From Devosia indica (GTDB taxonomy: Bacteria > Pseudomonadota > Alphaproteobacteria > Rhizobiales > Devosiaceae), in contig NZ_PYVZ01000003.1 of assembly GCF_003056405.1 (NCBI RefSeq), positions 62,001-126,000 of the forward strand: a DNA stretch of 64,000 nucleotides, given 5' to 3'. The translations under genes and the position numbers were made by a program. This document shows, in pieces, positions 1 to 64,000 of the stretch. How positions within the stretch are numbered: the stretch's first letter is position 1; each line of letters starts with the position of its first letter. The notes under the pieces are model-generated. The model was not told where the DNA came from and did not search any database. It was given only the letters and a program-made list of their open reading frames with translations.

Positions 1-184
1 CGGCGCCGGTCAGGTCGCGTGCGGTGCGCAGAATACCACCATCTTCGCGCATCAGCGCCTGGCGCATGGAGACGGCCTCTTCTGGAGTCGCAGGCGGGGT
101 GAACGCCTCCTGGGCAAATACGGTGGCAGCCCCGACGGCCACAAAGGCGGCGAATGCAAAGCTGGCAAGCTTGCGGTTGAGCAT
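1..184 (-). CDS. Cytochrome c' family protein, N-terminal part (cut by window edge)
   Basis: Only the first ~61 codons are inside the window. An ATG at 184 gives a signal peptide (basic MLNRK start, hydrophobic run, cleavage near TVFAQ), then a helix reading EEAVSMRQALMREDGG. That helix resembles the first helix of cytochrome c556/c' proteins, in which a methionine near this position can be the sixth haem ligand. The CxxCH haem site would lie beyond the window, so the family call is inference from the N-terminus alone. A periplasmic c-type cytochrome would need the ccm system found at 42.6-46.6 kb. The gene follows the FAH-family gene on the same strand after a ~106 bp gap. Confidence 0.5.
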   Translation of the reverse strand, partial: MLNRKLASFAFAAFVAVGAATVFAQEAFTPPATPEEAVSMRQALMREDGGILRTARDLTGA

Positions 185-290
185 CAATGGGTTCCCTCAA
201 ACAAGATGTGCACCGATCCGGGCCCCTCTTCCCGTTGAGCGCACGATTACATGGCTTTGTGACAGTCCCAACGGGCACACGTGAAAGTTA

Positions 291-1301
291 TCAACCAGCG
301 GCCAGCAACTCGACCGTCTGATCGATATCGCCGAAGACCGACTTCCCTTTTTCATCGACAGCGCCGATGCGTACCCTGTCGCCAGGTTTCAAAAACGGCG
401 TGCGGGCCCTGCCGTACTTGGCTTTTTCTGCCGTGCGCGCCTCGGCGATGCAGGCAAAGCCGATGCCATCGGATTTGAGCGGCAGGGTCTGATCGTGCGG
501 ATTGGACACTGTGCCGCCGCCAATAATGGTGCCGGCTGCCAAATTGCGGGTGCGTGCCGCCTCGACGATCAGATCGGCAAAATCGAAATGCATACCGATG
601 CCGGCATTGGGGCGCCCGTAAAGCTTGCCGTTGACTTCGATACGAATGGGCAGGTGCAGGCGATTGTCACGCCAGTCGGCGCCGAGACTGGACGGAGTCA
701 TGGCAATGGGCGCAAAGGCGGTGGACGGCTTGGCGTGGAAGAAGCCGAAGCCGTTCTGAAGATCATCAGCCACCAAACGGCGCAGCGACACATCATTGAG
801 TACGGTCACAAGGCGAATGGCGGACGCAGCCTGCTGGCGCGTTGCGCCCATGGGCACGGCCCCAATGATCACGCCGACTTCGCCCTCAAAATCAAGGGCC
901 AGATCCTCACTGGCGATAATAATGGGCGCCGTCGCGGCGGAAAGCGAATCGGAGCCGCCCTGATAGAGCAGCGGACGGATGGATTGCAGCTCTTCGTCCT
1001 TGCTGCCCTTGAGCGACCGGACGCGCTCCAGATGGCTCATATAGGCCGAACCATCAATCCACTGGTAGGCCCTGGGCAGAGGCGCATGTGCTGCCTTGGG
1101 GTCAAAGACCTGGCCGGCAATCTCGCCAGCATCAAGCTGGGCCGCCAGCGCCGTCAGGGCAGGCTCGGCGCGTCCCCATTCATCCATTGCGGCCTGGAGG
1201 TTGGGCGCGATGCGGCCCGCCGAAACGCATCTTTCTAGATCGCTGGAAACAACCACGAGCTGACCGTCAGGGCGGCCATTGCGCAGGGTGGCGAGTTTCA
1301 T
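291..1301 (-). CDS. Fumarylacetoacetate hydrolase (FAH) family protein
   Basis: A 336-residue protein with the FAH catalytic fold. Visible signatures are the metal-ligand stretch LDFEGEVGVIIG near residue 135, LNDVSLRR near 170, and the glycine-rich TIIGGGTVSNP near 260. The family hydrolyses or decarboxylates acylpyruvates using a divalent cation. Members of this length include fumarylacetoacetases of the shorter bacterial type as well as enzymes of other aromatic ring-cleavage routes, and the substrate cannot be told here because no neighbouring tyrosine or homogentisate genes are present. The start at 1301 gives MKLATLRNG, the usual N-terminus for this subgroup. Cytoplasmic enzyme expected. 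Confidence 0.85.
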   Translation of the reverse strand: MKLATLRNGRPDGQLVVVSSDLERCVSAGRIAPNLQAAMDEWGRAEPALTALAAQLDAGEIAGQVFDPKAAHAPLPRAYQWIDGSAYMSHLERVRSLKGSKDEELQSIRPLLYQGGSDSLSAATAPIIIASEDLALDFEGEVGVIIGAVPMGATRQQAASAIRLVTVLNDVSLRRLVADDLQNGFGFFHAKPSTAFAPIAMTPSSLGADWRDNRLHLPIRIEVNGKLYGRPNAGIGMHFDFADLIVEAARTRNLAAGTIIGGGTVSNPHDQTLPLKSDGIGFACIAEARTAEKAKYGRARTPFLKPGDRVRIGAVDEKGKSVFGDIDQTVELLAAG

Positions 1302-1499
1302 GCGATCTCTCCTTGAAGCTTGTGTTGCCCGGACGCGCTACCGCGGGGCAAATCATGTCGCTATAATGTTGCCACGGACGTTAAAGCATTATCCATGGCG
1401 TTAGAATCGGTTTGGCGCTTCAAGTCATTGATTTGCCGCGCGATCCAACAGGGGCCGTCAATCGCAAGTTGGTTTGGCCTCCGCAAACGGGAACATGGC

Positions 1500-2639
1500 G
1501 TGAATTTCACTTTGTCCGGGCTTCGCCCAATTGTCCTGCTGATCCTGACGACAATCGTCCTGGCGCTGGATGTCGAGGCAGCCCATGCACAGGCGGCCCA
1601 GTGCCAGCAATTGCAGTCAGCGCTGGCCCAGTTCGACCGCAATGGCGACTTCCGCCAGCTCGGCAGCAACTCCAACGCGGCGCGCCAGTTACAGCGCCAA
1701 GTGCAACAGGCGGAGAGCCGCTACATTCGTGAAGGCTGCAATGATGATGCCCGCGCCGGCCGCACGCTGAGCCGGAGTTGCCAGTTGATCGCGCGAGATG
1801 TGCTGAGCCTGAGGGACGACTACGCCCAGGTGAGCCAGTCGGTAGAGACAGCCAATGCGGTGGCCCAGCAGCGCGAGGCCATCCTTCAGGAAATGGCACG
1901 CTTTGGCTGCAATTCGGGATCCAATGCGACTTTTACGCGCGAGCGTCAGGATATTTTCGACCGGATTTTCGGCACGACGTCGGAGGGTGATTTCACCAAT
2001 GGCGATTTTATTGATGGCGGCGACTACTGGGGCTATCAGGGCTACAACACCGTGCGCACGGTATGCGTGCGCCTGAGTGACGGCTATTTCTGGCCGATCA
2101 GCTACGCGACCCTGCCCGAGTTCATTGGCAATGATGCCATCAGTTGTCAGCAGATGTGCCCGAATACGGTAGTGGAGCTCTACTACTACAACAATCCCGG
2201 CGAAGAGCCTGAACAGATGCGCAGCATCAATGGCGTGCCCTATGTTTCGCTGCCTACGGCCTTCGCCTATCGCAATGAGTTCGACAAGTCGGCCAGTTGC
2301 AGCGCCGCACCCACCGCCGATGGGTCGGTGACCGTGGTGGCCGCTGCAGATGGCAGCAATCGGGCCATGCTGGACATCAATGGGCTACGCATTCCCATGC
2401 CGTTGCGCGACCCAAGGGGCGTTACCCCGGTGCAGGCTGCCCCGGTGGAAGCCGTGGCGACTGTGGCCCTTGTCGATGTACCCCTGCCCAGACCGCGTCC
2501 GGCAGGGCCAGGAGAAATTGCCCGTCAGCCAAGTGCGCCAGCCGCGCCGGAACTGCGGATTGTCGAGCTTGGCGGGAAGAGTGTCAGGGTAGTCGGTCCA
2601 GACACGCCTTACGCCCGAGCAGGACAAGCAGGGACTTGA
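1500..2639 (+). CDS. Secreted DUF2865-domain protein
   Basis: The frame is open from 1320, but the GTG at 1500 is chosen because it places a clean signal peptide at the N-terminus (hydrophobic LRPIVLLILTTIVLAL, cleavage near AHAQ) behind a weak GGGA; an ATG at 1395 is the alternative. The mature part begins with a glutamine-rich coiled stretch, then the conserved block RTVCVRLSDGYFWPISY, a CxxxC pair (SCQQMCP) and YVSLPTAFAYR, the pattern of Pfam DUF2865, common in Hyphomicrobiales and of unknown function. The tail is proline-rich. Its last ~56 bases overlap the 3' end of gltX on the other strand. Confidence 0.75.
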   Translation: MNFTLSGLRPIVLLILTTIVLALDVEAAHAQAAQCQQLQSALAQFDRNGDFRQLGSNSNAARQLQRQVQQAESRYIREGCNDDARAGRTLSRSCQLIARDVLSLRDDYAQVSQSVETANAVAQQREAILQEMARFGCNSGSNATFTRERQDIFDRIFGTTSEGDFTNGDFIDGGDYWGYQGYNTVRTVCVRLSDGYFWPISYATLPEFIGNDAISCQQMCPNTVVELYYYNNPGEEPEQMRSINGVPYVSLPTAFAYRNEFDKSASCSAAPTADGSVTVVAAADGSNRAMLDINGLRIPMPLRDPRGVTPVQAAPVEAVATVALVDVPLPRPRPAGPGEIARQPSAPAAPELRIVELGGKSVRVVGPDTPYARAGQAGT

Positions 2640-3912
2640 GTTCTGGGCCGTCATGACGGCCCGTCAGCGCCATGCGGAGCGGCAGGAACAGACCCTTGCC
2701 CTTGCGTCCGGTACTCGCCTTGAGCGCATTCGTCCAATGGCTCCAGGTGGTCTCGTCCCAGGGTTCGGGGGGCAGCAGGGCCTTGGCCAATGCCAGGAAG
2801 TCACGGTCTTCGTCGGCAACAACTGGCTCGACTGGCCCGGTCAGCAGCTTGGACCATTCCACGATGTCAGGGAACTTGACGAGGTTCTCACGCAGCAGGG
2901 TCCACATGGCCTCGCCTTCCAGCCCCAAGGCGCTGAGGCGTGGCGCGGCGACAGCATAGGGCATCGCGTGCAGCAGGCGGGCGTTGAGCGTATCGAGTTC
3001 GGCTGGATCAAACCGGGCCGAGCCGTGCGAAATCATCGAAAAATCGAGCTTCTCGGCGATCGCATCAAGGCTGTCATAAGCCTCGACCGGCAGGCTGGTG
3101 CCGGTCAGGGTGGCAACAATGGCTATGGCCAGCGGTTCGTAGCCCTCTGCACGGAAATCGGCAATCGACTGGCTACCGAGGCGTTTTGAGAAGCCCTGTC
3201 CCTGTGCGTCGGTCAACAGGTTGTGGTGACCGAAGATTGGCGGCGCGGCACCCAGGGCCTCGAAGATTTCTATCTGGGTACCCGTGTTGGAGACATGGTC
3301 CTCGCCCCGGATGATATGGGTGATGCCCAGATCAATATCATCGACGACGGATGGCAGCGTGTAGAGATAAGACCCATCCGCACGGATAAGCACCGGATCT
3401 GACATGGATGCGGTGTTGACCGTCTGCGGACCCTTGATGAGATCATCGAACTGCACCGGCCGCCCATCGAGCTTGAAGCGCCAGTGTGGAGTGCGGCCTT
3501 CGGCCTCGAGCCGGGCACGATCTTCATCCGTGAGGCTCAGTGCAGCACGATCATAGATCGGCGGCTTGCCGAGCAAGCGCGCGCGGGCGCGCTTGCGGTC
3601 GAGTTCTTCCTCAGTTTCGTAACACGGATAGAGACGACCGGCCGCGATCAGACGATCGCGTGCGGCATCATAGAGCGCTGTGCGCTCGGACTGACGCACC
3701 AACAGGTCTGGCTGGATGCCGAGCCAGGACAGGTCCGCCTCGATGCCATCGGCAAATTCGCGGGTGGAGCGCGCGTGGTCGGTGTCATCCATGCGCAGCA
3801 CGAAGCGACCGCCATGGCGGCGGGCAAAGTACCAGTTGAGCAAGGCCGGGCGGGCATTGCCGAGATGAATGCGGCCAGTGGGAGACGGCGCCCAGCGAAC
3901 AACTACACTCAT
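2584..3912 (-). CDS. gltX: Glutamyl-tRNA synthetase
   Basis: A 442-residue class I aminoacyl-tRNA synthetase that charges tRNA with glutamate in the cytoplasm. The HIGH-type motif is present as PSPTGRIHLGN at residues ~10-20 and the KMSKS-type motif as FSKRLGS near residue 240; RMDDTDHARS is the usual second conserved block. Length fits the shorter of the two GltX forms found in many alphaproteobacteria, one of which can mischarge tRNA-Gln before amidation; which form this is cannot be settled here. The ATG at 3912 overlaps the nadE stop codon (ATGA), so it is probably translated with nadE. The 3' end runs ~56 bases into the convergent DUF2865 gene. Confidence 0.95.
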   Translation of the reverse strand: MSVVVRWAPSPTGRIHLGNARPALLNWYFARRHGGRFVLRMDDTDHARSTREFADGIEADLSWLGIQPDLLVRQSERTALYDAARDRLIAAGRLYPCYETEEELDRKRARARLLGKPPIYDRAALSLTDEDRARLEAEGRTPHWRFKLDGRPVQFDDLIKGPQTVNTASMSDPVLIRADGSYLYTLPSVVDDIDLGITHIIRGEDHVSNTGTQIEIFEALGAAPPIFGHHNLLTDAQGQGFSKRLGSQSIADFRAEGYEPLAIAIVATLTGTSLPVEAYDSLDAIAEKLDFSMISHGSARFDPAELDTLNARLLHAMPYAVAAPRLSALGLEGEAMWTLLRENLVKFPDIVEWSKLLTGPVEPVVADEDRDFLALAKALLPPEPWDETTWSHWTNALKASTGRKGKGLFLPLRMALTGRHDGPELKSLLVLLGRKACLDRLP

Positions 3913-5576
3913 CCGATGGTCCCATCCTTGTAGCCATTGGTGATGGGATATTTGCGACCTTGCCCGAAGGCGCGGGGCGTGATCTTCGGGCCCGGCGCTG
4001 ACTGGCGACGCTTGTATTCGGCAATGTTGAGCAGGCGTTCGATACGTTTGACGAGAGCCGCATCGTGGCCGCGCGCAACGATATCGCCCAGCGCCATTTC
4101 CTCCTCAACAAGACAGGTCAGAATGTCATCGAGCACCGGATAGGGTGGCAAGCTGTCCTGATCGGTCTGGTCCGGGCGCAATTCCGCGCTGGGCGCCTTG
4201 TCGATGATGGATTGAGGAATGACCTCCCCTGCCCTACCCAGGCAATCACCCGGCATGTTCTTGTTGCGCCAGGCGGCCAGGGCGTAAACATCCATCTTGA
4301 ACATGTCCTTGAGCGGATTATAGCCGCCATTCATGTCGCCATAGATGGTGGCGTAGCCAACGCCCATTTCGGACTTGTTGCCCGTGGTGAGCAGCATGGA
4401 GCCCAGCTTGTTCGAGACTGCCATTAGTATTGTGCCGCGCATGCGAGACTGAATGTTTTCCTCGGCTATGTCGATTGGCCGGTTGCCGAAAATGGGCTGC
4501 AATTCGTTGAGCGCGTTGTCGACAGGATCGCCTATGGCAACCACGTCATAGCGGACACCGAGCCTTTCGGCGCAATCCTTGGCATCACGCAGACTGGCCT
4601 CGGAGGTGTAGCGATAGGGCAGCATGATGGCGTGGACCTTCTCCGGCCCGAAGGCATCAGCGGCCATGGCGGCAACGACAGCGCTATCGATGCCGCCGGA
4701 AAGCCCCAGCACGACGTGGGAGAATCCGTTCTTTTGAACATAGTCGCGCAAGCCGAGTACGCAAGCGCGCCAGGGAGCTTCCTCGACCGAGGTCAGGTCC
4801 TCAATGCGGCCGTTGGTGCAGGTCCAGCCACTATCGCTCCGCGTCCAGTCCGAAACTATGAAATCCGGCTCGAAAGACCTGCCTTGCACGACGAGCTTGT
4901 CGCCCGGCTCCATGGCAAAGGAGGCGCCGTCAAAGACCAGCTCGTCCTGGCCACCGACCTGATTGAGATAGAGCATGGGCACGCCGTCTTCGGCAACGCG
5001 GGCGCGCACCAGGTCCTTGCGGATATGTTGCTTGTTGGTCCAGTAAGGCGATCCGTTGGGGCAGAGCATGATTTCGGCGCCGCGCATAGCCAAATGCTCG
5101 CAGACGGGCGTGTGCCAGACATCCTCGCAGATCGGAATACCCACCGAGACGCCCTTGATGGCAACGGGCAGCGGCAGCGGGCCGGCCTCGAAGTAGCGCT
5201 TTTCATAAAAGACGTCGCTGTTTGGCAGTTCGCGCTTGTAGCGGATGGCGATGATGTCGCCATGTTCGGCAACGAGGACCGCATTGTGCAGGCCCGTCAC
5301 ATCGAGCCAAATGGTGGGCAAAATGAGGACCACATCGGTGCCCTTCGTATCGGCTACCAGCGCGCGCGCGGCACCGATAGCGTCCTTGATGAACTGCTCC
5401 TTGAACAGCAGGTCGTCGGGAAAGTAGCCGGTGAGGAACAATTCGGACAACATCAGGATGTCGGCCCTCGCAGCCTTGGCGTCGTCCAATGCCTTGCGTG
5501 CGAGCGCAAGGTTTCCGGACAGGTCGCCCACCTTGGGATTGAGCTGGGCGAGCGCGATACGAAGCTGGTCGGTCAC
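3909..5576 (-). CDS. nadE: Glutamine-dependent NAD+ synthase
   Basis: Converts deamido-NAD+ to NAD+ with ATP and ammonia released from glutamine. The N-terminal nitrilase-like glutaminase domain shows the Glu-Lys-Cys triad regions SELFLTGYFPDD, YKRELPN and GIPICEDVWH. The C-terminal synthetase domain has the ATP-pyrophosphatase P-loop LGLSGGIDSAVVAAM near residue 300. The frame is open to 5636, but a GTG at 5576 gives the standard start VTDQLRIALAQLNP (555 residues) and drops an unlikely basic leader. No strong Shine-Dalgarno is seen. It lies 127 bp after the DAHP synthase gene and overlaps gltX by 4 bases. Confidence 0.94.
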   Translation of the reverse strand: MTDQLRIALAQLNPKVGDLSGNLALARKALDDAKAARADILMLSELFLTGYFPDDLLFKEQFIKDAIGAARALVADTKGTDVVLILPTIWLDVTGLHNAVLVAEHGDIIAIRYKRELPNSDVFYEKRYFEAGPLPLPVAIKGVSVGIPICEDVWHTPVCEHLAMRGAEIMLCPNGSPYWTNKQHIRKDLVRARVAEDGVPMLYLNQVGGQDELVFDGASFAMEPGDKLVVQGRSFEPDFIVSDWTRSDSGWTCTNGRIEDLTSVEEAPWRACVLGLRDYVQKNGFSHVVLGLSGGIDSAVVAAMAADAFGPEKVHAIMLPYRYTSEASLRDAKDCAERLGVRYDVVAIGDPVDNALNELQPIFGNRPIDIAEENIQSRMRGTILMAVSNKLGSMLLTTGNKSEMGVGYATIYGDMNGGYNPLKDMFKMDVYALAAWRNKNMPGDCLGRAGEVIPQSIIDKAPSAELRPDQTDQDSLPPYPVLDDILTCLVEEEMALGDIVARGHDAALVKRIERLLNIAEYKRRQSAPGPKITPRAFGQGRKYPITNGYKDGTIG

Positions 5577-5703
5577 TGGAAGCTGGCCTGGGTGCAAGGG
5601 ACAGGACCATCCGGCATGGCGCCGGATGCGGCGCAAGGATTAGCCGCTCACCCTGGCGAGGGCAAGCGGCGCAATCGGGAAGCGGCGATGCAGGCTGGGA
5701 AGA

Positions 5704-7080
5704 CTACTCGCCGGCCAGACGCTGCTGGCGTGGCGGCTTTTGCGCGTGCACTTCTTCGGCGACCAGGAACGCAAGTTCCAGCGCCTGGCTGGCGTTGAGG
5801 CGCGGGTCGCAATAGGTATTGTAGCGATCCGAAAGTGTTGCTTCGGTGACTGCCGAGACGCCGCCGACGCACTCGGTGACGTCGTCGCCGGTCATTTCGA
5901 TATGCACGCCGCCGGCGTAGCTGCCCATTTCGCGGTGCACTTCGAAGAAGTGCTTCACTTCTGCGAGCACGCGGTCGAACGGGCGGGTCTTGAAGCCTGT
6001 CGACGCCTTGATGGTGTTGCCGTGCATCGGGTCGCAGCACCAGACGACGGTGCGTCCAGCCTTCTGGACCGTTTCAATCAGGCGCGGCAGATGCTCATGC
6101 ACCTTGTCGGCCCCGAAGCGGGAAATCAAAGTAATGCGACCGGCCTCGTCGGTCGGATTGAGCCGGTCGAGCAGCCGCAGCAAATCGTCACTAGACAGGC
6201 TGGGGCCGCATTTGATGCCGATGGGATTGTGGATGCCGGCGAAATACTCGACATGGGCTTCGTCAGGGTCTCGGGTGCGATCGCCAATCCAGAGCATATG
6301 GCCCGAGGTGGCGTACCAGTCATTGGTTATCGAGTCCCGGCGGGTCAGCGATTCCTCGTAGCCGAGCAGCAGCGCCTCGTGGCTGGTGTAGAAGCTGGTC
6401 TGCTTGAGTGCCGGCGTATTGTCGGGATTGATGCCCAGGGCAGACATGAAGGTGATGGCATCGTCAATGCGTCGGGCCACTTCCTCGAAGCGCGCATCCC
6501 AGCTCGAGCCCTTCATAAAGCCCATGGTCCACTCGTGGATGCGAGTGAGTTCGGCATAGCCGCCCATTGAGAAGGCGCGGAGCAGGTTCAGAGTCGCCGC
6601 CGATTGGCGATAGGCCATCAGCAGACGGTTTGGATCGGGGACGCGCGATGTTTCGGTGAAAGCAATGTCATTGATGATGTCGCCGCGATAGGAGGGCAGT
6701 TCAAGGCCGTCGATGGTTTCGGTATCGGCCGAACGCGGCTTGGCGAACTGTCCCGCGACGCGGCCGACCTTGACCACGGGCTTGGATGCCCCATGAGTCA
6801 GGACCACCGCCATCTGCAGGAAAACGCGGAAGAAATCGCGAATATGATCAGCACCGTGCTCGGCAAAGCTCTCGGCGCAATCACCACCTTGGAGCAGGAA
6901 GGCCTCGCCACGCGCGACCGCCGCGAGCCGAGACTTGAGTTCACGCGCTTCCCCGGCAAAGACAAGCGGCGGGAAGGTTGCGAGCTGACGTTCAGCGTCC
7001 TGTAGGGCCGCTGGATCGGGATAAGCAGGCACCTGCCGGATCGGCTTGTCGCGCCAGGAACTGGGGGTCCAGGTGGTCAT
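5704..7080 (-). CDS. Class II 3-deoxy-7-phosphoheptulonate (DAHP) synthase
   Basis: First committed step of the shikimate pathway: phosphoenolpyruvate plus erythrose 4-phosphate gives DAHP. The 458-residue length and the start [20 protein letters not shown] are typical of the plant-like class II family. The metal-binding cysteine sits in [13 protein letters not shown] near residue 65, and conserved [22 protein letters not shown] and [10 protein letters not shown] blocks follow. Class II enzymes carry extra elements that can bind aromatic amino acid effectors; whether that applies here is not visible. Same strand as gor upstream and nadE downstream. Confidence 0.94.
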
Positions 7081-7158
7081 AATCAGTCTCGCTTCGGGCC
7101 GGGCAGGATGAGTGAGGGCGATCTAGCAAGCCAGAGCGCCCCTGCCAAGCGGAAAGGG

Positions 7159-8532
7159 TCAGACGCGCTTGCAGTCGCGGTAGGAATAGCTGGGCGATTT
7201 GAAGGTCACCAGCTCTTCGGCGGCAGAGGGATGCAGGGCTATTGTGCGGTCGAAATCGGCCTTGCTGGCGCCCATGCTGACGGCGATGCCGACGAGCTGG
7301 ATCATTTCTGCGGCTCCTGGACCCAGAAGATGAACGCCGAGCACCTTGCCCTCATCCTTCTCGGTGATGAGCTTGATGACCATCCGCTCGGTGCGGTCCG
7401 AAAGCGTGTTCTGCATGGGGCGGAAGCGCGAGACATAGACATCGATATCACCATGGGTCGCAGCCTCGGCTTCCGTCAGACCGACGGTACCGATCTCCGG
7501 CTCGGCAAAGACCGCAGTCGGGATCAACGAGTGATCGACCTTGAGCGGATTGTCATTGAACACGGTCTCGGCGAAGTACCAGCCTTCGCGGATCGCCACC
7601 GGAGTCAGTTGGGCGCGCCCGGTGACGTCACCGACGGCGTAGATGGAGGGCACGGAAGACTGCGAATAGTCGTCAACAGCGATCGAGCCATGCTCGGTGA
7701 GCTTCACCCCAGCGGTTTCAAGACCGAGACCGTCGATATTGGGGCGGCGGCCAGTGGCGAACATGACGGCCCCGTAGGGAGCAGAGACGCCGTCGCTGAA
7801 CGTGGCCGTCACATCATCACCGGTCCTGGCCAGCGACTTGATGGTGGTCTGATAGATCAAGCGGATACCGCGCTCGGTGAGGCCCGCTTCCAGACCACGC
7901 CGCATATCCTCATCAAAGCCACGCAGGATGCAGTCACCTCGATGGATAATGGTAGTGTTGACACCCAGGCCGGCAAAGATGGTGGCGAACTCGACAGCGA
8001 TATAGCCCCCGCCCTCGATGAGGATGGAGTGCGGCAGCCTGGGCAGATCAAAGGCCTCGTTGGAGGTGATGCCGAATTCGGCGCCCGGAATATCGGGAAT
8101 GAAGGGCCGCGCGCCGGTGGCCACCAGAATAAATTTGGCGCTCAGTTCGCGCCCGTCGCGCACCAGACGAATGCCATTGGGACCAGTCACTTCGGCACGG
8201 TCGCGGATGATTTCGACACCGGGCTTTTCCAGATTGCTGACATAGGCGTGTTCGAGCCGCGTGATTTCCTTTTCCTTGGCGGCAACCAGGGTCGGCCAAT
8301 CAAAGCTGGCGTCGACCTGCCAGCCAAAGCTTTGTGCAATATCGAACTGGTCGCGGAAGCGCGCGGCATAGACATAGAGTTTCTTGGGCACGCAACCACG
8401 AATGACGCAGGTTCCGCCAACACGGAACTCTTCGACAATGGCCACCCTGGCGCCATAGGTCGCAGCCATGCGCGCCGCGCGGACGCCGCCGGAACCGGCG
8501 CCAATGACGATCAGATCATAGTCGAAATCCAT
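7159..8532 (-). CDS. gor: Glutathione-disulfide reductase
   Basis: FAD-dependent disulfide reductase that keeps glutathione reduced with NADPH. The FAD-binding GAGSGGVRAAR is near residue 12, the redox-active disulfide motif GGTCVIRGCVPKKL near 40-53, a second nucleotide-binding motif near 170-190, and the C-terminal catalytic HPSAAEELVT near 435. GGTCVxRGCVPKK rather than the GGTCLNxGCxPSK of lipoamide dehydrogenase supports the glutathione assignment. 457 residues is normal. An intrinsic terminator (8617-8644) separates it from the upstream rpiA unit, so its promoter should lie at about 8533-8616. Confidence 0.93.
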   Translation of the reverse strand: MDFDYDLIVIGAGSGGVRAARMAATYGARVAIVEEFRVGGTCVIRGCVPKKLYVYAARFRDQFDIAQSFGWQVDASFDWPTLVAAKEKEITRLEHAYVSNLEKPGVEIIRDRAEVTGPNGIRLVRDGRELSAKFILVATGARPFIPDIPGAEFGITSNEAFDLPRLPHSILIEGGGYIAVEFATIFAGLGVNTTIIHRGDCILRGFDEDMRRGLEAGLTERGIRLIYQTTIKSLARTGDDVTATFSDGVSAPYGAVMFATGRRPNIDGLGLETAGVKLTEHGSIAVDDYSQSSVPSIYAVGDVTGRAQLTPVAIREGWYFAETVFNDNPLKVDHSLIPTAVFAEPEIGTVGLTEAEAATHGDIDVYVSRFRPMQNTLSDRTERMVIKLITEKDEGKVLGVHLLGPGAAEMIQLVGIAVSMGASKADFDRTIALHPSAAEELVTFKSPSYSYRDCKRV

Positions 8533-8616
8533 TTCAGTCCCCTGCTCGGTTCAGCGCATCACAGCATGCCGGTCTTATATCGTCTAATGCCGATGAATAT
8601 AGTTCCGGCTTTGCAC

Positions 8617-8644
8617 AAAAAAAGACCCCGCACAAAGCGGGGTC
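8617..8644 (-). terminator. Intrinsic terminator after rpiA-DUF2059 unit
   Basis: Read on the minus strand, GACCCCGC and GCGGGGTC form an 8-bp perfect stem with a five-base loop, followed directly by seven T residues. It sits just downstream of the DUF2059 stop codon at 8667. Confidence 0.9.
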
Positions 8645-8666
8645 GATGTCTGGCAAGACCGGAGGA

Positions 8667-9194
8667 TCAGAGCTCGATGCCCTGATCGCGCAGCTCGGCG
8701 CGCACCTTGGCGAAAAATTCGGTGCGCAGATTGTTTGTATAAACCTGCAGCACGCGACGAACATCGGCATTCAGTTCGGAATTGGCGGTGGCCAGTTTCT
8801 GGCCGACCGGCGACTCGTAGAAGGCGACGATTTCTGTCAGTTCCTCAAGGGTGAAGTAGATTGCGTAAACGCGGGCAAACTGGTCGAGCAGCTCACCCTT
8901 GCGGCCGTTATAGGTCTTGATGACCTCGCCGATGGCGTCGCTGGTCTCTTCCTGGATTTCCGGATTCTGGGTGATGATCTGGCGCATCGTATCGATGCCC
9001 ATTTCCACAATTGTGGTTTCGAACACGGCGCCGCGGTCGGTCAGGTCAATATATTTACGCGCCATGGCAAGCTGCTCGGGCGCCACTTCCTGGGCGAAAG
9101 CCGGAACAGCCGAGCCAAAAGTACCGGCAACCAGTGCAGCCAGCGCCATCATCCTGGCACTGCGTGCCCAGTTTCCAATATTCCACAATGCCAT
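8667..9194 (-). CDS. Secreted DUF2059 protein
   Basis: The frame is open to 9275, but the ATG at 9194 gives a proper N-terminus with a signal peptide (MALWNIG, hydrophobic MMALAALVAGTFG, cleavage near AFAQE). The mature helical domain contains FTLEELTEIVAFYESPVGQK, the hallmark of Pfam DUF2059, a periplasmic family of unknown function. It starts 20 bp after the rpiA stop and ends before a strong terminator, so the two genes very likely form one transcript. The functional link to ribose phosphate isomerase, if any, is unknown. Confidence 0.85.
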   Translation of the reverse strand: MALWNIGNWARSARMMALAALVAGTFGSAVPAFAQEVAPEQLAMARKYIDLTDRGAVFETTIVEMGIDTMRQIITQNPEIQEETSDAIGEVIKTYNGRKGELLDQFARVYAIYFTLEELTEIVAFYESPVGQKLATANSELNADVRRVLQVYTNNLRTEFFAKVRAELRDQGIEL

Positions 9195-9214
9195 CTTGTC
9201 TCGTCCCACGCTGG

Positions 9215-9913
9215 TCAGTTGCCCTTGAGAAGTGTTTCTACGCCATTCGGCGTTGCCACATAAGCCTTGCGGCACATTTTCAGGAACAGTCCATGCTGGA
9301 CCACGCCCGGAATGTCCAGAAGCTCGTTTGAGAGGGCTTCTGGCTGCGAAATGCGGCCAAAAAATGCATCCAGGATGAGGTGCCCCCCATCGGTCAGGAA
9401 AGGTTCGCCATTGCCGGAGGTCCGCAATTTCAGCTCACCCTGGGCATGATGGTGCTTCATTATTGCCGCTATCGCATGTCGTGTCGCGCCCAGGCCGAAG
9501 CGGTTGACCTCAATGGGCAGAGGGAACCGACCAAGCGCGTCGACGATCTTGGAGCTGTCAGCAATCACGATCATGGCGTCAGACGCCGCCGCCACGATCT
9601 TCTCGCGCAGCAGCGCACCACCGCCTCCCTTGATAAGGTTGAGAGACGGATCGATTTCGTCTGCCCCATCAACAGTGAGGTCCAGGCGATCAAGGCTATC
9701 CAGATCGGTCAGGGGGATGCCGCATTCCCGGGCCTGCCGGGCGGTGGCTTCCGAGGTGGGAACGCCCACTATCTCCAAGCCCTGCGCCACGCGCTCGCCG
9801 AGCAGTTCCACGAAGTGCCGCGCCGTCGAACCGGTGCCCAGGCCCAGTTTCATGCCGGAGGTAATCTCGGCGACGGCCCGAGCCGCAGCCTCGCGCTTCA
9901 GCGCTTCGCTCAT
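9215..9913 (-). CDS. rpiA: Ribose-5-phosphate isomerase A
   Basis: Interconverts ribose 5-phosphate and ribulose 5-phosphate in the non-oxidative pentose phosphate pathway. The phosphate-binding loop [11 protein letters not shown] is near residue 24, the conserved DGADEID near 82 and [11 protein letters not shown] near 95, all standard for RpiA. Length (232 residues) and the ATG start [10 protein letters not shown] are normal. First gene of a two-gene unit with the DUF2059 gene. Confidence 0.96.
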
Positions 9914-10162
9914 TGGTCAGTCCTTTCGCCAATTTCGGCGGGTTTGGCAGCGGGGCACTATGACTGTCAAGCATCCGAAAGTTGGGTGTTCACGGATTGG
10001 TGACTCGCAGGTGTAACCGACTGGCAACACAATGTGGCGATGATAACGCATATGTGGCGGAAACTGGGCAGGTCCCTTTCGGCCCCGATCGAGACCAAGT
10101 AAGTAGCGCAAATAGTCGCAGGCCCGAATCAGGGCTGCGTATTTGAGAGGCCAAGTGGAAGC

Positions 10163-10750
10163 ATGAGCATCACAAGATTTGTATTGGCGTTTGGCATGGC
10201 AGTCTTGCTGGCGGTCAGCACCGTACTGCCGTCAAGCGCGGCCCTGTGGTATAACCCGGACACCAACAAGTTCGAGGAACGTTCAGCCAGCGGCCGGACC
10301 GGCAGCAGCTCCATCCGCAAGCAGGTCGTGGATTACGAAACCAATCACAAGCCTGGCACGATTGTTATCGAAACCAGCGAACGCCGGCTCTATCTGGTGC
10401 TCGAAGACGGCAAGGCCATGAAGTACGGCATTGGCGTCGGCCGCGACGGTTTCCGCTGGGCCGGCACCCACCGCATCACCCGCAAGGCCGAGTGGCCGGG
10501 CTGGACGCCGCCGCCGGCCATGCGCAAGCGCGTGCCAGATCTGCCGGCCTATATGCCCGGTGGCCCAGACAATCCGCTCGGCGCACGGGCGCTCTATATC
10601 GGCTCGACGCTATATCGCGTGCATGGCACTTCCGAGCCCTGGTCCATCGGCCAGGCGGTGTCCTCGGGGTGCATTCGCCTGACCAATGACGATGTGATCG
10701 ATCTTTATGAGCGAGTCCGCGTCGGTGCTTTGATCGTGGTCAATCACTGA
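10163..10750 (+). CDS. L,D-transpeptidase (YkuD family), exported
   Basis: Signal peptide at residues 1-27 (hydrophobic VLAFGMAVLLAVSTVL, cleavage near SSA). The mature part is a YkuD catalytic domain: the region IVIETSERRLYLV near residue 70, then HGTSEPWSIG and the catalytic SSGCIRLTN near residue 170, holding the His and Cys of the family. Such enzymes make 3-3 peptidoglycan cross-links or attach proteins to the wall in the periplasm; Hyphomicrobiales carry many paralogues, so the exact role is open. The gene stands alone: rpiA diverges upstream and a terminator follows. Confidence 0.9.
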   Translation: MSITRFVLAFGMAVLLAVSTVLPSSAALWYNPDTNKFEERSASGRTGSSSIRKQVVDYETNHKPGTIVIETSERRLYLVLEDGKAMKYGIGVGRDGFRWAGTHRITRKAEWPGWTPPPAMRKRVPDLPAYMPGGPDNPLGARALYIGSTLYRVHGTSEPWSIGQAVSSGCIRLTNDDVIDLYERVRVGALIVVNH

Positions 10751-10770
10751 TCAAGACACAGATTTTCAGC

Positions 10771-10803
10771 AAGAGCCGCCAATTTGGCGGCTCTTTTCTT
10801 TTG
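10771..10803 (+). terminator. Intrinsic terminator after L,D-transpeptidase gene
   Basis: AGAGCCGCC and GGCGGCTCT form a perfect stem around an AATTT-like loop, followed by TTTCTTTT. It begins about 20 bp after the stop codon at 10750 and isolates the gene from moaA. Confidence 0.88.
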
Positions 10804-10843
10804 GGCGCTTTGCGTTGGCGGATCAGCGGGATAAGCTGAGGAC

Positions 10844-11857
10844 ATGACAGGCTCGTCCACACCTCAGCGCCCCCTTGTCGACAGTTTCGGCCGGCGCATT
10901 TCCTATCTGCGCATCTCGGTGACGGACCGTTGTGACTTCCGCTGTGTGTATTGCATGGCCGAGGACATGACCTTCCTGCCCAAAAAGGATGTACTCAGCT
11001 TCGAGGAAGTCGAGGCCATTGCTAGCGCCTTCATTGCCCGCGGCACGACCAAAATCCGGCTGACCGGCGGCGAACCGCTGGTGCGGCGCGATATCATGGA
11101 CCTGGTGCGCACTCTGGGCGGCCGGATCGGCAACGGCCTGGACGAATTGACCATCACGACCAATGGCAGCCAGCTCCAGAAGCACGCAGAGGGGTTGTTT
11201 GCCGCCGGGGTACGTCGCCTCAATGTCTCGCTCGATACGCTCGATGAAGCGCGATTTGCGCAGGTCACCCGACGCGGCCGGCTGGGCGATGTGCTGGCCG
11301 GGATTGGCGCCGCCCAGGCAGCGGGCCTGGCCATCAAGATCAACATGGTAGCGATGCGCGGCGTCAATGACGACGAAATCGAAACCATGATGGACTGGGC
11401 GCATGGTGGCGGCATGGGGCTGACGCTGATCGAGGGCATGCCGCTGGGCGAGGTCGGCATCGACCGGGTCGATACCTATCTTCCCTTGCGTGAACTGCAT
11501 GACCGGCTGGCACGCCGCTACAGCTTCACCAAGCTGGACAAGCGCACGGGCGGACCGGCGCGCTATGTACATGTCGCCGAGACCGGTGGGACGCTGGGCT
11601 TCATCACCCCGATGAGCCACAATTTCTGCGAAAGCTGCAATCGGGTGCGCCTGACGGCCACAGGGCAGCTCTATCTTTGCCTGGGGCAGGATGATCAGGT
11701 CAATCTGCGCGATGCCTGGCGCAATGGTGGCGCTGAAGCCCTCGACGCCGCGCTGGACCATGCCATGATCATCAAGCCAAAGGGCCATGATTTCGTGCTG
11801 GACCGGACCCGTACAGAGCCCGCCGTGGCGCGGCATATGAGCGTGACGGGTGGCTAA
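10844..11857 (+). CDS. moaA: GTP 3',8-cyclase, molybdenum cofactor biosynthesis
   Basis: Radical SAM enzyme that with MoaC makes cyclic pyranopterin monophosphate. The N-terminal cluster motif is CDFRCVYC near residue 27, after [19 protein letters not shown] near residue 77 binds S-adenosylmethionine. The C-terminal second cluster has [10 protein letters not shown] near 262 and a further cysteine in LYLCLG. The usual terminal double glycine is present (MSVTGG end). Other moa genes are not in the window. The 3' end overlaps the next gene by 8 bases. Confidence 0.95.
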
Positions 11858-12737
11858 ACCGGAGTTTTCGGCGGTAGCTCTGGACCGGTTTCTCGAAAGT
11901 GCATTCCCCCTCCGAGGGCTATCGCGGCAACTGACGGAAGGCGAGGAATCACGGGCTTTCGCCTTAGAAAACGGGGAAGAGGCTCTCGTCGTTCGCGTCA
12001 ACGCGACGGCGGAGGGCTTCGAGATGGACCGGCTTATCGGTACGGCGTTGTCCGACAGCGCCATTCCGGTGCCAGACGTCGTGCTGATCGCCCCGCTGGA
12101 GGATGACCGTTTTGCCTGCGTTTCCCGGCTCCTGCCCGGTGACACACTGCAAGCTCTGCCCAAGGGCGGCGCCTTTGCATTCGGCAGTGCCATTGCGCAG
12201 ATCCTGGATCAACTTGCCGGGCTCGACGAGGCAATTCTGCACCGTCTGGCAGCCACCCCGCTGATGGCCACGCAGGCAAGCTGGCCGGACTTTGTTGCGA
12301 CGGTCACGCGGCTGGACTGGCGCCAGGCCAGTACCGGCGCGCACAACTCAATTGATCGCTGGACGGACCTTGTGGCGGGATGTGTCGCCAGCCTGCCGCA
12401 GCGCCAGGGGCTGGTGCATGGCGACTTCGGATCAAACAACGTGCTGGTGCAGCATGGGCTGGTCAGCGGTGTACTGGATTGGTCCGAAGCCAGGATTGGC
12501 GACCCGCTTTATGATGTGGCCAATATTCTGTTCTGGCGGAGCTGGCTCGACTGCATGGAGCAGCAATGCCGTTATTTCGAGCAGCTTGAACCCTGGCGCC
12601 TGGCGGAACGGGAAATCTTGACCTGCTACCAATTGCGGATCGGACTCGAGACCCTGCATGAGGCGTTCGCAGATGGTGATGCGCGGCTGACTGATTGGGC
12701 AATGCAGCGGTGTTCGGCGATTGCCGAAGCGCTCTAG
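11850..12737 (+). CDS. Phosphotransferase family protein (APH fold)
   Basis: A 295-residue kinase-fold protein. The catalytic loop [13 protein letters not shown] near residue 190 and the metal-binding region [14 protein letters not shown] near 208 match the aminoglycoside-phosphotransferase/choline kinase fold. The substrate is unknown and there is no reason to call it a resistance gene: this fold is widespread in chromosomal genes acting on small metabolites. It overlaps moaA by 8 bases, so it is co-translated, but a link to cofactor synthesis is only suggested by position. Its last 4 bases overlap the convergent VOC gene. Confidence 0.8.
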
Positions 12738-13135
12738 CGTCCCTCCGCGCGTTCGATCAGCTCGACAAGCGCTCCGTCAGGATCCCGCACGAATGCCACT
12801 CGCTTGATCATCTCACTATTATAGGCTGCCCGGGGCCGCTCGGTGATCTCCACGCCAGCCTCTTCAAGCGTTTCGATCATGGCGTCCACATCGTCATAGG
12901 CCAGGGTGATGTGACGAAATCCCGCCTCGGAATGAGGGACATCCCGAAATGGCCCGACCTCTATGGCAGGCGCCGCAATCTCGAGCATGCCGCCACCGGC
13001 ATCGAGAAAGGCGAGCTCACCGCCCGCCGTGGTTCTACGAAACTTCAGGCGCAGACCGAGCAGTCCACAATAGAAGTCGATGGCACGCTCCATATTGCTC
13101 ACGGTCATGCCGACATGTTCAAAGCCGAGCAACAT
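12734..13135 (-). CDS. VOC family protein (glyoxalase/bleomycin resistance fold)
   Basis: A 133-residue single-domain vicinal oxygen chelate protein. LLGFEHVGMTVSNMERAI at the start and RHITLAYDDVDAMI near residue 75 provide the two beta-alpha-beta-beta-beta modules with metal-ligand histidines; FVRDPDGALVELIE near the end provides the glutamate ligand. The layout resembles glyoxalase I or methylmalonyl-CoA epimerase, but the substrate cannot be read from the sequence. It lies 10 bp after the Lrp/AsnC regulator gene on the same strand, so it may be co-transcribed with that regulator. Confidence 0.82.
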   Translation of the reverse strand: MLLGFEHVGMTVSNMERAIDFYCGLLGLRLKFRRTTAGGELAFLDAGGGMLEIAAPAIEVGPFRDVPHSEAGFRHITLAYDDVDAMIETLEEAGVEITERPRAAYNSEMIKRVAFVRDPDGALVELIERAEGR

Positions 13136-13145
13136 GGTTCAAGGC

Positions 13146-13631
13146 CTATTTGTCATCATCGGAGATGATGGCGAAATCAAGCGGCAGGGCCGTGGTGTAC
13201 TTGATCTGCCCCATGGCAAAGGCCGAGCTGACATCGGTCAAATTGATCTTGCTGATCAGGCGCTTGTAGAAGGTGTCATAGGCACCGATGTCGGGAACAA
13301 CGACACGCATGAGATAATCGACATCGCCGCTCATGCGATAGAATTCAACGACTTCGGGGAATTCATCGATCACGCCGGAGAATTTGCGCATCCAGGAATC
13401 GTTGTGTTCGTTGGTCTTGACCGACACGAAGACAGTGACCCCGACATTGACCTTGACCGGGTCGAGTACGGCCACGCGACGCTGGATGATCCCGTCTTCC
13501 TCCATCTTCTGGATGCGGCGCCAGCAGGGGGTGGTGGAAAGCCCCACCTTTCGACCAATCTCGGCCACCGGCATGGTGGCATCCCGTTGCAGGAGCGTGA
13601 GGATTTTCCGGTCGATCTTGTCCAATGCCAT
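13146..13631 (-). CDS. Lrp/AsnC family transcriptional regulator
   Basis: A 161-residue regulator. The N-terminal winged helix-turn-helix (LDKIDRKILTLLQRDA, then IGRKVGLSTTPCWRRI) is followed by a RAM ligand-binding domain (residues ~70-150, with the conserved GDVDYLMRVVVPD). Proteins of this type bind DNA as dimers and larger assemblies and respond to amino acids. The upstream region 13632-13928 holds its promoter and that of the divergent kinase gene. The downstream VOC gene is 10 bp away. Confidence 0.92.
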   Translation of the reverse strand: MALDKIDRKILTLLQRDATMPVAEIGRKVGLSTTPCWRRIQKMEEDGIIQRRVAVLDPVKVNVGVTVFVSVKTNEHNDSWMRKFSGVIDEFPEVVEFYRMSGDVDYLMRVVVPDIGAYDTFYKRLISKINLTDVSSAFAMGQIKYTTALPLDFAIISDDDK

Positions 13632-13859
13632 CTCGATCTCTTGAAATCAGATTTCGTGCAGCCAATAGAAATTGACCATCAACGCCAACACAAGTGCCAT
13701 AATCGCGGTAGCGGGGCAATATTATTGCGCGTGGCAATCGAGGAAATGTCGCAGGACTATATTAACGCTGTCGTGCGCCAACAGGCCAGCGCATTCTTGA
13801 GCGATGTCGTTTCAAATGGCTGAATGGGCAGGATCTTGGCGGGACGGTTTCACGCCCTG

Positions 13860-13867
13860 TTAACCAA
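13860..13867 (+). promoter_or_regulatory. Possible CtrA half-site in the 297-bp gap before a sensor kinase gene
   Basis: TTAACCAA lies ~62 bp before the kinase start at 13929 and resembles the CtrA half-site TTAACCAT, but the second half at the standard spacing is absent. The rest of the divergent gap 13632-13928 holds an A/T-richer stretch (about 13660-13770) suited to promoters of the Lrp gene, and no gene or RNA that I can recognise. Confidence 0.25.
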
Positions 13868-13928
13868 GGCGCCCCTAAGGTTCGATCCAGAGCGTCGCGA
13901 GCGCGTTTTTGTTCGCAGTATCGAGTAA

Positions 13929-15461
13929 ATGAGTAAGTCTTCCATGTCGGTCCACGACGCCAGTGTCCGCGCACGCCCCGGACGTGACGGCAAGCGTACA
14001 GCACAGAAAGCCGTGCTTGAGGCACGTCAGCGGCTGACGTCGAGCTCTGGCACGCGCGCCGATTTCGACTTCGAACTCATGCATGACTATGCCGATTCCC
14101 GGATCGGTGCGGCGATGCCCATGGCTGCCATTGTCAGCATTCTGGCCATTGTCGCGAGTTTCTGGGTGCCCCTGATGGTCACGACCATCTGGGCAGGCCT
14201 GGTCATTTCGAGCCTCCTGGTGGTGGTGGTCACGGCGCGGCGGTTCAAATCGGTCGAACTGCATAAATTCAATGCCGCGCGCTGGACCACCAGCTTTGTG
14301 GCGGCTGAGAGCTTGGGCGGGTTAGCACTATCGCTGCTGGCACTGTTTACCCTGGTGACCGACCCCGAGGCGCTGGCGCCGGTGATGTTCGCCATGGTGC
14401 TGGTGAGTATCGCGAGCAATGCCATTGCCACCCATACCCTGCCCCCGGCCACGCTGATGAGCACGCTGCCAGTCACGACAACGGTGTCGATCTCGCTGAT
14501 CGCGCTGGGCGGCACGCTCAACTATACGCTGGCGGCAGTATCCATTTGCGGTGAGATCTTTTTCGTTTACCTGGCCCGGCAACTGCACAATTCGGAACTG
14601 GAAACCATCACCCACCAGGCCGAAAAAGATACGCTGATTTACGAGCTGGAAGAGGCGCGCAACATGTCGGACGAAGCGCGCCGGCACGCCGAGCAGGCCA
14701 ATATCGCCAAGAGCCAGTTCCTGGCCACGATGAGCCATGAACTGCGCACGCCGCTCAACGCCATTATCGGCTTTTCCGAAGTGCTCAAATCCGAATTGCT
14801 CGGTCCGCACCAGGTGCCGCAATACAAGGAGTATGCGGGTGACATTCACGCCAGCGGGCAGCATTTGCTCAACCTGATCAACGAATTGCTCGATCTCAGC
14901 CGCATCGAGGCGGGCAAGTATGAGCTCAATGAAGAGGTCGTGTCGCTGGTCGATATTGCCGACGACTGCCGGCGGATGATGGAGCTGCGCGCCAAGTCCA
15001 AGAATATCGAGCTGGTGTTCAGCGTGGGCGATAATCTGCCCCGGCTGTGGGGGGATGAGCGCGCGATCCGGCAGGTGGTGCTGAACCTGCTCTCCAACGC
15101 AATCAAGTTTACCCCGCAGCAGGGCAAAATCGTGCTCGTGGTGCAGCGCAGTGGCGATGGCGGTCAGTTGATTTCGGTGAAGGACAATGGTCCGGGCATC
15201 CCCGAGAGCGAAATCGCGACTGTCCTGTCCTCGTTCGGCCAGGGATCGTTGGCGCAGAAGACCGCCGAACAAGGTGCTGGTCTGGGCCTGCCGATCGTGC
15301 AGAAGATCATGGACCTGCATCAGGGCCGGTTCGACCTGTTTTCCAAGCTGCGTTTCGGCACCGAGGTGATCGCCACCTTCCCGCGCGCCCGGGTGATGGA
15401 TGCACTGGCGCCCGTTGTGGAAAAGCGCAATCGGCTGGAAATCTACTCGGAAGCTGGCTGA
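13929..15461 (+). CDS. PdhS/DivJ/PleC-like membrane sensor histidine kinase
   Basis: A 510-residue histidine kinase. Residues ~60-215 form several transmembrane segments (first VSILAIVASFWVPLMV, then ISSLLVVVV). A coiled stretch (~220-260) leads to the dimerisation/phosphoacceptor domain with MSHELRTPLNAIIGFSEV near residue 271. The ATPase domain has LLSNAIKF, DNGPGIPESE and GAGLGLPIVQK. The HELRTPLNAIIGFSE block is the form shared by the PleC/DivJ/PdhS kinases that act on the response regulator DivK in alphaproteobacteria, so a cell-cycle or polarity role is plausible but inferred. No partner response regulator is adjacent, as is usual for those kinases. An ATG at 13944 is an alternative start. 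Confidence 0.85.
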   Translation: MSKSSMSVHDASVRARPGRDGKRTAQKAVLEARQRLTSSSGTRADFDFELMHDYADSRIGAAMPMAAIVSILAIVASFWVPLMVTTIWAGLVISSLLVVVVTARRFKSVELHKFNAARWTTSFVAAESLGGLALSLLALFTLVTDPEALAPVMFAMVLVSIASNAIATHTLPPATLMSTLPVTTTVSISLIALGGTLNYTLAAVSICGEIFFVYLARQLHNSELETITHQAEKDTLIYELEEARNMSDEARRHAEQANIAKSQFLATMSHELRTPLNAIIGFSEVLKSELLGPHQVPQYKEYAGDIHASGQHLLNLINELLDLSRIEAGKYELNEEVVSLVDIADDCRRMMELRAKSKNIELVFSVGDNLPRLWGDERAIRQVVLNLLSNAIKFTPQQGKIVLVVQRSGDGGQLISVKDNGPGIPESEIATVLSSFGQGSLAQKTAEQGAGLGLPIVQKIMDLHQGRFDLFSKLRFGTEVIATFPRARVMDALAPVVEKRNRLEIYSEAG

Positions 15462-15534
15462 AAACTGCCCGGCCATTTGCTGCGTGCCGAAATTTTGCCG
15501 CGATCACACTGAGGATCGCGTGTTTGGAGGCTCG

Positions 15535-16209
15535 ATGCTCATACGCCCATTTCTGACAGCTCTCTTGCTGCTGGCGCCGCCTCTAGGGGCCCTTGCACAG
15601 CAATTGCCCCAGGCGGTTGAGAATGCTCCTGCAACAGCGGACGCAGTGGAGTTCGATACCAGCTATCGGCCATCTCCCAGCATATCGGCGCGGATGCAGC
15701 GTGAGTTTCTCTCACGCATTCGGTGGTCAGCCGGAGCCGAGGTACGGGATAATCTGGCGGAGGCGTTTGCCGAGCGCAGTCCGAGCGAGATCTGGCAGGA
15801 ACTGGTTGCGCCCGATGGACTCACGACCAACAATGTAGCCGACGCCCTGACCGCCTATTGGGTGCTCAACTGGGTGGCGGCAAATGGCGCCTATAGTGTC
15901 GAAGTCGACAGCCGTCCGGTCCAACAGCAATTGCGCCAGGCCTTTGCCAATGATCCGACTTTCCTCAGGCTGAGCGACCAGCAGCGCCAGGAAATGGCAG
16001 AGGGCTATGTCCTCAACTTCCTGGTCGAGCACGCTGCGCTCAACACTGCGCTTGCGCAAAAGGACCTCGAGACCCTCTACGCGCTGGCCATGGCCGCGGT
16101 GGCGCGCTTCCGCAACCAGATGAATGTCAACTTGCTTGACCTGGCGCCCGGCCCCAACGGGTTCGAGGGGCGGCCTCAGGACGACCAGAGCGCATCATCG
16201 CTTGATTGA
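15535..16209 (+). CDS. Secreted protein of unknown function (DUF6683-like)
   Basis: The start at 15535 is fixed by a good Shine-Dalgarno (GGAGG four bases upstream) and yields a signal peptide (MLIRPFLTALLLLAPPLG, cleavage near ALAQQ). The mature protein is helical, with DALTAYWVLNWVAANGA near residue 105 and no cysteines or catalytic motif that I recognise. The pattern resembles DUF6683, a secreted family of unknown role; this match is from memory. It follows the kinase gene by 73 bp on the same strand and converges on cobT. Confidence 0.7.
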   Translation: MLIRPFLTALLLLAPPLGALAQQLPQAVENAPATADAVEFDTSYRPSPSISARMQREFLSRIRWSAGAEVRDNLAEAFAERSPSEIWQELVAPDGLTTNNVADALTAYWVLNWVAANGAYSVEVDSRPVQQQLRQAFANDPTFLRLSDQQRQEMAEGYVLNFLVEHAALNTALAQKDLETLYALAMAAVARFRNQMNVNLLDLAPGPNGFEGRPQDDQSASSLD

Positions 16210-16224
16210 AGCGCTCTGGCTGAT

Positions 16225-17244
16225 CTAGACAGACTTGCCGCTGACAGATGCGCCCTCAAAGGTCGCCATGTTGTTGTGCAGGTGCAGGGCCGTCTTGACC
16301 ATGACTGCTGCAAGCGCGGCACCACTCCCCTCGCCCAGGCGCATGCCCAGATCAAGCAGGCCGGACTGCCCCATCTTCGAAAGCACCCGTGCATGGTCGC
16401 CCTCGGCCGAGACATGGGCGAACAGGCAATGATTGATGGCCGCCGGATTGACGGCGTGAGCGATGGCTGCGGCCGTGGTGGCAACATAACCATCGATGAT
16501 GACTGGCACTTTCTGATGCCGCGCGGCCACCAGGGCACCGAGCATAGCGCAAATCTCACGGCCACCGAGGCGGGCCAGAATGGCCAGTGGGTGGTCGAGC
16601 TCGGCCCTGTGCAGCGCCAGGGCGCGGTCAACAACATCGGCCTTGCGCTTGAGGCCTTCATCGTCAACGCCGGTACCGCGACCAACCCAGTCTGCGCCAT
16701 TGCCACCATAGAGGGCCGCATAGATGGCGGCTGCAATCGTGGTGTTGCCGATGCCCATTTCGCCAAGGCAGATCAGGTCCGGCTTGCCCGCGACCGCCTC
16801 CATGCCATAGGCGATGGTGGCAGCACACATCTGGTCATCCAGCGCGGGCTCCTTTGTGATGTCGCCGGTGGGCAGTTCCAGCGCCAGCTCGAAAACCCGC
16901 AGATTGATTTCGTGCAGGCCGCAGATCTGTGAGATCGCGGCGCCGCCATTGGTGAAATTAGCGACCATCTGGGCGGTAACTTCGCGCGGGAAAGCGGAAA
17001 CGCCCTGGTCGGTCACGCCATGATTGCCGGCGAAGATGGTGACCATGGGATTGTCCAGGCGCGGCTTTGAGCGATGCTGCCAGCGCGCCAGGAACTCCAC
17101 CAGCCCTTCAAGCTGGCCCAGCGAACCGGGGGGCTTGGTCAGTTGGGCATCACGTTGCCGGACAGCGGTCACAGCCTGTTCATCGCCATCGGGCACGGCC
17201 ACAAGCAATTCGACAATGTCAGCAAAGGCAGGGTTGAGTGGCAT
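16225..17244 (-). CDS. cobT: Nicotinate-nucleotide-dimethylbenzimidazole phosphoribosyltransferase
   Basis: Makes alpha-ribazole phosphate for the lower loop of cobalamin. Conserved stretches include LTKPPGSLGQLE near residue 35, FAGNHGVTDQGVSAFP near 72, LGEMGIGNTTIAAAI near 158 and the C-terminal LDLGMRLGEGSGAALA, which supplies the catalytic glutamate. The frame is open to 17292, but the ATG at 17244 (MPLNPAFADI) gives the family's normal length (339) and leaves room for a promoter between it and divergent cobS. No cobalamin riboswitch fits in that 65-bp gap. Confidence 0.93.
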   Translation of the reverse strand: MPLNPAFADIVELLVAVPDGDEQAVTAVRQRDAQLTKPPGSLGQLEGLVEFLARWQHRSKPRLDNPMVTIFAGNHGVTDQGVSAFPREVTAQMVANFTNGGAAISQICGLHEINLRVFELALELPTGDITKEPALDDQMCAATIAYGMEAVAGKPDLICLGEMGIGNTTIAAAIYAALYGGNGADWVGRGTGVDDEGLKRKADVVDRALALHRAELDHPLAILARLGGREICAMLGALVAARHQKVPVIIDGYVATTAAAIAHAVNPAAINHCLFAHVSAEGDHARVLSKMGQSGLLDLGMRLGEGSGAALAAVMVKTALHLHNNMATFEGASVSGKSV

Positions 17245-17309
17245 GGCAGGTCCGGCGCGATATGGTAGGAAGGCGCGCGTCTTGTTGCCCATAACGGAGC
17301 GAAAAGCAA

Positions 17310-18161
17310 TTGAGCGAGAACGGGGCCAGAACCGGCGAGGCAGGGCGGATCGACACTGCCAATCGCGAGGACCATGCGCCGCAAGCCGCTCGCGGCGGCC
17401 TAGGTCTCAAGGACGACCTAGTGATGGCACTGCGGTTCTTTTCGCGCCTGCCCACGGGCGACACGCCACATGAAAAGCCTGATCTTGGGCGGATAGCCAT
17501 GGCCCTGCCACTTGCCTCGGTGGTGATCGGTCTTGGCCCAATCCTGCTTCTCGCCGGGGTATGGCTGGGCCTGCCCGGAAATTTTGCGGCGGCCTTGTCG
17601 GTCGCGGCCATGGTGGTGGTCGGTGGCGGCATGATGGAGGATTCGCTCGCCGATGCTGCCGATGGGCTGTTTGGTGGATCGACGCCAGAGCGGCGGCTTG
17701 AAATCCTGAAAGACAGCCGGCAGGGGACTTATGGTGTGTCCGCGCTGTGCCTGTTTCTGGTGTTGAGGGTGACGGCCATTGGCAGTGTAGCAACGATCAA
17801 TCCGCTGGCCGCCGCCGCGCTTTGGCTGGCCGCCAATATCGCGGGGCGATCGGGCGCATTGTGGGTAGCTGTTGCACTGCCCCCTGCCCGCGCCGATGGC
17901 GCTGCCGCCGAAGCGGGCAAACTGCCCGCGTCCCAATTCTGGATCGGGGCGGCGCTCGCTTTGATACTGGTCTTCGTGATCGGGGCGCCGGCATCGAGCC
18001 TGCTTGGGGTGATCTTCTCGGCACTGTCCGTTGTCCTTGTCGTATTGGGGTGGACGGCCATCTGCAAACGACTGGTGGGGGGACAAACCGGGGACCTGAT
18101 CGGGGCGGCTGCGGGTTTGGGCGAAGTCGCAGCCCTGACCGTGCTGCTGATCTTCGCGTGA
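17310..18161 (+). CDS. cobS: Adenosylcobinamide-GDP ribazoletransferase
   Basis: Integral membrane enzyme that joins adenosylcobinamide-GDP to alpha-ribazole, the last step of cobalamin assembly. The N-terminal LVMALRFFSRLPTG and the metal-binding EDSLADAADGLFGG near residue 110 are characteristic, followed by RLEILKDSRQGTYG and several transmembrane segments. It starts with TTG at 17310 behind GGAG at 17296-17299; an internal start near LKDDLVMALRFF cannot be excluded. Divergently paired with cobT, so both nucleotide-loop genes probably share one control region. Confidence 0.92.
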   Translation: MSENGARTGEAGRIDTANREDHAPQAARGGLGLKDDLVMALRFFSRLPTGDTPHEKPDLGRIAMALPLASVVIGLGPILLLAGVWLGLPGNFAAALSVAAMVVVGGGMMEDSLADAADGLFGGSTPERRLEILKDSRQGTYGVSALCLFLVLRVTAIGSVATINPLAAAALWLAANIAGRSGALWVAVALPPARADGAAAEAGKLPASQFWIGAALALILVFVIGAPASSLLGVIFSALSVVLVVLGWTAICKRLVGGQTGDLIGAAAGLGEVAALTVLLIFA

Positions 18162-18223
18162 TGCCTTGAAATCGCCGCGCCCACGCCCTTAATCGGGAAG
18201 GGAAATGTGAAAGGGCAAATCTG

Positions 18224-18910
18224 ATGGGCTTTATCGGCATCGCACTGATCATTGCCGCCGGCATCGTGCTGCTGATCAGTGCCGACGTCGGGAGCATGGT
18301 GGGCCTGAACCAGATGCAGACAGCACAATTGGTTCCGCTGCTGGTGCTGCTCATCATCTTCGCGGGGGGCCTGTTCACCCGCCGCCACCGCGCCTCCGAA
18401 CTGGTGGGCGGCCTTCTGCTTTGGGTGGGTTTGTTTGGCGTGGCCATGGTGACCTATGCCTATCGCGACGAATTGCTGGGCGTTGTCGGCCGGGTCGCGG
18501 GGGAACTACAGCCTGGTGTTGCGCTGGTGGACAGCGAGGCAGGTACCGCGATCTTCCGGCGCGGCATGGGCGGGCATTTCGAGGTCAATGCTACGATCAA
18601 TGGCCACACGACGCCGATGATCTTCGATACCGGCGCCAGCGCCGTGGTGCTGACTATTGCGGATGCGGAAGCGGCGGGCCTGAACGTTGAAGGGCTGCGC
18701 TACACGGTTCCGGTTTCGACAGCCAATGGCCAGGGCCTGGCCGCCAGAACCCGGCTCGACAGCATCGAGGTGGGTGGCATCGTGCGGCAGAACCTGACGG
18801 CTTTCGTCACAGAGCCCGGAGCGCTGGAAACGAGCCTGCTCGGCATGACTTTCCTCGAAACGCTCAGCCGCTACAGCGTGACGCAGAACTCGCTGGAACT
18901 GGTGGACTAA
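18224..18910 (+). CDS. Membrane-anchored retropepsin-like aspartic protease (TIGR02281 type)
   Basis: A 228-residue protein. Three hydrophobic segments (residues ~2-19, ~38-48 and ~64-80) precede a soluble domain with the aspartic protease active-site motif FDTGAS near residue 131, then LLGMTFLETLSRY near 207, the pattern of TIGR02281 clan AA proteases found in alphaproteobacteria. One catalytic aspartate per chain means it must dimerise. The substrate is unknown; the topology suggests the catalytic part faces the periplasm. It starts 63 bp after cobS on the same strand. Confidence 0.85.
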   Translation: MGFIGIALIIAAGIVLLISADVGSMVGLNQMQTAQLVPLLVLLIIFAGGLFTRRHRASELVGGLLLWVGLFGVAMVTYAYRDELLGVVGRVAGELQPGVALVDSEAGTAIFRRGMGGHFEVNATINGHTTPMIFDTGASAVVLTIADAEAAGLNVEGLRYTVPVSTANGQGLAARTRLDSIEVGGIVRQNLTAFVTEPGALETSLLGMTFLETLSRYSVTQNSLELVD

Positions 18911-18913
18911 ACC

Positions 18914-18938
18914 GCGCCGCGATCTTTCAGATCGGCGC
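18914..18938. terminator. Imperfect hairpin between convergent protease and dusA genes
   Basis: GCGCC and GATC pair with GATC and GGCGC, with a two-base bulge, four bases after the protease stop codon. A T-rich patch (CTTTAGACCTTTTT) follows after ~10 bases rather than directly, so it is only a possible terminator. Confidence 0.35.
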
Positions 18939-19006
18939 CTTGTGCTTTAGACCTTTTTGCGCCTGTCATTGTCCCGAAACTGTTGGCCACCTTCGGGAAA
19001 CATGTT

Positions 19007-20029
19007 TCAGGCCGTTGCGGCCAGCGCCCGGTCTTCGACTGCGGCCAGCGCGCGCGCAAACACGTCCGGCCCCGCCTTTGGGCGGCAGGCATCGACACTC
19101 AGGATCTGGCGAAACTGGCGAGCACCAGGCCTGCCATTGGCCAAGCCAAGCATGTGGCGCGCAATGTTGTTGAGGCGGACACCGGCCTGCAGCTCGCCTT
19201 CGGCGTAGTCCGCCATCAGCGCCATGATCCCGGCCAGGTCCTGAGCCGGATAAGAGTCACCAAAGACCCGCGCGTCGACCTCGGCCAGCAGCATGGGATT
19301 GTGATAGGCGGCGCGCCCCAGCATGACGCCATCCATGTGGTCCAGATGTTCCATGGTCTGGTCGAGCGTTTCGATACCGCCATTGATCATGGTGGGCAAC
19401 GGGGCGAGCCGCTTGGCCAGCCGGTGCACACGCGGATAGTCGAGCGGTGGGATAGTGCGGTTTTCCTTGGGGCTGAGCCCCTGAAGCCAGGCCTTGCGGG
19501 CATGGACATAGAGCGCATCAACCCCCGCTTCGACCATGGCGTCAGCGAAGCGATCAAGGCTCTCTTCGGTGTCCTGATCGTCGATACCGATGCGGCATTT
19601 AACGGTTACCGGTCGGTCCGTGGCGTCGCGCATGGCGCGGACGCAGGTGGCGACCAGATCGGGCTCGGCCATCAGACAAGCGCCGAAGCGTCCGGACTGC
19701 ACCCGATCGGACGGGCACCCGACATTGAGATTGATCTCGTCATAGCCGAAGGTCCCGGCAATCGCCGACGCCTTGGCCAGTTCCGCGGGGTCGGAGCCGC
19801 CAAGCTGGAGCGCCACAGGATGCTCGGTTTCATGGAAGCGCAAATGGCGTTCGGCATCGCCATGTACGATGGCGCCGGAATTGACCATTTCGGTGAAGAG
19901 CAGGCTATGGCGCGTCAACAGGCGATGGAGGAAGCGGCAATGCCGATCCGTCCAGTCCATCATCGGCGCCACCGAGAATCGGCGGGACCGTTCCAGGGTG
20001 GTCGCACTGTGTAAGCTTAGCTGCTGCAA
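19007..20029 (-). CDS. dusA: tRNA-dihydrouridine(20/20a) synthase
   Basis: Flavoenzyme that reduces uridine 20/20a in the tRNA D-loop. FSVAPMMDWTDRHCR at residue ~18 is the FMN-binding start of the family, the catalytic cysteine is in NLNVGCPSDRVQSG near residue 100, and HARKAWLQGLSPKENR near 183 is specific to DusA as against DusB or DusC. 340 residues is normal. The only in-frame start in range is a TTG at 20029 without a clear Shine-Dalgarno, so the exact start is uncertain. Divergent from the universal stress gene. Confidence 0.93.
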   Translation of the reverse strand: MQQLSLHSATTLERSRRFSVAPMMDWTDRHCRFLHRLLTRHSLLFTEMVNSGAIVHGDAERHLRFHETEHPVALQLGGSDPAELAKASAIAGTFGYDEINLNVGCPSDRVQSGRFGACLMAEPDLVATCVRAMRDATDRPVTVKCRIGIDDQDTEESLDRFADAMVEAGVDALYVHARKAWLQGLSPKENRTIPPLDYPRVHRLAKRLAPLPTMINGGIETLDQTMEHLDHMDGVMLGRAAYHNPMLLAEVDARVFGDSYPAQDLAGIMALMADYAEGELQAGVRLNNIARHMLGLANGRPGARQFRQILSVDACRPKAGPDVFARALAAVEDRALAATA

Positions 20030-20128
20030 AAAACCGCCGCTCCATGGGTTTGATCAGGTGGTGGGCCACCAATAGGGCATCATCCGGCACCGAAATAGTG
20101 CGGAAGGCCCACCTATGCAATCTCGCGA

Positions 20129-20142
20129 CTGATCTGGATCAA
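20129..20142 (+). promoter_or_regulatory. FNR/FixK-type operator before universal stress gene
   Basis: CTGATCTGGATCAA matches the FNR/FixK consensus TTGAT-N4-ATCAA at every position but the first. It is centred ~67 bp before the uspA start codon, a plausible activating position for a class II promoter. Binding is inferred; no fnr/fixK gene is in the window. Confidence 0.65.
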
Positions 20143-20202
20143 AGCGTGATGCCATGCGTTGATGCAGTGTGGGAACACAATTAAGCGTCAAGGGAGTTCG
20201 CC

Positions 20203-20652
20203 ATGTATTCCAATATCGTGTGCGGTGTCGACGGGTCTGACCTCGCAAATAAGGCACTGCGCCATGCGCTCGCGCTGGCCGCCAAGACGGGTGGCAAGGT
20301 GACGGCGGTGACAGTGACAGAGCCTTCCATCGTCGTTGCACCGGGCGCCGAGATCATGATGGTCGATACCAGCTCGATCATCGAGGATCTCGACAAGGCC
20401 AAGGAAGAAACGGCCAAGGGTATTCTGGCCGACGCGGAAAAGATCGCCGGGGAAACCGGTGCTCACCTCTCCCAGATGCATGTGGCCAACAGCCACGCTG
20501 CAGAGGGCATTCTGCACGCGGCCAAGGAGATTTCTGCGGATCTAGTGGTCATGGGCTCGCATGGGCGAAGGGGCCTTGGGCGCCTGCTGTTGGGCAGCCA
20601 GGCCGCCGAGGTGTTGGCCCATGCCGATATGCCGGTTCTGGTGGTGAAATAG
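20203..20652 (+). CDS. Universal stress protein, UspA family
   Basis: A 149-residue single Usp domain. The start YSNIVCGVDGSDLANKAL supplies the first strand and nucleotide-binding aspartate; the C-terminal MGSHGRRGLGRLLLGSQA near residue 115 matches the ATP-binding pattern G-2x-G-9x-G-S/T, with a serine at the end, so an ATP-binding type is likely. Start chosen at the ATG behind AGGGAG. The FNR/FixK-like box upstream suggests induction at low oxygen, as known for many alphaproteobacterial usp genes. Confidence 0.92.
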   Translation: MYSNIVCGVDGSDLANKALRHALALAAKTGGKVTAVTVTEPSIVVAPGAEIMMVDTSSIIEDLDKAKEETAKGILADAEKIAGETGAHLSQMHVANSHAAEGILHAAKEISADLVVMGSHGRRGLGRLLLGSQAAEVLAHADMPVLVVK

Positions 20653-20727
20653 AGCTAACATGTCAGTGGTGGCATAGCGACGCGAAATGGTCTAAGTCCC
20701 CCGCATCTGTTCAATTCAGGTTCGGCC

Positions 20728-22101
20728 ATGACCAAGACCACCCCCCGCCATGTGGCTGTCATCGATATCGGCAAGACCAATGCCAAAGTCGTGCTGATCG
20801 ACAGCGCAACTGGCATGCAGGTCGCTGCGAAAAGTGTGCCGAATGCTATCCGTACGGATGGACCCTACCCGCATGCCGATGTCGCGATGCTGTGGCGTTT
20901 CATGTCGGAGGGGCTGAAGGCATTGCACCAGGACCATGGGGTCGATGGCATTTCAATAACCACCCATGGCGCTACAGGCGCGCTGCTGGCGGGCGATGAA
21001 CTGGCGCTGCCCGTGCTCGACTATGAATTTGACGGGCCGGAAGAGGTTGCCACCGACTATGCGGGTATCCGCCCGAATTTTGCCGAGAGCCTGTCCCCTC
21101 GCCTGCCGAACGGGCTGAACTGGGGCGCGCAGCTTTTTTGGCAGGCCCGGATGTTTCCTGAAGACTTCGCCAGGGTCACTGCCATTGTGCCCTATCCGCA
21201 ATACTGGGCGTGGCGGCTGACGGGAGAACTGGCGAGCGAGGTGACGTCGCTGGGGTGCCATACCGATCTCTGGGCACCGGATCGCGGCGATTTTTCCAGC
21301 ATGGTCGACGCGCTGGGGTGGCGTAATCTGTTTCCTGATGTGAGACCCGCTACATCAGTCATCGGCACGCTGCGGGCCGAAATTGCTTCGGAAACTGGAT
21401 TGCCCGCCGAGACCCCGGTGACCGTCGGCATTCACGACTCCAATGCTTCGCTGGTGCCGCATCTGGGCCGGCAGGAAGCGCCATTCACCATTGTCTCGAC
21501 CGGCACCTGGTCAATCCTGATGACGGTGGGCGGTGACACGGGCGCGCTCGATCCGGCCAAGGATAGCCTGGCCAATGTCGATGCCTATGGCCGACCGGTC
21601 CCCACGGCACGTTTCATGGGCGGGCGTGAATTCGATGCGATGGTGCCCGAGATCGCGGAGCCAACCGAGGCGGATCTGGCCTTTGTCATCGCCAATGACG
21701 TGCAGGCACTGCCGAGTTTTGCAGCCGGGGTGGGGCCATTTGGCGACAAGACCGGGCGCTGGACCTGTGATCCGGGCAGCCTGACGCCGGGTCAGCGCAC
21801 GGTGGCCGCCTCGCTCTATCTGGCGCTGGTCGCGCGCGCCTGTCTGGAGCTCTGCGGCCTGGGCCGCAGCATCACGCTGGAAGGGCCGCTGGCGCGCAAC
21901 CGGCTGTTCGGGCAGGCGCTGGCGCATCTGAGCGGGGTGCCGGTGTTTGCGTCAGGCGATGCGACGGGAACGAGCCTGGGGGCCAGCCTGTTGTTCGGTG
22001 GGGTCCTGCCCGAGGCCGGGGGCAGCCATGCAGTGGTGGCTCTGCAAGCCGAGGACCTTGAGGCCTATATCGAAAGGTGGAGAGCGCGCACACAAGGTTG
22101 A
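20728..22101 (+). CDS. FGGY-family carbohydrate kinase
   Basis: A 457-residue sugar kinase of the actin/hexokinase ATPase fold. The N-terminal phosphate-binding strand is HVAVIDIGKTNAKVVLID, a second phosphate region is IVSTGTWSILMT near residue 257, and the adenosine region is LEGPLARNRLFGQAL near 387. The proportions recall rhamnulokinase and L-fuculokinase, but the sugar cannot be told: no transporter or isomerase gene is adjacent. It starts 75 bp after the stress gene and is followed by the NDH-2 gene. Confidence 0.85.
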   Translation: MTKTTPRHVAVIDIGKTNAKVVLIDSATGMQVAAKSVPNAIRTDGPYPHADVAMLWRFMSEGLKALHQDHGVDGISITTHGATGALLAGDELALPVLDYEFDGPEEVATDYAGIRPNFAESLSPRLPNGLNWGAQLFWQARMFPEDFARVTAIVPYPQYWAWRLTGELASEVTSLGCHTDLWAPDRGDFSSMVDALGWRNLFPDVRPATSVIGTLRAEIASETGLPAETPVTVGIHDSNASLVPHLGRQEAPFTIVSTGTWSILMTVGGDTGALDPAKDSLANVDAYGRPVPTARFMGGREFDAMVPEIAEPTEADLAFVIANDVQALPSFAAGVGPFGDKTGRWTCDPGSLTPGQRTVAASLYLALVARACLELCGLGRSITLEGPLARNRLFGQALAHLSGVPVFASGDATGTSLGASLLFGGVLPEAGGSHAVVALQAEDLEAYIERWRARTQG

Positions 22102-22132
22102 TGCGCTCGCGCCGCAGCCAATGGAGCGCAAC

Positions 22133-23422
22133 ATGCCATCCCCCAGACATAAAGTAGTCATCGTCGGTGGGGGATTTGGTGGCTTGTCGGCGGCCAAGGC
22201 GCTGGGAAAGGCCAATGTCGATATTGTCCTGATCGACCGGCGCAATCATCATCTGTTCCAGCCATTGCTCTATCAGGTCGCCACGGCGGCGCTAAGTCCG
22301 TCGGAAGTTGCCTGGCCGATCCGGCATCTGCTGCGTCGGCAGGACAATGTGCGGGTGCTGATGGGCACGGTGAGTGGCGTCGACACCAAGGCCAAACGGG
22401 TGCTGCTGGAAGACGGCGCGCAGGAGCCTTTTGACAGCCTGGTGCTGGCCACGGGCGCGCAGCACGCCTATTTCGGCCACGACGAATGGGAGACATTCGC
22501 GCCAGGACTCAAGACGGTTGAAAACGCGACGGCGATCCGCCGCAAGCTGCTGCTGGCGCTGGAAGCGGCAGAGCGTGAAACGGACGATGAACGGCGCAAG
22601 GGCCTGTTGACCTTCACGATTATCGGCGGCGGGCCGACCGGTGTGGAGATGGCCGGTGCCATCATCGAGCTAGGGCGGGCCAGTATCAGAGGCCAGTTCA
22701 ATACGCTCGACCCCAAGGATTTGCGGGTGGTCCTGGTCGAGGGTGGCGAGCGGGTGCTGTCCAATTTCGACCCGGAGCTTTCAGACTACACGCTCAGGGC
22801 ATTGCGGCGCATGGGGGTCGAGGTGGAGCTTGGCCGGATGGTCAGCGGGATCGACGCACAGAGTGTCCGGTTTGGCGACCAGCGGATCGAGACGCATACC
22901 GTGATCTGGGCGGCGGGCGTGGCGGCGTCGCCGGTGGTCAAATGGCTGGGTATCGAGGGGGACCGTGCCGGGAGGGTAAAAGTCGCGCCCGATCTGTCGG
23001 TGCCGGGGCTAGAAGATGTCTACGTGATCGGTGACGTGGCCAGCGTCACGCAGGCGGATGGCAAGCCTGTGCCCGGGGTGGCGCCGGCGGCCAAGCAGGC
23101 GGGCAAGCATGTCGCCCGAGTGATCAAGCAGAAGTTGGCGGGCCGCCCGGCAGAGCCGTTCCGCTACAAGCATGCCGGAGATCTGGCGACCATTGGCAAG
23201 AGTTCGGCAGTGATCGATTTCGGCTTTACCAAGGTCAAAGGCTGGCCGGCCTGGTGGCTCTGGGGCATTGCCCATATCTACTTCCTGGTTGAAACCCGCA
23301 CCCGCATTTTCATCACGCTGAGCTGGCTATGGATCTATCTCACCGGGCAGCGCAGCGCGCGGCTGATCACGCACGGGGAAGCGGCGAGCCAGAAGCCGCT
23401 TGAAGAGGTGGACGAAAACTAG
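22133..23422 (+). CDS. ndh: Type II NADH:quinone oxidoreductase (NDH-2)
   Basis: Non-proton-pumping respiratory NADH dehydrogenase with FAD. The FAD motif VVIVGGGFGGLSAAKAL is at residues ~7-23, FQPLLYQVATAALSP follows, the NADH-binding motif is FTIIGGGPTGVEMAG near 163, and VYVIGDVAS near 300 closes the FAD site. The C-terminal hydrophobic stretch (WPAWWLWGIAHIYFLVE and following) is the membrane anchor. The frame is open further upstream inside the kinase gene, but the ATG at 22133 has GGAG six bases before it and gives 429 residues. The stop overlaps the convergent EamA gene by 4 bases. Confidence 0.92.
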   Translation: MPSPRHKVVIVGGGFGGLSAAKALGKANVDIVLIDRRNHHLFQPLLYQVATAALSPSEVAWPIRHLLRRQDNVRVLMGTVSGVDTKAKRVLLEDGAQEPFDSLVLATGAQHAYFGHDEWETFAPGLKTVENATAIRRKLLLALEAAERETDDERRKGLLTFTIIGGGPTGVEMAGAIIELGRASIRGQFNTLDPKDLRVVLVEGGERVLSNFDPELSDYTLRALRRMGVEVELGRMVSGIDAQSVRFGDQRIETHTVIWAAGVAASPVVKWLGIEGDRAGRVKVAPDLSVPGLEDVYVIGDVASVTQADGKPVPGVAPAAKQAGKHVARVIKQKLAGRPAEPFRYKHAGDLATIGKSSAVIDFGFTKVKGWPAWWLWGIAHIYFLVETRTRIFITLSWLWIYLTGQRSARLITHGEAASQKPLEEVDEN

Positions 23423-24333
23423 CGCTCGGAAACGACCACAGTCTCGGGCTTGGCCAGTTTGCGTTCGCGCAGCCAGATATAGAGCCCGGAGCCGATGACG
23501 ATGGGCGCGCCGACATAGAGCCAGATATCGGGCGGCTGGTTGAAGATGATCCAGCTTGCCGCGGCCAGAAAGAAAATCTGGAAATAGGAAAATGGTGCCA
23601 GCACCGTGGCCGGGGCCAGGCTGGACGCCACCGTGATGAGCTGGTGCCCGACAAAGCCGAACATGCCGATGGCAAAGAACACGAACCAGCCATCGGCGCT
23701 GCTGGGGAAGGACCAGAAGAACGGCACAACCGGCAAGAGGAACATCGTAGCGAAGATGCCGACATAGAACTGGCTGGTGGCAGCGCTATCATAGCTGGAT
23801 ACCTTGCGGGTGAGCAGCATGTAGAAGGCGGTGCTGAGGGCCGCAACAAGCGAGAGCAGGGTTGCGGGGTGGAAGGCATCAGTGCCGGGCCGGACGATGA
23901 CCAGCACACCGAGAAAGCCGACCGCGATGGCACTCCAGCGGCGCCAGCCCACCTGTTCGCCCAGGAGCGGCACCGACAGGGCACAGATCAACAGCGGGAC
24001 CGTGAAAGCGATGGAGCCGGTGACGGTCAGCGGCAGAAATTGCACGGCCAGGAAATTGCAGCTTGTCGCGCCAAGCAGTGCCAGCGCCCGAAAGAATTGC
24101 AGCCGAAGATTGCCCGAGCGCACCATGCTGCGGCCATGGCGCGGCAGGTGAATGGTGGCGACCAGCACAAGGTGGACCGCATAGCGCAGGAAGACGATCT
24201 GGATGAAGGAGATGCCGACCATCCCAAGCCACTTGGCCGAGGAGTCGATGCCGGTGAACATGAAATAAGCGGCCAGCGCCAGACCGATGCCCAGCAGACG
24301 CTGTTCTGCTGGCGGAGAATAGGGACGAGACAT
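23419..24333 (-). CDS. EamA/DMT family transporter
   Basis: A 304-residue integral membrane protein with about ten hydrophobic segments arranged as two EamA repeats (residues ~13-145 and ~160-290). LGATSCNFLAVQFLPLTVT and LLGEQVGWRRWSAI are typical of drug/metabolite exporters of this superfamily. Substrate unknown; proteins like this often export amino acids or related metabolites. It is a single gene between NDH-2 and the beta-mannosidase gene. Confidence 0.88.
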   Translation of the reverse strand: MSRPYSPPAEQRLLGIGLALAAYFMFTGIDSSAKWLGMVGISFIQIVFLRYAVHLVLVATIHLPRHGRSMVRSGNLRLQFFRALALLGATSCNFLAVQFLPLTVTGSIAFTVPLLICALSVPLLGEQVGWRRWSAIAVGFLGVLVIVRPGTDAFHPATLLSLVAALSTAFYMLLTRKVSSYDSAATSQFYVGIFATMFLLPVVPFFWSFPSSADGWFVFFAIGMFGFVGHQLITVASSLAPATVLAPFSYFQIFFLAAASWIIFNQPPDIWLYVGAPIVIGSGLYIWLRERKLAKPETVVVSER

Positions 24334-24440
24334 CTAGAGTTCCAGAGGCCGCGGAGAGGTGCGGCCACCGGCAAGGCTGGACAAGAGCGCCGCCCAAGTC
24401 AATGACCGGGCGGCAGTTTCTTGTATGGAAGCGTGCGCCG

Positions 24441-26960
24441 CTAGAATGTCTCTGCGAGGTGCTGGAGCCTCAGCGAGCCAGCGAGCGTGGCAGAACTGAC
24501 CACTGCCCCGTGGCGCGGGATGAATGTCAGGTCCACGGGCCGACCGGGCAACAGGGTGATGGCATTGTCCGAGAAATAGCCCGGAGCATCCACGGTGGCA
24601 GTGGTGAAGAAGGCCGGTTTGTCAGATTCAAGCGTGAGCACGGCCTTGCCGTCACGATCCGACCATTCCGCGCGGATATCGGCCCCGACCAACTCATAGG
24701 TCTTATAGGGCTTCGGAAAATAATCGTTTTCGCCCAGGATGTTGCCCTGTGCGTCTTTCCAGATGAAATACAGGAACTCGTCTTCGGCCAGGTCTCCGAA
24801 GGGGATATCGGCCACCGTGATGGCCGCATCCGGACCAACCGCCGAATTGCCGGAAAAGACCACGCGGCTTTCGCCCGTCACCTTGACGGCTGTTACTTCC
24901 AGCGCGATCGACACCGGCTTGCCGGTATCGTTGATGGCCCGCAGAGCAATCTGGTCGGGCAATTGTCCCTCGACCGGGGTGCCGCGCGAATTGGTCTGCA
25001 CTTCGGTGATCTGGGGCACTGCAACTACATTGACCAGATTATAGAAGCGCCTTGCCATGTAGTGCATCAGCTTCCACTGCCCGCCATAGTCCAGGCTCGA
25101 CCAGCTTGCCACCGGCCAGATGTCGTTGATCTGCCAATAGAGTGTTCCCATGCAGCGCGGCTTGGTGGAGCGCCAGTATTCGATGGCGGTCTTAATGGCG
25201 AGACCCTGCTGGATCTGAGAGAGGAACACCATCTGCTCGAAGTCGCGCGGGAAGCGGAAGTAGCGCGTCATGGTTTCCAGAATGCGCGCATTGCCACCGG
25301 CATTGCGCTGGTGGTTTTCCATAACGGGCGATGACGGATTGCGATCCTTCTCTTCGGCAAAAGTCTCCACGACGTTCATGGAGGTAAAGGACTGGAAGCC
25401 GAACTCGGAGGCAAAGCGCGGATTGACCGTGCGGTAAGCTTCAAAACTCTTGGCCGAGTGCCAGACGTCCCAATAGTGCAGGTCGCCGCGGGTGTCGGAA
25501 TGCCAGCCATCGGAGAAATCCATATAGCCCAGCGAAGGCGAGGACGGCCAGAAGCGGCGGGCCGGGTCTTCATCCTCGACGATGCGGTGCAGCATCGAGT
25601 TGAGCCGGTCGTAATTGGCGATATAGCGTTCCTTGTCCGCCTTGGTCTCGGGGTACCAGTCGAGCGAACCGATCACCTCGTTGTCGCCGCACCAAAGCGC
25701 AATCGAGGCATGGTGGCTCAGCCGGTGCACTTGCTGGGTGATTTCGGTCTCGACGCTTTTGAGGAATGTGCGGTCTGATGGATAGCTCATGCAGGCAAAC
25801 ATGAAGTCATGCCAGATGAGAATGCCGAGTTCATCGCACATATCGTAGAACCAGTCGGGCTCATATTGCCCGCCGCCCCAGATGCGCAACATGTTCATGT
25901 TGGCGGCCTTGGCGCTTTCGAGCAGATCGCGAATGACGGCTGGGGTGACCCGGCTGGGGATGGCGTCGGCCGGTATCCAGTTCGCACCCATCATCGTGAC
26001 GTCGCGGCCGTTGATGCGGCACTTGAAGGAATGGTCGATCTCGTCTTTTTCAACGACCCAGTCGAGCTGGCGCAGACCGATCTTGCGGGTGGTCACTTCG
26101 CCTTCGAGATTGGTCGCGAGGTCGTAGAGCGGCTGTTCACCCTGCCCCGCCGGCCACCAGATCCTCGGGTTCTGAATGGTCACATTGTGGGTGAAGACAT
26201 TGTCGCCCTTATGGACCACCACCTTGTCGGTGATGACCTGACCATCAATGGTGTGCTCGAGTTCAACCTCTCCATGAGCAAAGGCGAAAAGCCGAGTCTT
26301 TATCGAGAGTTCGACCGAATTCTGGCCATGGGCCTGATCGACCTGGACACTTTCCTGCCGCGCCAGACGCGCCTTCCTGAGGCTCATTGTGCCATAGACA
26401 CCAATGGGCATGAGGCAGATGCCCCAGTCCCAACCCGCATGGCAGGCCGCCTTGCGGATGAAATTCATATGGATGCCCTTTAGTCCATTGGTCTGGTAGT
26501 TCTTGGTGAAGGGGATCGGAAAGGGATGGGCATCGGCGCGCGCCTTGGCCACCTCCGGCGCGATGTCAAAATCGATGCGCAGCGTGTTCTCGCCAGCATG
26601 CACCTTGCCGGTCACATCGATATCGTTGCGTACAAAGCTGTTGTCGGTCCGGGCAATCTCCTCGCCATTGAGGAAAATGGTGGCAATGCAGTCGACCTCT
26701 GCCAGCGTCAGGGTCAGGTAGCCATCGATATCGGCGTCCGTGGCTGTGAACTGGCGCTCGACGCTCCAGGCCGTCTCATTGACCCACATGACCTCCTTCT
26801 CGTTCTCGCCGAAATAGGGATCCGGGATCAGATCTGCGGCCAGAAGGGCGTGATGCACATCGCCAGGCAGGTTCATGGTCGTTTCAAGGCCGCGCGCGTC
26901 TGCGGTCAAAGTGAATGCGCCGCCCAGATAAAGGGCGGAATTGTGCGTTGGGACGGCCAT
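24441..26960 (-). CDS. Beta-mannosidase, glycoside hydrolase family 2
   Basis: Releases mannose from the non-reducing end of beta-mannosides. The GH2 layout is visible: sugar-binding domain at residues 1-190, immunoglobulin-like domain ~200-300, TIM barrel ~300-600 and C-terminal domains. The acid/base glutamate is in LWCGDNEVIGS near residue 415 and the nucleophile in RFASEFGFQSF near 520; IWGGGQYEPD near 355 is standard. The ATG at 26960 (MAVPTHNSAL) has GGAGGA eight bases upstream and is preferred over one at 26984. 839 residues is normal, and there is no signal peptide, so it is cytoplasmic. No linked transport genes are seen. Confidence 0.92.
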   Translation of the reverse strand: MAVPTHNSALYLGGAFTLTADARGLETTMNLPGDVHHALLAADLIPDPYFGENEKEVMWVNETAWSVERQFTATDADIDGYLTLTLAEVDCIATIFLNGEEIARTDNSFVRNDIDVTGKVHAGENTLRIDFDIAPEVAKARADAHPFPIPFTKNYQTNGLKGIHMNFIRKAACHAGWDWGICLMPIGVYGTMSLRKARLARQESVQVDQAHGQNSVELSIKTRLFAFAHGEVELEHTIDGQVITDKVVVHKGDNVFTHNVTIQNPRIWWPAGQGEQPLYDLATNLEGEVTTRKIGLRQLDWVVEKDEIDHSFKCRINGRDVTMMGANWIPADAIPSRVTPAVIRDLLESAKAANMNMLRIWGGGQYEPDWFYDMCDELGILIWHDFMFACMSYPSDRTFLKSVETEITQQVHRLSHHASIALWCGDNEVIGSLDWYPETKADKERYIANYDRLNSMLHRIVEDEDPARRFWPSSPSLGYMDFSDGWHSDTRGDLHYWDVWHSAKSFEAYRTVNPRFASEFGFQSFTSMNVVETFAEEKDRNPSSPVMENHQRNAGGNARILETMTRYFRFPRDFEQMVFLSQIQQGLAIKTAIEYWRSTKPRCMGTLYWQINDIWPVASWSSLDYGGQWKLMHYMARRFYNLVNVVAVPQITEVQTNSRGTPVEGQLPDQIALRAINDTGKPVSIALEVTAVKVTGESRVVFSGNSAVGPDAAITVADIPFGDLAEDEFLYFIWKDAQGNILGENDYFPKPYKTYELVGADIRAEWSDRDGKAVLTLESDKPAFFTTATVDAPGYFSDNAITLLPGRPVDLTFIPRHGAVVSSATLAGSLRLQHLAETF

Positions 26961-27186
26961 GAATCTATCCTCCGGGGTCGGCAAAGCGCCGAATTGCGCT
27001 GGCCAATACCAGTCTCTGCAATCGATTTCAATGCAACGTTATATCAAGCCATGCTTGCCGGGCAATGTGCGCAAAGCACCAGTCCCCGCGGGCGAACTGG
27101 CCTTCTCACCGCGAGAATTCCGAAAACGTTTTTACAGATAAATTAGGATTTGACCGCATAGGCTTGCGGCAGGAAGGGCGAGCATC

Positions 27187-29157
27187 ATGTCACTGCTCAC
27201 GCGCATCTCCAGACTGGTTTCGGCGCCGACCGACACGCCTGAACTCGCCCTGGCACAATGGCGCGCCCTGAGCCGACAAATTCCACTGATGTATGTCATG
27301 CTGGTGTCCAACACACTGATCGTGGCCTGGACGCATAGTGCTGTCGCCCCCCTGGAACTGACTGTCTATGTTCCTGCAGCTCTGGCAGCCCTGTGTGTTG
27401 TCCGGATGCTGATGTGGTGGCGAAACAGGCATAAGGTCCTGGATCCCCAAAAAGCACGTACCAATCTGCGTGCCATGATCTGGGTGGGTGCGGCCCTGGC
27501 CATCGGCTTCACCGCCTGGAGCTTCAGCCTATATCCATACGGCGATGCTTATCTGCAATCGCAGATCGCCTTCTACATGGGCATCACCACCATTGGCTGC
27601 ATGTTCTGCCTGATGCACGTCCGGGCGGCCGCCCTGGCTGTTGGCATCTGCGTATTGGGGCCCTTCGCCGTTTTCTTCATCGCGACTGGCCAACAGACTT
27701 TGGGGGCGATCGCCATCAACATGGTGCTGGTGGTGACAGTGCTGCTGATCATCCTGTTGAGCAATTCTCGCGACTTTGCCGACCTGGTCGCCTCGCGCAG
27801 CGCCATTGCGCAGCGGCAATTGGAGACCCAGCGCCTTGGCGAAGAGAACCAGCGGCTGGCCAATATTGATACCCTAACGGGCCTGCCCAATCGGCGCAGC
27901 TTCGACCGCCAACTCGACCTTGCCCTGCAAAGAGCAGAAGCCGAGGGGCGGCAGATCGGGGTGGGGCGGCTCGACCTGGACGGCTTCAAATCAATCAACC
28001 AGATCTTTGGTCAATTGGCGGGTGACCGGGTCCTTGTGGAAGCGGCGCGGCGCATCGAGTCGCTGCGGCGGGCAGACACGTTTGTGGCCCGGCTGGAAAG
28101 CAATACATTCGGCTTGATCCTGGCTGGACCGATTGACCAGCAAACCCTTGTCCATGCAGGCGAAGTCCTGTGCGGCGCCATGCGCCTGTCCTTCGAGCAA
28201 CCCGAGGGCGTGATCCGCCTGACAGCATCCGCAGGATTTGCCGTTTCCCAACCCGATGACACCGGTGACCAGCTTTTTGACCGCGCCGACTATGCCTTGT
28301 CCGCCGCCAAGCGGGAGGCACGAGGCAGCGCCGTTGTCTTCTCGGAGGTTCACGCACGAGAGATCAGCAAGGTGCGCCATATGGAGCACTTGCTGTATTC
28401 CGCCGATCTCGACGACGAAATCTATGTGGTGCTGCAGCCGCAATATGACGTTGCGCTTGGGGCAACCACCGGCTTCGAAGTGCTGGCGCGCTGGCGCAGC
28501 CCGGTGCTCGGGGAGATCTCTCCGGCAGATTTCATCCCCATGGCCGAGCGCACCGGGCGGATCAGCAAGATTACCCAATGCGTGTTGCGCAAGGCCCTGG
28601 CGATCGGCCGGACGCTGCCACCCAGTATCAGGCTTTCCGTCAATCTATCGGCCAACGACATCGGCTCGACCACCGCGATCGAGCAAATCGTGGCGTTGTT
28701 CGAGCGTGGACGCGGACCGTGCCAGATCGATTTTGAAGTGACCGAGACGGCTGCGATGCGTGATCTCAAACAGGCCAATCAGTCGCTGCTCATCCTGCTC
28801 GGCCTTGGCGCGCGCATTGCGCTAGACGATTTTGGCACCGGACATTCCAGCCTGACCCATGTGCAGAAATTACCGTTGCATCGGATCAAGATCGACCGCA
28901 GTTTTGTCGCCGAAGTCACCAATGACATTGCCAGCCGGGCCATCGTCAAGACAATGGTCGATCTGTGCCGCAATCTGGGCATTTCCTGCGTGTTCGAAGG
29001 AGTCGAAACCGAGGAGCAATTGCAGGCTCTGATCGCCCTGGGCGGTACTGTCATGCAAGGTTATTTCTTCGGCCGGCCAATGGCCGTGGACGAGGTCGAG
29101 ACCTATCTGAGGCGGGAGCGTACGCCTGTGCAGCGCGAGGGCCGGGCGGCCGGATAA
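27187..29157 (+). CDS. Membrane GGDEF-EAL protein, probably a c-di-GMP phosphodiesterase
   Basis: A 656-residue protein with several transmembrane segments in residues ~30-190, a GGDEF domain (~225-390) and an EAL domain (~400-650). The GGDEF start DTLTGLPNRRSFDRQL is normal, but the active-site motif is replaced by RLESNTFGLIL, so cyclase activity is unlikely. The EAL domain keeps its key residues: EVLARW in place of EALLRW, SVNLSAND, FEVTET, LDDFGTGHSS, IKIDRSFV, EGVETEEQ and MQGYFFGRP. The protein should therefore degrade c-di-GMP, perhaps with the worn GGDEF domain as a GTP sensor. The 226-bp gap upstream is divergent from the beta-mannosidase. Confidence 0.9.
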   Translation: MSLLTRISRLVSAPTDTPELALAQWRALSRQIPLMYVMLVSNTLIVAWTHSAVAPLELTVYVPAALAALCVVRMLMWWRNRHKVLDPQKARTNLRAMIWVGAALAIGFTAWSFSLYPYGDAYLQSQIAFYMGITTIGCMFCLMHVRAAALAVGICVLGPFAVFFIATGQQTLGAIAINMVLVVTVLLIILLSNSRDFADLVASRSAIAQRQLETQRLGEENQRLANIDTLTGLPNRRSFDRQLDLALQRAEAEGRQIGVGRLDLDGFKSINQIFGQLAGDRVLVEAARRIESLRRADTFVARLESNTFGLILAGPIDQQTLVHAGEVLCGAMRLSFEQPEGVIRLTASAGFAVSQPDDTGDQLFDRADYALSAAKREARGSAVVFSEVHAREISKVRHMEHLLYSADLDDEIYVVLQPQYDVALGATTGFEVLARWRSPVLGEISPADFIPMAERTGRISKITQCVLRKALAIGRTLPPSIRLSVNLSANDIGSTTAIEQIVALFERGRGPCQIDFEVTETAAMRDLKQANQSLLILLGLGARIALDDFGTGHSSLTHVQKLPLHRIKIDRSFVAEVTNDIASRAIVKTMVDLCRNLGISCVFEGVETEEQLQALIALGGTVMQGYFFGRPMAVDEVETYLRRERTPVQREGRAAG

Positions 29158-29161
29158 GAGA

Positions 29162-29186
29162 AGGGCGGAACCTGCGGCCCCGCCCT
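29162..29186. terminator. Hairpin between convergent GGDEF-EAL and ABC exporter genes
   Basis: AGGGCGG and CCGCCCT form a 7-bp stem in the 36-bp gap between the two convergent stop codons. There is no T-run on either side, so bidirectional termination is inferred from position. Confidence 0.5.
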
Positions 29187-29193
29187 CCCCGAT

Positions 29194-31044
29194 CTATTGC
29201 GCTGCGACTTCGGACTGCTCGACATCGAGGAAGCCGCCGGACTGGCGGGCCCAGAGCTGGCTGTAAATGCCCCCGCTGTCGACCAGTTCGGTGTGCGAGC
29301 CCTGTTCGACAATGATGCCCTTATCGAGCACGACAAGCCGGTCCATCATGGCGATGGTGGAGAGCCGGTGCGCAATTGCGATGACTGTCTTGCCCTGCAT
29401 GAGCATCTGCAGCTGCCCCTGAATGGCGGCCTCGACCTCGGAATCCAGTGCCGATGTGGCTTCGTCCAGCACCAGGATCGGGGCATTCTTGAGCAGCACG
29501 CGGGCGATGGCGATGCGCTGGCGCTGACCGCCCGAGAGTTTCACACCGCGTTCCCCGACATGGGCGTCATAACCCTTGCGGCCCTGCGGGTCGCTCAGTG
29601 TCTCAATGAATTCTGCGGCTTCGGCCTGTTCAGCAGCAGCCCGCATCATCTCCTCGGTGGCATCGGGGCGGCCGTAGAGGATGTTTTCGCGGACCGAACG
29701 ATGCAAGAGGGACGTATCCTGCGTCACGACACCGATATTGGCCCGCAGGCTGTCTTGCGTGACCCCGCCAATGTCCTCCCCATCGATCAGAATGCGGCCA
29801 TCAGCGCGGTCGTAGAAGCGTAGCAGCAGGTTGACGAGGGTGGACTTGCCGGCGCCCGAGCGACCGACCAGACCGATCTTCTCGCCGGGGCGGACGTGCA
29901 GGTTCAGCCCTTCGATGACACCTGAGGCCTTGCCATAATGGAAAGCGACATTCTCGAACTTGATATCGCCCTTGACCCGCGGCAGGGCCTTGGCTTCGGG
30001 CTTGTCCTGAACGACGCGCGGCAGAGAGATGGAATTGATACCATCCTTGACCGTGCCGATGTTCTCGAACAGCGACGACATTTCCCACATGACCCACTGG
30101 CTCATGCCCTGGAAGCGCATAACCAGTCCGAGGGAGACAGCGAGCGACCCCGGAGACATCAATCCGCCCATCCAAAGCCACACACCCACGGCGCCAACGG
30201 CAAACAGCAAAAGTGCGTTGGACCAGAGCACCAGCATGTTGAGCACAGTGAACAGCCGCATCTGGCGATAGACTGTGTCAAGGAAGCCATCCATAGCCTC
30301 CTTGGCGTAGGTCTCTTCGCGATTGGAATGGCTGAACAGCTTGACCGTGGCGATATTGGTGTAGCTGTCAACGATGCGGCCGGTCATCATCGAGCGCGCA
30401 TCGGCCTGGGCCTGGGAAATCTTGCCCATGCGCGGGATGAAATAGATCATCATCGACACATAGGCGGCCAGCCAGACCAGGAAGGGGATGGCCAGGCGCC
30501 AGTCCGAAGAGGCTGCCAGGATCACCGCGCCGGTGAAATAGACGACGACATAGACCAGCATGTCGAGCAGCTTCATGACCACTTCGCGCACGGCCAGGGA
30601 GGTCTGCATCAACTTGGCGCCAATGCGGCCGGCAAACTCATCCTGGAAATAGCTCATCGACTGGCGGATCAGGTAGCGGTGCGCCATCCAGCGGATGCGT
30701 TGGGGGAAATTGCCCAGCAGGGTCTGGTGCATGGTGAGCGTGGACACCAGCATGATGGCGGGCAGGATGATGACGATCATCGCGCCCATCAGGCCCAGTT
30801 TCCTGCCATCGGTTTCAAGGAAAGTGGCCGGATCGGCATCGGCCAGCCAGTTCACGACGTCCCCGATGAAGCCAAAGACGATGATCTCGCCAATTGCCAC
30901 CAGAGCGGCGGAGACCGCCATCAGGGCCAGCCAGCGCTTGGCTCCGTCACTATAGTGGAGGCAGAATTCCAGCAGTCCCTTGGGAGGTTCGACCGGATCA
31001 CCCTTGGGATAGGGGTCCAGTCGTGATTCAAACCAGCGCAACAT
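29194..31044 (-). CDS. ABC exporter half-transporter (membrane plus ATPase domains)
   Basis: A 616-residue fused permease-ATPase of the MsbA/LmrA type. About six transmembrane segments fall in residues ~40-330. The ATPase domain has Walker A GRSGAGKSTLVN near residue 395, the signature LSGGQRQRIAIARV near 505, Walker B ILVLDEATSALD near 527, and the H-loop AIAHRLST near 560. It must work as a dimer. Substrate unknown: lipids, peptides and drugs are all handled by this family. It diverges from pepN across a 325-bp gap. Confidence 0.92.
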   Translation of the reverse strand: MLRWFESRLDPYPKGDPVEPPKGLLEFCLHYSDGAKRWLALMAVSAALVAIGEIIVFGFIGDVVNWLADADPATFLETDGRKLGLMGAMIVIILPAIMLVSTLTMHQTLLGNFPQRIRWMAHRYLIRQSMSYFQDEFAGRIGAKLMQTSLAVREVVMKLLDMLVYVVVYFTGAVILAASSDWRLAIPFLVWLAAYVSMMIYFIPRMGKISQAQADARSMMTGRIVDSYTNIATVKLFSHSNREETYAKEAMDGFLDTVYRQMRLFTVLNMLVLWSNALLLFAVGAVGVWLWMGGLMSPGSLAVSLGLVMRFQGMSQWVMWEMSSLFENIGTVKDGINSISLPRVVQDKPEAKALPRVKGDIKFENVAFHYGKASGVIEGLNLHVRPGEKIGLVGRSGAGKSTLVNLLLRFYDRADGRILIDGEDIGGVTQDSLRANIGVVTQDTSLLHRSVRENILYGRPDATEEMMRAAAEQAEAAEFIETLSDPQGRKGYDAHVGERGVKLSGGQRQRIAIARVLLKNAPILVLDEATSALDSEVEAAIQGQLQMLMQGKTVIAIAHRLSTIAMMDRLVVLDKGIIVEQGSHTELVDSGGIYSQLWARQSGGFLDVEQSEVAAQ

Positions 31045-31102
31045 GTCTTAAGACCATTCGTTCAAAAGCGGTGTGTATTAGGTCGGCCATAGCTGAGCGA
31101 CC

Positions 31103-31267
31103 TCAAACGCGGTTGAGGCCAAGGCATAACTGGCCGACGGTTTGTACCCGCACGGAAATTTCGGAACCATCGCTCGTGCGACCGGAAAGGCGCAGAGGAA
31201 CGACGTGCAGACGGCCGCCTAGCGCCTCCTCCTCAATAGCGTCCCAATTGACGCCACAAGAGTCATG
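31103..31267 (-). other. Start-less open frame in the 325-bp ABC exporter/pepN gap, possible gene remnant
   Basis: The gap 31045-31369 has no complete gene. On the minus strand, 54 codons are open from just after a TAG (31268-31270) to a TGA at 31103; the translation contains NWDAIEEEALGGRLHVV and ends DGSEISVRVQTVGQLC then LGLNRV. It has the look of a real protein C-terminus, but there is no ATG, GTG or TTG in frame near its beginning. It may be the relic of a small gene or a chance frame. The remainder of the gap should hold the divergent promoters. Confidence 0.3.
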
Positions 31268-31369
31268 CTATGCAGTCGAGAGCCGCGTAGGATACACGAG
31301 AATGCAGAATCGGCTGTCACCGGACGGCCACACCTTATTGCCAGAAAACCATGACAGTTGGACCGCTTC

Positions 31370-34006
31370 ATGCGCACCGAGAGTGAACAGACCATCTACC
31401 TCAAGGACTATGCCCCGACCCCATACCGGATCGTGTCAGTAGAGCTTGATTTCAAAATCCTGGAAGAAAGCACCCGCGTACGGGCGCAACTGACCATAGA
31501 GCCGCGCGAGGACACCGCGCCGGGTACGCCGCTGGTGCTTGATGGCGATGAGCTCAAGCTCGATTCCATCGCCTTGGATGGCGCGCCGCTTGTGCTGTCT
31601 GCCTATGCGAGCGATGCCAATTCACTCACCCTGGTGGAGCCACCGCACAAGCGCTTTGTGCTGGAAACGGAAGTCACGCTGAAGCCGGAGGCCAATACCA
31701 AGCTGATGGGCCTTTACCGCTCCAGCGGCACGTGGTGCACGCAGTGCGAGCCGGAGGGCTTCCGCCGCATAACCTATTATCTCGACCGCCCGGACGTACT
31801 CGCCCCATTCAAGGTGCGCATGAGTGCACCCAAATCCTTAGCACCGGTCTTGCTGGCCAATGGCAACCTTGTGGACAAGGGCGAGCTGGGCGACGGCATG
31901 CACTTTGCTGTCTGGGAGGATCCGTTCCTCAAGCCCGCCTATCTGTTTGCACTGGTTGCTGGCGATCTGGGATCAATCAAGGACAGCTTTACCACGATGA
32001 GCGGCCGCAAGGTCGAGCTGGGCATCTACTGCACCCATGGCAAGGAGGCTGAATGCGCCTATGCCATGGACAGCCTGATCCGCTCGATGGCCTGGGACGA
32101 GCGCCGGTTCGGTCGTGAATACGATCTGGACGTGTTCAATATCGTGGCCGTGTCGGACTTCAATTTTGGCGCCATGGAGAACAAGGGCCTCAACATCTTC
32201 AACGACCGGCTGGTCTTCGCCAAACCCGAGACGGCGACCGATGCCAATTACCACGGCATCGAGCGGGTCATTGCACATGAGTATTTCCACAACTGGACCG
32301 GCAACCGCATCACCTGCCGGGACTGGTTTCAGCTCTGCCTCAAGGAAGGTCTGACGGTATTCCGCGACCAGGAATTCACCAGCGACGAGCGCAGCCGCCC
32401 GGTGCAGCGCATCCATGACGTGCAGAACCTCAGGACCAGCCAGTTTCCAGAAGATGGCGGCCCACTGGCCCATCCCCCGCGCCCGGACAATTACCGCGAG
32501 ATCAACAACTTCTACACGACCACGGTCTATGAGAAGGGCGCTGAGATCGTGCGCATGCTGGCCACGATCCTGGGCGAGGACGGCTTCCGCAAGGCCATGG
32601 ACCTCTATTTCGAGCGCCATGATGGCGAGGCCACCACAATCGAGGCCTTCATAAAGGTCTTCGAGGATGCGAGCGGGCGCGACCTCAGCCAATTCTCCAC
32701 TTGGTACCTGCAGGCGGGAACGCCAAAGGTCAGTGCTACGGACAGCTACGATGCTGCCAGCCAGACCTACACATTGACCCTTAGCCAGACCACTGACCCG
32801 ACACCGGGTGAACCCACCAAGAAGCCGTTGCTGATCCCGGTGCGGTTCGGGTTGATCGGCCCCAATGGCAGCCCGATGGGCTGGACTGGCGTGTCCGGCG
32901 CCGCAGTAGAAGGCGATCTGGTCCTGCTCGACGGTGACAGCGTCACGTTGACATTCGAAGGTGTCGCCAACAAGCCGGTCCCCTCGCTGTTCCGCGGTTT
33001 CTCGGCGCCTGTGAAAGTGAACACCAATCTCAGTCAGGACGACTTGCTGTTCCTTGCCCGCCATGACAGCGACCCTTTCAATCGCTGGGATGCGTTGCAG
33101 ACAGTGTCCACTGCTCTGATCGCCAATGCTGCGCAGGGCAAGGCATGGTCGGAAAGTGATGTGGAGGCCTTGCGCGCCGCGCTCATCGAGACGCTGGACA
33201 ATGCCGAGCTCGATGACGCCTTCAAGGCCCAGGCACTCGACATTCCGGCCGAGACGGTGGTGGGCCGACATATCGGAAAGGACGTCAACCCGGATGCGGT
33301 TGCCGCTGCCCGAAAGAGTCTGCTCACGGCCCTGGTTTCGCCAGTGGCCGCCAAGCTGGCCAGCGCCTATGGGGCCCTGGCCAGCAGCGATGTCTATAGC
33401 CCCGATGCGGCCCAGGCCGGGCGACGTTCGCTGCGCAATGGTCTGCTGGCTCTGCTCACAGCCGGGTCGGACCGCGGCGCGAGCCTTGCGGCCGAGCAGT
33501 TCGAAGCGGCGACCAATATGACGGACCGCTATGCCGCCATGGCCATCTCAGTGCGCAACTGGACGAACGAGGCAAGCGCCCTGCTCGGCGAGTTCCGTAC
33601 CCGCTTCGCCGGTGATCCTCTGGTGTTCGACAAGTGGCTGACCGCTTCGGCCCAGGCGCCGGACGACGAAGTGATCGAGCGGATGCGCGCGACGCTGAAC
33701 GCACCGGACTTCCCCAAGACCAATCCGAACCGGCTGCGGTCGCTGCTGGGCAGTTTCGTGATGGCGAACCCGGTGCAGTTCACCCGCATTGATGGCACCG
33801 GCTTCCGGTTCATCACCGAGGCGGTGGTGGAGATCGACAAGGTCAACCCGCAGGTTGCCTCACGCATTCTCACCGGCTTCCGCGTGCTCCCCACACTGGA
33901 GGCGCCGCGCCGCGAGGCAGGCATGGCCGCCCTGCAGGCGCTCAAGGACCAACACACGCTCAGCCGCAATGTGGGCGAAATCCTTGACCGCATTATTGCT
34001 GGGTGA
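31370..34006 (+). CDS. pepN: Aminopeptidase N (M1 family zinc metallopeptidase)
   Basis: Removes N-terminal amino acids from peptides in the cytoplasm. NFGAMENKGLNIFN near residue 263 is the exopeptidase GAMEN motif and HEYFHNWTGNRITC near 302 is the zinc site HExxH, with the third ligand glutamate in LCLKEGLTVFRDQEF. The C-terminal helical domain completes the E. coli PepN type (878 residues here). The ATG at 31370 (MRTESEQTIYLKDY) is preferred over an in-frame TTG at 31358; neither has a strong Shine-Dalgarno. Confidence 0.94.
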   Translation: MRTESEQTIYLKDYAPTPYRIVSVELDFKILEESTRVRAQLTIEPREDTAPGTPLVLDGDELKLDSIALDGAPLVLSAYASDANSLTLVEPPHKRFVLETEVTLKPEANTKLMGLYRSSGTWCTQCEPEGFRRITYYLDRPDVLAPFKVRMSAPKSLAPVLLANGNLVDKGELGDGMHFAVWEDPFLKPAYLFALVAGDLGSIKDSFTTMSGRKVELGIYCTHGKEAECAYAMDSLIRSMAWDERRFGREYDLDVFNIVAVSDFNFGAMENKGLNIFNDRLVFAKPETATDANYHGIERVIAHEYFHNWTGNRITCRDWFQLCLKEGLTVFRDQEFTSDERSRPVQRIHDVQNLRTSQFPEDGGPLAHPPRPDNYREINNFYTTTVYEKGAEIVRMLATILGEDGFRKAMDLYFERHDGEATTIEAFIKVFEDASGRDLSQFSTWYLQAGTPKVSATDSYDAASQTYTLTLSQTTDPTPGEPTKKPLLIPVRFGLIGPNGSPMGWTGVSGAAVEGDLVLLDGDSVTLTFEGVANKPVPSLFRGFSAPVKVNTNLSQDDLLFLARHDSDPFNRWDALQTVSTALIANAAQGKAWSESDVEALRAALIETLDNAELDDAFKAQALDIPAETVVGRHIGKDVNPDAVAAARKSLLTALVSPVAAKLASAYGALASSDVYSPDAAQAGRRSLRNGLLALLTAGSDRGASLAAEQFEAATNMTDRYAAMAISVRNWTNEASALLGEFRTRFAGDPLVFDKWLTASAQAPDDEVIERMRATLNAPDFPKTNPNRLRSLLGSFVMANPVQFTRIDGTGFRFITEAVVEIDKVNPQVASRILTGFRVLPTLEAPRREAGMAALQALKDQHTLSRNVGEILDRIIAG

Positions 34007-34017
34007 GCAAGCTTATC

Positions 34018-34040
34018 GGGGAACGGCGCGGCCGTTCCCC
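34018..34040 (+). terminator. Perfect hairpin after pepN
   Basis: GGGGAACGGC and GCCGTTCCCC form a perfect 10-bp stem with a GCG loop, 12 bases after the pepN stop. No T-run follows, so factor-independent termination is not certain. Confidence 0.55.
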
Positions 34041-34244
34041 GGTCCATCATGACACCGGCGTTGATTGACCAATTTTTTGGAAGAATTTTTCTTTCGAGCT
34101 AAGTGATTCAGCCGACTCTGCTTTTTCCAATCTGCTCAAATTTGCGTTCCAAGGCACACTGGACAACATAGGGCGACCTGATTCATACCTTGTTAAGGGC
34201 GAGTTTGGTTTGGGTCTAAACCCCTTTCAAGGATGGAGAATTTC

Positions 34245-35870
34245 ATGCGGTCGTCGGGAGTATCCGGCGCCGGCGCACTTGGATTCCGCGTCGGCAAATG
34301 GAACGGGACAGGACGCCGCAACAAAGCAAATCCTGCGCCCTGGGCGTGGCGCTTTACCCGCACCAGCGCCGCTGTCGCTGCCACCGCATTTTTTGCTGCC
34401 AGCCTGTTCGTGGTCTACGACGTCACACGCACCTTTGCCGGCGTCCGGCATGAACTTTCGGCAATTGGAGAAATGCTGGCCGCCGATATTGCCATGCGTT
34501 CGGCCAGCGAAGCAAAGGCCGCACTTGATGCGGCCACCTTCAGGACCGGCGGACTGATCAAGGCGAGCCTTTCCGCCAGCGCCACGCCGGGCCAGCTCAC
34601 CGAAACTGTGGCAGCCGGCCGACATGGATTGCTGGGGCTGGAAGTCGAACAGACCACACTTCTGTCCGATCTCAGCGGGCGCGGCGCGGCGGCCTTCGCG
34701 CTGGCGGGCCTGCTCACCCTGCTGTCAGCCCGGCGGCGCAAAGGGGTGCCTGCTCCCGAAGAACGCGAGAGTTATGACCAGCTCGCCGCCGCCATTCCAA
34801 TGGGCCTGGCCTGCTGGACGGGGACTGGCCAGTTGATCGTGTGCAATGCGCAGTATCGCGATCGGCTGGACATTGACGACACCCGGATGACTTACCACCA
34901 GGCGGTCAGCCGGCTGATCGCTGGGGGCTACATGAAACTGGTGCGTGAGGACGACAGCCTACGTCTGCTTGAGCTGCATTGTGAAGATGGCACCTGCCTG
35001 CAGATCGACGAGCGCCCTTTGGGCGATGGTGCCTTCATGACGCTGGTCTCGGACATTACCGAAACCAAGCGCACCGACGCCTTGCTGCAAACCATCCGTG
35101 AGGAACAGCGTCTGCTGGCCCGCCGCTACCATGAAGAAAAGCTCAAGGCCGAGGCTGCAAGCCGGGCCAAGACCAATTTCCTGGCCCATCTCAGCCACGA
35201 TATCCGAACCCCGCTCAATCATATCATCGGATTTGCCGAGCTGATGCAGCACCAGACCTATGGTCCGCTAGGAGACGAGCGCTATGTGGACTACGTCGCC
35301 ACAATCAAGAATTCGGGCGAGCACCTGCTGAGTTCTTTCGGTGCCATTCTCGACCTGGCTGAACTCGAAGGCGGCCGCAAGGCGCTGCGGCAGGAGCCGG
35401 TGCTACTGGACGAAGTGCTCCAAAGCGTTGTCGATCGCTTTCAGGGACAGGCGCAGCGGGCTGGCATCACCCTGCTGATTGGCCGGGAAACGGGCGCGGT
35501 CCTGCGCGGCGACCGGTTGGGGCTGATGCGAATGATCGGCAATATCATGGATAATGCCCTGCGCTTCACTCAGGCTGGTGGCCAGGTCACACTGGCAAGT
35601 TTTGCCGCCGATGACGGGGTCGTGATCGAAATCAGCGATACCGGCATCGGGATGGACGAAGATCGCCTGGCCAGTCTCAGCCAGCCCTTTGCTTTGGGAG
35701 ACGCAAGCTTTACACGCGAGGGCGTTGGCCCGGGGCTGGGCATCTCTATTGCCCGGGCAATAGCCGAACTAAGCGGCGGCAATCTTGCCATCGACTCCAG
35801 TCCGACGATCGGGACGACGGTCGCGATTTCCTTGCCCACGGAGCCGGCCGCAGCCAACTTGGCCGCCTAA
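34245..35870 (+). CDS. PleC/DivJ-like PAS sensor histidine kinase
   Basis: A 541-residue kinase. One transmembrane segment near residues 35-55 and another near 140-160 bracket a short extracytoplasmic part. A PAS-like region (~180-285, with AAIPMGLACWTGTGQLIVCN) precedes the phosphoacceptor helix LSHDIRTPLNHIIGFAEL near residue 316 and an ATPase domain with DNALRFT, DTGIGMDEDR and GPGLGISIARA. The H-box reads HDIRTPLN instead of HELRTPLN. The IIGFAELM and YVDYVATIKNSGEHLL segments match the PleC/DivJ group. The ATG at 34245 has GGAG six bases before it; one at 34233 is an alternative. Overlaps the convergent glnE gene by 4 bases. Confidence 0.85.
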   Translation: MRSSGVSGAGALGFRVGKWNGTGRRNKANPAPWAWRFTRTSAAVAATAFFAASLFVVYDVTRTFAGVRHELSAIGEMLAADIAMRSASEAKAALDAATFRTGGLIKASLSASATPGQLTETVAAGRHGLLGLEVEQTTLLSDLSGRGAAAFALAGLLTLLSARRRKGVPAPEERESYDQLAAAIPMGLACWTGTGQLIVCNAQYRDRLDIDDTRMTYHQAVSRLIAGGYMKLVREDDSLRLLELHCEDGTCLQIDERPLGDGAFMTLVSDITETKRTDALLQTIREEQRLLARRYHEEKLKAEAASRAKTNFLAHLSHDIRTPLNHIIGFAELMQHQTYGPLGDERYVDYVATIKNSGEHLLSSFGAILDLAELEGGRKALRQEPVLLDEVLQSVVDRFQGQAQRAGITLLIGRETGAVLRGDRLGLMRMIGNIMDNALRFTQAGGQVTLASFAADDGVVIEISDTGIGMDEDRLASLSQPFALGDASFTREGVGPGLGISIARAIAELSGGNLAIDSSPTIGTTVAISLPTEPAAANLAA

Positions 35871-38746
35871 AGCCCCCTGGCCTTTCCATACCACTCGGAT
35901 GCCGCGGCCTCGACCTCGCCGCGCATCTGGGCAATATCGAGCTCAAGCCGCCCGAAGTCGGGATAGTTGGACAAATGGGCCAACAATTCCTTGAACGTGG
36001 GTGTCCATGCCTCTTCCTTGAACGGGCTAACCAGCGCCGAACTCATCACCTGCAAGGCCGTAGAATAGGTGCCGTGGATTTCGGCCAGGCGTTGGCCTTG
36101 CGGTACCAGTCCGATCTCTCCGAGCCGCGCCAGAACCCGCGCCGTGGTTTCCTGCGGAAGATTGACCTTCGATCCAGCCACCAACTGAGCGGATTGAGCG
36201 ACAAACTCAAGGTCGACGAGGCCACCGCTGACCAGCTTGAGGTCGAAGGCATGGCGCGGCTTGCGTTCGCGGGCCATCAGCGCGCGCATTGAGACAACGT
36301 CATCGATGGTTTTTGCAACATCGCGGGGCCGCGACATGACATCGGCGATCTCGGCGTTGACCTTGTCAGCCAATGCGCCAGTTGACGCGATGACACGGGC
36401 GCGGCTCAGCGCGAGATGCTCCCAGGTCCAGGCATTGTCCTTGTGATAGGCCCTGAACCCGGCAAGGCTGGTTGCCAGGGGCCCTGAATTGCCCGAGGGG
36501 CGGAGCCGCATATCGGCCTCATACAGCACGCCTTCGGCCGTGGGAGCCGAGACGGCCGCCACCAGGCGTTGGGTGAGGCGGGCAAAGTAATGTGAGGTCG
36601 AGAGCTGGCGTTCGCCATCGGACTCCGTCTCTGGCGCATCGTAGAGCAGGAAAAAGTCGAGATCGGAGGTGAATGTCATCTCCCGGCTCGCCATCTTACC
36701 GAACGCAAGCAATGCAACTTCGGCCCCGGCTATTCGGCCATGGCGCACGGCGAATTCATCCTGAACCTTGCTGAAAAGGCGATTGAGCAGGGTTTCGGCC
36801 AGCGCCGTAAACTGCTCCCCCGCCCCCTGCGCGCTGACTGTGCCGGAGAGCAGGCCCGCCGCGACCATGAATTTCTGCTCCTGCCCGATGATGCGGGCAC
36901 GATCGATCAGCTCTTCATAGGAGCGCGCGTCAGCGAGGAAGGCGTCGACCTTGGCCACCAGCACATCACGATGGGTGACGTCGTTGGCAAAGGCGGGGTC
37001 GATCAAGCCGTCCATGACATGGGCACGATGAATGACCGCCTCGGCCATGCGGGGCGCCGAGGCCATGAATTGCACGAGGAGCGTGCGGAGCTGGGCATGA
37101 TTGCGCAACAGCGCAAAGAGCTGGACGCCGGCCGGCAGGCGCGACAGGAAATCGTCGAAATGGGCCAGCGCCTCATCGGCATTGCCCGCGCGCCCGAGGG
37201 TCAGCAGCAGCGCGGGGAGCAGTTCGGTGAGGTGCGCGCGTGCGGCCGAGGTGCGCGTGGCGGCATAGCTGCCATAATGCCATTTGCGAACGGTCTGGAT
37301 CACCTTTGATGCATCGGTAAAGCCCATGGCAGTCAGGGTCTCAAGCGTTTCCGGATCATCGTCACTGCCGGTGAAAACCAGATTGCCCTCGCCAGAGCCC
37401 AGCGTTTCGCCTTGGGTGAAAAGCTCGGCATAGTAGCGGGCCACGCGTTCGAGGGCGGCGCGATAGGCTTTCTCGAAGGCCGCCAGATCGGCTTGGCCCA
37501 TCAACCGGCCGATGACGGCAACAGCTTCGGGGTTGTCGGGCATGGTGTGGGTCTGCTCGTCGCGCAGCATTTGCAGGCGGTTCTCGACCGCGCGCAGATA
37601 CCAATAGGTTTCGGTCAGTTCCTCGGCGGTCTGCGGGCTGATCCAATCGGCCCCTGCCAGAGCCGCCAGTGCCTGGGCCGTGGGGCGCACGCGCAGTGCC
37701 TTGTCGCGGCCACCGGCGATCAATTGCTGGGTCTGGGCGAAGAACTCGATCTCGCGAATGCCGCCGCGTCCGAGCTTGACATTGTGCCCCTCGACACGAA
37801 TGTCGCCGACTTTCTTGGACACGTTGATCTGGCGTTTCATGGCCTGAATATCGGCAATGGTGGCGAAGTCGAGATGCTTGCGCCAGACATAGGGCGCCAA
37901 TTCCTTGAGAAAGGCCTCACCGACCGCCTTGTCACCAGCGCAGGGACGCGCCTTGATCCAGGCCGCGCGCTCCCAATTCTGGCCGCGCACTTCGTAATAG
38001 GCCAGGGCCGCGTCGAACGAGATGGCCACCGGGGTCGATCCGGGATCCGGACGAAGGCGCAGATCGGTGCGGAACACGTAGCCGCCAGTCTGCCGGTCCT
38101 CCATCAGACCCACCAGCTTCTGCACCATGCGCGAGTAAATCTTGGTGGCTTCGAGCGGATCGGCGAGCACCGGCTTCTGCGGGTCGAAGAAGGCGACGAT
38201 GTCGATATCGGAGGAGTAGTTGAGTTCCCGCCCCCCATGCTTGCCCAGGGCAAAGATGGCGAGGCCGGAATTGGCGGCGCGCGCCTCCTGGGCGGAAATG
38301 GCCAGGTGCCCCTTTTCGAAGGCCTGGCGCATCAGCAGGTCCAGCGCGGCCTCAAGAGCGGCATCGGCCAGATCGGACAGGGCTTCGGTGGCGCGAGCGG
38401 TGGTCCAGGCACCGCCGGTTTCGGCGACAGCCGCCAGGAGGGCTGTGCGGCCCTTGGCGCAGCGCAGTACATGGGCAACCGCAGCTTCGTCATCCTCGCG
38501 TCCTGCGCGCCCCATTTCGTTCAAGAGCGCGTCAAAGGCGCGGTCCGGCCCCGTGTCCAGGGCCTGGGCGAGCCATTCGCCATGTGCCCGCGCCAGATCG
38601 AGAAGATAGGGTGCTGCCTCCAGCAGCGGACCGAGCGCGGACGCTTCGGCGCCAAGGGCGCTGGCAACGGCGTCGGGCAACTCGGTCAGCAGGGCCTGAA
38701 ACAGGGGGGTATCGGTGGCCGGCAGGGGGGCGAGAATTGTGCTCAT
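35867..38746 (-). CDS. glnE: Bifunctional glutamine synthetase adenylyltransferase/deadenylyltransferase
   Basis: Adds AMP to glutamine synthetase and removes it again, under control of PII proteins and glutamine. The 959-residue protein has two nucleotidyltransferase domains, each with its metal-binding pair: YSSDIDIVAFFDP near residue 180 (deadenylylation) and TSDLDFFLLYDAP near 690 (adenylylation), separated by helical regulatory regions. Full length and intact. It is the last gene of a same-strand row with the HK/RR pair, degP and the ccm genes, and lies 44 bp after the kinase gene. Confidence 0.95.
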   Translation of the reverse strand: MSTILAPLPATDTPLFQALLTELPDAVASALGAEASALGPLLEAAPYLLDLARAHGEWLAQALDTGPDRAFDALLNEMGRAGREDDEAAVAHVLRCAKGRTALLAAVAETGGAWTTARATEALSDLADAALEAALDLLMRQAFEKGHLAISAQEARAANSGLAIFALGKHGGRELNYSSDIDIVAFFDPQKPVLADPLEATKIYSRMVQKLVGLMEDRQTGGYVFRTDLRLRPDPGSTPVAISFDAALAYYEVRGQNWERAAWIKARPCAGDKAVGEAFLKELAPYVWRKHLDFATIADIQAMKRQINVSKKVGDIRVEGHNVKLGRGGIREIEFFAQTQQLIAGGRDKALRVRPTAQALAALAGADWISPQTAEELTETYWYLRAVENRLQMLRDEQTHTMPDNPEAVAVIGRLMGQADLAAFEKAYRAALERVARYYAELFTQGETLGSGEGNLVFTGSDDDPETLETLTAMGFTDASKVIQTVRKWHYGSYAATRTSAARAHLTELLPALLLTLGRAGNADEALAHFDDFLSRLPAGVQLFALLRNHAQLRTLLVQFMASAPRMAEAVIHRAHVMDGLIDPAFANDVTHRDVLVAKVDAFLADARSYEELIDRARIIGQEQKFMVAAGLLSGTVSAQGAGEQFTALAETLLNRLFSKVQDEFAVRHGRIAGAEVALLAFGKMASREMTFTSDLDFFLLYDAPETESDGERQLSTSHYFARLTQRLVAAVSAPTAEGVLYEADMRLRPSGNSGPLATSLAGFRAYHKDNAWTWEHLALSRARVIASTGALADKVNAEIADVMSRPRDVAKTIDDVVSMRALMARERKPRHAFDLKLVSGGLVDLEFVAQSAQLVAGSKVNLPQETTARVLARLGEIGLVPQGQRLAEIHGTYSTALQVMSSALVSPFKEEAWTPTFKELLAHLSNYPDFGRLELDIAQMRGEVEAAASEWYGKARGL

Positions 38747-38790
38747 TTTTGAGGCATACCCTGCCCCTGCAGTCCCGGCAAGGCGGCGCG

Positions 38791-40206
38791 CTAGCGCGCG
38801 GGAAACTCCAGCACAGCGCGCACGCCGGGCGCGCTGTCCTCGATACGGAACGTGCCGCCGTGGAGCCTGGCCACAGCATTGACGAGCGACAGGCCGAGGC
38901 CAGAGCCCGGTTCGGACCGGCTCTTTTCGAGCCGGACAAAGCGTTCCAGGACGCGTTTGCGATCCGCATCCGGAATACCGGGGCCATTGTCGGCCACAGA
39001 GATACAGACCCGGTCGCTCTCATTGCTCAGCGAGACATCAATTCTGCCCGACTTCCCGTCTTCAGGACGGGCATATTTCATAGCGTTTTCGAGCAGGTTG
39101 ACCATAGCCTGGCCGATCAGTTCCCGATTGGCCTTGAGCGTAACGCCCTCGGCAATCCGGGTCTCGACCGCAATACCTTCGTCCTCGGCGACGGGACCGT
39201 AAAGTTCGGCAACGTCCGCCACGATCTCGCTGATATTGATTTCGGAAAGCGCTCCGGAGGGCGCGCCCGCCTCGACACGCGCGATCATCAGCAAGGCGTT
39301 GAAGGTCTGGATCAGGCGGTCACTTTCGGCGATGACATTTTCAAGCGCCTGTTCCCGGGTTTCGACGCTAGCGGTGTCGCGCAGGGCCGCTTCGGCCTGA
39401 TTGCGCAGACGGGTCAGTGGGGTCTTGAGGTCATGGGCGACATTGTCGGTGACCTCCTTGAGGCCCTGCAAAAGCTGCTCAATACGGTCAAGCATGGCGT
39501 TGAGATTGGTCGCCAGGGCGTCAAATTCATCATTCCGCCTGGTGACCGGCACGCGTTCGGAAAGATTGCCCGACATGATCTTTGTCGAGGTCTGCTGGAT
39601 GGTATCGATGCGCCGCAGCACCCGGCGCGCAGTAATGCCGCCGGCGATCAGCGAGAACAGCACAATGCCAACAACGCCAACCATGAAGCTTTGAAGAATG
39701 ATAGCCGAGTAGCCTCGCCGCTCCACGACATCCCGCCCCACCACCAGGCGCATGCCGTTGCCCAGCTCTATGGATCGAACCACCGCAATGCCCTCGCGCT
39801 GGCGGGGCGGGCGGCCTTCTTCGACCACATCGTCACCGAGCGGATTGGGCCGTTCATAATCGAAACTATAGACACCAGGATTGATCACCACCTCGGCCGG
39901 CACGTCGGTCACATTGCCGAGCAAATAAAGGCCAGCAGCATCGCCAAGGAAGTAGATGCCGGGGCCCGGCTGTGAGGAGAGCCGGTTGACAGCGAAAGCC
40001 AGCGCCCGAATACCCTGGTTGGTTTCGATGCGCTGGAACTGACGGATTTCGCGATCAATGTCGTCGGTCTGCTGGCGCTGGATCTGCACGCTCGATTGCC
40101 AACCGATAAATGCCATCAGAAGGATGGCAAAAACGATGAAGATGGCAATGAAGGTGGCCGTCAGCCGGACAGTTGATGTGCGCCAAACCTGGGCGAAGCG
40201 GTTCAC
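38791..40206 (-). CDS. EnvZ-type sensor histidine kinase
   Basis: A 471-residue kinase with transmembrane segments at residues ~15-35 and ~175-195, a short periplasmic sensor between them, a HAMP linker (RRIDTIQQTSTKIMSGN) and a phosphoacceptor region NVAHDLKTPLTRLRNQA near 258. The ATPase domain has LENAMKYA, DNGPGIPDADR and GSGLGLSLVNA. The start codon is three bases after the stop of the OmpR-type regulator gene, so the two form a cognate pair. The signal is unknown; the neighbouring degP suggests envelope stress. Confidence 0.92.
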   Translation of the reverse strand: MNRFAQVWRTSTVRLTATFIAIFIVFAILLMAFIGWQSSVQIQRQQTDDIDREIRQFQRIETNQGIRALAFAVNRLSSQPGPGIYFLGDAAGLYLLGNVTDVPAEVVINPGVYSFDYERPNPLGDDVVEEGRPPRQREGIAVVRSIELGNGMRLVVGRDVVERRGYSAIILQSFMVGVVGIVLFSLIAGGITARRVLRRIDTIQQTSTKIMSGNLSERVPVTRRNDEFDALATNLNAMLDRIEQLLQGLKEVTDNVAHDLKTPLTRLRNQAEAALRDTASVETREQALENVIAESDRLIQTFNALLMIARVEAGAPSGALSEINISEIVADVAELYGPVAEDEGIAVETRIAEGVTLKANRELIGQAMVNLLENAMKYARPEDGKSGRIDVSLSNESDRVCISVADNGPGIPDADRKRVLERFVRLEKSRSEPGSGLGLSLVNAVARLHGGTFRIEDSAPGVRAVLEFPAR

Positions 40207-40209
40207 GGG

Positions 40210-40881
40210 CTACTCCCGGATCATATAGCCGGCGCCGCGTACAGTGTGCAGAAGCGGATTGGCGTGACCCTTGTCAATCTTGGAGCGCAGACGGGACATA
40301 TGCACGTCGATGACGTTGGTCTGGGGGTCGAAGTGGTAGTCCCAGACGTTCTCAAGCAGCATGGTGCGCGTCACCACCTTGCCGGCATTCTTCATGAGAT
40401 ATTCGAGCAGGCGGAATTCGCGCGGCTGGAGCAGTATGTTCTCCCCATCGCGCTCGACCTTGCGGCTGAGGCGATCGAGCGACAAGCCACCAACAGTATA
40501 GCTGGTCGCTGCTTCGGCCGGGCTTGACCGGCGCGCCAGCACCTCAACGCGGGCCAGGAGTTCGGTGAAGGCATAGGGCTTGGTCAGATAGTCGTCGCCG
40601 CCGGCACGAAGGCCGGTGACGCGGTCATCGACTTCGCCGAGGGCAGACAGGATCAGCACGGGGGTCTTGTCATCTTCGGCCCGCAGGCTTTCCACGATGC
40701 TGAGGCCATCGCGGCGGGGCAGCATGCGGTCCACGATCAGCACGTCGTAATCCATGGCCGAAGCCATGGCATAACCGGTTTCACCGTCCGCGGCGTGATG
40801 GGTCACATGGCCGGCTTCATCGAGGGCCTGGACGAGATAGCTCGCCGCTTCGCGGTCGTCTTCGATGAGCAGGATCTTCAC
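40210..40881 (-). CDS. OmpR-family response regulator
   Basis: A 223-residue regulator: receiver domain (residues 1-120) with acidic pocket LIEDD, phosphoacceptor aspartate in LIVDRMLPRRDG near 51 and the conserved lysine in LTKPYAF near 101, then a winged-helix DNA-binding domain ending HTVRGAGYMIRE. Cognate kinase gene directly downstream. It follows degP, with a hairpin between them at 40910-40934. Confidence 0.94.
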   Translation of the reverse strand: MKILLIEDDREAASYLVQALDEAGHVTHHAADGETGYAMASAMDYDVLIVDRMLPRRDGLSIVESLRAEDDKTPVLILSALGEVDDRVTGLRAGGDDYLTKPYAFTELLARVEVLARRSSPAEAATSYTVGGLSLDRLSRKVERDGENILLQPREFRLLEYLMKNAGKVVTRTMLLENVWDYHFDPQTNVIDVHMSRLRSKIDKGHANPLLHTVRGAGYMIRE

Positions 40882-40909
40882 GGCTGACGCTCCGATAATT
40901 CTGGGAGAT

Positions 40910-40934
40910 GGCCCCCGGGCAAAACCCGGAGGCC
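40910..40934 (-). terminator. Hairpin between degP and the response regulator gene
   Basis: On the minus strand GGCCTCCGGG pairs with CCCGGGGGCC around a TTTTG loop, with one imperfect pair. It lies ten bases after the degP stop and 29 before the regulator start. Lacking a T-run, it may lower read-through rather than stop it. Confidence 0.45.
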
Positions 40935-40943
40935 AAAGACTTG

Positions 40944-42482
40944 TTACTCAGTATCGCCGATCGGCAGCCCGACGAAGCGGGCCTCGCCATCGCGGGCGAT
41001 CTTGATCAGGACCGTGTTGAGACCCCGATCACGTACAGCCTGGACAGCCGCATCGAAATCGCCGGGCTCGGCCACGGGCCTGTTGTCCACTTCGAGGATC
41101 ACGTCGCCAGTGGCAAAGCCGCGCTGAGCCGCAGGGCTGTCGCCGTCGACGTCCTGGATCAACAGGCCGCCCGAACCGTCACCATTGGGCACCAGGGTCA
41201 TGCCCAGAGCCGTAGCGGCTTCCGGAAGGGCCTGGGGTGGTGTCGGCTGCTCGGGCGTTTCGGCTGCCGTCTCATCAAGCTGCTGGAGCTGAACCGAGAT
41301 GGTGGTCTCCGCGCCGTCGCGCCAGATCGTCAGTTCAACAGTGCTGTCAGGGGCCTTGCTGGCAATCGTGCGGCTGAGATCAAGCGCGTCATCGATCTGC
41401 TCACCATCGACTTCGATAATGATGTCGCCCGATTCAACGCCTGCGGCACCAGCCGGACCATCCTCGGTGGGTTCGCGAACGATGGCGCCACGCGCGTCGG
41501 GCAGGCCAACACTATCGGCGATATCGCGGCTGACGTCCTGGATCGAAACGCCGAGATAGCCACGGGTCACCGTGCCGTCCTCGATAAGCTGATCAACAAT
41601 CAGTTTCACAGTACGGGCCGGAATAGCGAACGCAATACCGACATTGCCGCCAGTGGGGGAATAGATGGCGGTGTTCACACCAACCACTTCACCATTGACG
41701 TTGAAGGCCGGCCCGCCCGAGTTGCCAGTGTTCACAGCAGCGTCGATCTGCAGGAAGTCACCATAGTTGGAACCGCCAATGTCGCGGCCAGCACCGGAAA
41801 TGACACCCACTGTCACTGTGCCACCCAGGCCGAAGGGATTGCCCACCGCCACGACCCAGTCACCGACGCGGCTGGGTTCCAGATCGTTCTCGAAGGTGAC
41901 GAAGGGCAGGTCCTCGCCTTCGATCTTGAGTACGGCAAGGTCGGTGCGTTCGTCAGTGCCGACGATTTCGGCAACCTGTTCGGAACCGTCTTCGAAGACC
42001 ACCGTGACCTTGGTTGCGTCCTCAACCACGTGGTTGTTGGTCACCACATATCCGTCATCGGAGATAATGAAGCCGGAACCGGCCGCCATGAAGCGGCGCG
42101 GTGCACTCTGTCCGCCGGGCGCACCTGGACCGTTGGGGCCACCGAACTGGTCGAAGAAGTCGCGGAATGGATGATCTTCGGGCAGGTCGGGGAAATTGAA
42201 CTCGAAGTTGAAGTCACGGCCACCGCGCTGGACGGTGCGACCGGGGGCCTCGGCCTCGACCAGGATGGAGACCACGGCGGGCTTAACCGCCTCGACAAGA
42301 TCGGCGAAGCCCTGCTGAACCTGTGCCTGGGGCACAACGATCTGCGCGGCGTTCTGCATCTGCGCATTGGCAGCCTGGCCTGTGAGGACAAAAGCGGTGG
42401 AAACGCCGCCGACGCCGACCAGAAGGGCCAGTGCCGATGCGCCCAGCCAGTGGCGGGTGCGCGAAAGAATAGTCGAACGCAT
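40944..42482 (-). CDS. degP: Do-family periplasmic serine endopeptidase/chaperone
   Basis: A 512-residue HtrA protease. A signal peptide (residues 1-41) is followed by the trypsin-like domain with the catalytic triad His in VTNNHVVEDA, Asp in RTDLAVLKIEG and Ser in NTGNSGGPAFN. Two PDZ domains follow (about 300-390 and 415-505). It degrades or refolds misfolded envelope proteins. The ATG at 42482 has GAAGGAG nine bases upstream. It lies between the ccm operon and a two-component system on one strand, an arrangement known from rhizobia. Confidence 0.95.
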   Translation of the reverse strand: MRSTILSRTRHWLGASALALLVGVGGVSTAFVLTGQAANAQMQNAAQIVVPQAQVQQGFADLVEAVKPAVVSILVEAEAPGRTVQRGGRDFNFEFNFPDLPEDHPFRDFFDQFGGPNGPGAPGGQSAPRRFMAAGSGFIISDDGYVVTNNHVVEDATKVTVVFEDGSEQVAEIVGTDERTDLAVLKIEGEDLPFVTFENDLEPSRVGDWVVAVGNPFGLGGTVTVGVISGAGRDIGGSNYGDFLQIDAAVNTGNSGGPAFNVNGEVVGVNTAIYSPTGGNVGIAFAIPARTVKLIVDQLIEDGTVTRGYLGVSIQDVSRDIADSVGLPDARGAIVREPTEDGPAGAAGVESGDIIIEVDGEQIDDALDLSRTIASKAPDSTVELTIWRDGAETTISVQLQQLDETAAETPEQPTPPQALPEAATALGMTLVPNGDGSGGLLIQDVDGDSPAAQRGFATGDVILEVDNRPVAEPGDFDAAVQAVRDRGLNTVLIKIARDGEARFVGLPIGDTE

Positions 42483-42600
42483 GGGAACGTATCTCCTTCG
42501 TTAAGCTCTCAACAGCTTGTGGCGATACGTATGCAACGGCGCGCCTTTCTATGAAGTTGCGCCAAGATTAAGCTTTGGCAATGTTGCGGGCGGGATTGTG

Positions 42601-43068
42601 TCAGGTCCCGGTCTTGTCACTGCCATGTTTCAGGGCATCGAGTGCGGCGGTCTCCTCTGCGGTCAGACCGTCTGCAGGTACCGCGGCCTGCCGCCTGCGC
42701 GCGATGAACAGGGCGATCAGGCCAGCGAGCAGCAGCAGCGGCGCGGCCACCCAAAGGAGCAGCGTATGGGCCCCAAGGCGTGGATTGAGCAGGACATATT
42801 CGCCATAGCGGTCAACGACATACTGCTCGACTTCCGCATTGGTGTCGCCGGCCACCAGGCGTTCGCGCACCAGCACGCGCAGGTCGCGGGCCAGGTCGGC
42901 GTCACTGTCGTCGATGGATTGGTTCTGGCAGACCAGGCAGCGCAGCCCGGCCGAAATATCGCGCGCCCGCTGCTCCAGGGCCGGGTCAGGCAGAATTTCG
43001 TCGGGCCCAAGCGCCTGAGCTGCCGGCGCCAGCAACAGCATCAGACACATCAGCGTGACACGCAGCAT
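42601..43068 (-). CDS. ccmH: Cytochrome c maturation protein CcmH (CycL)
   Basis: Periplasmic-facing thiol reductase that keeps the apocytochrome haem site reduced for haem attachment. Signal peptide at residues 1-18, redox motif [15 protein letters not shown] (CxxC) near residue 38, then a C-terminal transmembrane anchor ([18 protein letters not shown]). The start shares one base with the ccmF stop (TAATG), so the two are translationally coupled. Last gene of the ccmIEFH unit. Confidence 0.94.
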
Positions 43069-45041
43069 TACCGGGACGCCTCCAGCTTCGCCTTGCGCGC
43101 CGCCTGCGGCACACCGAAGCGGACACGGCGGTCGCTCAGCGACAGGATGCCGGCGCCGGACATGACCAGCGCCCCAATCCAGATCAGCAGAATATAGGGC
43201 TTGTGCCAGACCCGGATGACATGGGTGTCGTCCAAAGGCTCACCAAGCTGCAGGTAAAGCTGGGACAGGCCATAGGTCTGGATCGCCGCTTCCGTGGTTG
43301 GCGTTCCGCTTGCCACATAGGTCCGGCGTTCAGGCATCAGCACGTCGCTGCCCCCATTCGGGTCGGTCACGGTGAACACGCCGGTGTCTGCGAGGTAGTT
43401 AGCGCCTTCGAGCTGTTCGAAGCTGTCAAAGGTAATCTCATAGCCTGCCAGTTCGGCGGTTTCGCCGGGGTTGAGCGTGGTTACCAGCTCGGTCTCCCAG
43501 GCAGAGACCGAAACAATGCCCAGCACTGTCAGCCCCAGCCCCATATGACCAATGGCCGTCGACCAGATACTGCGCGGCAATCCGGCCAGCCGCCGCAGGC
43601 TCTCGGCCAGGGGAATGCGCCCGAGCCGGCTGCGCTCGATCAATTCGGCAAGTGCGCCGAAGGTCACCCAGAACCCAAGCAGCAGCCCGATCGGCACCAG
43701 TGAAATCGAATTGCCAGCCAGGGCCGAAATGAGAATGGCGAGGAAAACCGCCAGGGCGGCAAAACCCATCAGGCGCTGCCCGGCGGCAACCAGATCAGCC
43801 CGTTTCCATGCCAGGAGCGGGCCAAAGGGCAGGACCAGCAGGAGCGGCGCCATCAGGGCACCAAAGGTGAAATTGAAGAAGGGTGCACCCACCGAGATGG
43901 TGGTTCCGGTCAGCGCGTCGAGCAGCAACGGGTAAAGCGTGCCGACCAGCACGGCTCCCACGGCGGTGGCCAGGAACAGATTGTTGAGAATGAGTGCGCC
44001 TTCACGGCTGATCGGGGCGAACAAACCGCCCTGGCGCAGTGCCGGAGACCGGATCGCGAAAAGCAGGAAAGCCCCGCCGATGAGCACTGCCAGCATGGCC
44101 AGAATCACAAGACCGCGCGTGGGATCGCTGGCGAAGGTATGGACCGAGGTCAGAATGCCCGAGCGCACCAGGAAGGTGCCGAGGAGCGACAAGGAGAAGG
44201 TTATGATGGCCAGGAAGACCGTCCAGATCTTGAGCGCATTGCGCTTTTCCATGACCAGCGCCGAGTGCAACAATGCCGTGCCGGCCAGCCAGGGCATGAA
44301 GCTGGCGTTCTCCACCGGGTCCCAGAACCACCAGCCGCCCCAGCCAAGCTCGTAATAGGCCCAGTATGAACCCATGGCGATGCCCAGTGTCAGGAAGACC
44401 CAGCTCAGCATGGTCCAGGGCCGCACCCAGCGCGCCCAAGCCTGATCGATGCGGCCCGAGATCAGCGCGGCAATGGCAAAGGAAAAGCAGATCGAAAAAC
44501 CGACATAGCCCGCATAGAGCAGCGGCGGGTGAATGGCCAGGCCCACATCCTGCAGCACGGGATTGAGGTCGCCCCCCTCCAATGGCGCAGGCGACAGCCG
44601 GGCGAAGGGATTGGAGGTAAACAGCGTAAAGCCGGCAAAGGCGGCTGTGAGCAGACTCTGCGTACCAAGCACCAGGTTGGTCAGGTCGGACGGCAGGCCG
44701 CGGCTGAATGCGGCCGCCAAAGCGCCAAACAGCACCAGGATCAACACCCAAAGCAGCATGGACCCTTCATGATTGCCCCAGACGCCTGAAATCTTGAAGA
44801 TCAGGGGTTTGAGCGAATGCGAATGATTGGCCGCCAGTGCGAGGCTGAAATCGGACACCACGAAGGCATGCACCACGGCCAGAAAAGCCACTGACACCAG
44901 AACGAATTGCAGGATGGCGGCCTGACCGAGCACCGCGGCCAGCCGCTCACCGCGCCGCCAAAGCAGCAGCCCGCCCATTGCCGAAACGACGGCAATCGCA
45001 AAGGCAAGAACCAGGGCAAAATGTCCAAGCTCGATACTCAT
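43068..45041 (-). CDS. ccmF: Haem lyase CcmF (CycK)
   Basis: Large polytopic membrane protein (657 residues, about 14-15 transmembrane segments) that receives haem from CcmE and helps attach it to apocytochrome c. The tryptophan-rich haem-handling motif is [18 protein letters not shown] near residue 245, and the conserved [13 protein letters not shown] near residue 92. The ATG at 45041 ([14 protein letters not shown]) overlaps the ccmE stop and is preferred over the further upstream ATG. Confidence 0.95.
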
Positions 45042-45511
45042 TGCATGGTCTCCCCCGGCCGCCACTCGCCCTGCGCCTTGAGCGCCTCGACGACTTCCTT
45101 GGGGATGTAGTTCTCATCATGCTTGGCCAGCACATTGCTGGCCTGGAAGCGACCATCCGGTCCAAGACTGCCCTCGGCTACAACCCCCTGCCCTTCGCGG
45201 AACAGATCGGGCAGGATGCCGACATAGCGGGCCACGATGTCATGTCCGCCATCGGTGATGGTGAACACGTTGTCCTGTCCGTCGCGGGTCCAGCTACCGT
45301 CCTTGACCAGTCCACCGAGGCGGATCGCCTGCCCTGGTGCAACTTCGCGCGCGATCACGTCGCTGGGCGCATAGAAGAACACGATCTGGTCACGCAAGGC
45401 CGTCAGCACCAGTGCCGTGGCGATCGCGACCACAACGGCCAGACCTGCAATAACGGCCAGGCGCTTCTGCTTGCGGGTCATGCCGCGGCGGGCGTTTGCC
45501 GGCATGGTCAT
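45038..45511 (-). CDS. ccmE: Periplasmic haem chaperone CcmE (CycJ)
   Basis: Carries haem bound covalently through a histidine. N-terminal anchor at residues ~14-34 (LAVIAGLAVVVAIATALVL); the beta-barrel has RLGGLVKDGSW and the haem-binding histidine is in LAKHDENYIPKE near residue 132. Overlaps ccmI and ccmF by 4 bases each. Confidence 0.96.
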   Translation of the reverse strand: MTMPANARRGMTRKQKRLAVIAGLAVVVAIATALVLTALRDQIVFFYAPSDVIAREVAPGQAIRLGGLVKDGSWTRDGQDNVFTITDGGHDIVARYVGILPDLFREGQGVVAEGSLGPDGRFQASNVLAKHDENYIPKEVVEALKAQGEWRPGETMQ

Positions 45512-46587
45512 TGATCATCTCCGTTCAGCGTCAGGCCAGCATCGAGGGCAAGCGTATCGAGTTCGCCACGATCAAACGCGGCGGGATAGGCGACCACAGC
45601 GGCATCATAAGCGCGCTGCGCATTGTCACGATCATTCAACACCAGATAGGACCGGACGAGCTGGGTCCATTCTTCGACAGAACCGCCCTCAGCGTATAGT
45701 CGATCGGCCAGGCCACCAACCATGCCCTGGATCATCTCGGCTTGGTCCGCGGCCGTTGTGTCAACGCCGTCATTCGCCGCAACCGCCAATCCCTGCCGCG
45801 CTGCAGGCAACCAGGATTCGTTGCCCTGCGCCAGGTTGATGGCTTGCTGCCAATAGGTCCGAGCCTGGTCATAGCGAGCAAGCCGCATGAACTCGGCGGC
45901 CAGATAGAGACGCGAGCGCACATGATCCGGGTCCGCTGCGGCGGCTTGCTCAAGCTGATCCATCGCCTCGTCGGATCCCGCACCATTGGCATCGAGCAAC
46001 AGCGCTTCGGCCAGATCGGTGCGCAGATCGGCGCTGGGGCCGGACAGCGCCATCACGCGGCGATAGGCCTCTGCCGCGTCGGCAAAGCGACCCATTTCGA
46101 CATAGGCCGGCGCAATGACCTGCCATCCGCGCAGATCATCTGGCGCCTCGATCAACCGCGCCTCAATCCGTGCCACCGCATCATCAAGATCAAGGGATTG
46201 GGCAACGAGTTCCGGCCGATCGGCCAGGGGTTGGGCCGGCAGGTCGGGCCGACCCAGAAATGCATAAAGAACTAGGCTCAGCGCGGCGGTGACGGCCAGA
46301 CCGGACAGGAGCGGTGCCTGACCGAGCGACTTAGCGGGCGCCGGACCGGGCGCCGCCTTGTTGCGCAAAATCTCACGGGCCAGTTCGCCCTTGGCGGCCA
46401 GAGCCTGGCTGGCATCGAGCTTGCCATTGCGCTCATCGGCTTCAATGGCATCAAGCGCCAAGCGAAAATGTCTGTTCTGATCAGTCATTTCGCCGGTCGT
46501 CTCGTTGACCGTGCGACCCGCCGCCGCATAGAACAAGGCAGCGCAGGCAATGGCGGTAACGGCAATGGCAATCGACCAGAAAATCAT
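45508..46587 (-). CDS. ccmI: Cytochrome c maturation TPR protein CcmI (CycH)
   Basis: Membrane protein that chaperones apocytochrome c. Two transmembrane segments (residues ~4-22, MIFWSIAIAVTAIACAAL, and ~93-110, LSGLAVTAALSLVLYAF) are followed by a TPR region (~130-330) with repeated AEAYRRV, LYLAAEF and ARTYWQQA helices. The ATG at 46587 is chosen over one at 46680 because it places the first membrane segment at the N-terminus. First gene of ccmIEFH; its promoter should lie in the 138-bp gap to the divergent oxidoreductase gene. Confidence 0.92.
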   Translation of the reverse strand: MIFWSIAIAVTAIACAALFYAAAGRTVNETTGEMTDQNRHFRLALDAIEADERNGKLDASQALAAKGELAREILRNKAAPGPAPAKSLGQAPLLSGLAVTAALSLVLYAFLGRPDLPAQPLADRPELVAQSLDLDDAVARIEARLIEAPDDLRGWQVIAPAYVEMGRFADAAEAYRRVMALSGPSADLRTDLAEALLLDANGAGSDEAMDQLEQAAAADPDHVRSRLYLAAEFMRLARYDQARTYWQQAINLAQGNESWLPAARQGLAVAANDGVDTTAADQAEMIQGMVGGLADRLYAEGGSVEEWTQLVRSYLVLNDRDNAQRAYDAAVVAYPAAFDRGELDTLALDAGLTLNGDDQ

Positions 46588-46725
46588 GGGCCCCAAACGC
46601 TTGTCTGCCAGACGCGGCAAGGCATGGCCCTCTATAAGCCGAATGCGGCAAAAAACCATCAAAACAGCGCGTGAAAGCAAGGACGCATTGCCACAGGGGC
46701 CGGTGGTCGCAGGCCTAATTGCCGC

Positions 46726-47802
46726 ATGAGCGCAGCCGAATTCGACTTTGCGATCTTTGGTTCAACCCCCATGGCGCAGCTTCTGGCGGGGCTGCTGGGC
46801 GGTGAACACGGCCGGAAAGTCTTGCTCATCGGGCAGAATCGGGCAGGCTATCGCTTGCCCCGCGGTATTGACCTTTCTGTTGGTCCCATTACGCGGCCAC
46901 AAAGCTGGGCCATGCTGCCTGGTACCTCTGCGGAGGCCGCACGTCTGGTAACCAGGATTGCCGGTCGAAGTGCCATTTCGCGTGTCGACCCCATATTCTT
47001 TGCCGAGGACCCGCGCGCCGTTGAAGCCCTCTCCCACATGCGCCACATGGCAGGGGGATTTGGCATTGCGGCCGAACCGGTTGGACAATCCGTGCTGGGC
47101 GGCAATCGTTCGGGCATGGTCCTTCGCGACGCCATGCGGCTGAACCGCCCACAGCTGGAAATAGGACTGGAGCGCTGGTTGACGGACTGTTCCGTGGAGC
47201 GCCTGGCGCCGCGTTCGGTTGCAGTCGAGAATGACGGCGCAGTGAAGATTGAAACCGACGGGGGAACAAGCCGGGCCCAGCAGGCCGTGCTGGCCGACGA
47301 CGAGGCGATCGTGGCATGGCTGCCGCTGCGCCAGTGGCCAACGCTATTCCAGCGTGTGCACCATACAAGCATTCTAACCACGCCGACGCGTTCGCTGGCC
47401 GCTCCCATCATGCTCGAACTGGACAAGGGTCTGTTCCTGACGCAGCAGGCAGAAGGCGGGGTTGCCGCCTTTGGTCCAGGCGACAGGTCCGCATTTTCTG
47501 AGCATGTTCACGGCCTTCTGGGTCAAAACAGGCAAGTGGAACAGGCCGGGCAGACGAGCTATGCCGCGCTGGCGACCAAAGACGGGGCACCTGCCTTTGG
47601 TCGCGCGGCTGGGCAAGGCGCCGACATTGTCGCGAACACCGGGTGCCACGGGGCGTTCATCGCGCCGTCCCTCGCCCGGTGGTTGGCTGGTGGGGCATCT
47701 GCAGACGAGGCCCGATGGTTCGACCAGCACCTGGTCAACCGCACCAGCCGGCAGACGCGCGTTGATGAGTTCCAATGGCCGCTGGAAGGTCACGCTGCAT
47801 GA
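46726..47802 (+). CDS. FAD-dependent oxidoreductase, divergent, partner of a SoxA-like protein
   Basis: A 358-residue protein with an N-terminal beta-alpha-beta start, FDFAIFGSTPMAQLLAG, in which the usual GxGxxG is worn to GSTPMA, and a C-terminal NTGCHGAFIAPSLARWL that matches the closing FAD segment of D-amino-acid/sarcosine oxidase-like (DAO) proteins. Whether it still binds FAD is open. It overlaps the next gene by 4 bases (ATGA) and together they look like a reduced two-subunit version of a multi-subunit amine dehydrogenase/oxidase. Divergent from ccmI. No known function is claimed. Confidence 0.6.
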   Translation: MSAAEFDFAIFGSTPMAQLLAGLLGGEHGRKVLLIGQNRAGYRLPRGIDLSVGPITRPQSWAMLPGTSAEAARLVTRIAGRSAISRVDPIFFAEDPRAVEALSHMRHMAGGFGIAAEPVGQSVLGGNRSGMVLRDAMRLNRPQLEIGLERWLTDCSVERLAPRSVAVENDGAVKIETDGGTSRAQQAVLADDEAIVAWLPLRQWPTLFQRVHHTSILTTPTRSLAAPIMLELDKGLFLTQQAEGGVAAFGPGDRSAFSEHVHGLLGQNRQVEQAGQTSYAALATKDGAPAFGRAAGQGADIVANTGCHGAFIAPSLARWLAGGASADEARWFDQHLVNRTSRQTRVDEFQWPLEGHAA

Positions 47803-49778
47803 GGCCGCAGATCAATCGGTTGCCGGAGAATGCACCCAAGGGCTTTGCCGGCACTGCAATTGACCGCACCAAACCGTTGCGGTTCCGGCTCGACGGGCGG
47901 ATCGTGTCTGGATTTGCTGGCGATACGGTTTTGAGCGCTGCTCTCGCTGCTGGCATCGACACTGTGGGCCAGCACCTAGATAGCCCCATTGGCCTGACAT
48001 CGCGGGCCCACCCGGCCATTAGTCATGCCAGCCTTGCCAATGACCCGCAATTTGCTCTCCCCATGGCCAGAACCCCGGCTCAGGACGGCGCCGAATTCGT
48101 GACCTTTGGGGTCGAGCGCTCGCGCGGCGTGGCGCGCCTGTTTCAACCTGGCCGGACGCTTGGATTGAAGCTCGATTCGGCCCATCCGCTTTCTCGGCCC
48201 TGGCGCACCATTCCTGGCGCCGCAGATGCAGCCACGGATCTACTGGTGATCGGTGGCGGCGTCGCAGGCCTTTCGGCAGCTCTGGCCGGGGCACGTGCCG
48301 GATTGACCGTCACACTTGTCGAGGCGAGGGGATTTCTCGGCGGACACTCGGGGCTTTTCGGCACCCAGGAAGGTGAGGACGCCCCCGAAGAGAGCATGGC
48401 ACGCTTGAGCGCCGAGGTCGAAGGGGCCGAGGCGATCACCGTTCTGACCGCGACCCAGGTGTTTTCGATAAGACCGGGTCTGGCACGTGCGCATCGGATC
48501 GAGACCGCGCCCGGCACCAGCCGCGGTCGTGTCATCGATATTGCTGCTGCGCACATCGTCATCGCCACAGGCGCGCTTGAACGCCTGCCGATATTTGCGG
48601 GCAACCGGTTACCCGGAATCGCCGGATGTCTGGACGCCTATGAAATGGCAACACGGTTTGGCGTTTGGACGGGCCAACGCGCTATTGTGGCCACCAGCAG
48701 CAATCCGGCCTACCGATTGGCCATGCTGGCAAGCGATGCCGGCATTGGTATTGGCCGGATTCTCGACGCCCGACCCGAACCCGCATCGCGTTTCATAGCC
48801 TTTTCGCGCGCCTACGGGATCGTGCAATCCCCTGGCGCAGTGGTGGCATCGGTGGGCATTGCCCGCGCTGGCGGCCTGTTGTCCATCCACACGGAAAACC
48901 GGCATGAGGCCGCCTTGGTCACCGACCGCCTGCTGGTCTGCGGCGGCTGGCAGCCTGACCTCACTTTGTGGCACATTGCCGGCGGTACCAGCGTCTGGAA
49001 TGCCGGCCGCGGCAGGATCGAGGCGCAGGGACGCCTTGACTCGATTGCCCTGGCTGGTGGTGCGGCAGGCTATTTCACCCGGCGAGGCTGCATTCAGAGC
49101 GGCGCCGACGCCGTCGACCAACTGCTTGGCCGGGAGCGTCGAGCCGTGGATGACCCGATTGTTGACCCCCTGCATGAAACACCCGACGGCCCGATTGCAA
49201 TCGCCCAGCCGGTTCCAGAAGGCGCACCAACTTATCTCGACGCCGGAATTGGTCTTTTGCAGCGTCCGGCCGAGGCGGGGCGTAAGCGCAGGTTTGCCTT
49301 CTGGAGACCAGCGCCGGGCGTTCTGACGCTCCTCTCGGAGGCTCCACAGGCACTGGCGGTAAACGAGGTCGCGGCCGGCGTGGACCTTAAGCTGATCCCG
49401 GTAGACGCCGCCGGTATCGTCGCGCAGGAACGGGTCGCTTCCGTGCCACTGTCAGTCGAACAGGAAACGTCCAGTCCCGACACTTGGGTCCCCATCGAAG
49501 CGACCGAGATTCCGTCTTTCCTCCTTGGGCGATATGGCCCGGAGGCCAGGCTTGTTCGCATAATTCCGAGTGAAGCACGGATATTGGAGGCCGGGGCGTT
49601 GATCTTTCCCGATTCCGATGCCCGTCACCCTCATTATTCGATTGGCGTGATCCTGCGCCACGAGCCGTCCGGAGCCATTGGGCTGGTGGCGGCCAGTGCG
49701 GCTACAATCGACTATCCAGTCACAGTTCGGGAAAAGGGCCAGATCGTACGCGCACAAATCGCGGCACTGGATGCCTGA
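47799..49778 (+). CDS. Sarcosine oxidase alpha-subunit-like FAD protein lacking the C-terminal GcvT domain
   Basis: A 659-residue protein. Residues ~20-80 resemble the ferredoxin-like N-terminal domain of SoxA (FRLDGRIVSGFAGDTVLSAAL); then comes an intact FAD/NAD motif DLLVIGGGVAGLSAALAGA near 155 and the regions IVIATGALERLPIFAGNRLPG and LVCGGWQPDLTLWHIAGG near 255 and 380. Full heterotetrameric sarcosine oxidase alpha subunits are ~1000 residues and end in a T-protein (folate) domain; here there is only a short different C-terminal part (~530-659). Start at the ATG overlapping the preceding stop. Substrate unknown. Confidence 0.7.
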   Translation: MRPQINRLPENAPKGFAGTAIDRTKPLRFRLDGRIVSGFAGDTVLSAALAAGIDTVGQHLDSPIGLTSRAHPAISHASLANDPQFALPMARTPAQDGAEFVTFGVERSRGVARLFQPGRTLGLKLDSAHPLSRPWRTIPGAADAATDLLVIGGGVAGLSAALAGARAGLTVTLVEARGFLGGHSGLFGTQEGEDAPEESMARLSAEVEGAEAITVLTATQVFSIRPGLARAHRIETAPGTSRGRVIDIAAAHIVIATGALERLPIFAGNRLPGIAGCLDAYEMATRFGVWTGQRAIVATSSNPAYRLAMLASDAGIGIGRILDARPEPASRFIAFSRAYGIVQSPGAVVASVGIARAGGLLSIHTENRHEAALVTDRLLVCGGWQPDLTLWHIAGGTSVWNAGRGRIEAQGRLDSIALAGGAAGYFTRRGCIQSGADAVDQLLGRERRAVDDPIVDPLHETPDGPIAIAQPVPEGAPTYLDAGIGLLQRPAEAGRKRRFAFWRPAPGVLTLLSEAPQALAVNEVAAGVDLKLIPVDAAGIVAQERVASVPLSVEQETSSPDTWVPIEATEIPSFLLGRYGPEARLVRIIPSEARILEAGALIFPDSDARHPHYSIGVILRHEPSGAIGLVAASAATIDYPVTVREKGQIVRAQIAALDA

Positions 49779-50996
49779 TCAGGCGCGCCGCTCTGCCGCA
49801 GCCCGAGCACGCTTCAGCGTGTCGGCATATTCAGGGTTGAAGCGGATCTCGGCCATCTTGATCGCCGCATTCAACCTTTCCCCGGTCACCGCATCGTCGG
49901 GGTCCTGACGCAACAAATCGAGATTGCGCTGGATATGCAGTTCAAGGGCCTGCCCGGTTTGGCTCCAGGCCTGGTCGAACACGGCATTGAGCGCCAGCGA
50001 ATCGCGGCAATCGCGGACAGCCGAGAGCAGATAGACACCATTGATGGCGCCCAGCAGGCGATCATTGTCGATCCGGTCTGTCCCTTCGCGCGGGCGGCGC
50101 ATGGCCTGGTTGAGGTCGGTAACGACCTCCTTGAGACGCGGCTCGACCCGGTCCGACACCATTTTGGTGATGGTAGAGAGCATTTGCGTGGAACGGCTGC
50201 CGCGCGCAAACTCGATATATCCGGTCAGCGATCGCACGAGGCGGTGAAAACGATCCAGGCTCCGGCAGGCCATGTCGATGTCGGCAAAGGGGCCGCCCAA
50301 CTGCAGGTTCTTGAGCTGGTTCTGCGCCTGTCCGAGGATTGCTTCGATCAGGGGACCAAAGCCGTTCCGCGCAATCGCCTGTTCGCTGGCATTGCCGCTC
50401 AACTTGATCACAGCCGTGACGAGGCGGGTCGGATTGGCCACCTGCCCGATTGCGGTATGGAACATCAGCCCGGCCAGCTTGGGATCCTGCAACGGCATGG
50501 ACTGCAAGGCGACGCCGAGTGCAGCTTCATCGCTCATCGTATTGATGGCCCGGCCGAAACCCTGCGCTTTCGGCAACAAGGCCCGCGCCCTGAGCGCTGC
50601 CATGACCACAGATGCTTCGTCGCGGAAGTTCTCGCGACCCGATTGGGCGCGCAGGCGGCGCATGGCCTCGGTGTCGCCGTCGATCTTTTCCAGCGCAGCT
50701 TTCATGCGCGCCAGCACCTCGGGCATCAGGGGCTCGAGATCGGTCGCAGCAAAGTTGCCGTTGGCCACGCCATCGGCCGAAATCAGGTCGGAACACAGGT
50801 CGCGCACCACCCAGACCCAGGCGCCTCTGGCGGCTTCGACGCTGACCGAACTGCCGAGCGGAAACAGCACAGGTTCGTTGACCAGCACCGGGTCGATCAG
50901 ACCACAGAATGGCCGGCGCACACTCGCGTTTGCCTCGGCCTCAGGTCGTGAGGGTGTCGGCGTTGCTACGGGAATGCTCGTGGCAGGCTGGTTCAT
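49779..50996 (-). CDS. Conserved hypothetical protein, helical
   Basis: A 405-residue protein that I do not recognise as a named family. After a proline-rich N-terminus (~1-30) it is nearly all helix, with RDLCSDLISADGVANGNF near 65 and a C-terminal helical tail ending in an arginine/alanine-rich stretch. No signal peptide, membrane segment, metal site or nucleotide motif is seen. It abuts the convergent SoxA-like gene directly (no bases between the stop codons) and lies upstream of none of the neighbouring minus-strand genes. Coding character (codon use, full open frame) is convincing. Confidence 0.65.
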   Translation of the reverse strand: MNQPATSIPVATPTPSRPEAEANASVRRPFCGLIDPVLVNEPVLFPLGSSVSVEAARGAWVWVVRDLCSDLISADGVANGNFAATDLEPLMPEVLARMKAALEKIDGDTEAMRRLRAQSGRENFRDEASVVMAALRARALLPKAQGFGRAINTMSDEAALGVALQSMPLQDPKLAGLMFHTAIGQVANPTRLVTAVIKLSGNASEQAIARNGFGPLIEAILGQAQNQLKNLQLGGPFADIDMACRSLDRFHRLVRSLTGYIEFARGSRSTQMLSTITKMVSDRVEPRLKEVVTDLNQAMRRPREGTDRIDNDRLLGAINGVYLLSAVRDCRDSLALNAVFDQAWSQTGQALELHIQRNLDLLRQDPDDAVTGERLNAAIKMAEIRFNPEYADTLKRARAAAERRA

Positions 50997-51079
50997 AAGG
51001 TCTTCGGGTCAGCAATGATGACTCCATCGACCCTATAGGACCGTGGTAAACAATCCTTTTCCCGCAAGCCCGCTTCCAG

Positions 51080-51553
51080 TCAGGCTGCGCTCTGGACCAC
51101 GTTCCAATTACCGTTCTGTTCGCGGCAGGCAGTGCCCTTCTTGACATAGTCCGTGCCGCCCACCTTGACGGTGTGTGTGAAGTCACGGCAATCAAGATTG
51201 TTCACCCGCACATAGGGTCCAACGGCCACCGAACCGGTTGTTCCTTGATCGCCCGCCCACTGACGCGGTGCACCGGGACGGCCGAACTGCAGGGCATAGA
51301 ACTGGGCGCTGTTGGCCTCGTTGGAATCTTTTGCCGTCATCAGCGCCAAAGCGGCCGGATCCACAAATCCGTTGGCGATGCTGGTGGTCAGCTTGGCGGT
51401 CTGAACGGTCTGGGCCGAGGTCGGCACCAGCGGCTGTGTCGCAACGGGCTGGGGCGTAACCGGCACCTGGGCAATGCGCGTCGTGCCGGTGCTCGAACAA
51501 GCGGCAAGCGCCAGGGCAAGGATCGGGAGGGCGATGAACGAAATGCGATTCAT
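51080..51553 (-). CDS. Lipoprotein with RT0821/Lpp0805-type surface antigen domain
   Basis: A 157-residue outer-envelope lipoprotein. The lipobox is LALAACSS with the lipidated cysteine at residue 19. The C-terminal domain reads NNLDCRDFTHTVKVGGTDY and ends with a cysteine-containing ACREQNGNWNVVQ, the form of the RT0821/Lpp0805 surface protein domain found in alphaproteobacteria. The central part is proline/threonine-rich. It is downstream of the hypothetical at 49779 in sequence order but transcribed on the same strand after feuQ, 61 bp away. Confidence 0.8.
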   Translation of the reverse strand: MNRISFIALPILALALAACSSTGTTRIAQVPVTPQPVATQPLVPTSAQTVQTAKLTTSIANGFVDPAALALMTAKDSNEANSAQFYALQFGRPGAPRQWAGDQGTTGSVAVGPYVRVNNLDCRDFTHTVKVGGTDYVKKGTACREQNGNWNVVQSAA

Positions 51554-51614
51554 GGGGTGATTGGCCTCTGGTGCAGTCAGTTGGTTCTTGTTGTCGCAAT
51601 GCGGCGAAAGTGCG

Positions 51615-52994
51615 TCAGTTCCCGGGCGGCCTGACCAAACCGCCCAGGCGCGCTGTCGGCAGCCGCAGCTCTACCAGCAATCCGCCCAATTGTGAGCGCT
51701 TGAGTTCAAGTTCGCCGCCATAGACATCGACCAGTTCCTTGACGATATCCAGTCCCAGCCCGGTTCCAGGCGTTTTCTCGTCCAGCCTGACGCCTCGGCG
51801 CAACACTTTTTGCGCATCGGCCTCGGAAAGCCCCGGGCCATTGTCGTCGATCCGCATCAGGAGCTGCGTGCCCTTTTCGCCGCGCACGCTGCCCAGCCGC
51901 ACGCCAACCTGCCCCTTGGACCATTTGCAGGCATTGTCGAGCAGATTGCCGGCCATTTCCTCGAAATCGGCCTCATCCCCCCGGAACCAGGGCAGCGAGG
52001 CATCTGGCCGCTGAAAGGCGATAGTTACATCGGGATGGATCTTGCGCATCACCCGCGTCAACCGCAGCATGATCATGGTGGCATCGGCCTTCTTGCCCAC
52101 CACCGACGTCCGGGCCGCCAGCCGCGCCCGTTCGAGATAGGTCGAGACCATATTACTCATCTTCTCGGTCTCGGAGGCCACGATGTCGGCCAGGGCGCCC
52201 TTGCGGGCATGGGCCTCGTTGCGCAGCACCGCGATGGGCGTCTTGAGGCCATGAGCAAGGTTGCCGACCTGATTGCGCGCGCGCTCGATGATCTGCACGT
52301 TAGAGCGCAGCAACTCGTTGACCTCTTCCGCCAGCGGCGCAATTTCGGTCGGGTAGCTTCCGGAAACTTCGGCGCTTTCGCCCTCCCGCACGGCCTCGAC
52401 CGCCGTGCTCAGCCGCGCGATCGGCCGCAAGGCGATGCGGGCAACAATCGCGCTCATTATCGCGAGCATGATGCCGACAGCGCCCAGCACGATGAATGTC
52501 TGGCCGCGAAAATCGGCAACCAGTTCCAGCATTTCGGTCAGATTGCCCGCGACGGTGATCCGATATGTCGTGTCATCTAGGGTGACGCTGCGCTCGACCA
52601 TGCGCAATTGCGTGCCGAACGGGTCGTTGATCACCTCGGTGCTGCGCCCCATGGCGTCGGCCGCCGTGCCCACGCCGGGCAGATCGATGCCGACCACCGA
52701 TGTCGACAGGTTGATCAGCCCCCCTTCTTCGCCGCGAATGATCCAGTACCAGCCAGAACGCGGCCGCTCGAAGCGCGGGTCGGCCAGAGCGATGCCATTG
52801 TCCTGGGGATCACCCGCCTCGAGCAAGGCACCGGCGAGGCTCTCGACGTGGAAGTCGAGCGTATCGGTCAGGGTGGTGTCGAGGGTGCGCGAATAGAGAT
52901 CGGTCAGAAGGACGCCCGTTGTTACCAGCGCCAGCACCAGCCAGCCTGCCGACAACCAGAACAATGCGGCTGCGATCGAGCCCTTGCGCAACAT
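51615..52994 (-). CDS. feuQ: FeuQ-type sensor histidine kinase
   Basis: A 459-residue membrane kinase. Transmembrane segments at ~10-30 and ~170-195 bracket a ~140-residue periplasmic sensor containing GWYWIIRGEEGG. The HAMP region is followed by the H-box GNLAHGLKTPIAVLRNEAH near residue 250; an ATPase domain follows with LDNACKWSK, DDNGPGLSEADAQK and GTGLGLDIVK. The LAHGLKTP form and the regulator next door match the FeuPQ system, which in Sinorhizobium controls cyclic glucan export and related genes. Targets here are not in the window. Forms a unit with feuP, 43 bp upstream. Confidence 0.85.
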   Translation of the reverse strand: MLRKGSIAAALFWLSAGWLVLALVTTGVLLTDLYSRTLDTTLTDTLDFHVESLAGALLEAGDPQDNGIALADPRFERPRSGWYWIIRGEEGGLINLSTSVVGIDLPGVGTAADAMGRSTEVINDPFGTQLRMVERSVTLDDTTYRITVAGNLTEMLELVADFRGQTFIVLGAVGIMLAIMSAIVARIALRPIARLSTAVEAVREGESAEVSGSYPTEIAPLAEEVNELLRSNVQIIERARNQVGNLAHGLKTPIAVLRNEAHARKGALADIVASETEKMSNMVSTYLERARLAARTSVVGKKADATMIMLRLTRVMRKIHPDVTIAFQRPDASLPWFRGDEADFEEMAGNLLDNACKWSKGQVGVRLGSVRGEKGTQLLMRIDDNGPGLSEADAQKVLRRGVRLDEKTPGTGLGLDIVKELVDVYGGELELKRSQLGGLLVELRLPTARLGGLVRPPGN

Positions 52995-53037
52995 CTCAGC
53001 GCCTCATACCGCCGGCCACGCCGGTCCAGGAACCGTG

Positions 53038-53697
53038 TCAGTCGCCAAGGATCTGATAGCCCAGTCCGCGCACGGTCTGGATACAATCCTCCGGCAGCTT
53101 CTTGCGCAAACGCCCGACGAACACCTCGATCGTGTTGCTGTCGCGGTCGAAATCCTGATCGTACAGGTGCTCGGTCAGCTCGGTCCGCGAAATCACCTTG
53201 CCCTTGTGGTGCATGAGATAGCTCAAAAGCCGCAATTCGTGGCTCGTCAGCTTCACCGATTGACCTTCGACGGTCACCTTGCCGCTGCGCGCGTCGAGGC
53301 GCACGGCGCCGCAGACGATCTCGTTGCTCGCATGTCCAGCGGCCCGCCGCACCAGCGCCCGCACACGCGCCAGCACCTCTTCCATGTGGAATGGCTTGGC
53401 GACATAGTCGTCTGCACCCGCATCGATACCCTGAACCTTGTCGCTCCAGCGGTCGCGGGCAGTCAGCAGCAATACCGGTGTGGTCTTACCCGCCCGTCGC
53501 CATTCCTCAAGCACCGAAAGCCCGTCCATTTGCGGCAGGCCGATATCGAGGATGATCGTGTCATAGGGCTCGGTATCGCCCAAAAAGTGGCCTTCCTCGC
53601 CATCGAAAGCCACATCCACGGCGTAGCCCGCCTCGGTCAAGGCGTCCTTGATCTGTCGATTGAGATTGGTGTCGTCTTCAACAACCAGAATACGCAT
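53038..53697 (-). CDS. feuP: FeuP-type OmpR-family response regulator
   Basis: A 219-residue regulator. Receiver domain with VVEDD, phosphoacceptor aspartate in IILDIGLPQMDGLSVLEEW near 52 and lysine in VAKPFHMEEVLARVRAL near 102; winged-helix domain with LTSHELRLLSYLMHH, SRTELTEHLYDQDF and TIEVFVGRLRKKL. Strings such as FDGEEGHFLGDTEPYD are characteristic of FeuP in rhizobia. Upstream is the small secreted protein gene at 53724, a possible feuN. Confidence 0.88.
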   Translation of the reverse strand: MRILVVEDDTNLNRQIKDALTEAGYAVDVAFDGEEGHFLGDTEPYDTIILDIGLPQMDGLSVLEEWRRAGKTTPVLLLTARDRWSDKVQGIDAGADDYVAKPFHMEEVLARVRALVRRAAGHASNEIVCGAVRLDARSGKVTVEGQSVKLTSHELRLLSYLMHHKGKVISRTELTEHLYDQDFDRDSNTIEVFVGRLRKKLPEDCIQTVRGLGYQILGD

Positions 53698-53723
53698 GAT
53701 CCGCCCCCCACAAGGCTAGGCTG

Positions 53724-54023
53724 CTATTGTGCGTTCAGCGTCAGGTTTTGCGCCTGACCGTCCGAGCTGAGCACACCGATAACATATACCAGCCTTCCGC
53801 CCTCGTCACACACATCCACGTTGAGGATATCCGAGCTTGGATCCACGCCAGCCTGCGCCAGCACAGCATCAAGCGACATGATTTGTCCGGAAGACACCGC
53901 CTCCTGAATCTGGCGCTTGTCGAGGCAGGCCTGGGCCTGGCTCGAACCGGTGCTAGCAAGCGCAAGCGCCAGGGCGAGAGCCAAAGCAATAGAGGCGGAA
54001 GGTTTGGGGGCGTTCGTTTTCAT
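53724..54023 (-). CDS. Small secreted PepSY-like protein, feuN candidate
   Basis: A 99-residue protein from the ATG at 54023; the frame is open further but the upstream part lacks a plausible start. Signal peptide with a striking run ALALALALALAS (residues ~13-24), cleavage near SSQAQ. The mature part ends DAVLAQAGVDPSSDILNVDV, then YVIGVLSSDGQAQNLTLNA, a PepSY-like alpha-beta pattern. It stands just upstream of feuP on the same strand, 26 bp away. In Sinorhizobium the small periplasmic FeuN is encoded beside feuPQ and restrains FeuQ; size, export signal and position agree, but the identity is inference. Confidence 0.65.
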   Translation of the reverse strand: MKTNAPKPSASIALALALALALASTGSSQAQACLDKRQIQEAVSSGQIMSLDAVLAQAGVDPSSDILNVDVCDEGGRLVYVIGVLSSDGQAQNLTLNAQ

Positions 54024-54099
54024 GTGCCAATCAATAGCGCCTGCAAACTGAATGGGACATGAATGCGGCGAAACGCCCCCGATTTCCACACATTTGACC

Positions 54100-54285
54100 T
54101 CAGGCTTTCCCGATATCCCCCTTCAACCCCTTGCGCAGGAAGAGTATGGCCAGCGATTCTAGCACCAGGCTCCCTGCCGAACCGCTGTCCAGCGCTGGCA
54201 GGTCGATGCCAAGCATCTGCGCCAGCCCGGCAAGCAGCATGAATGCAGCCACGATATAGGTTTTGTAGCCAGATAGAATATCCAC
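54100..54285 (-). CDS. Holin-like small membrane protein (internal start within the endolysin frame)
   Basis: A GTG at 54285 lies eight bases after AAGGAG (54294-54299), a far better ribosome site than expected by chance inside a coding frame. It would give a 61-residue protein with two hydrophobic helices, VAAFMLLAGLAQMLGIDLPA and SLVLESLAILFL, like the small membrane proteins that accompany endolysins in GTA and phage lysis modules. It shares frame and stop with the endolysin gene, so it may be made separately, as the C-terminal part of the fusion, or both. Confidence 0.5.
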   Translation of the reverse strand: MDILSGYKTYIVAAFMLLAGLAQMLGIDLPALDSGSAGSLVLESLAILFLRKGLKGDIGKA

Positions 54286-54840
54286 GTTCTCATCTCCTTG
54301 AGTTGAATTTTTGGTCGGCGCCGCGGCGAGCGCTGCGGCACGAATGGTCTCGACACGGCGGATCCAGCCGCGCCCGAACACCGGAAAAGTTGAGAGAGCC
54401 CTGAGAAAGCCGAGCCGCCGGTCGCACAGGGTATTTACTGTGCCGGCGGCGCTGCTTCGGTTGGCTGCCGCAAGTGTGATTGGGCCGACCAGGCCATCGG
54501 CGGCGACGCCGAGCACCTGCTGCAGGCATCGAACTGCCCTATTCGGCCCGGAATTGACCGCAAAGTCGAACACAGCCAGGTCCACACCCGGTGGCAGTTC
54601 TCCTGCCCGGCACACATCCCAATAGCCCGCCCGATAGATGTGCGCGGCCTCGTCCCTCTCCAGAGTCTGCACCTCAGCTTTTGGCAGATCCCACCAAGGC
54701 GAAATATTGCGCCAGCGCGCCAGGGTCTTGCGTGTGATCCCCATGTTCGTGGCGCCGCCCGGATCGGCAGGGTGATCGACATATCCCCCCTCATGCCGAA
54801 AAATTTCGGTCAGGCAGCCGTCAAACCGACCATCAGCCAT
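54100..54840 (-). CDS. GH108-type endolysin fused in frame to a holin-like tail
   Basis: The ATG at 54840 has AGGAG seven bases upstream and overlaps the stop of the GTA fusion gene by 8 bases. Residues ~1-175 form a peptidoglycan-hydrolase domain: IFRHEGGYVDHPADPGGATNMG holds the catalytic glutamate of glycoside hydrolase family 108, and DGLVGPITLAAAN resembles a peptidoglycan-binding-3 repeat. From residue ~186 the frame passes straight into SGYKTYIVAAFMLLAGLAQML and a second hydrophobic helix, normally a separate small phage-type membrane protein. The signal for a separate start (AAGGAG then GTG, 54285) is still there, so a lost endolysin stop codon is suggested. Confidence 0.8.
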   Translation of the reverse strand: MADGRFDGCLTEIFRHEGGYVDHPADPGGATNMGITRKTLARWRNISPWWDLPKAEVQTLERDEAAHIYRAGYWDVCRAGELPPGVDLAVFDFAVNSGPNRAVRCLQQVLGVAADGLVGPITLAAANRSSAAGTVNTLCDRRLGFLRALSTFPVFGRGWIRRVETIRAAALAAAPTKNSTQGDENVDILSGYKTYIVAAFMLLAGLAQMLGIDLPALDSGSAGSLVLESLAILFLRKGLKGDIGKA

Positions 54841-55348
54841 GAAACTCTCCTGTCGCGCCATGGCCCGCACCGAGCGCTGCGCTGACTTGCCGGACACTAA
54901 AAGTGAAACCGCTCGCCGGAGCACCGAGGTCGGCGATCTGGTCGGCCAGCGGATACGGAACGGAGCATTGCGCTGTACTCAGCGTTCTTACTGTCACGCC
55001 GCCGGTCACGATCTCGACCTGCCAGTTCTCCGGCGCGAATTCGAGCGGTGGCTCGGCCACACCCCAGCCATCACCATCGGCCCGGCTGCGGCGCGTCCAT
55101 TCCAGCGTGATTGATCCATCGGCTGCCCTCAGCCCTTCCAGATGGACGGGCGAGAGTGGCAAAGCCGGCCCCGCGCCAGGCGCGACAGTCATGATCTCTC
55201 CGGCGCCACCGCCCATACGCCCGCGCTTTTTGGCGAGGCTCTTGGCAAAGGCTCCGGGCAGCACGATATCGCCGCCGCTATCGAGCCGGTTGAAGACGCT
55301 GGCATAGCCGGCAAAGCGCCCGTCCCCATCAATCGGAATGCCGCTCAT
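54833..55348 (-). pseudogene. GTA prohead protease (gp4) N-terminus fused to host-specificity protein (gp15) C-terminus
   Basis: The open frame of 171 residues joins two unrelated pieces. Residues 1-~45 (RFAGYASVFNRLDSGGDIV, PGAFAKSLAK) are the start of an HK97-type prohead protease; the catalytic part is missing. From about residue 52 on (VAPGAGPALPLSPVHLEG, LEWTRRSRADGDGW, then a short beta-rich end) it is the C-terminus of the large GTA tail/host-specificity protein gp15. Everything that normally lies between (rest of protease, capsid, adaptors, tail tube, tape measure, baseplate, peptidase, most of gp15) is absent. The junction is at about 55190-55230. The frame survived, but no function is expected. 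Starts within the stop of the 43-residue gene before it. Confidence 0.85.
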
Positions 55349-55476
55349 CCGCGCTTGGCCCCGCCGGTCTTGGGTCTCGGACCACTACGCTGCTTGTCAG
55401 CCAGCGTTCCTGCCAGGTTCCAGGCAAATTGCCGGAACGTCTGCTGCGCCGCTTCACGATTCTGCTTGTCTGCCAT
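55345..55476 (-). CDS. Very small basic protein in the GTA remnant
   Basis: A 43-residue frame from an ATG at 55476: MADKQNREAAQQTFRQFAWN, then a basic tail ending GGAKRG. Its stop codon overlaps the start of the gp4::gp15 fusion gene (ATGA), and it begins four bases after the preceding small gene, so coding is likely by arrangement. I know no family for it; it sits where GTA clusters carry short genes before the prohead protease. Confidence 0.55.
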   Translation of the reverse strand: MADKQNREAAQQTFRQFAWNLAGTLADKQRSGPRPKTGGAKRG

Positions 55477-55480
55477 GGGT

Positions 55481-55669
55481 TTAGTCCTCCTTCCGGAAAA
55501 GCCGATTCAACTGCGCAATCTCCTGCACGAAGTCGTTGAAGTGTTGATTCACCCGCGCCATCTCCCGCAGCGCCCACACGAGCAAGGCACTCGCCCCGCT
55601 CGCCCAGAGGAACAGCGCCAGATGGGCCAGATCGCCCCGCTCGATAACGGTCTTGGTCAACTCGTCCAT
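55481..55669 (-). CDS. Small membrane protein at the GTA gene 3.5 position
   Basis: A 62-residue protein from the ATG at 55669 with GGAG nearby. It has one transmembrane segment (LALFLWASGASALLVWAL, residues ~17-34) and a C-terminal amphipathic helix with asparagines and phenylalanines. In GTA clusters a short membrane protein often lies between portal and prohead protease; size and position agree. It follows an intrinsic terminator (55687-55711) that ends the preceding cassette, so it needs its own promoter or read-through. Confidence 0.65.
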   Translation of the reverse strand: MDELTKTVIERGDLAHLALFLWASGASALLVWALREMARVNQHFNDFVQEIAQLNRLFRKED

Positions 55670-55686
55670 GGGGTCCTCCAGGCAAC

Positions 55687-55711
55687 AAAAAAGCCCGCCG
55701 GAAGCGGGCTT
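55687..55711 (-). terminator. Intrinsic terminator ending the paralogue cassette
   Basis: Read on the minus strand, AAGCCCGC and GCGGGCTT pair perfectly around a five-base loop, followed by six T residues. It stands 42 bp after the stop codon at 55753 and splits the GTA gene row into two parts. Confidence 0.88.
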
Positions 55712-55752
55712 GGTGGGTTCGACACTTGCGGCCTCTTCTGACCATTCTTTGG

Positions 55753-56406
55753 TCAGGGCCAACTTTCCCGCAATTTCACTAGGCTGGCCGCTGCAGCATC
55801 GGCTCGCTCAAGCACATGGGGCGGTCGGTTTCTCAAACCCGCGATCATCCTTAGGAAGCGTGAAACTTCGCGCTCGGTAGCGCGAGTGTCCAACAATGCC
55901 AGCAAATCCGAGACATAGTCATCGTACTCGAACACTGACGAGGGATTCTCCGGCGCATTAAAAGGATCCCACTCCAGTGTCAGAATGCTTCCGACAGCGC
56001 GAAGTTTTTGACCTCGCTTTACCAGCGCCTCCGTTCCAGGAAGCAACCGCTCTTCGAAAAACCGAGCATGCGTAAGGATCAATTGAATTTCGTCCTCGGT
56101 TAACCGGCTGTCTGGGTATTCAGGCTTTGAGCCCATCCTTCGATCCAACTCGATCGCAACCTGATACTGCTCAGGCGGCAGATCGGCAGTCGAGACAATG
56201 GTGCATGGCTGGTCGTCTTCTATCCTACGGCCTTGCCCATCCCGATTGAACTTGTAGGTTGTCTCATTGGGAATGTTGCGGGCCCAAATGCTGGACGCAT
56301 TCGTATAGTAGACTAACAGTAAGTCCGTCCGACCATCGTCTCTGATGCCGAATATCAGGTCGCCAGTTTTGATTGCGGCGAGGGCTTGGGCTCCAGAGGC
56401 AATCAT
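55753..56406 (-). CDS. Hypothetical protein, second of two tandem paralogues in the GTA cassette
   Basis: A 217-residue protein of unknown function. Residues 1-125 are clearly related to the gene just upstream: both share the pattern GD(L/V)IFGI, L-L-L-V-Y, IVSTA-LP near residue 70 and KPEYPD near 94. After that it has an extra C-terminal helical part (~130-217) with SVFEYDDYVSDLLALL. The start overlaps the upstream stop (ATGA). Base composition of 55.75-57.0 kb is visibly more A/T-rich than the flanks, suggesting later acquisition. It could be an immunity protein, but nothing in the sequence proves it. Confidence 0.7.
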   Translation of the reverse strand: MIASGAQALAAIKTGDLIFGIRDDGRTDLLLVYYTNASSIWARNIPNETTYKFNRDGQGRRIEDDQPCTIVSTADLPPEQYQVAIELDRRMGSKPEYPDSRLTEDEIQLILTHARFFEERLLPGTEALVKRGQKLRAVGSILTLEWDPFNAPENPSSVFEYDDYVSDLLALLDTRATEREVSRFLRMIAGLRNRPPHVLERADAAAASLVKLRESWP

Positions 56407-56777
56407 GCAACTGGCAGCGGCCGTGCCTCAAAGAAGGCCCGATGTGAAGTCATCAGCTTGATTTCTGCCTGGCTCAGTATCGTGTCCGGATATTCAGGCT
56501 TTGTTGCCCATTTTCGATCCAAGCCGAGTGCTGTCTCATACATGTCGGAAGGCAACCGTGCCGTTGATACGATCACACAAGAGCCCCCGCCCGCAACCCA
56601 AGTACTCTTGCCATCGCGACCAAATTTGGCCGTCGTTTGCGAGGTCACATGGCGGGCCGAAAAACCGCGACTATCGGCCTCATAGACCAACAGCAGTTTT
56701 GGTTGACCACCTTCAGCGATCCCGAAGATCACATCGCCAACTTCGATCGAGCTGAGTGCCTTCGCTCTTGACAACAT
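56403..56777 (-). CDS. Hypothetical protein, first of two tandem paralogues in the GTA cassette
   Basis: A 124-residue protein of unknown function. The ATG at 56777 (MLSRAKALSSIEVGDVIFGI) is chosen because it aligns with the start of the paralogue downstream; the frame is open to 56858. Shared motifs are VGDVIFGI, KLLLVYEADSRGF, CVIVSTARLPSDMYE, KWATKPEYPDTILS. The 5' end overlaps the upstream gene by 65 bases in another frame and its stop overlaps the next start by 4, typical of a compact cassette. A duplication of one gene by tandem copying explains the pair. Confidence 0.65.
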   Translation of the reverse strand: MLSRAKALSSIEVGDVIFGIAEGGQPKLLLVYEADSRGFSARHVTSQTTAKFGRDGKSTWVAGGGSCVIVSTARLPSDMYETALGLDRKWATKPEYPDTILSQAEIKLMTSHRAFFEARPLPVA

Positions 56778-57192
56778 TGGTACCCTTCTTGCGCCAGACT
56801 GAATCAAATCCGCCAAAAGTCTCAGATATTTCCTCAAAAGGAAGACCCTGCAGTCCAAGGTACTTCACCGCGCAATCCATGCAGAGGCGCTTGCCAGATA
56901 TGTGAACCGGATCAGTTGTACCAAAACTACCGCCATTTTGGCACCCACCGGAGAACCCGTCGCAACGCGGCCCGGCCACCTGGACGCGCTCCGGCTCGAC
57001 CTGAACCTGCCCGATGACCGACAGATCATCAATCCACTGCCCGCCCTCCGGCGTCCCCTTCGGCGCACGTGGCTGGTCCGGCCGATAGCGCCGCTCCAGC
57101 CCGGCAATCATCACATCCAGCTTTAGCGAGAGCGTGGCCAGCCGGATTTCGTATCCAAGCGCCTTCAGCGCTCGCCCAACAATCCGTGACAC
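56713..57192 (-). CDS. Toxin-like protein with PKGTPEGGQW motif after the portal gene
   Basis: A 159-residue protein with a GTG start at 57192, behind GGAGG and directly after the portal stop, so it is translationally linked to the portal. Residues 1-40 are helical (GRALKALGYEIRLATLSLKL); then comes RPDQPRAPKGTPEGGQW, a linker widespread in Hyphomicrobiales phage-type and polymorphic-toxin proteins that separates a delivery part from a variable tip. The tip holds four cysteines (RCDGFSGGCQNGG, then LCMDCAVKYLG), possibly zinc-binding. The end runs 65 bases into the next gene. A toxin with the two paralogues as immunity proteins is a hypothesis. Confidence 0.6.
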   Translation of the reverse strand: MSRIVGRALKALGYEIRLATLSLKLDVMIAGLERRYRPDQPRAPKGTPEGGQWIDDLSVIGQVQVEPERVQVAGPRCDGFSGGCQNGGSFGTTDPVHISGKRLCMDCAVKYLGLQGLPFEEISETFGGFDSVWRKKGTNVVKSEGTQLDRSWRCDLRDR

Positions 57193-57195
57193 TAC

Positions 57196-58362
57196 TTACG
57201 CCTCCACACCCACCCCGGTCAGCTCCCGCTTTTCGGCATCACTCAAAAACCCCGCCGCCCCGACCCGCGCCCACAGCGCCGCGCGGTCTTCGGCTAGCGC
57301 CTCGACGCTCTCGAAATCGGGCACCACCTGAGCGCCTTCAAACGCCGGCCCCAGCCATTCGCTCAGTTCCTGGGCGACCCGCACCACCAGCGGCACGAGC
57401 GTCTGGCGCCACAGCGCCTTGTTGGCTTCGGCCAGGTTCGCATAGGTATTGTCGCCCGGTATCCCGAGCAGCATGGGCGGCACGCCGAAGGCCAGCGCAA
57501 TATCCCGCGCCGCGGCGTGCCGGGCCTCGATGAAATCCATGTCGCGTGGGCTCAGGGCGATGGTTTTCCAGTCGAGCCCGCCATCGAGCACCATGGGCCG
57601 CCCGGCATTGGCTGCCCCCGCAAAATGGGTCTCCATTTCTTCCTTGAGCCGGTTGAACTGCTCTTCGGTAAGGCTTCCCGCCCCCGCCGAATAGACCAGC
57701 GCGCCGCTCGGCCGCGCCGCATTGTCGAGCAGCGCCTTGTTCCACTGGGCCGAGGCATTGTGAATATCGAGGCTGGTCTGCGCCGCCTCCAGCGGCCCCA
57801 TGCCATAGTGGTCATCGAGCGGATGGAACAACGCCATATGCAGCACGCCCGGCACCGGAACACTGTCCTGCGCAATCCGCGTCGCCCTGCCTCCAGCCTT
57901 GTAGTCATAGGCCACTGGCCAGCCATCGCGCCCGGCGACGACACTCATTCGGTCGGGGCGCAACACGAACAGCGTCCGTACCACACCATCGACGATCCCG
58001 GCCTGCAGATAGGCGTTCCCGGCCGTCTGCAGATAGGCATAAACCGCCTCAAGCATTTCCGCGCCCGATTGCCGCCCATTGGGCCTTGTGAGCAGCCCCA
58101 AAAGCGGATGCTCACTCACCGCCTGACCGTCGACCTTGACCGTCAGCGGCACCCGGTTGGCCGCTTCGGCAATCAGCCGGACGCAGCGATAGACCACCGG
58201 ATTGCGCATGAAGCCCTGGTTGACCAGGCTCGCATAACCCCGCCCGCTCCACTGCGCCGGTCCCAGCTGGCTCAGCGTCATCATGGTGTGCCCGGCAAAG
58301 GACTTGGCTTCATTGGGCGCATTCGTCCGGCCGCCGAACAGGCGGTTCAGCAGGTTTGGCAT
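57196..58362 (-). CDS. GTA/HK97-type portal protein
   Basis: A 388-residue portal protein that would form the ring through which DNA enters the head. GFMRNPVVYRCVRLIAEAA near residue 50, LHMALFHPLDDHYGMGPLE near 175 and PPMLLGIPGDNTYANLAEA near 300 are the familiar blocks of the gene transfer agent portal (gp3). Full length and apparently intact. It is separated from the terminase gene by a ~358-bp repeat-filled gap, where most GTA clusters have none or little, and is followed by the toxin-like gene with 3 bases between. Confidence 0.93.
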   Translation of the reverse strand: MPNLLNRLFGGRTNAPNEAKSFAGHTMMTLSQLGPAQWSGRGYASLVNQGFMRNPVVYRCVRLIAEAANRVPLTVKVDGQAVSEHPLLGLLTRPNGRQSGAEMLEAVYAYLQTAGNAYLQAGIVDGVVRTLFVLRPDRMSVVAGRDGWPVAYDYKAGGRATRIAQDSVPVPGVLHMALFHPLDDHYGMGPLEAAQTSLDIHNASAQWNKALLDNAARPSGALVYSAGAGSLTEEQFNRLKEEMETHFAGAANAGRPMVLDGGLDWKTIALSPRDMDFIEARHAAARDIALAFGVPPMLLGIPGDNTYANLAEANKALWRQTLVPLVVRVAQELSEWLGPAFEGAQVVPDFESVEALAEDRAALWARVGAAGFLSDAEKRELTGVGVEA

Positions 58363-58618
58363 ATTTAGTTCCTTTGAATTCGACCCCGACAGGAAGTCAC
58401 CCCACCCTCAATACGTCCCCATCAAGAGGAGGGAGGCGCAGGATGCGGCGCCTGTGTTCATCGTCTGCCTCCCCCCTGTGGGGAGGGATCAAGGGTGGAG
58501 TGCTGGCGCTGCGGTGGCCACCGGCAATGCAGCAAACTCGATAGGTCCCTCCCCCTACTTCAGGGGGAGATTAGGTGGGGGTAGACCTTGTTGCCCCGCC
58601 ATTCGAGCCTTGTTCGCT

Positions 58619-58643
58619 CAATTCGTGCCACCGGCACGAATTG
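58619..58643. repeat. Palindrome with 11-bp arms
   Basis: CAATTCGTGCC and GGCACGAATTG are perfect inverted copies around ACC. Part of the intergenic repeat block. Confidence 0.8.
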
Positions 58644-58682
58644 CCCGCAGGGACGCTCCAAGCTCTCATGGCCTTGCCGCCT

Positions 58683-58707
58683 AAAATCGCTCCACTGGAG
58701 CGATTTT
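58683..58707. repeat. Palindrome with 12-bp arms, next to the terminase stop
   Basis: AAAATCGCTCCA and TGGAGCGATTTT are perfect inverted copies around a single C. It lies 13 bp after the terminase stop codon (58721) on the minus strand and ends in TTTT, so it could also stop transcription there. Confidence 0.8.
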
Positions 58708-58720
58708 GTCTTCGGCGCGG

Positions 58721-59971
58721 CTACAAGCCCCTCACCCGCGGCCTCGTCTCATTGAGCACCAGTTCCGTCATCGCCCAGACCAGCGCGTCCACCCGATCCG
58801 GCGAATGGCCCTCGGCCTTGCCATCTGGCCCAAAGGCACAAAGCTCGTCCTCCAGCGCCGTCAGCCCCGCCACATGGCGCACCAGCCCCCGCGCATAGAG
58901 TGCCGCCACCGGCTCGGCACGCACCCATTTGCCGCGGTTGGCACGCACCTTGCGAATGGGCACCGACCGATCGACCTGTTTGAGCATCTCCTCGACGAGG
59001 TCGCCGCCCTGGTTGACCTCAACCACGATGCAATCGGCCTCATGCGCCCGATAAGCCGCCACTGCCCGCGCTGCCCAGATATCGGGGCGCATGCCCTGCA
59101 GTGTTGCATCTTCGAGCACCACGGCCCCCTCGCCCGCTCGTCCAGCCACCACAATGCCGCAGGCGTCCGAGCGCTCGGTGCCCGTCACCGGCGGATCGAC
59201 CGCCACGACAATCCGGCCATCCACCACGCCGTCAGGCGCCCGGAACATCGACCGCTGCCAGAGCGCGTCAGGCCGATCCTCGATCAGCTCGCCATCCAGT
59301 TCCTGCCGTCCAAGAACCGAGTCACGATAGCGCTCGACCACAGCCCTGAAGAAGGCATCGGCCAAATGCTTGTTTACCTTGGACTTTGCACGGCTGATCA
59401 CGGACTGATCGTCCGCCATCAGGCGTTTCATCAGCTTGGTGGCGCGCGGCGTCGTCGTTACCAATTGCCGTGGCCGCTCGCCTAGCCGCAGGCCGAATTG
59501 CAGCATGTCGAAAGCGGCTTCGGCCTTGCGCCATTTGGCCGTCTCATCGCACCAGGCAGCAGCAAATTGCGGCCCGCGAAACCGCTCCGGGTCGGATGCC
59601 GGCAGCAGATGGGCTTCCACGCCATTGGGCCAGATCAGCACACTGCCGGTCAGCCTTGGTGCCATCCAGGGCGGCGATATCCGCAGAATGCCGCTTTCTC
59701 CCTTGACCATCACCATCTCGGCTTCAGTCATGGTCTCACCCACCAGAGCAATCGGGCCGATGCCCTTCTCGGCCAGCATTCTCACCCATTCTGCCCCGGC
59801 CCTCGTCTTGCCGGCGCCGCGTCCCCCCAGCAACAGCCACGTTGTCCAGTCACCGTCAGGCGGCAATTGATGCGGCATTGCCCAGACTGACCAGTTGAAC
59901 ATCAAGCGGCTGACTTCGTCTTCCGGCAGCAATGCCTCTTCGCGCAGCAGGCTCGCGCGCAGTGTCGACAT
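58721..59971 (-). CDS. GTA large terminase subunit
   Basis: A 416-residue packaging ATPase/nuclease (gp2 type). Walker A is LLLGGRGAGKTRAGAEW near residue 50, the Walker B-like region FAAAWCDETAKW near 140, and the RNase H-type nuclease starts at RIVVAVDPPVTGTERSDACG near 255, with further acidic residues in VVEVNQGGDLVEEM and SPDRVDALVWAMTEL. All catalytic regions are present, so the protein may be functional even though the cluster has lost its capsid. It follows the small terminase gene by 4 bp. Confidence 0.94.
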   Translation of the reverse strand: MSTLRASLLREEALLPEDEVSRLMFNWSVWAMPHQLPPDGDWTTWLLLGGRGAGKTRAGAEWVRMLAEKGIGPIALVGETMTEAEMVMVKGESGILRISPPWMAPRLTGSVLIWPNGVEAHLLPASDPERFRGPQFAAAWCDETAKWRKAEAAFDMLQFGLRLGERPRQLVTTTPRATKLMKRLMADDQSVISRAKSKVNKHLADAFFRAVVERYRDSVLGRQELDGELIEDRPDALWQRSMFRAPDGVVDGRIVVAVDPPVTGTERSDACGIVVAGRAGEGAVVLEDATLQGMRPDIWAARAVAAYRAHEADCIVVEVNQGGDLVEEMLKQVDRSVPIRKVRANRGKWVRAEPVAALYARGLVRHVAGLTALEDELCAFGPDGKAEGHSPDRVDALVWAMTELVLNETRPRVRGL

Positions 59972-59975
59972 CGTG

Positions 59976-60419
59976 TCAGGTCAGCCCCTTTGTGATGGCG
60001 TTGATGCGCGCCTCGAGTTTGCGGCGCATTTCGGAGGCCTCACCTGGGTCAGTGATTGTCCCCTCGGTATGTCCTTCTGCTCGTTCCATGGTGATGAGTT
60101 TGTCCAGATCGCGGACCAGGTCATTGAGCACCTTGCTGTCCACCCGTGTGCCCTTGTCCATATCTTCCTCCACCAGATCCATCTGCCGTTCCAACAGCCC
60201 CAGCAACCGCGCAATCAGCAATTGGCGGTCGAGCGCCCGCTTGCTCCCGGGGCGCACCCATTTGTGCGTCCGGGCGCGCACATCCAGTTGCCCCCGCCGC
60301 AAGCGGTAGCGGTGGGCAATGCCATTGCGGGTCAAGCGGCCCAACTCATAGTCGCGCCGCACTTCTTCCCACGGTACCGCCAAGCCATCGCGGTCCCGCT
60401 CAGGGTCAAGTTCATCCAT
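59976..60419 (-). CDS. GTA small terminase-like protein (gp1)
   Basis: A 147-residue protein. The N-terminal part WEEVRRDYELGRLTRNGIAH with RYRLRRGQLDVRARTHKW forms a helix-turn-helix DNA-binding region; the rest is a coiled helical part (RQLLIARLLGLLERQMDLVE and following) suited to oligomer formation. Placement directly before the large terminase and the length agree with the small terminase gp1 of gene transfer agents. First gene of the cluster. Confidence 0.75.
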   Translation of the reverse strand: MDELDPERDRDGLAVPWEEVRRDYELGRLTRNGIAHRYRLRRGQLDVRARTHKWVRPGSKRALDRQLLIARLLGLLERQMDLVEEDMDKGTRVDSKVLNDLVRDLDKLITMERAEGHTEGTITDPGEASEMRRKLEARINAITKGLT

Positions 60420-60553
60420 GTCAGGAATTTCCGTTCAGGCCGTGGGGTCCGTTTGACCCAATTTTCCGACCATGCCTGAACACTAACAGACCGGCGTCAC
60501 GCGGGGATATCTTTTACAAATTTCTCGTAGGCAGCCATTGGGACGCGAGCCCT

Positions 60554-61774
60554 CTACTCCAGCTTCGCCGCTGCCTCGAGCGCCGCTTGGTCGCTCTTTG
60601 CGCTCATGGCCGTCAGGCCGCGTTCCACCGCATCGACGATCATCCCCTTGGCAGCGCCTTCCAGCTCCGGGCGGCAGCGGGCAAGGGTTTTCAGGCCCGC
60701 TATCATGCGCAGCATCACCTCTATGCTCCCGGCTCCATCACGGGCAATGGGCCGGAACGCGTCCGCCATCAGATCATCTGGGTCGAGCCCGGCCACCAGC
60801 ACCCGCTCATATTTGAGCTCGCTGTCCTCTTCGGGCCGCTCCGTCAGCACGCGCACGATCGTGCCCACCACAGCGATTGCCGTGCCCGGATCATTGATAC
60901 CGGGTGACAGCGCCTTGCCGGCAATTTCAGACAGCACGATCAGACCGAAGCGCGGATCGCTATCGAACGTCCGCGTCGCGCCGATGGTGAAGGCGCCGGC
61001 CAGTTTCTCGGCGAGGGCTTCGTCCACTGCGCCGGCCACCATTACCAGTGGCCGATCCGGTGCCGCATAGGCACCCGGCCGCGCGGTAATGGTAATCAGC
61101 AGCTCCTGCTCATCGGCGCAGTCCTGCAGGCGTCCAATGTCGATGTGCTGCACATAACCGGTCTTGCGCGAATAGATGGGATCACCCGAGGGCTCACCCG
61201 AAAGTTCGCGGCAGCCCAGCAGCCCCTTGCCTGGCACAGTCCGAAAGGCACGCTCAGCCGCCTCTCCGGCCCGGTCCAAGGTTGCAGCGACGCGGCCAAT
61301 GGCGGAAATCTGGCCAATCCAGCGGATCAAGGCCGCAACCACCAGCACGACAACTGCCAAGGTCACCACGAACAGCAGCAACCGTCCGGCCTCGCTGTAA
61401 ATCCCGGCCGATAGTCCGATGATCCCGACGATCGAGAACAGGAAGGCGCCGATAAACACCGAAATCGAGGTCTGTGCGCTGCGATCCCCGACGATCAGCG
61501 GCACTGCCCGGGGCGTTGTCTGCTGAGATGCGCTGGAGAGCGCGCTGACAATAGTGGAAAGCGCAAACACGGCGACCGTCAGCAGGCTGGATGCCAAAAC
61601 GGTCAGGATCGACTCAACGGCTTCGGATGACAGGGTGAATGGCAGGCCGTCGGGTATCAACCGCGCCATGCCAAAGGCGATAAGCAGTGTCAGCACGGCA
61701 ACCAAAGAGAATGCGGCCGGCAAAAACCACATGCGCTGGGCAATCTGCCGGACCTTGAAAGCGAACTGACTCAT
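60554..61774 (-). CDS. DUF2254 membrane protein
   Basis: A 406-residue protein with four transmembrane segments in the first half (about residues 15-38, 52-80, 100-125 and 130-150) and a soluble C-terminal half. The regions STIVSALSSASQQTTPRAVP near 75 and ALSPGINDPGTAIAVVGT near 288 are those of Pfam DUF2254, an uncharacterised predicted membrane family of bacteria. Start at the ATG at 61774. It begins a gene row that is not related to the GTA cluster. Function unknown. Confidence 0.85.
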   Translation of the reverse strand: MSQFAFKVRQIAQRMWFLPAAFSLVAVLTLLIAFGMARLIPDGLPFTLSSEAVESILTVLASSLLTVAVFALSTIVSALSSASQQTTPRAVPLIVGDRSAQTSISVFIGAFLFSIVGIIGLSAGIYSEAGRLLLFVVTLAVVVLVVAALIRWIGQISAIGRVAATLDRAGEAAERAFRTVPGKGLLGCRELSGEPSGDPIYSRKTGYVQHIDIGRLQDCADEQELLITITARPGAYAAPDRPLVMVAGAVDEALAEKLAGAFTIGATRTFDSDPRFGLIVLSEIAGKALSPGINDPGTAIAVVGTIVRVLTERPEEDSELKYERVLVAGLDPDDLMADAFRPIARDGAGSIEVMLRMIAGLKTLARCRPELEGAAKGMIVDAVERGLTAMSAKSDQAALEAAAKLE

Positions 61775-61842
61775 GGACTACCCCCTCGTCAGATAAGTCT
61801 TATCCGCTAGAATTGGTTGCGCCCAGCCGCTCATCGGCGGAA

Positions 61843-63102
61843 TCAGGGTCCAAAAATGCGCCGTGCCTCAAGGGCAAGGCCAAGCCCGACGCTGCCCAGC
61901 ACATCGGTGCGGACAATTTCGGCGTCGGGAAACAGTGCACTCAGCCGTCCAGCGACTGCTGGGACCAGCGTAGAGCCACCAGTCAGGATCAGGCTGTCTA
62001 CCTGCGCTGCAGCAACTCCCGCCGCGCGCAGCGTCTCGCCGATTGTGCTCTCGAGTCTTTCGATGGACGGCGCCAGCGCTGCGGCAAGCTGCTGGCTTGT
62101 CATTTCGGTCGCAATTTGACGATCCCGTACGTTGAACACAAAAGCCACTGTCTTCTGATCGGAAAGTGCAATTTTGGCGTCTTCCACGGCGCCGATCAGG
62201 CGGTGACCCAACCGTTCTTCCACCAGCATCACGAAGGTCCTGACCTTCTCCGCCTCCTGGGCCTCGCGGATCGTCGAGCGCAGATCGCGCTGCGCCTTGG
62301 CGTCGTACAACCGATTGATGCGGTGCCAGGTGGAGAGATCCACATAGGGCGCCACCGGCAGGTGCCGCTTGCCGTCGAGGGTCCGCGAGCCAAGGCCAAG
62401 CTCGGGCATCACCCGGCTCATAGCCAGCAGCCGGTCAAAATCCGTTCCGCCGATATGCACGCCGGCCGTTGCCAGAATATCGTCGCTCCGGTCCGCACGG
62501 CCGGCACGATCCGGCGACACGCGCACCAGGGAGAAGTCCGATGTGCCGCCGCCCAGATCGACGATCAAGGCAATGCGTTCGCCGGTGACCTGCCGCTCAT
62601 AGTCGAGCGCCGCGGCAATCGGTTCGAACTGGAATGCAATCTCGTCAAAACCCTGCGCCCGCACTGCGGCCTCAAGCTGGCCCTGCGCTTCCCGATCAGC
62701 CACCGGGTCGTCGTCCACGAAATGCACCGGGCGCCCCATCACAACGCTGGTCAGGTCCTGACCCAGTGCGGCCTCGGCGCGCCGTTTGAGTTCCCCGACA
62801 TAGGTACCAATGATCTCGCCAAAGCCGAGGCGCCGCTTCTTGACACGGGTTGTATCGGCGAAAAGTGCCGTCCCCAGGACGCTTTTGAGCGAGCGCATTA
62901 ACCGGCCGTCGGCACCGCTGACATACTCAGCCACAGCCGCCCGCCCGTAATAGAGCTGGTCATCCTCAAAGCTGAAGAACAGCACGCTGGGCAGCGTCCG
63001 CTCGTTACCTTCCAGCGCTACAAGGGCGGGTTGGCCATGGGCATCGATCTGCCCCAGCGTCGAATTGGATGTGCCGAAATCCAGGCCACAGGAATGGGTC
63101 AT
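61843..63102 (-). CDS. Hsp70-family protein, YegD-like
   Basis: A 419-residue chaperone-like ATPase without the usual Hsp70 substrate-binding domain. The phosphate motif CGLDFGTSNSTLG is at residue ~5, the second motif LIVDLGGGTSDFSLVRV near 195, and the adenosine motif LILTGGSTLVPAVAG near 375. Length and motif spacing match E. coli YegD, an Hsp70 of unclear role. It is 69 bp upstream, on the same strand, of the DUF2254 gene. Confidence 0.9.
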   Translation of the reverse strand: MTHSCGLDFGTSNSTLGQIDAHGQPALVALEGNERTLPSVLFFSFEDDQLYYGRAAVAEYVSGADGRLMRSLKSVLGTALFADTTRVKKRRLGFGEIIGTYVGELKRRAEAALGQDLTSVVMGRPVHFVDDDPVADREAQGQLEAAVRAQGFDEIAFQFEPIAAALDYERQVTGERIALIVDLGGGTSDFSLVRVSPDRAGRADRSDDILATAGVHIGGTDFDRLLAMSRVMPELGLGSRTLDGKRHLPVAPYVDLSTWHRINRLYDAKAQRDLRSTIREAQEAEKVRTFVMLVEERLGHRLIGAVEDAKIALSDQKTVAFVFNVRDRQIATEMTSQQLAAALAPSIERLESTIGETLRAAGVAAAQVDSLILTGGSTLVPAVAGRLSALFPDAEIVRTDVLGSVGLGLALEARRIFGP

Positions 63103-63193
63103 GGCGCGCCGTCCGCAACAAAGGAGAGGTCGCGCCTACCGCGCGGGGACGGGTCTCATAAAGGCTGCCCGTTCACCTGGCAACCGTGAGGTA

Positions 63194-63832
63194 TCAGGCG
63201 GCGTGACGCCGTTTGTCGTCGCGACCGCGCAGGTCCATGACTTCCAGTCGCGCCAACCCGCGCCGCTGAGCTTTCTTGACCGCCTGCGAGGCGGCATTGA
63301 GCACGGCGCGATCCAGTTTCCCATGCGGATTGACCACGGCGATTCCGGTGCTCAGCGTCACCTGGCCGGCATGGCTTTCGCGATTGGGAATGCCCTCACG
63401 GCGCAAAGCGGCGGCAATCCGGCTGGCCAGATCCCGGGCCATCAGCGCCGGCATGTCGGGCAGCACCAGCACAAAGCCGGTCTGTCCGCTGCGCAGGCAA
63501 ATCTCGGTCTCGCGGCTCAATTGCGCGCCAATGATCGATTCGAGGGAATCAAAGCTGTCTTCAACTGCTTCGCGGCCATATGTGGCGAAGTATTCGGCAT
63601 AGCCATCGATTTCGAGGGCCAGAACACACAGCGACACGTTGCGTTCTGCGCAATAGCTCCAGCCGCGCCGCAGTTCTTCGTCGATGCGCTGCGCCAGACG
63701 GGGTTTCTTGTTGGGATTGCGGGCGATAGCGGCGTGGCCATAGGCCGGCTCCTGCGCTTCGTTGCCACGCGCCAGCGCTGTACGAATGCGCGCCCAAAGC
63801 CCTTCACTGCCGCTCATGGTCACTCTGTTCAT
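63194..63832 (-). CDS. Degenerate GGDEF-domain protein
   Basis: A 212-residue protein (or 207 from the ATG at 63817). The fold is that of diguanylate cyclases: LALEIDGYAEYFATYGREA near 70, then the helix-strand series to ICLRSGQTGFVLVLPDMPAL near 110 and the later TLSTGIAVVN near 160. The catalytic GG(D/E)EF is replaced by RSGQTGF, and the metal-binding aspartate region is altered (LEIDGY), so synthesis of c-di-GMP is unlikely. It could bind GTP or c-di-GMP or serve as a partner protein. Cytoplasmic. Confidence 0.8.
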   Translation of the reverse strand: MNRVTMSGSEGLWARIRTALARGNEAQEPAYGHAAIARNPNKKPRLAQRIDEELRRGWSYCAERNVSLCVLALEIDGYAEYFATYGREAVEDSFDSLESIIGAQLSRETEICLRSGQTGFVLVLPDMPALMARDLASRIAAALRREGIPNRESHAGQVTLSTGIAVVNPHGKLDRAVLNAASQAVKKAQRRGLARLEVMDLRGRDDKRRHAA

Positions 63833-63880
63833 CTAGCCTGTCCTGGGCCATTACCCGATTGGGCCAATCAGGCCACACTT

Positions 63881-63888
63881 ATGGTTAA
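63881..63888 (-). promoter_or_regulatory. CtrA half-site-like sequence before the GGDEF gene
   Basis: The minus strand reads TTAACCAT ~50 bp before the start at 63832. This is the half-site form of the CtrA consensus; no second half is present. Suggestive only. Confidence 0.3.
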
Positions 63889-63908
63889 CAGCAGGTAAGC
63901 ACTTCACA

Positions 63909-64000
63909 TCAAAGGCTTTCCGGCGGCTCCCATTCGGGCCAGTCCACCGCATGTTCTTCCCAGTCCTCAGGATTAATTTCCGTCTCCAGAAACGTTCGCC
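63909..64000 (-). CDS. C-terminal end of an unknown gene (cut by window edge)
   Basis: The last 29 codons before a TGA at 63909-63911 read RTFLETEINPEDWEEH, then AVDWPEWEPPESL. The tryptophan- and glutamate-rich, acidic end is typical of a real protein terminus and all other frames are closed or basic. The gene starts outside the window; no identity can be given. Confidence 0.55.
   Translation of the reverse strand, partial: RTFLETEINPEDWEEHAVDWPEWEPPESL

Follow-up and report, generated by a model that had tools for sequence, protein, structure and literature searches.

A 10,188-bp internal deletion fuses prohead protease to gp15 in a Devosia gene transfer agent cluster, a locus lost repeatedly in the genus

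The head-tail cluster of RcGTA, the gene transfer agent (GTA) of Rhodobacter capsulatus, runs from the small and large terminase genes (TerS, TerL) through portal, g3.5, protease and capsid to gp15. Cryptic prophages with internal deletions keep their ends and lose the middle. How GTAs persist when a non-producing cell escapes lysis is an open question. Loss and pseudogenization of GTAs in several lineages, together with the 'cheater' reading of such losses, are already in print in the sections of Kogay and Zhaxybayeva (2024; PMC10883770) used here. Homology-facilitated illegitimate recombination, which combines homologous exchange at one end with illegitimate joining at the other, is described in the consulted part of PMC3240628.

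We analysed a 64,000-nt stretch of Devosia DNA (the window) that carries a GTA cluster. Intact Devosia clusters follow the RcGTA gene order, and Devosia gp15 matches the GTA chain 6tba_8A and the megatron model; unlike RcGTA, the window lacks everything from the capsid gene to most of gp15, and its GH108 lysin overlaps gp15. The damaged Devosia cluster resembles a cryptic prophage in keeping its ends and losing its middle, but the locus is orthologous across the genus, so that events can be counted. Related Devosia appear to have lost particle production recurrently, as have the 'cheater' lineages of PMC10883770; Devosia adds junctions and fusions, whereas the sections of that article used here give none and its text does not mention the genus. 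Foreign-looking DNA beside two Devosia junctions, those of the window and of genome G030, is suggestive of the process in the consulted part of PMC3240628, but D. marina and G015 have no such tract. A term search of the available text of PMC6821227 and PMC9836097 gave no hit for Devosia, and literature searches, judged by titles and the beginnings of abstracts, returned no paper describing such fusions. The deletion in the window is a fresh example of a known phenomenon, GTA loss; neither a tally of losses at a single locus nor an exactly repeated TerL-gp15 junction turned up in these searches. With many losses at one orthologous locus, some of them with near-identical intact relatives, the rate, mechanism and fate of GTA loss become measurable.

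The features of the window's cluster are collected in Table 1. Orthologues of terminase, portal, protease and gp15 stood in conserved order, which identifies the locus as an RcGTA-like cluster. The same response regulator lay beside the cluster in most Devosia loci that reached that far, and on the basis of this shared neighbour the cluster is inherited vertically at one chromosomal place. Large terminase, portal and lysin all appeared full length, in agreement with the preliminary description, which had taken terminase and portal on one side and the endolysin on the other to be intact. A spacer repeat between TerL and portal (58396-58498) was related to another spacer of the cluster and to repeats dispersed in the genome.

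Table 1. Features of the GTA locus in the window (positions are those of the window)
Feature	Position	Strand	Evidence
Putative GTA small terminase (TerS)	59976..60419	-	PHROG 1206, weak (E 0.0019); place in cluster
GTA large terminase (TerL), full length	58721..59971	-	Pfam Terminase_6N and Terminase_6C; 96% coverage of the G005 protein
GTA portal protein, full length	57196..58362	-	Pfam PF04860 (E 1.5e-87); 93% identity to G005
Variable three-gene insert between portal and g3.5 (159-, 151- and 217-aa ORFs)	55753..57192	-	ORFs; comparison among Devosia clusters
g3.5-like small gene, 63 aa (presumed label)	55481..55672	-	100% identity to G005 over 62 aa
48-aa ORF that overlaps the start of the protease gene; present in most intact clusters	55329..55475	-	Cluster comparison
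Prohead protease remnant, codons 1-44 and two bases of codon 45	55215..55348	-	Profile matches; alignment to intact relative
Deletion junction; 10,188 bp here in UViG_3300026980_000023	55214..55215		Alignment to relative
107 nt adjoining the junction, 28 mismatches to near-identical intact relative	55108..55214	-	Alignment
gp15 (megatron) C-terminus remnant, stop at 54833-54835	54833..55214	-	Profile matches; alignment to intact relative
GH108 endolysin; ATG at 54840 overlaps gp15 stop	54100..54864	-	Pfam PF05838, PF09374
Response regulator gene, cluster-flanking position marker across the genus	53038..53697	-	Locus comparison

The 171-aa ORF at 54833-55348 (minus strand) was open throughout and joined prohead protease codons 1-45 in frame to the last ~125 codons of gp15. 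Profile searches, a check that the preliminary description had suggested, gave two families for its two parts: residues 7-42 matched prohead protease profiles (PHROG 80, PHROG 3244, TIGR01543 and, weakly, Peptidase_S78), and residues 54-167 matched PHROG 4271 and the GTA megatron profile NF048004 at profile positions 1185-1305, the far C-terminus. The Pfam and NCBIfam matches on the protease side scored below the curated cut-offs because only the N-terminus of the protease remains. No single profile in these searches spanned all 171 residues. The fusion is therefore confirmed as real, and the earlier assignment of the first ~45 residues to the protease and the last ~120 to gp15 holds, with unrelated sets of profiles covering the two parts. 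About ten genes had been said to separate the two in known clusters; in D. subaequoris (G005) the halves are separated by ~10 kb and eleven genes, whose names we take, by order, to be those of RcGTA.

Comparison with the cluster of a close relative, another check proposed beforehand, located the break. The IMG/VR sequence UViG_3300026980_000023 is a near-identical intact relative that carries portal, protease, capsid, tail genes and gp15. At this locus, to which the identities refer, the window matched it at 98.8% over 3,209 bp and 96.9% over 3,262 bp, ending exactly at 55215, and on the other flank at 97.0% over 1,118 bp, starting exactly at 55214. The missing segment extends from protease codon 45 to about gp15 codon 1119. 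With a near-identical intact allele and clean breakpoints both in hand, the locus has lost its GTA by internal deletion, as the preliminary description had proposed from the in-frame fusion. A search of the rest of the genome for capsid and tail genes had likewise been suggested: no HK97 capsid (PF05065) was found in the window's assembly by profile search, and no coding part of the missing segment turned up elsewhere in it. When 9,737 bp of the segment were searched as DNA, all 38 matches were short repeats of 27-134 bp and fell in three spacers of the segment. The set of capsid, tail tube and baseplate genes that marks a functional GTA was incomplete in this genome; judging from gene content, the deletion very probably abolishes particle production.

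The sequence adjoining the break was asymmetric. On the left there were no mismatches to the intact relative across 125 nt, while on the right 28 of 107 nt differed, followed by 1 of 265 at positions 110-375 (Fisher p = 9e-16). The closest sequences compared were only 74.5-77% identical to the 107-nt tract. In this region the intact relative was 81% identical to D. marina and the window 76%, indicating that it is the window that carries the odd sequence. The tract looks foreign. It might be what remains of donor DNA that recombined homologously at one end and was joined illegitimately at the other; alternatively, the deletion may have trimmed the left end of an older mosaic. Three other deleted genomes were compared with near relatives that carry the genes. 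D. marina and its intact relative UViG_2757320511_000003 were, up to the junction, 98.5% (2,276 bp) and 98.6% (2,641 bp) identical, with 12,771 bp lost and no foreign tract in the alignment. G015 matched G080 at 99.7% over 4,374 bp, at 99.3% over 292 bp and then at 95.6% over 406 bp, with 4,047 bp lost and again no foreign tract beside the break. In G030, the TerL N-terminal segment beside the junction was only 72% identical to the near relative over 347 bp, whereas upstream (214 bp) and downstream (2,899 bp) the outer flanks matched at 98.1% and 96.4%, respectively.

The preliminary description had called the deletion a rare snapshot of GTA decay, a view that the genus does not bear out. Our collection held 75 genomes of the genus, and loci were read for 72 (all except G016, G089 and G096). 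A cluster counted as intact when each of 14 core pieces reached 75% coverage, and the rest were read by hand. All 14 pieces were found in 41 of the 72 genomes; in 21 there was an internal deletion or no cluster was found (G000, which is the window's genome, G001, G006, G010, G014, G015, G026, G029, G030, G034, G061, G063, G068, G069, G070, G076, G078, G079, G083, G094 and G095). One was pseudogenized (G097, with a cluster full of stops and frame changes), one was ambiguous (G065, with the cluster spread over three contigs), and eight were cut by contig or locus ends (G013, G022, G035, G064, G081, G086, G087 and G088). On an rpoB-rpoC tree of 60 genomes, which includes a few partial sequences (e.g. 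G014, G034, G061 and G081), the window's genome was sister to D. marina with a support of 1.000. The D. marina deletion is different from and not nested with that of the window, and the sisters G006 and G095 also differ in their deletions; these are therefore separate events. Three side observations concern these loci. G097 (L076) is a 2.0-Mb genome. In G065 (L064 9980-10910), 940 nt upstream of gp15 contain no recognizable g14, and the cluster may also be rearranged. The deletions in G001 and G079 (L021, L070) and in the window differ, yet leave nearly the same last ~124 codons of gp15.

One exact TerL-gp15 junction, type A, occurred in seven genomes: G010 (D. marina), G026, G030, G061, G063, G076 and G083. 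In each, TerL ...AWCDE is followed directly, at an identical codon, by gp15 [IL]G.GAVDKG. Type B, found in G014 and G094, joins the same TerL codon to gp15 near codon 83. WCDE in TerL, presumably the Walker B motif, is thus joined in frame to a WLTE site of gp15 in type A and to a WARE site in type B, and the nine genomes have lost about two thirds of TerL. Type A appeared in five places on the rpoB-rpoC tree (G026 and G061 adjacent, with a support of 0.49); G083, without rpoB in the tree set, was unplaced there, but in the trees of gp15 and lysin it grouped with G020 and G077, both intact. The two type B genomes occupied two places on the species tree. Type A genomes mostly resembled their local relatives, and not each other, on either side of the junction, and their TerL and gp15 fell in different parts of the trees, the tree of the TerL N-terminus being blurred by exchange between species. 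Around the junction, their similarity did not significantly exceed that of random sets of genomes (lowest p 0.067). Outside the genus, we searched 397 evenly sampled genomes of the order with a 58-aa junction query; at least 287 matched in part or whole (12 Devosia and 275 others). Among the matches listed, ranked by E-value, the full-length ones numbered three, all Devosia (3/12 versus 0/275, Fisher p = 6e-5), and in that list the type A junction was not seen outside Devosia. One exact pattern of it searched in IMG/VR gave no match, and gp15 searches there from G063 and G026 found no near-identical relative.

Several origins for these junctions were considered. Microhomology does not suffice: among 36 intact clusters, an exact in-frame repeat of at least 5 nt was present at the type A pair of sites in 4, was lacking at the type B pair in all, and occurred at other in-frame pairs in up to 35, so that the sites used share no more exact repeat than others. 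In the near relative of D. marina, 7 of 8 nt were identical at the type A pair. A misplaced crossover during exchange of a TerS-TerL block was rejected as well: six close pairs had breaks between +60 and +78 codons past WCDE, most other breaks lay far upstream or later, and the few breaks fitted near WCDE brought low likelihood gains (lnLR 0.9 to 6.9). What the sites have in common is W-x-x-E, or TGG-N6-GAR in DNA, a pattern noticed after the junctions had been read and hence no independent test. Both gp15 partner sites were WxxE in most relatives, through which alone the gp15 side of a deleted genome's own site is known; W was absent at the type A gp15 site in G008, G009 and some others. Across the 36 intact clusters, WxxE occurred on average 1.17 times in TerL, which usually has a single such site, and 2.33 times in gp15, which has two or three, and CTGG-N6-GAR, in any frame, 0.81 and 2.08 times. 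Repetition of the exact junction is a convergence without an explanation so far; it may reflect a specific recombination process or selection for the fusion. As a tentative reading, rather less probable than its negation, the Devosia GTA may be repeatedly excised by a sequence-guided event, either through a recombination activity on TGG-N6-GAR-like sequence or through selection of an ATPase-gp15 fusion, which could act, for example, as an interfering (dominant-negative) packaging protein. If so, GTA loss would be programmed or adaptive rather than decay. Separately, Devosia species seem to exchange TerS and about the first half of TerL as one block (e.g. L026, L057, L028 and L090).

The preliminary description had also made much of the preserved reading frame. 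The fusion is indeed in frame, the lost length being 3 x 3396 bp, and so were 17 of the 21 gene-to-gene junctions scored: those of the window, the seven type A and two type B genomes, G029 (capsid to gp15), G095 (protease to gp15), G015 (protease to gp11), G069 (gp6 to gp15), G006 (capsid to lysin, with a stop in the capsid as well), G068 (TerL to portal) and G078 (TerS to gp15, where the TerS part is short, E 1e-5 by blastp-short). Four were out of frame (two in G001, the small ORF to lysin in G068, and protease to lysin in G034); G079, G070 and the far end of the loss in G015 were left unscored. The correct null is not one third. In 36 intact clusters, exact repeats between TerL and gp15 were in frame in 43% (4 nt), 51% (6 nt), 62% (8 nt) and 71% (10 nt) of cases. 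Against these values, 17 of 21 gave p = 0.0004, 0.005, 0.05 and 0.24, respectively, and with repeated junctions counted once (10 of 14 in frame) p = 0.03, 0.11, 0.33 and 0.63. The kept frame is therefore less telling than had been supposed: because short repeats are themselves often in frame, through codon periodicity, the bias does not prove selection and is weak evidence for it, not none.

Pairwise dN/dS between the window and the intact G005 was 0.056 for portal, 0.119 for lysin and 0.157 for the gp15 C-terminus, compared with 0.076-0.193, 0.10-0.18 and 0.12-0.40 between intact pairs; one partner in every window pair is intact. Sequences used for dN/dS, trees and junction alignments excluded tblastn matches with internal stops or below the coverage limits. 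Values as low as those of intact pairs fit a recent event, and they suit recent loss and continued use alike. The lysin at the cluster was full or nearly full length in 17 of the 21 deleted genomes; in the type A genome G061, a MAG, it was split over two frames (L061 647-1398, minus strand), and in G015 it was lost. The suggestion that such remnants show which parts are kept longest does not follow by itself, since an internal deletion keeps both ends anyway.

We are highly confident that the window holds an ordinary RcGTA-like head-tail cluster of a Devosia, recently disabled by this one internal deletion. Illegitimate recombination probably produced the break, and incoming related DNA may have taken part, given the foreign look of the adjoining tract. 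The cell would make no particle and so be a GTA non-producer, a loss that may be tolerated or favoured as in the 'cheater' idea, and the fused ORF would have no function of its own. An assembler that skipped 10 kb of an intact cluster might have produced the same picture, the more readily in a draft genome of 69 contigs with short dispersed repeats in the cluster spacers. Such an error is very improbable: the junction lies inside a 314-kb contig, the coding parts of the missing segment are on no other contig, the 107 nt beside the junction match nothing compared above 77%, and similar deletions occur in the single-contig genomes G015, G026, G076 and G079. Still closer to negligible is a reduced satellite-like element whose terminase packages its DNA into the particles of a helper. 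The large terminase and portal do look intact, but the deletion alone accounts for the genes that remain, and only about a third of TerL survives in the type A and B genomes.

It is unlikely that the fused ORF and lysin are kept by selection, the in-frame fusion carrying ribosomes to the gp15 stop so that lysin is made for a cell-wall role. The overlap of that stop with the lysin ATG, the excess of in-frame junctions over the 43% expected of 4-nt repeats, the many full lysins and a low dN/dS that could mean remnants still in use would suit this. Against it, the frame excess fades when junctions are counted once and longer repeats set the expectation, recent events likewise give low dN/dS, internal deletions spare the ends in any case, and G015 has no lysin at its cluster. 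A deleted allele that arose once and then spread between species by recombination is decidedly unlikely, even with an exact junction common to seven genomes, seen only in this genus among the matches listed, and a diverged TerL segment between matching outer flanks in G030. The window's own junction was in no other genome read, both flanks of D. marina match its intact relative up to the junction, and the type A genomes have TerL and gp15 that fall in different parts of the trees and show no significant excess similarity near the junction. One transferred allele was accordingly rejected as the source of type A, with G030 remaining a candidate.

A last observation concerns the insert between portal and g3.5, which was found in only some Devosia GTA clusters and was doubled, with pieces of g3.5, in G022 (L042). 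Its first ORF has RYRPDQPRAPKGTPEGGQW and a variable end, and is followed by two mutually similar ORFs. Pfam, PHROG and NCBIfam-type profile searches gave no convincing family match for the three genes; from the layout, we would guess at a variable toxin/immunity-like cassette within the GTA cluster.
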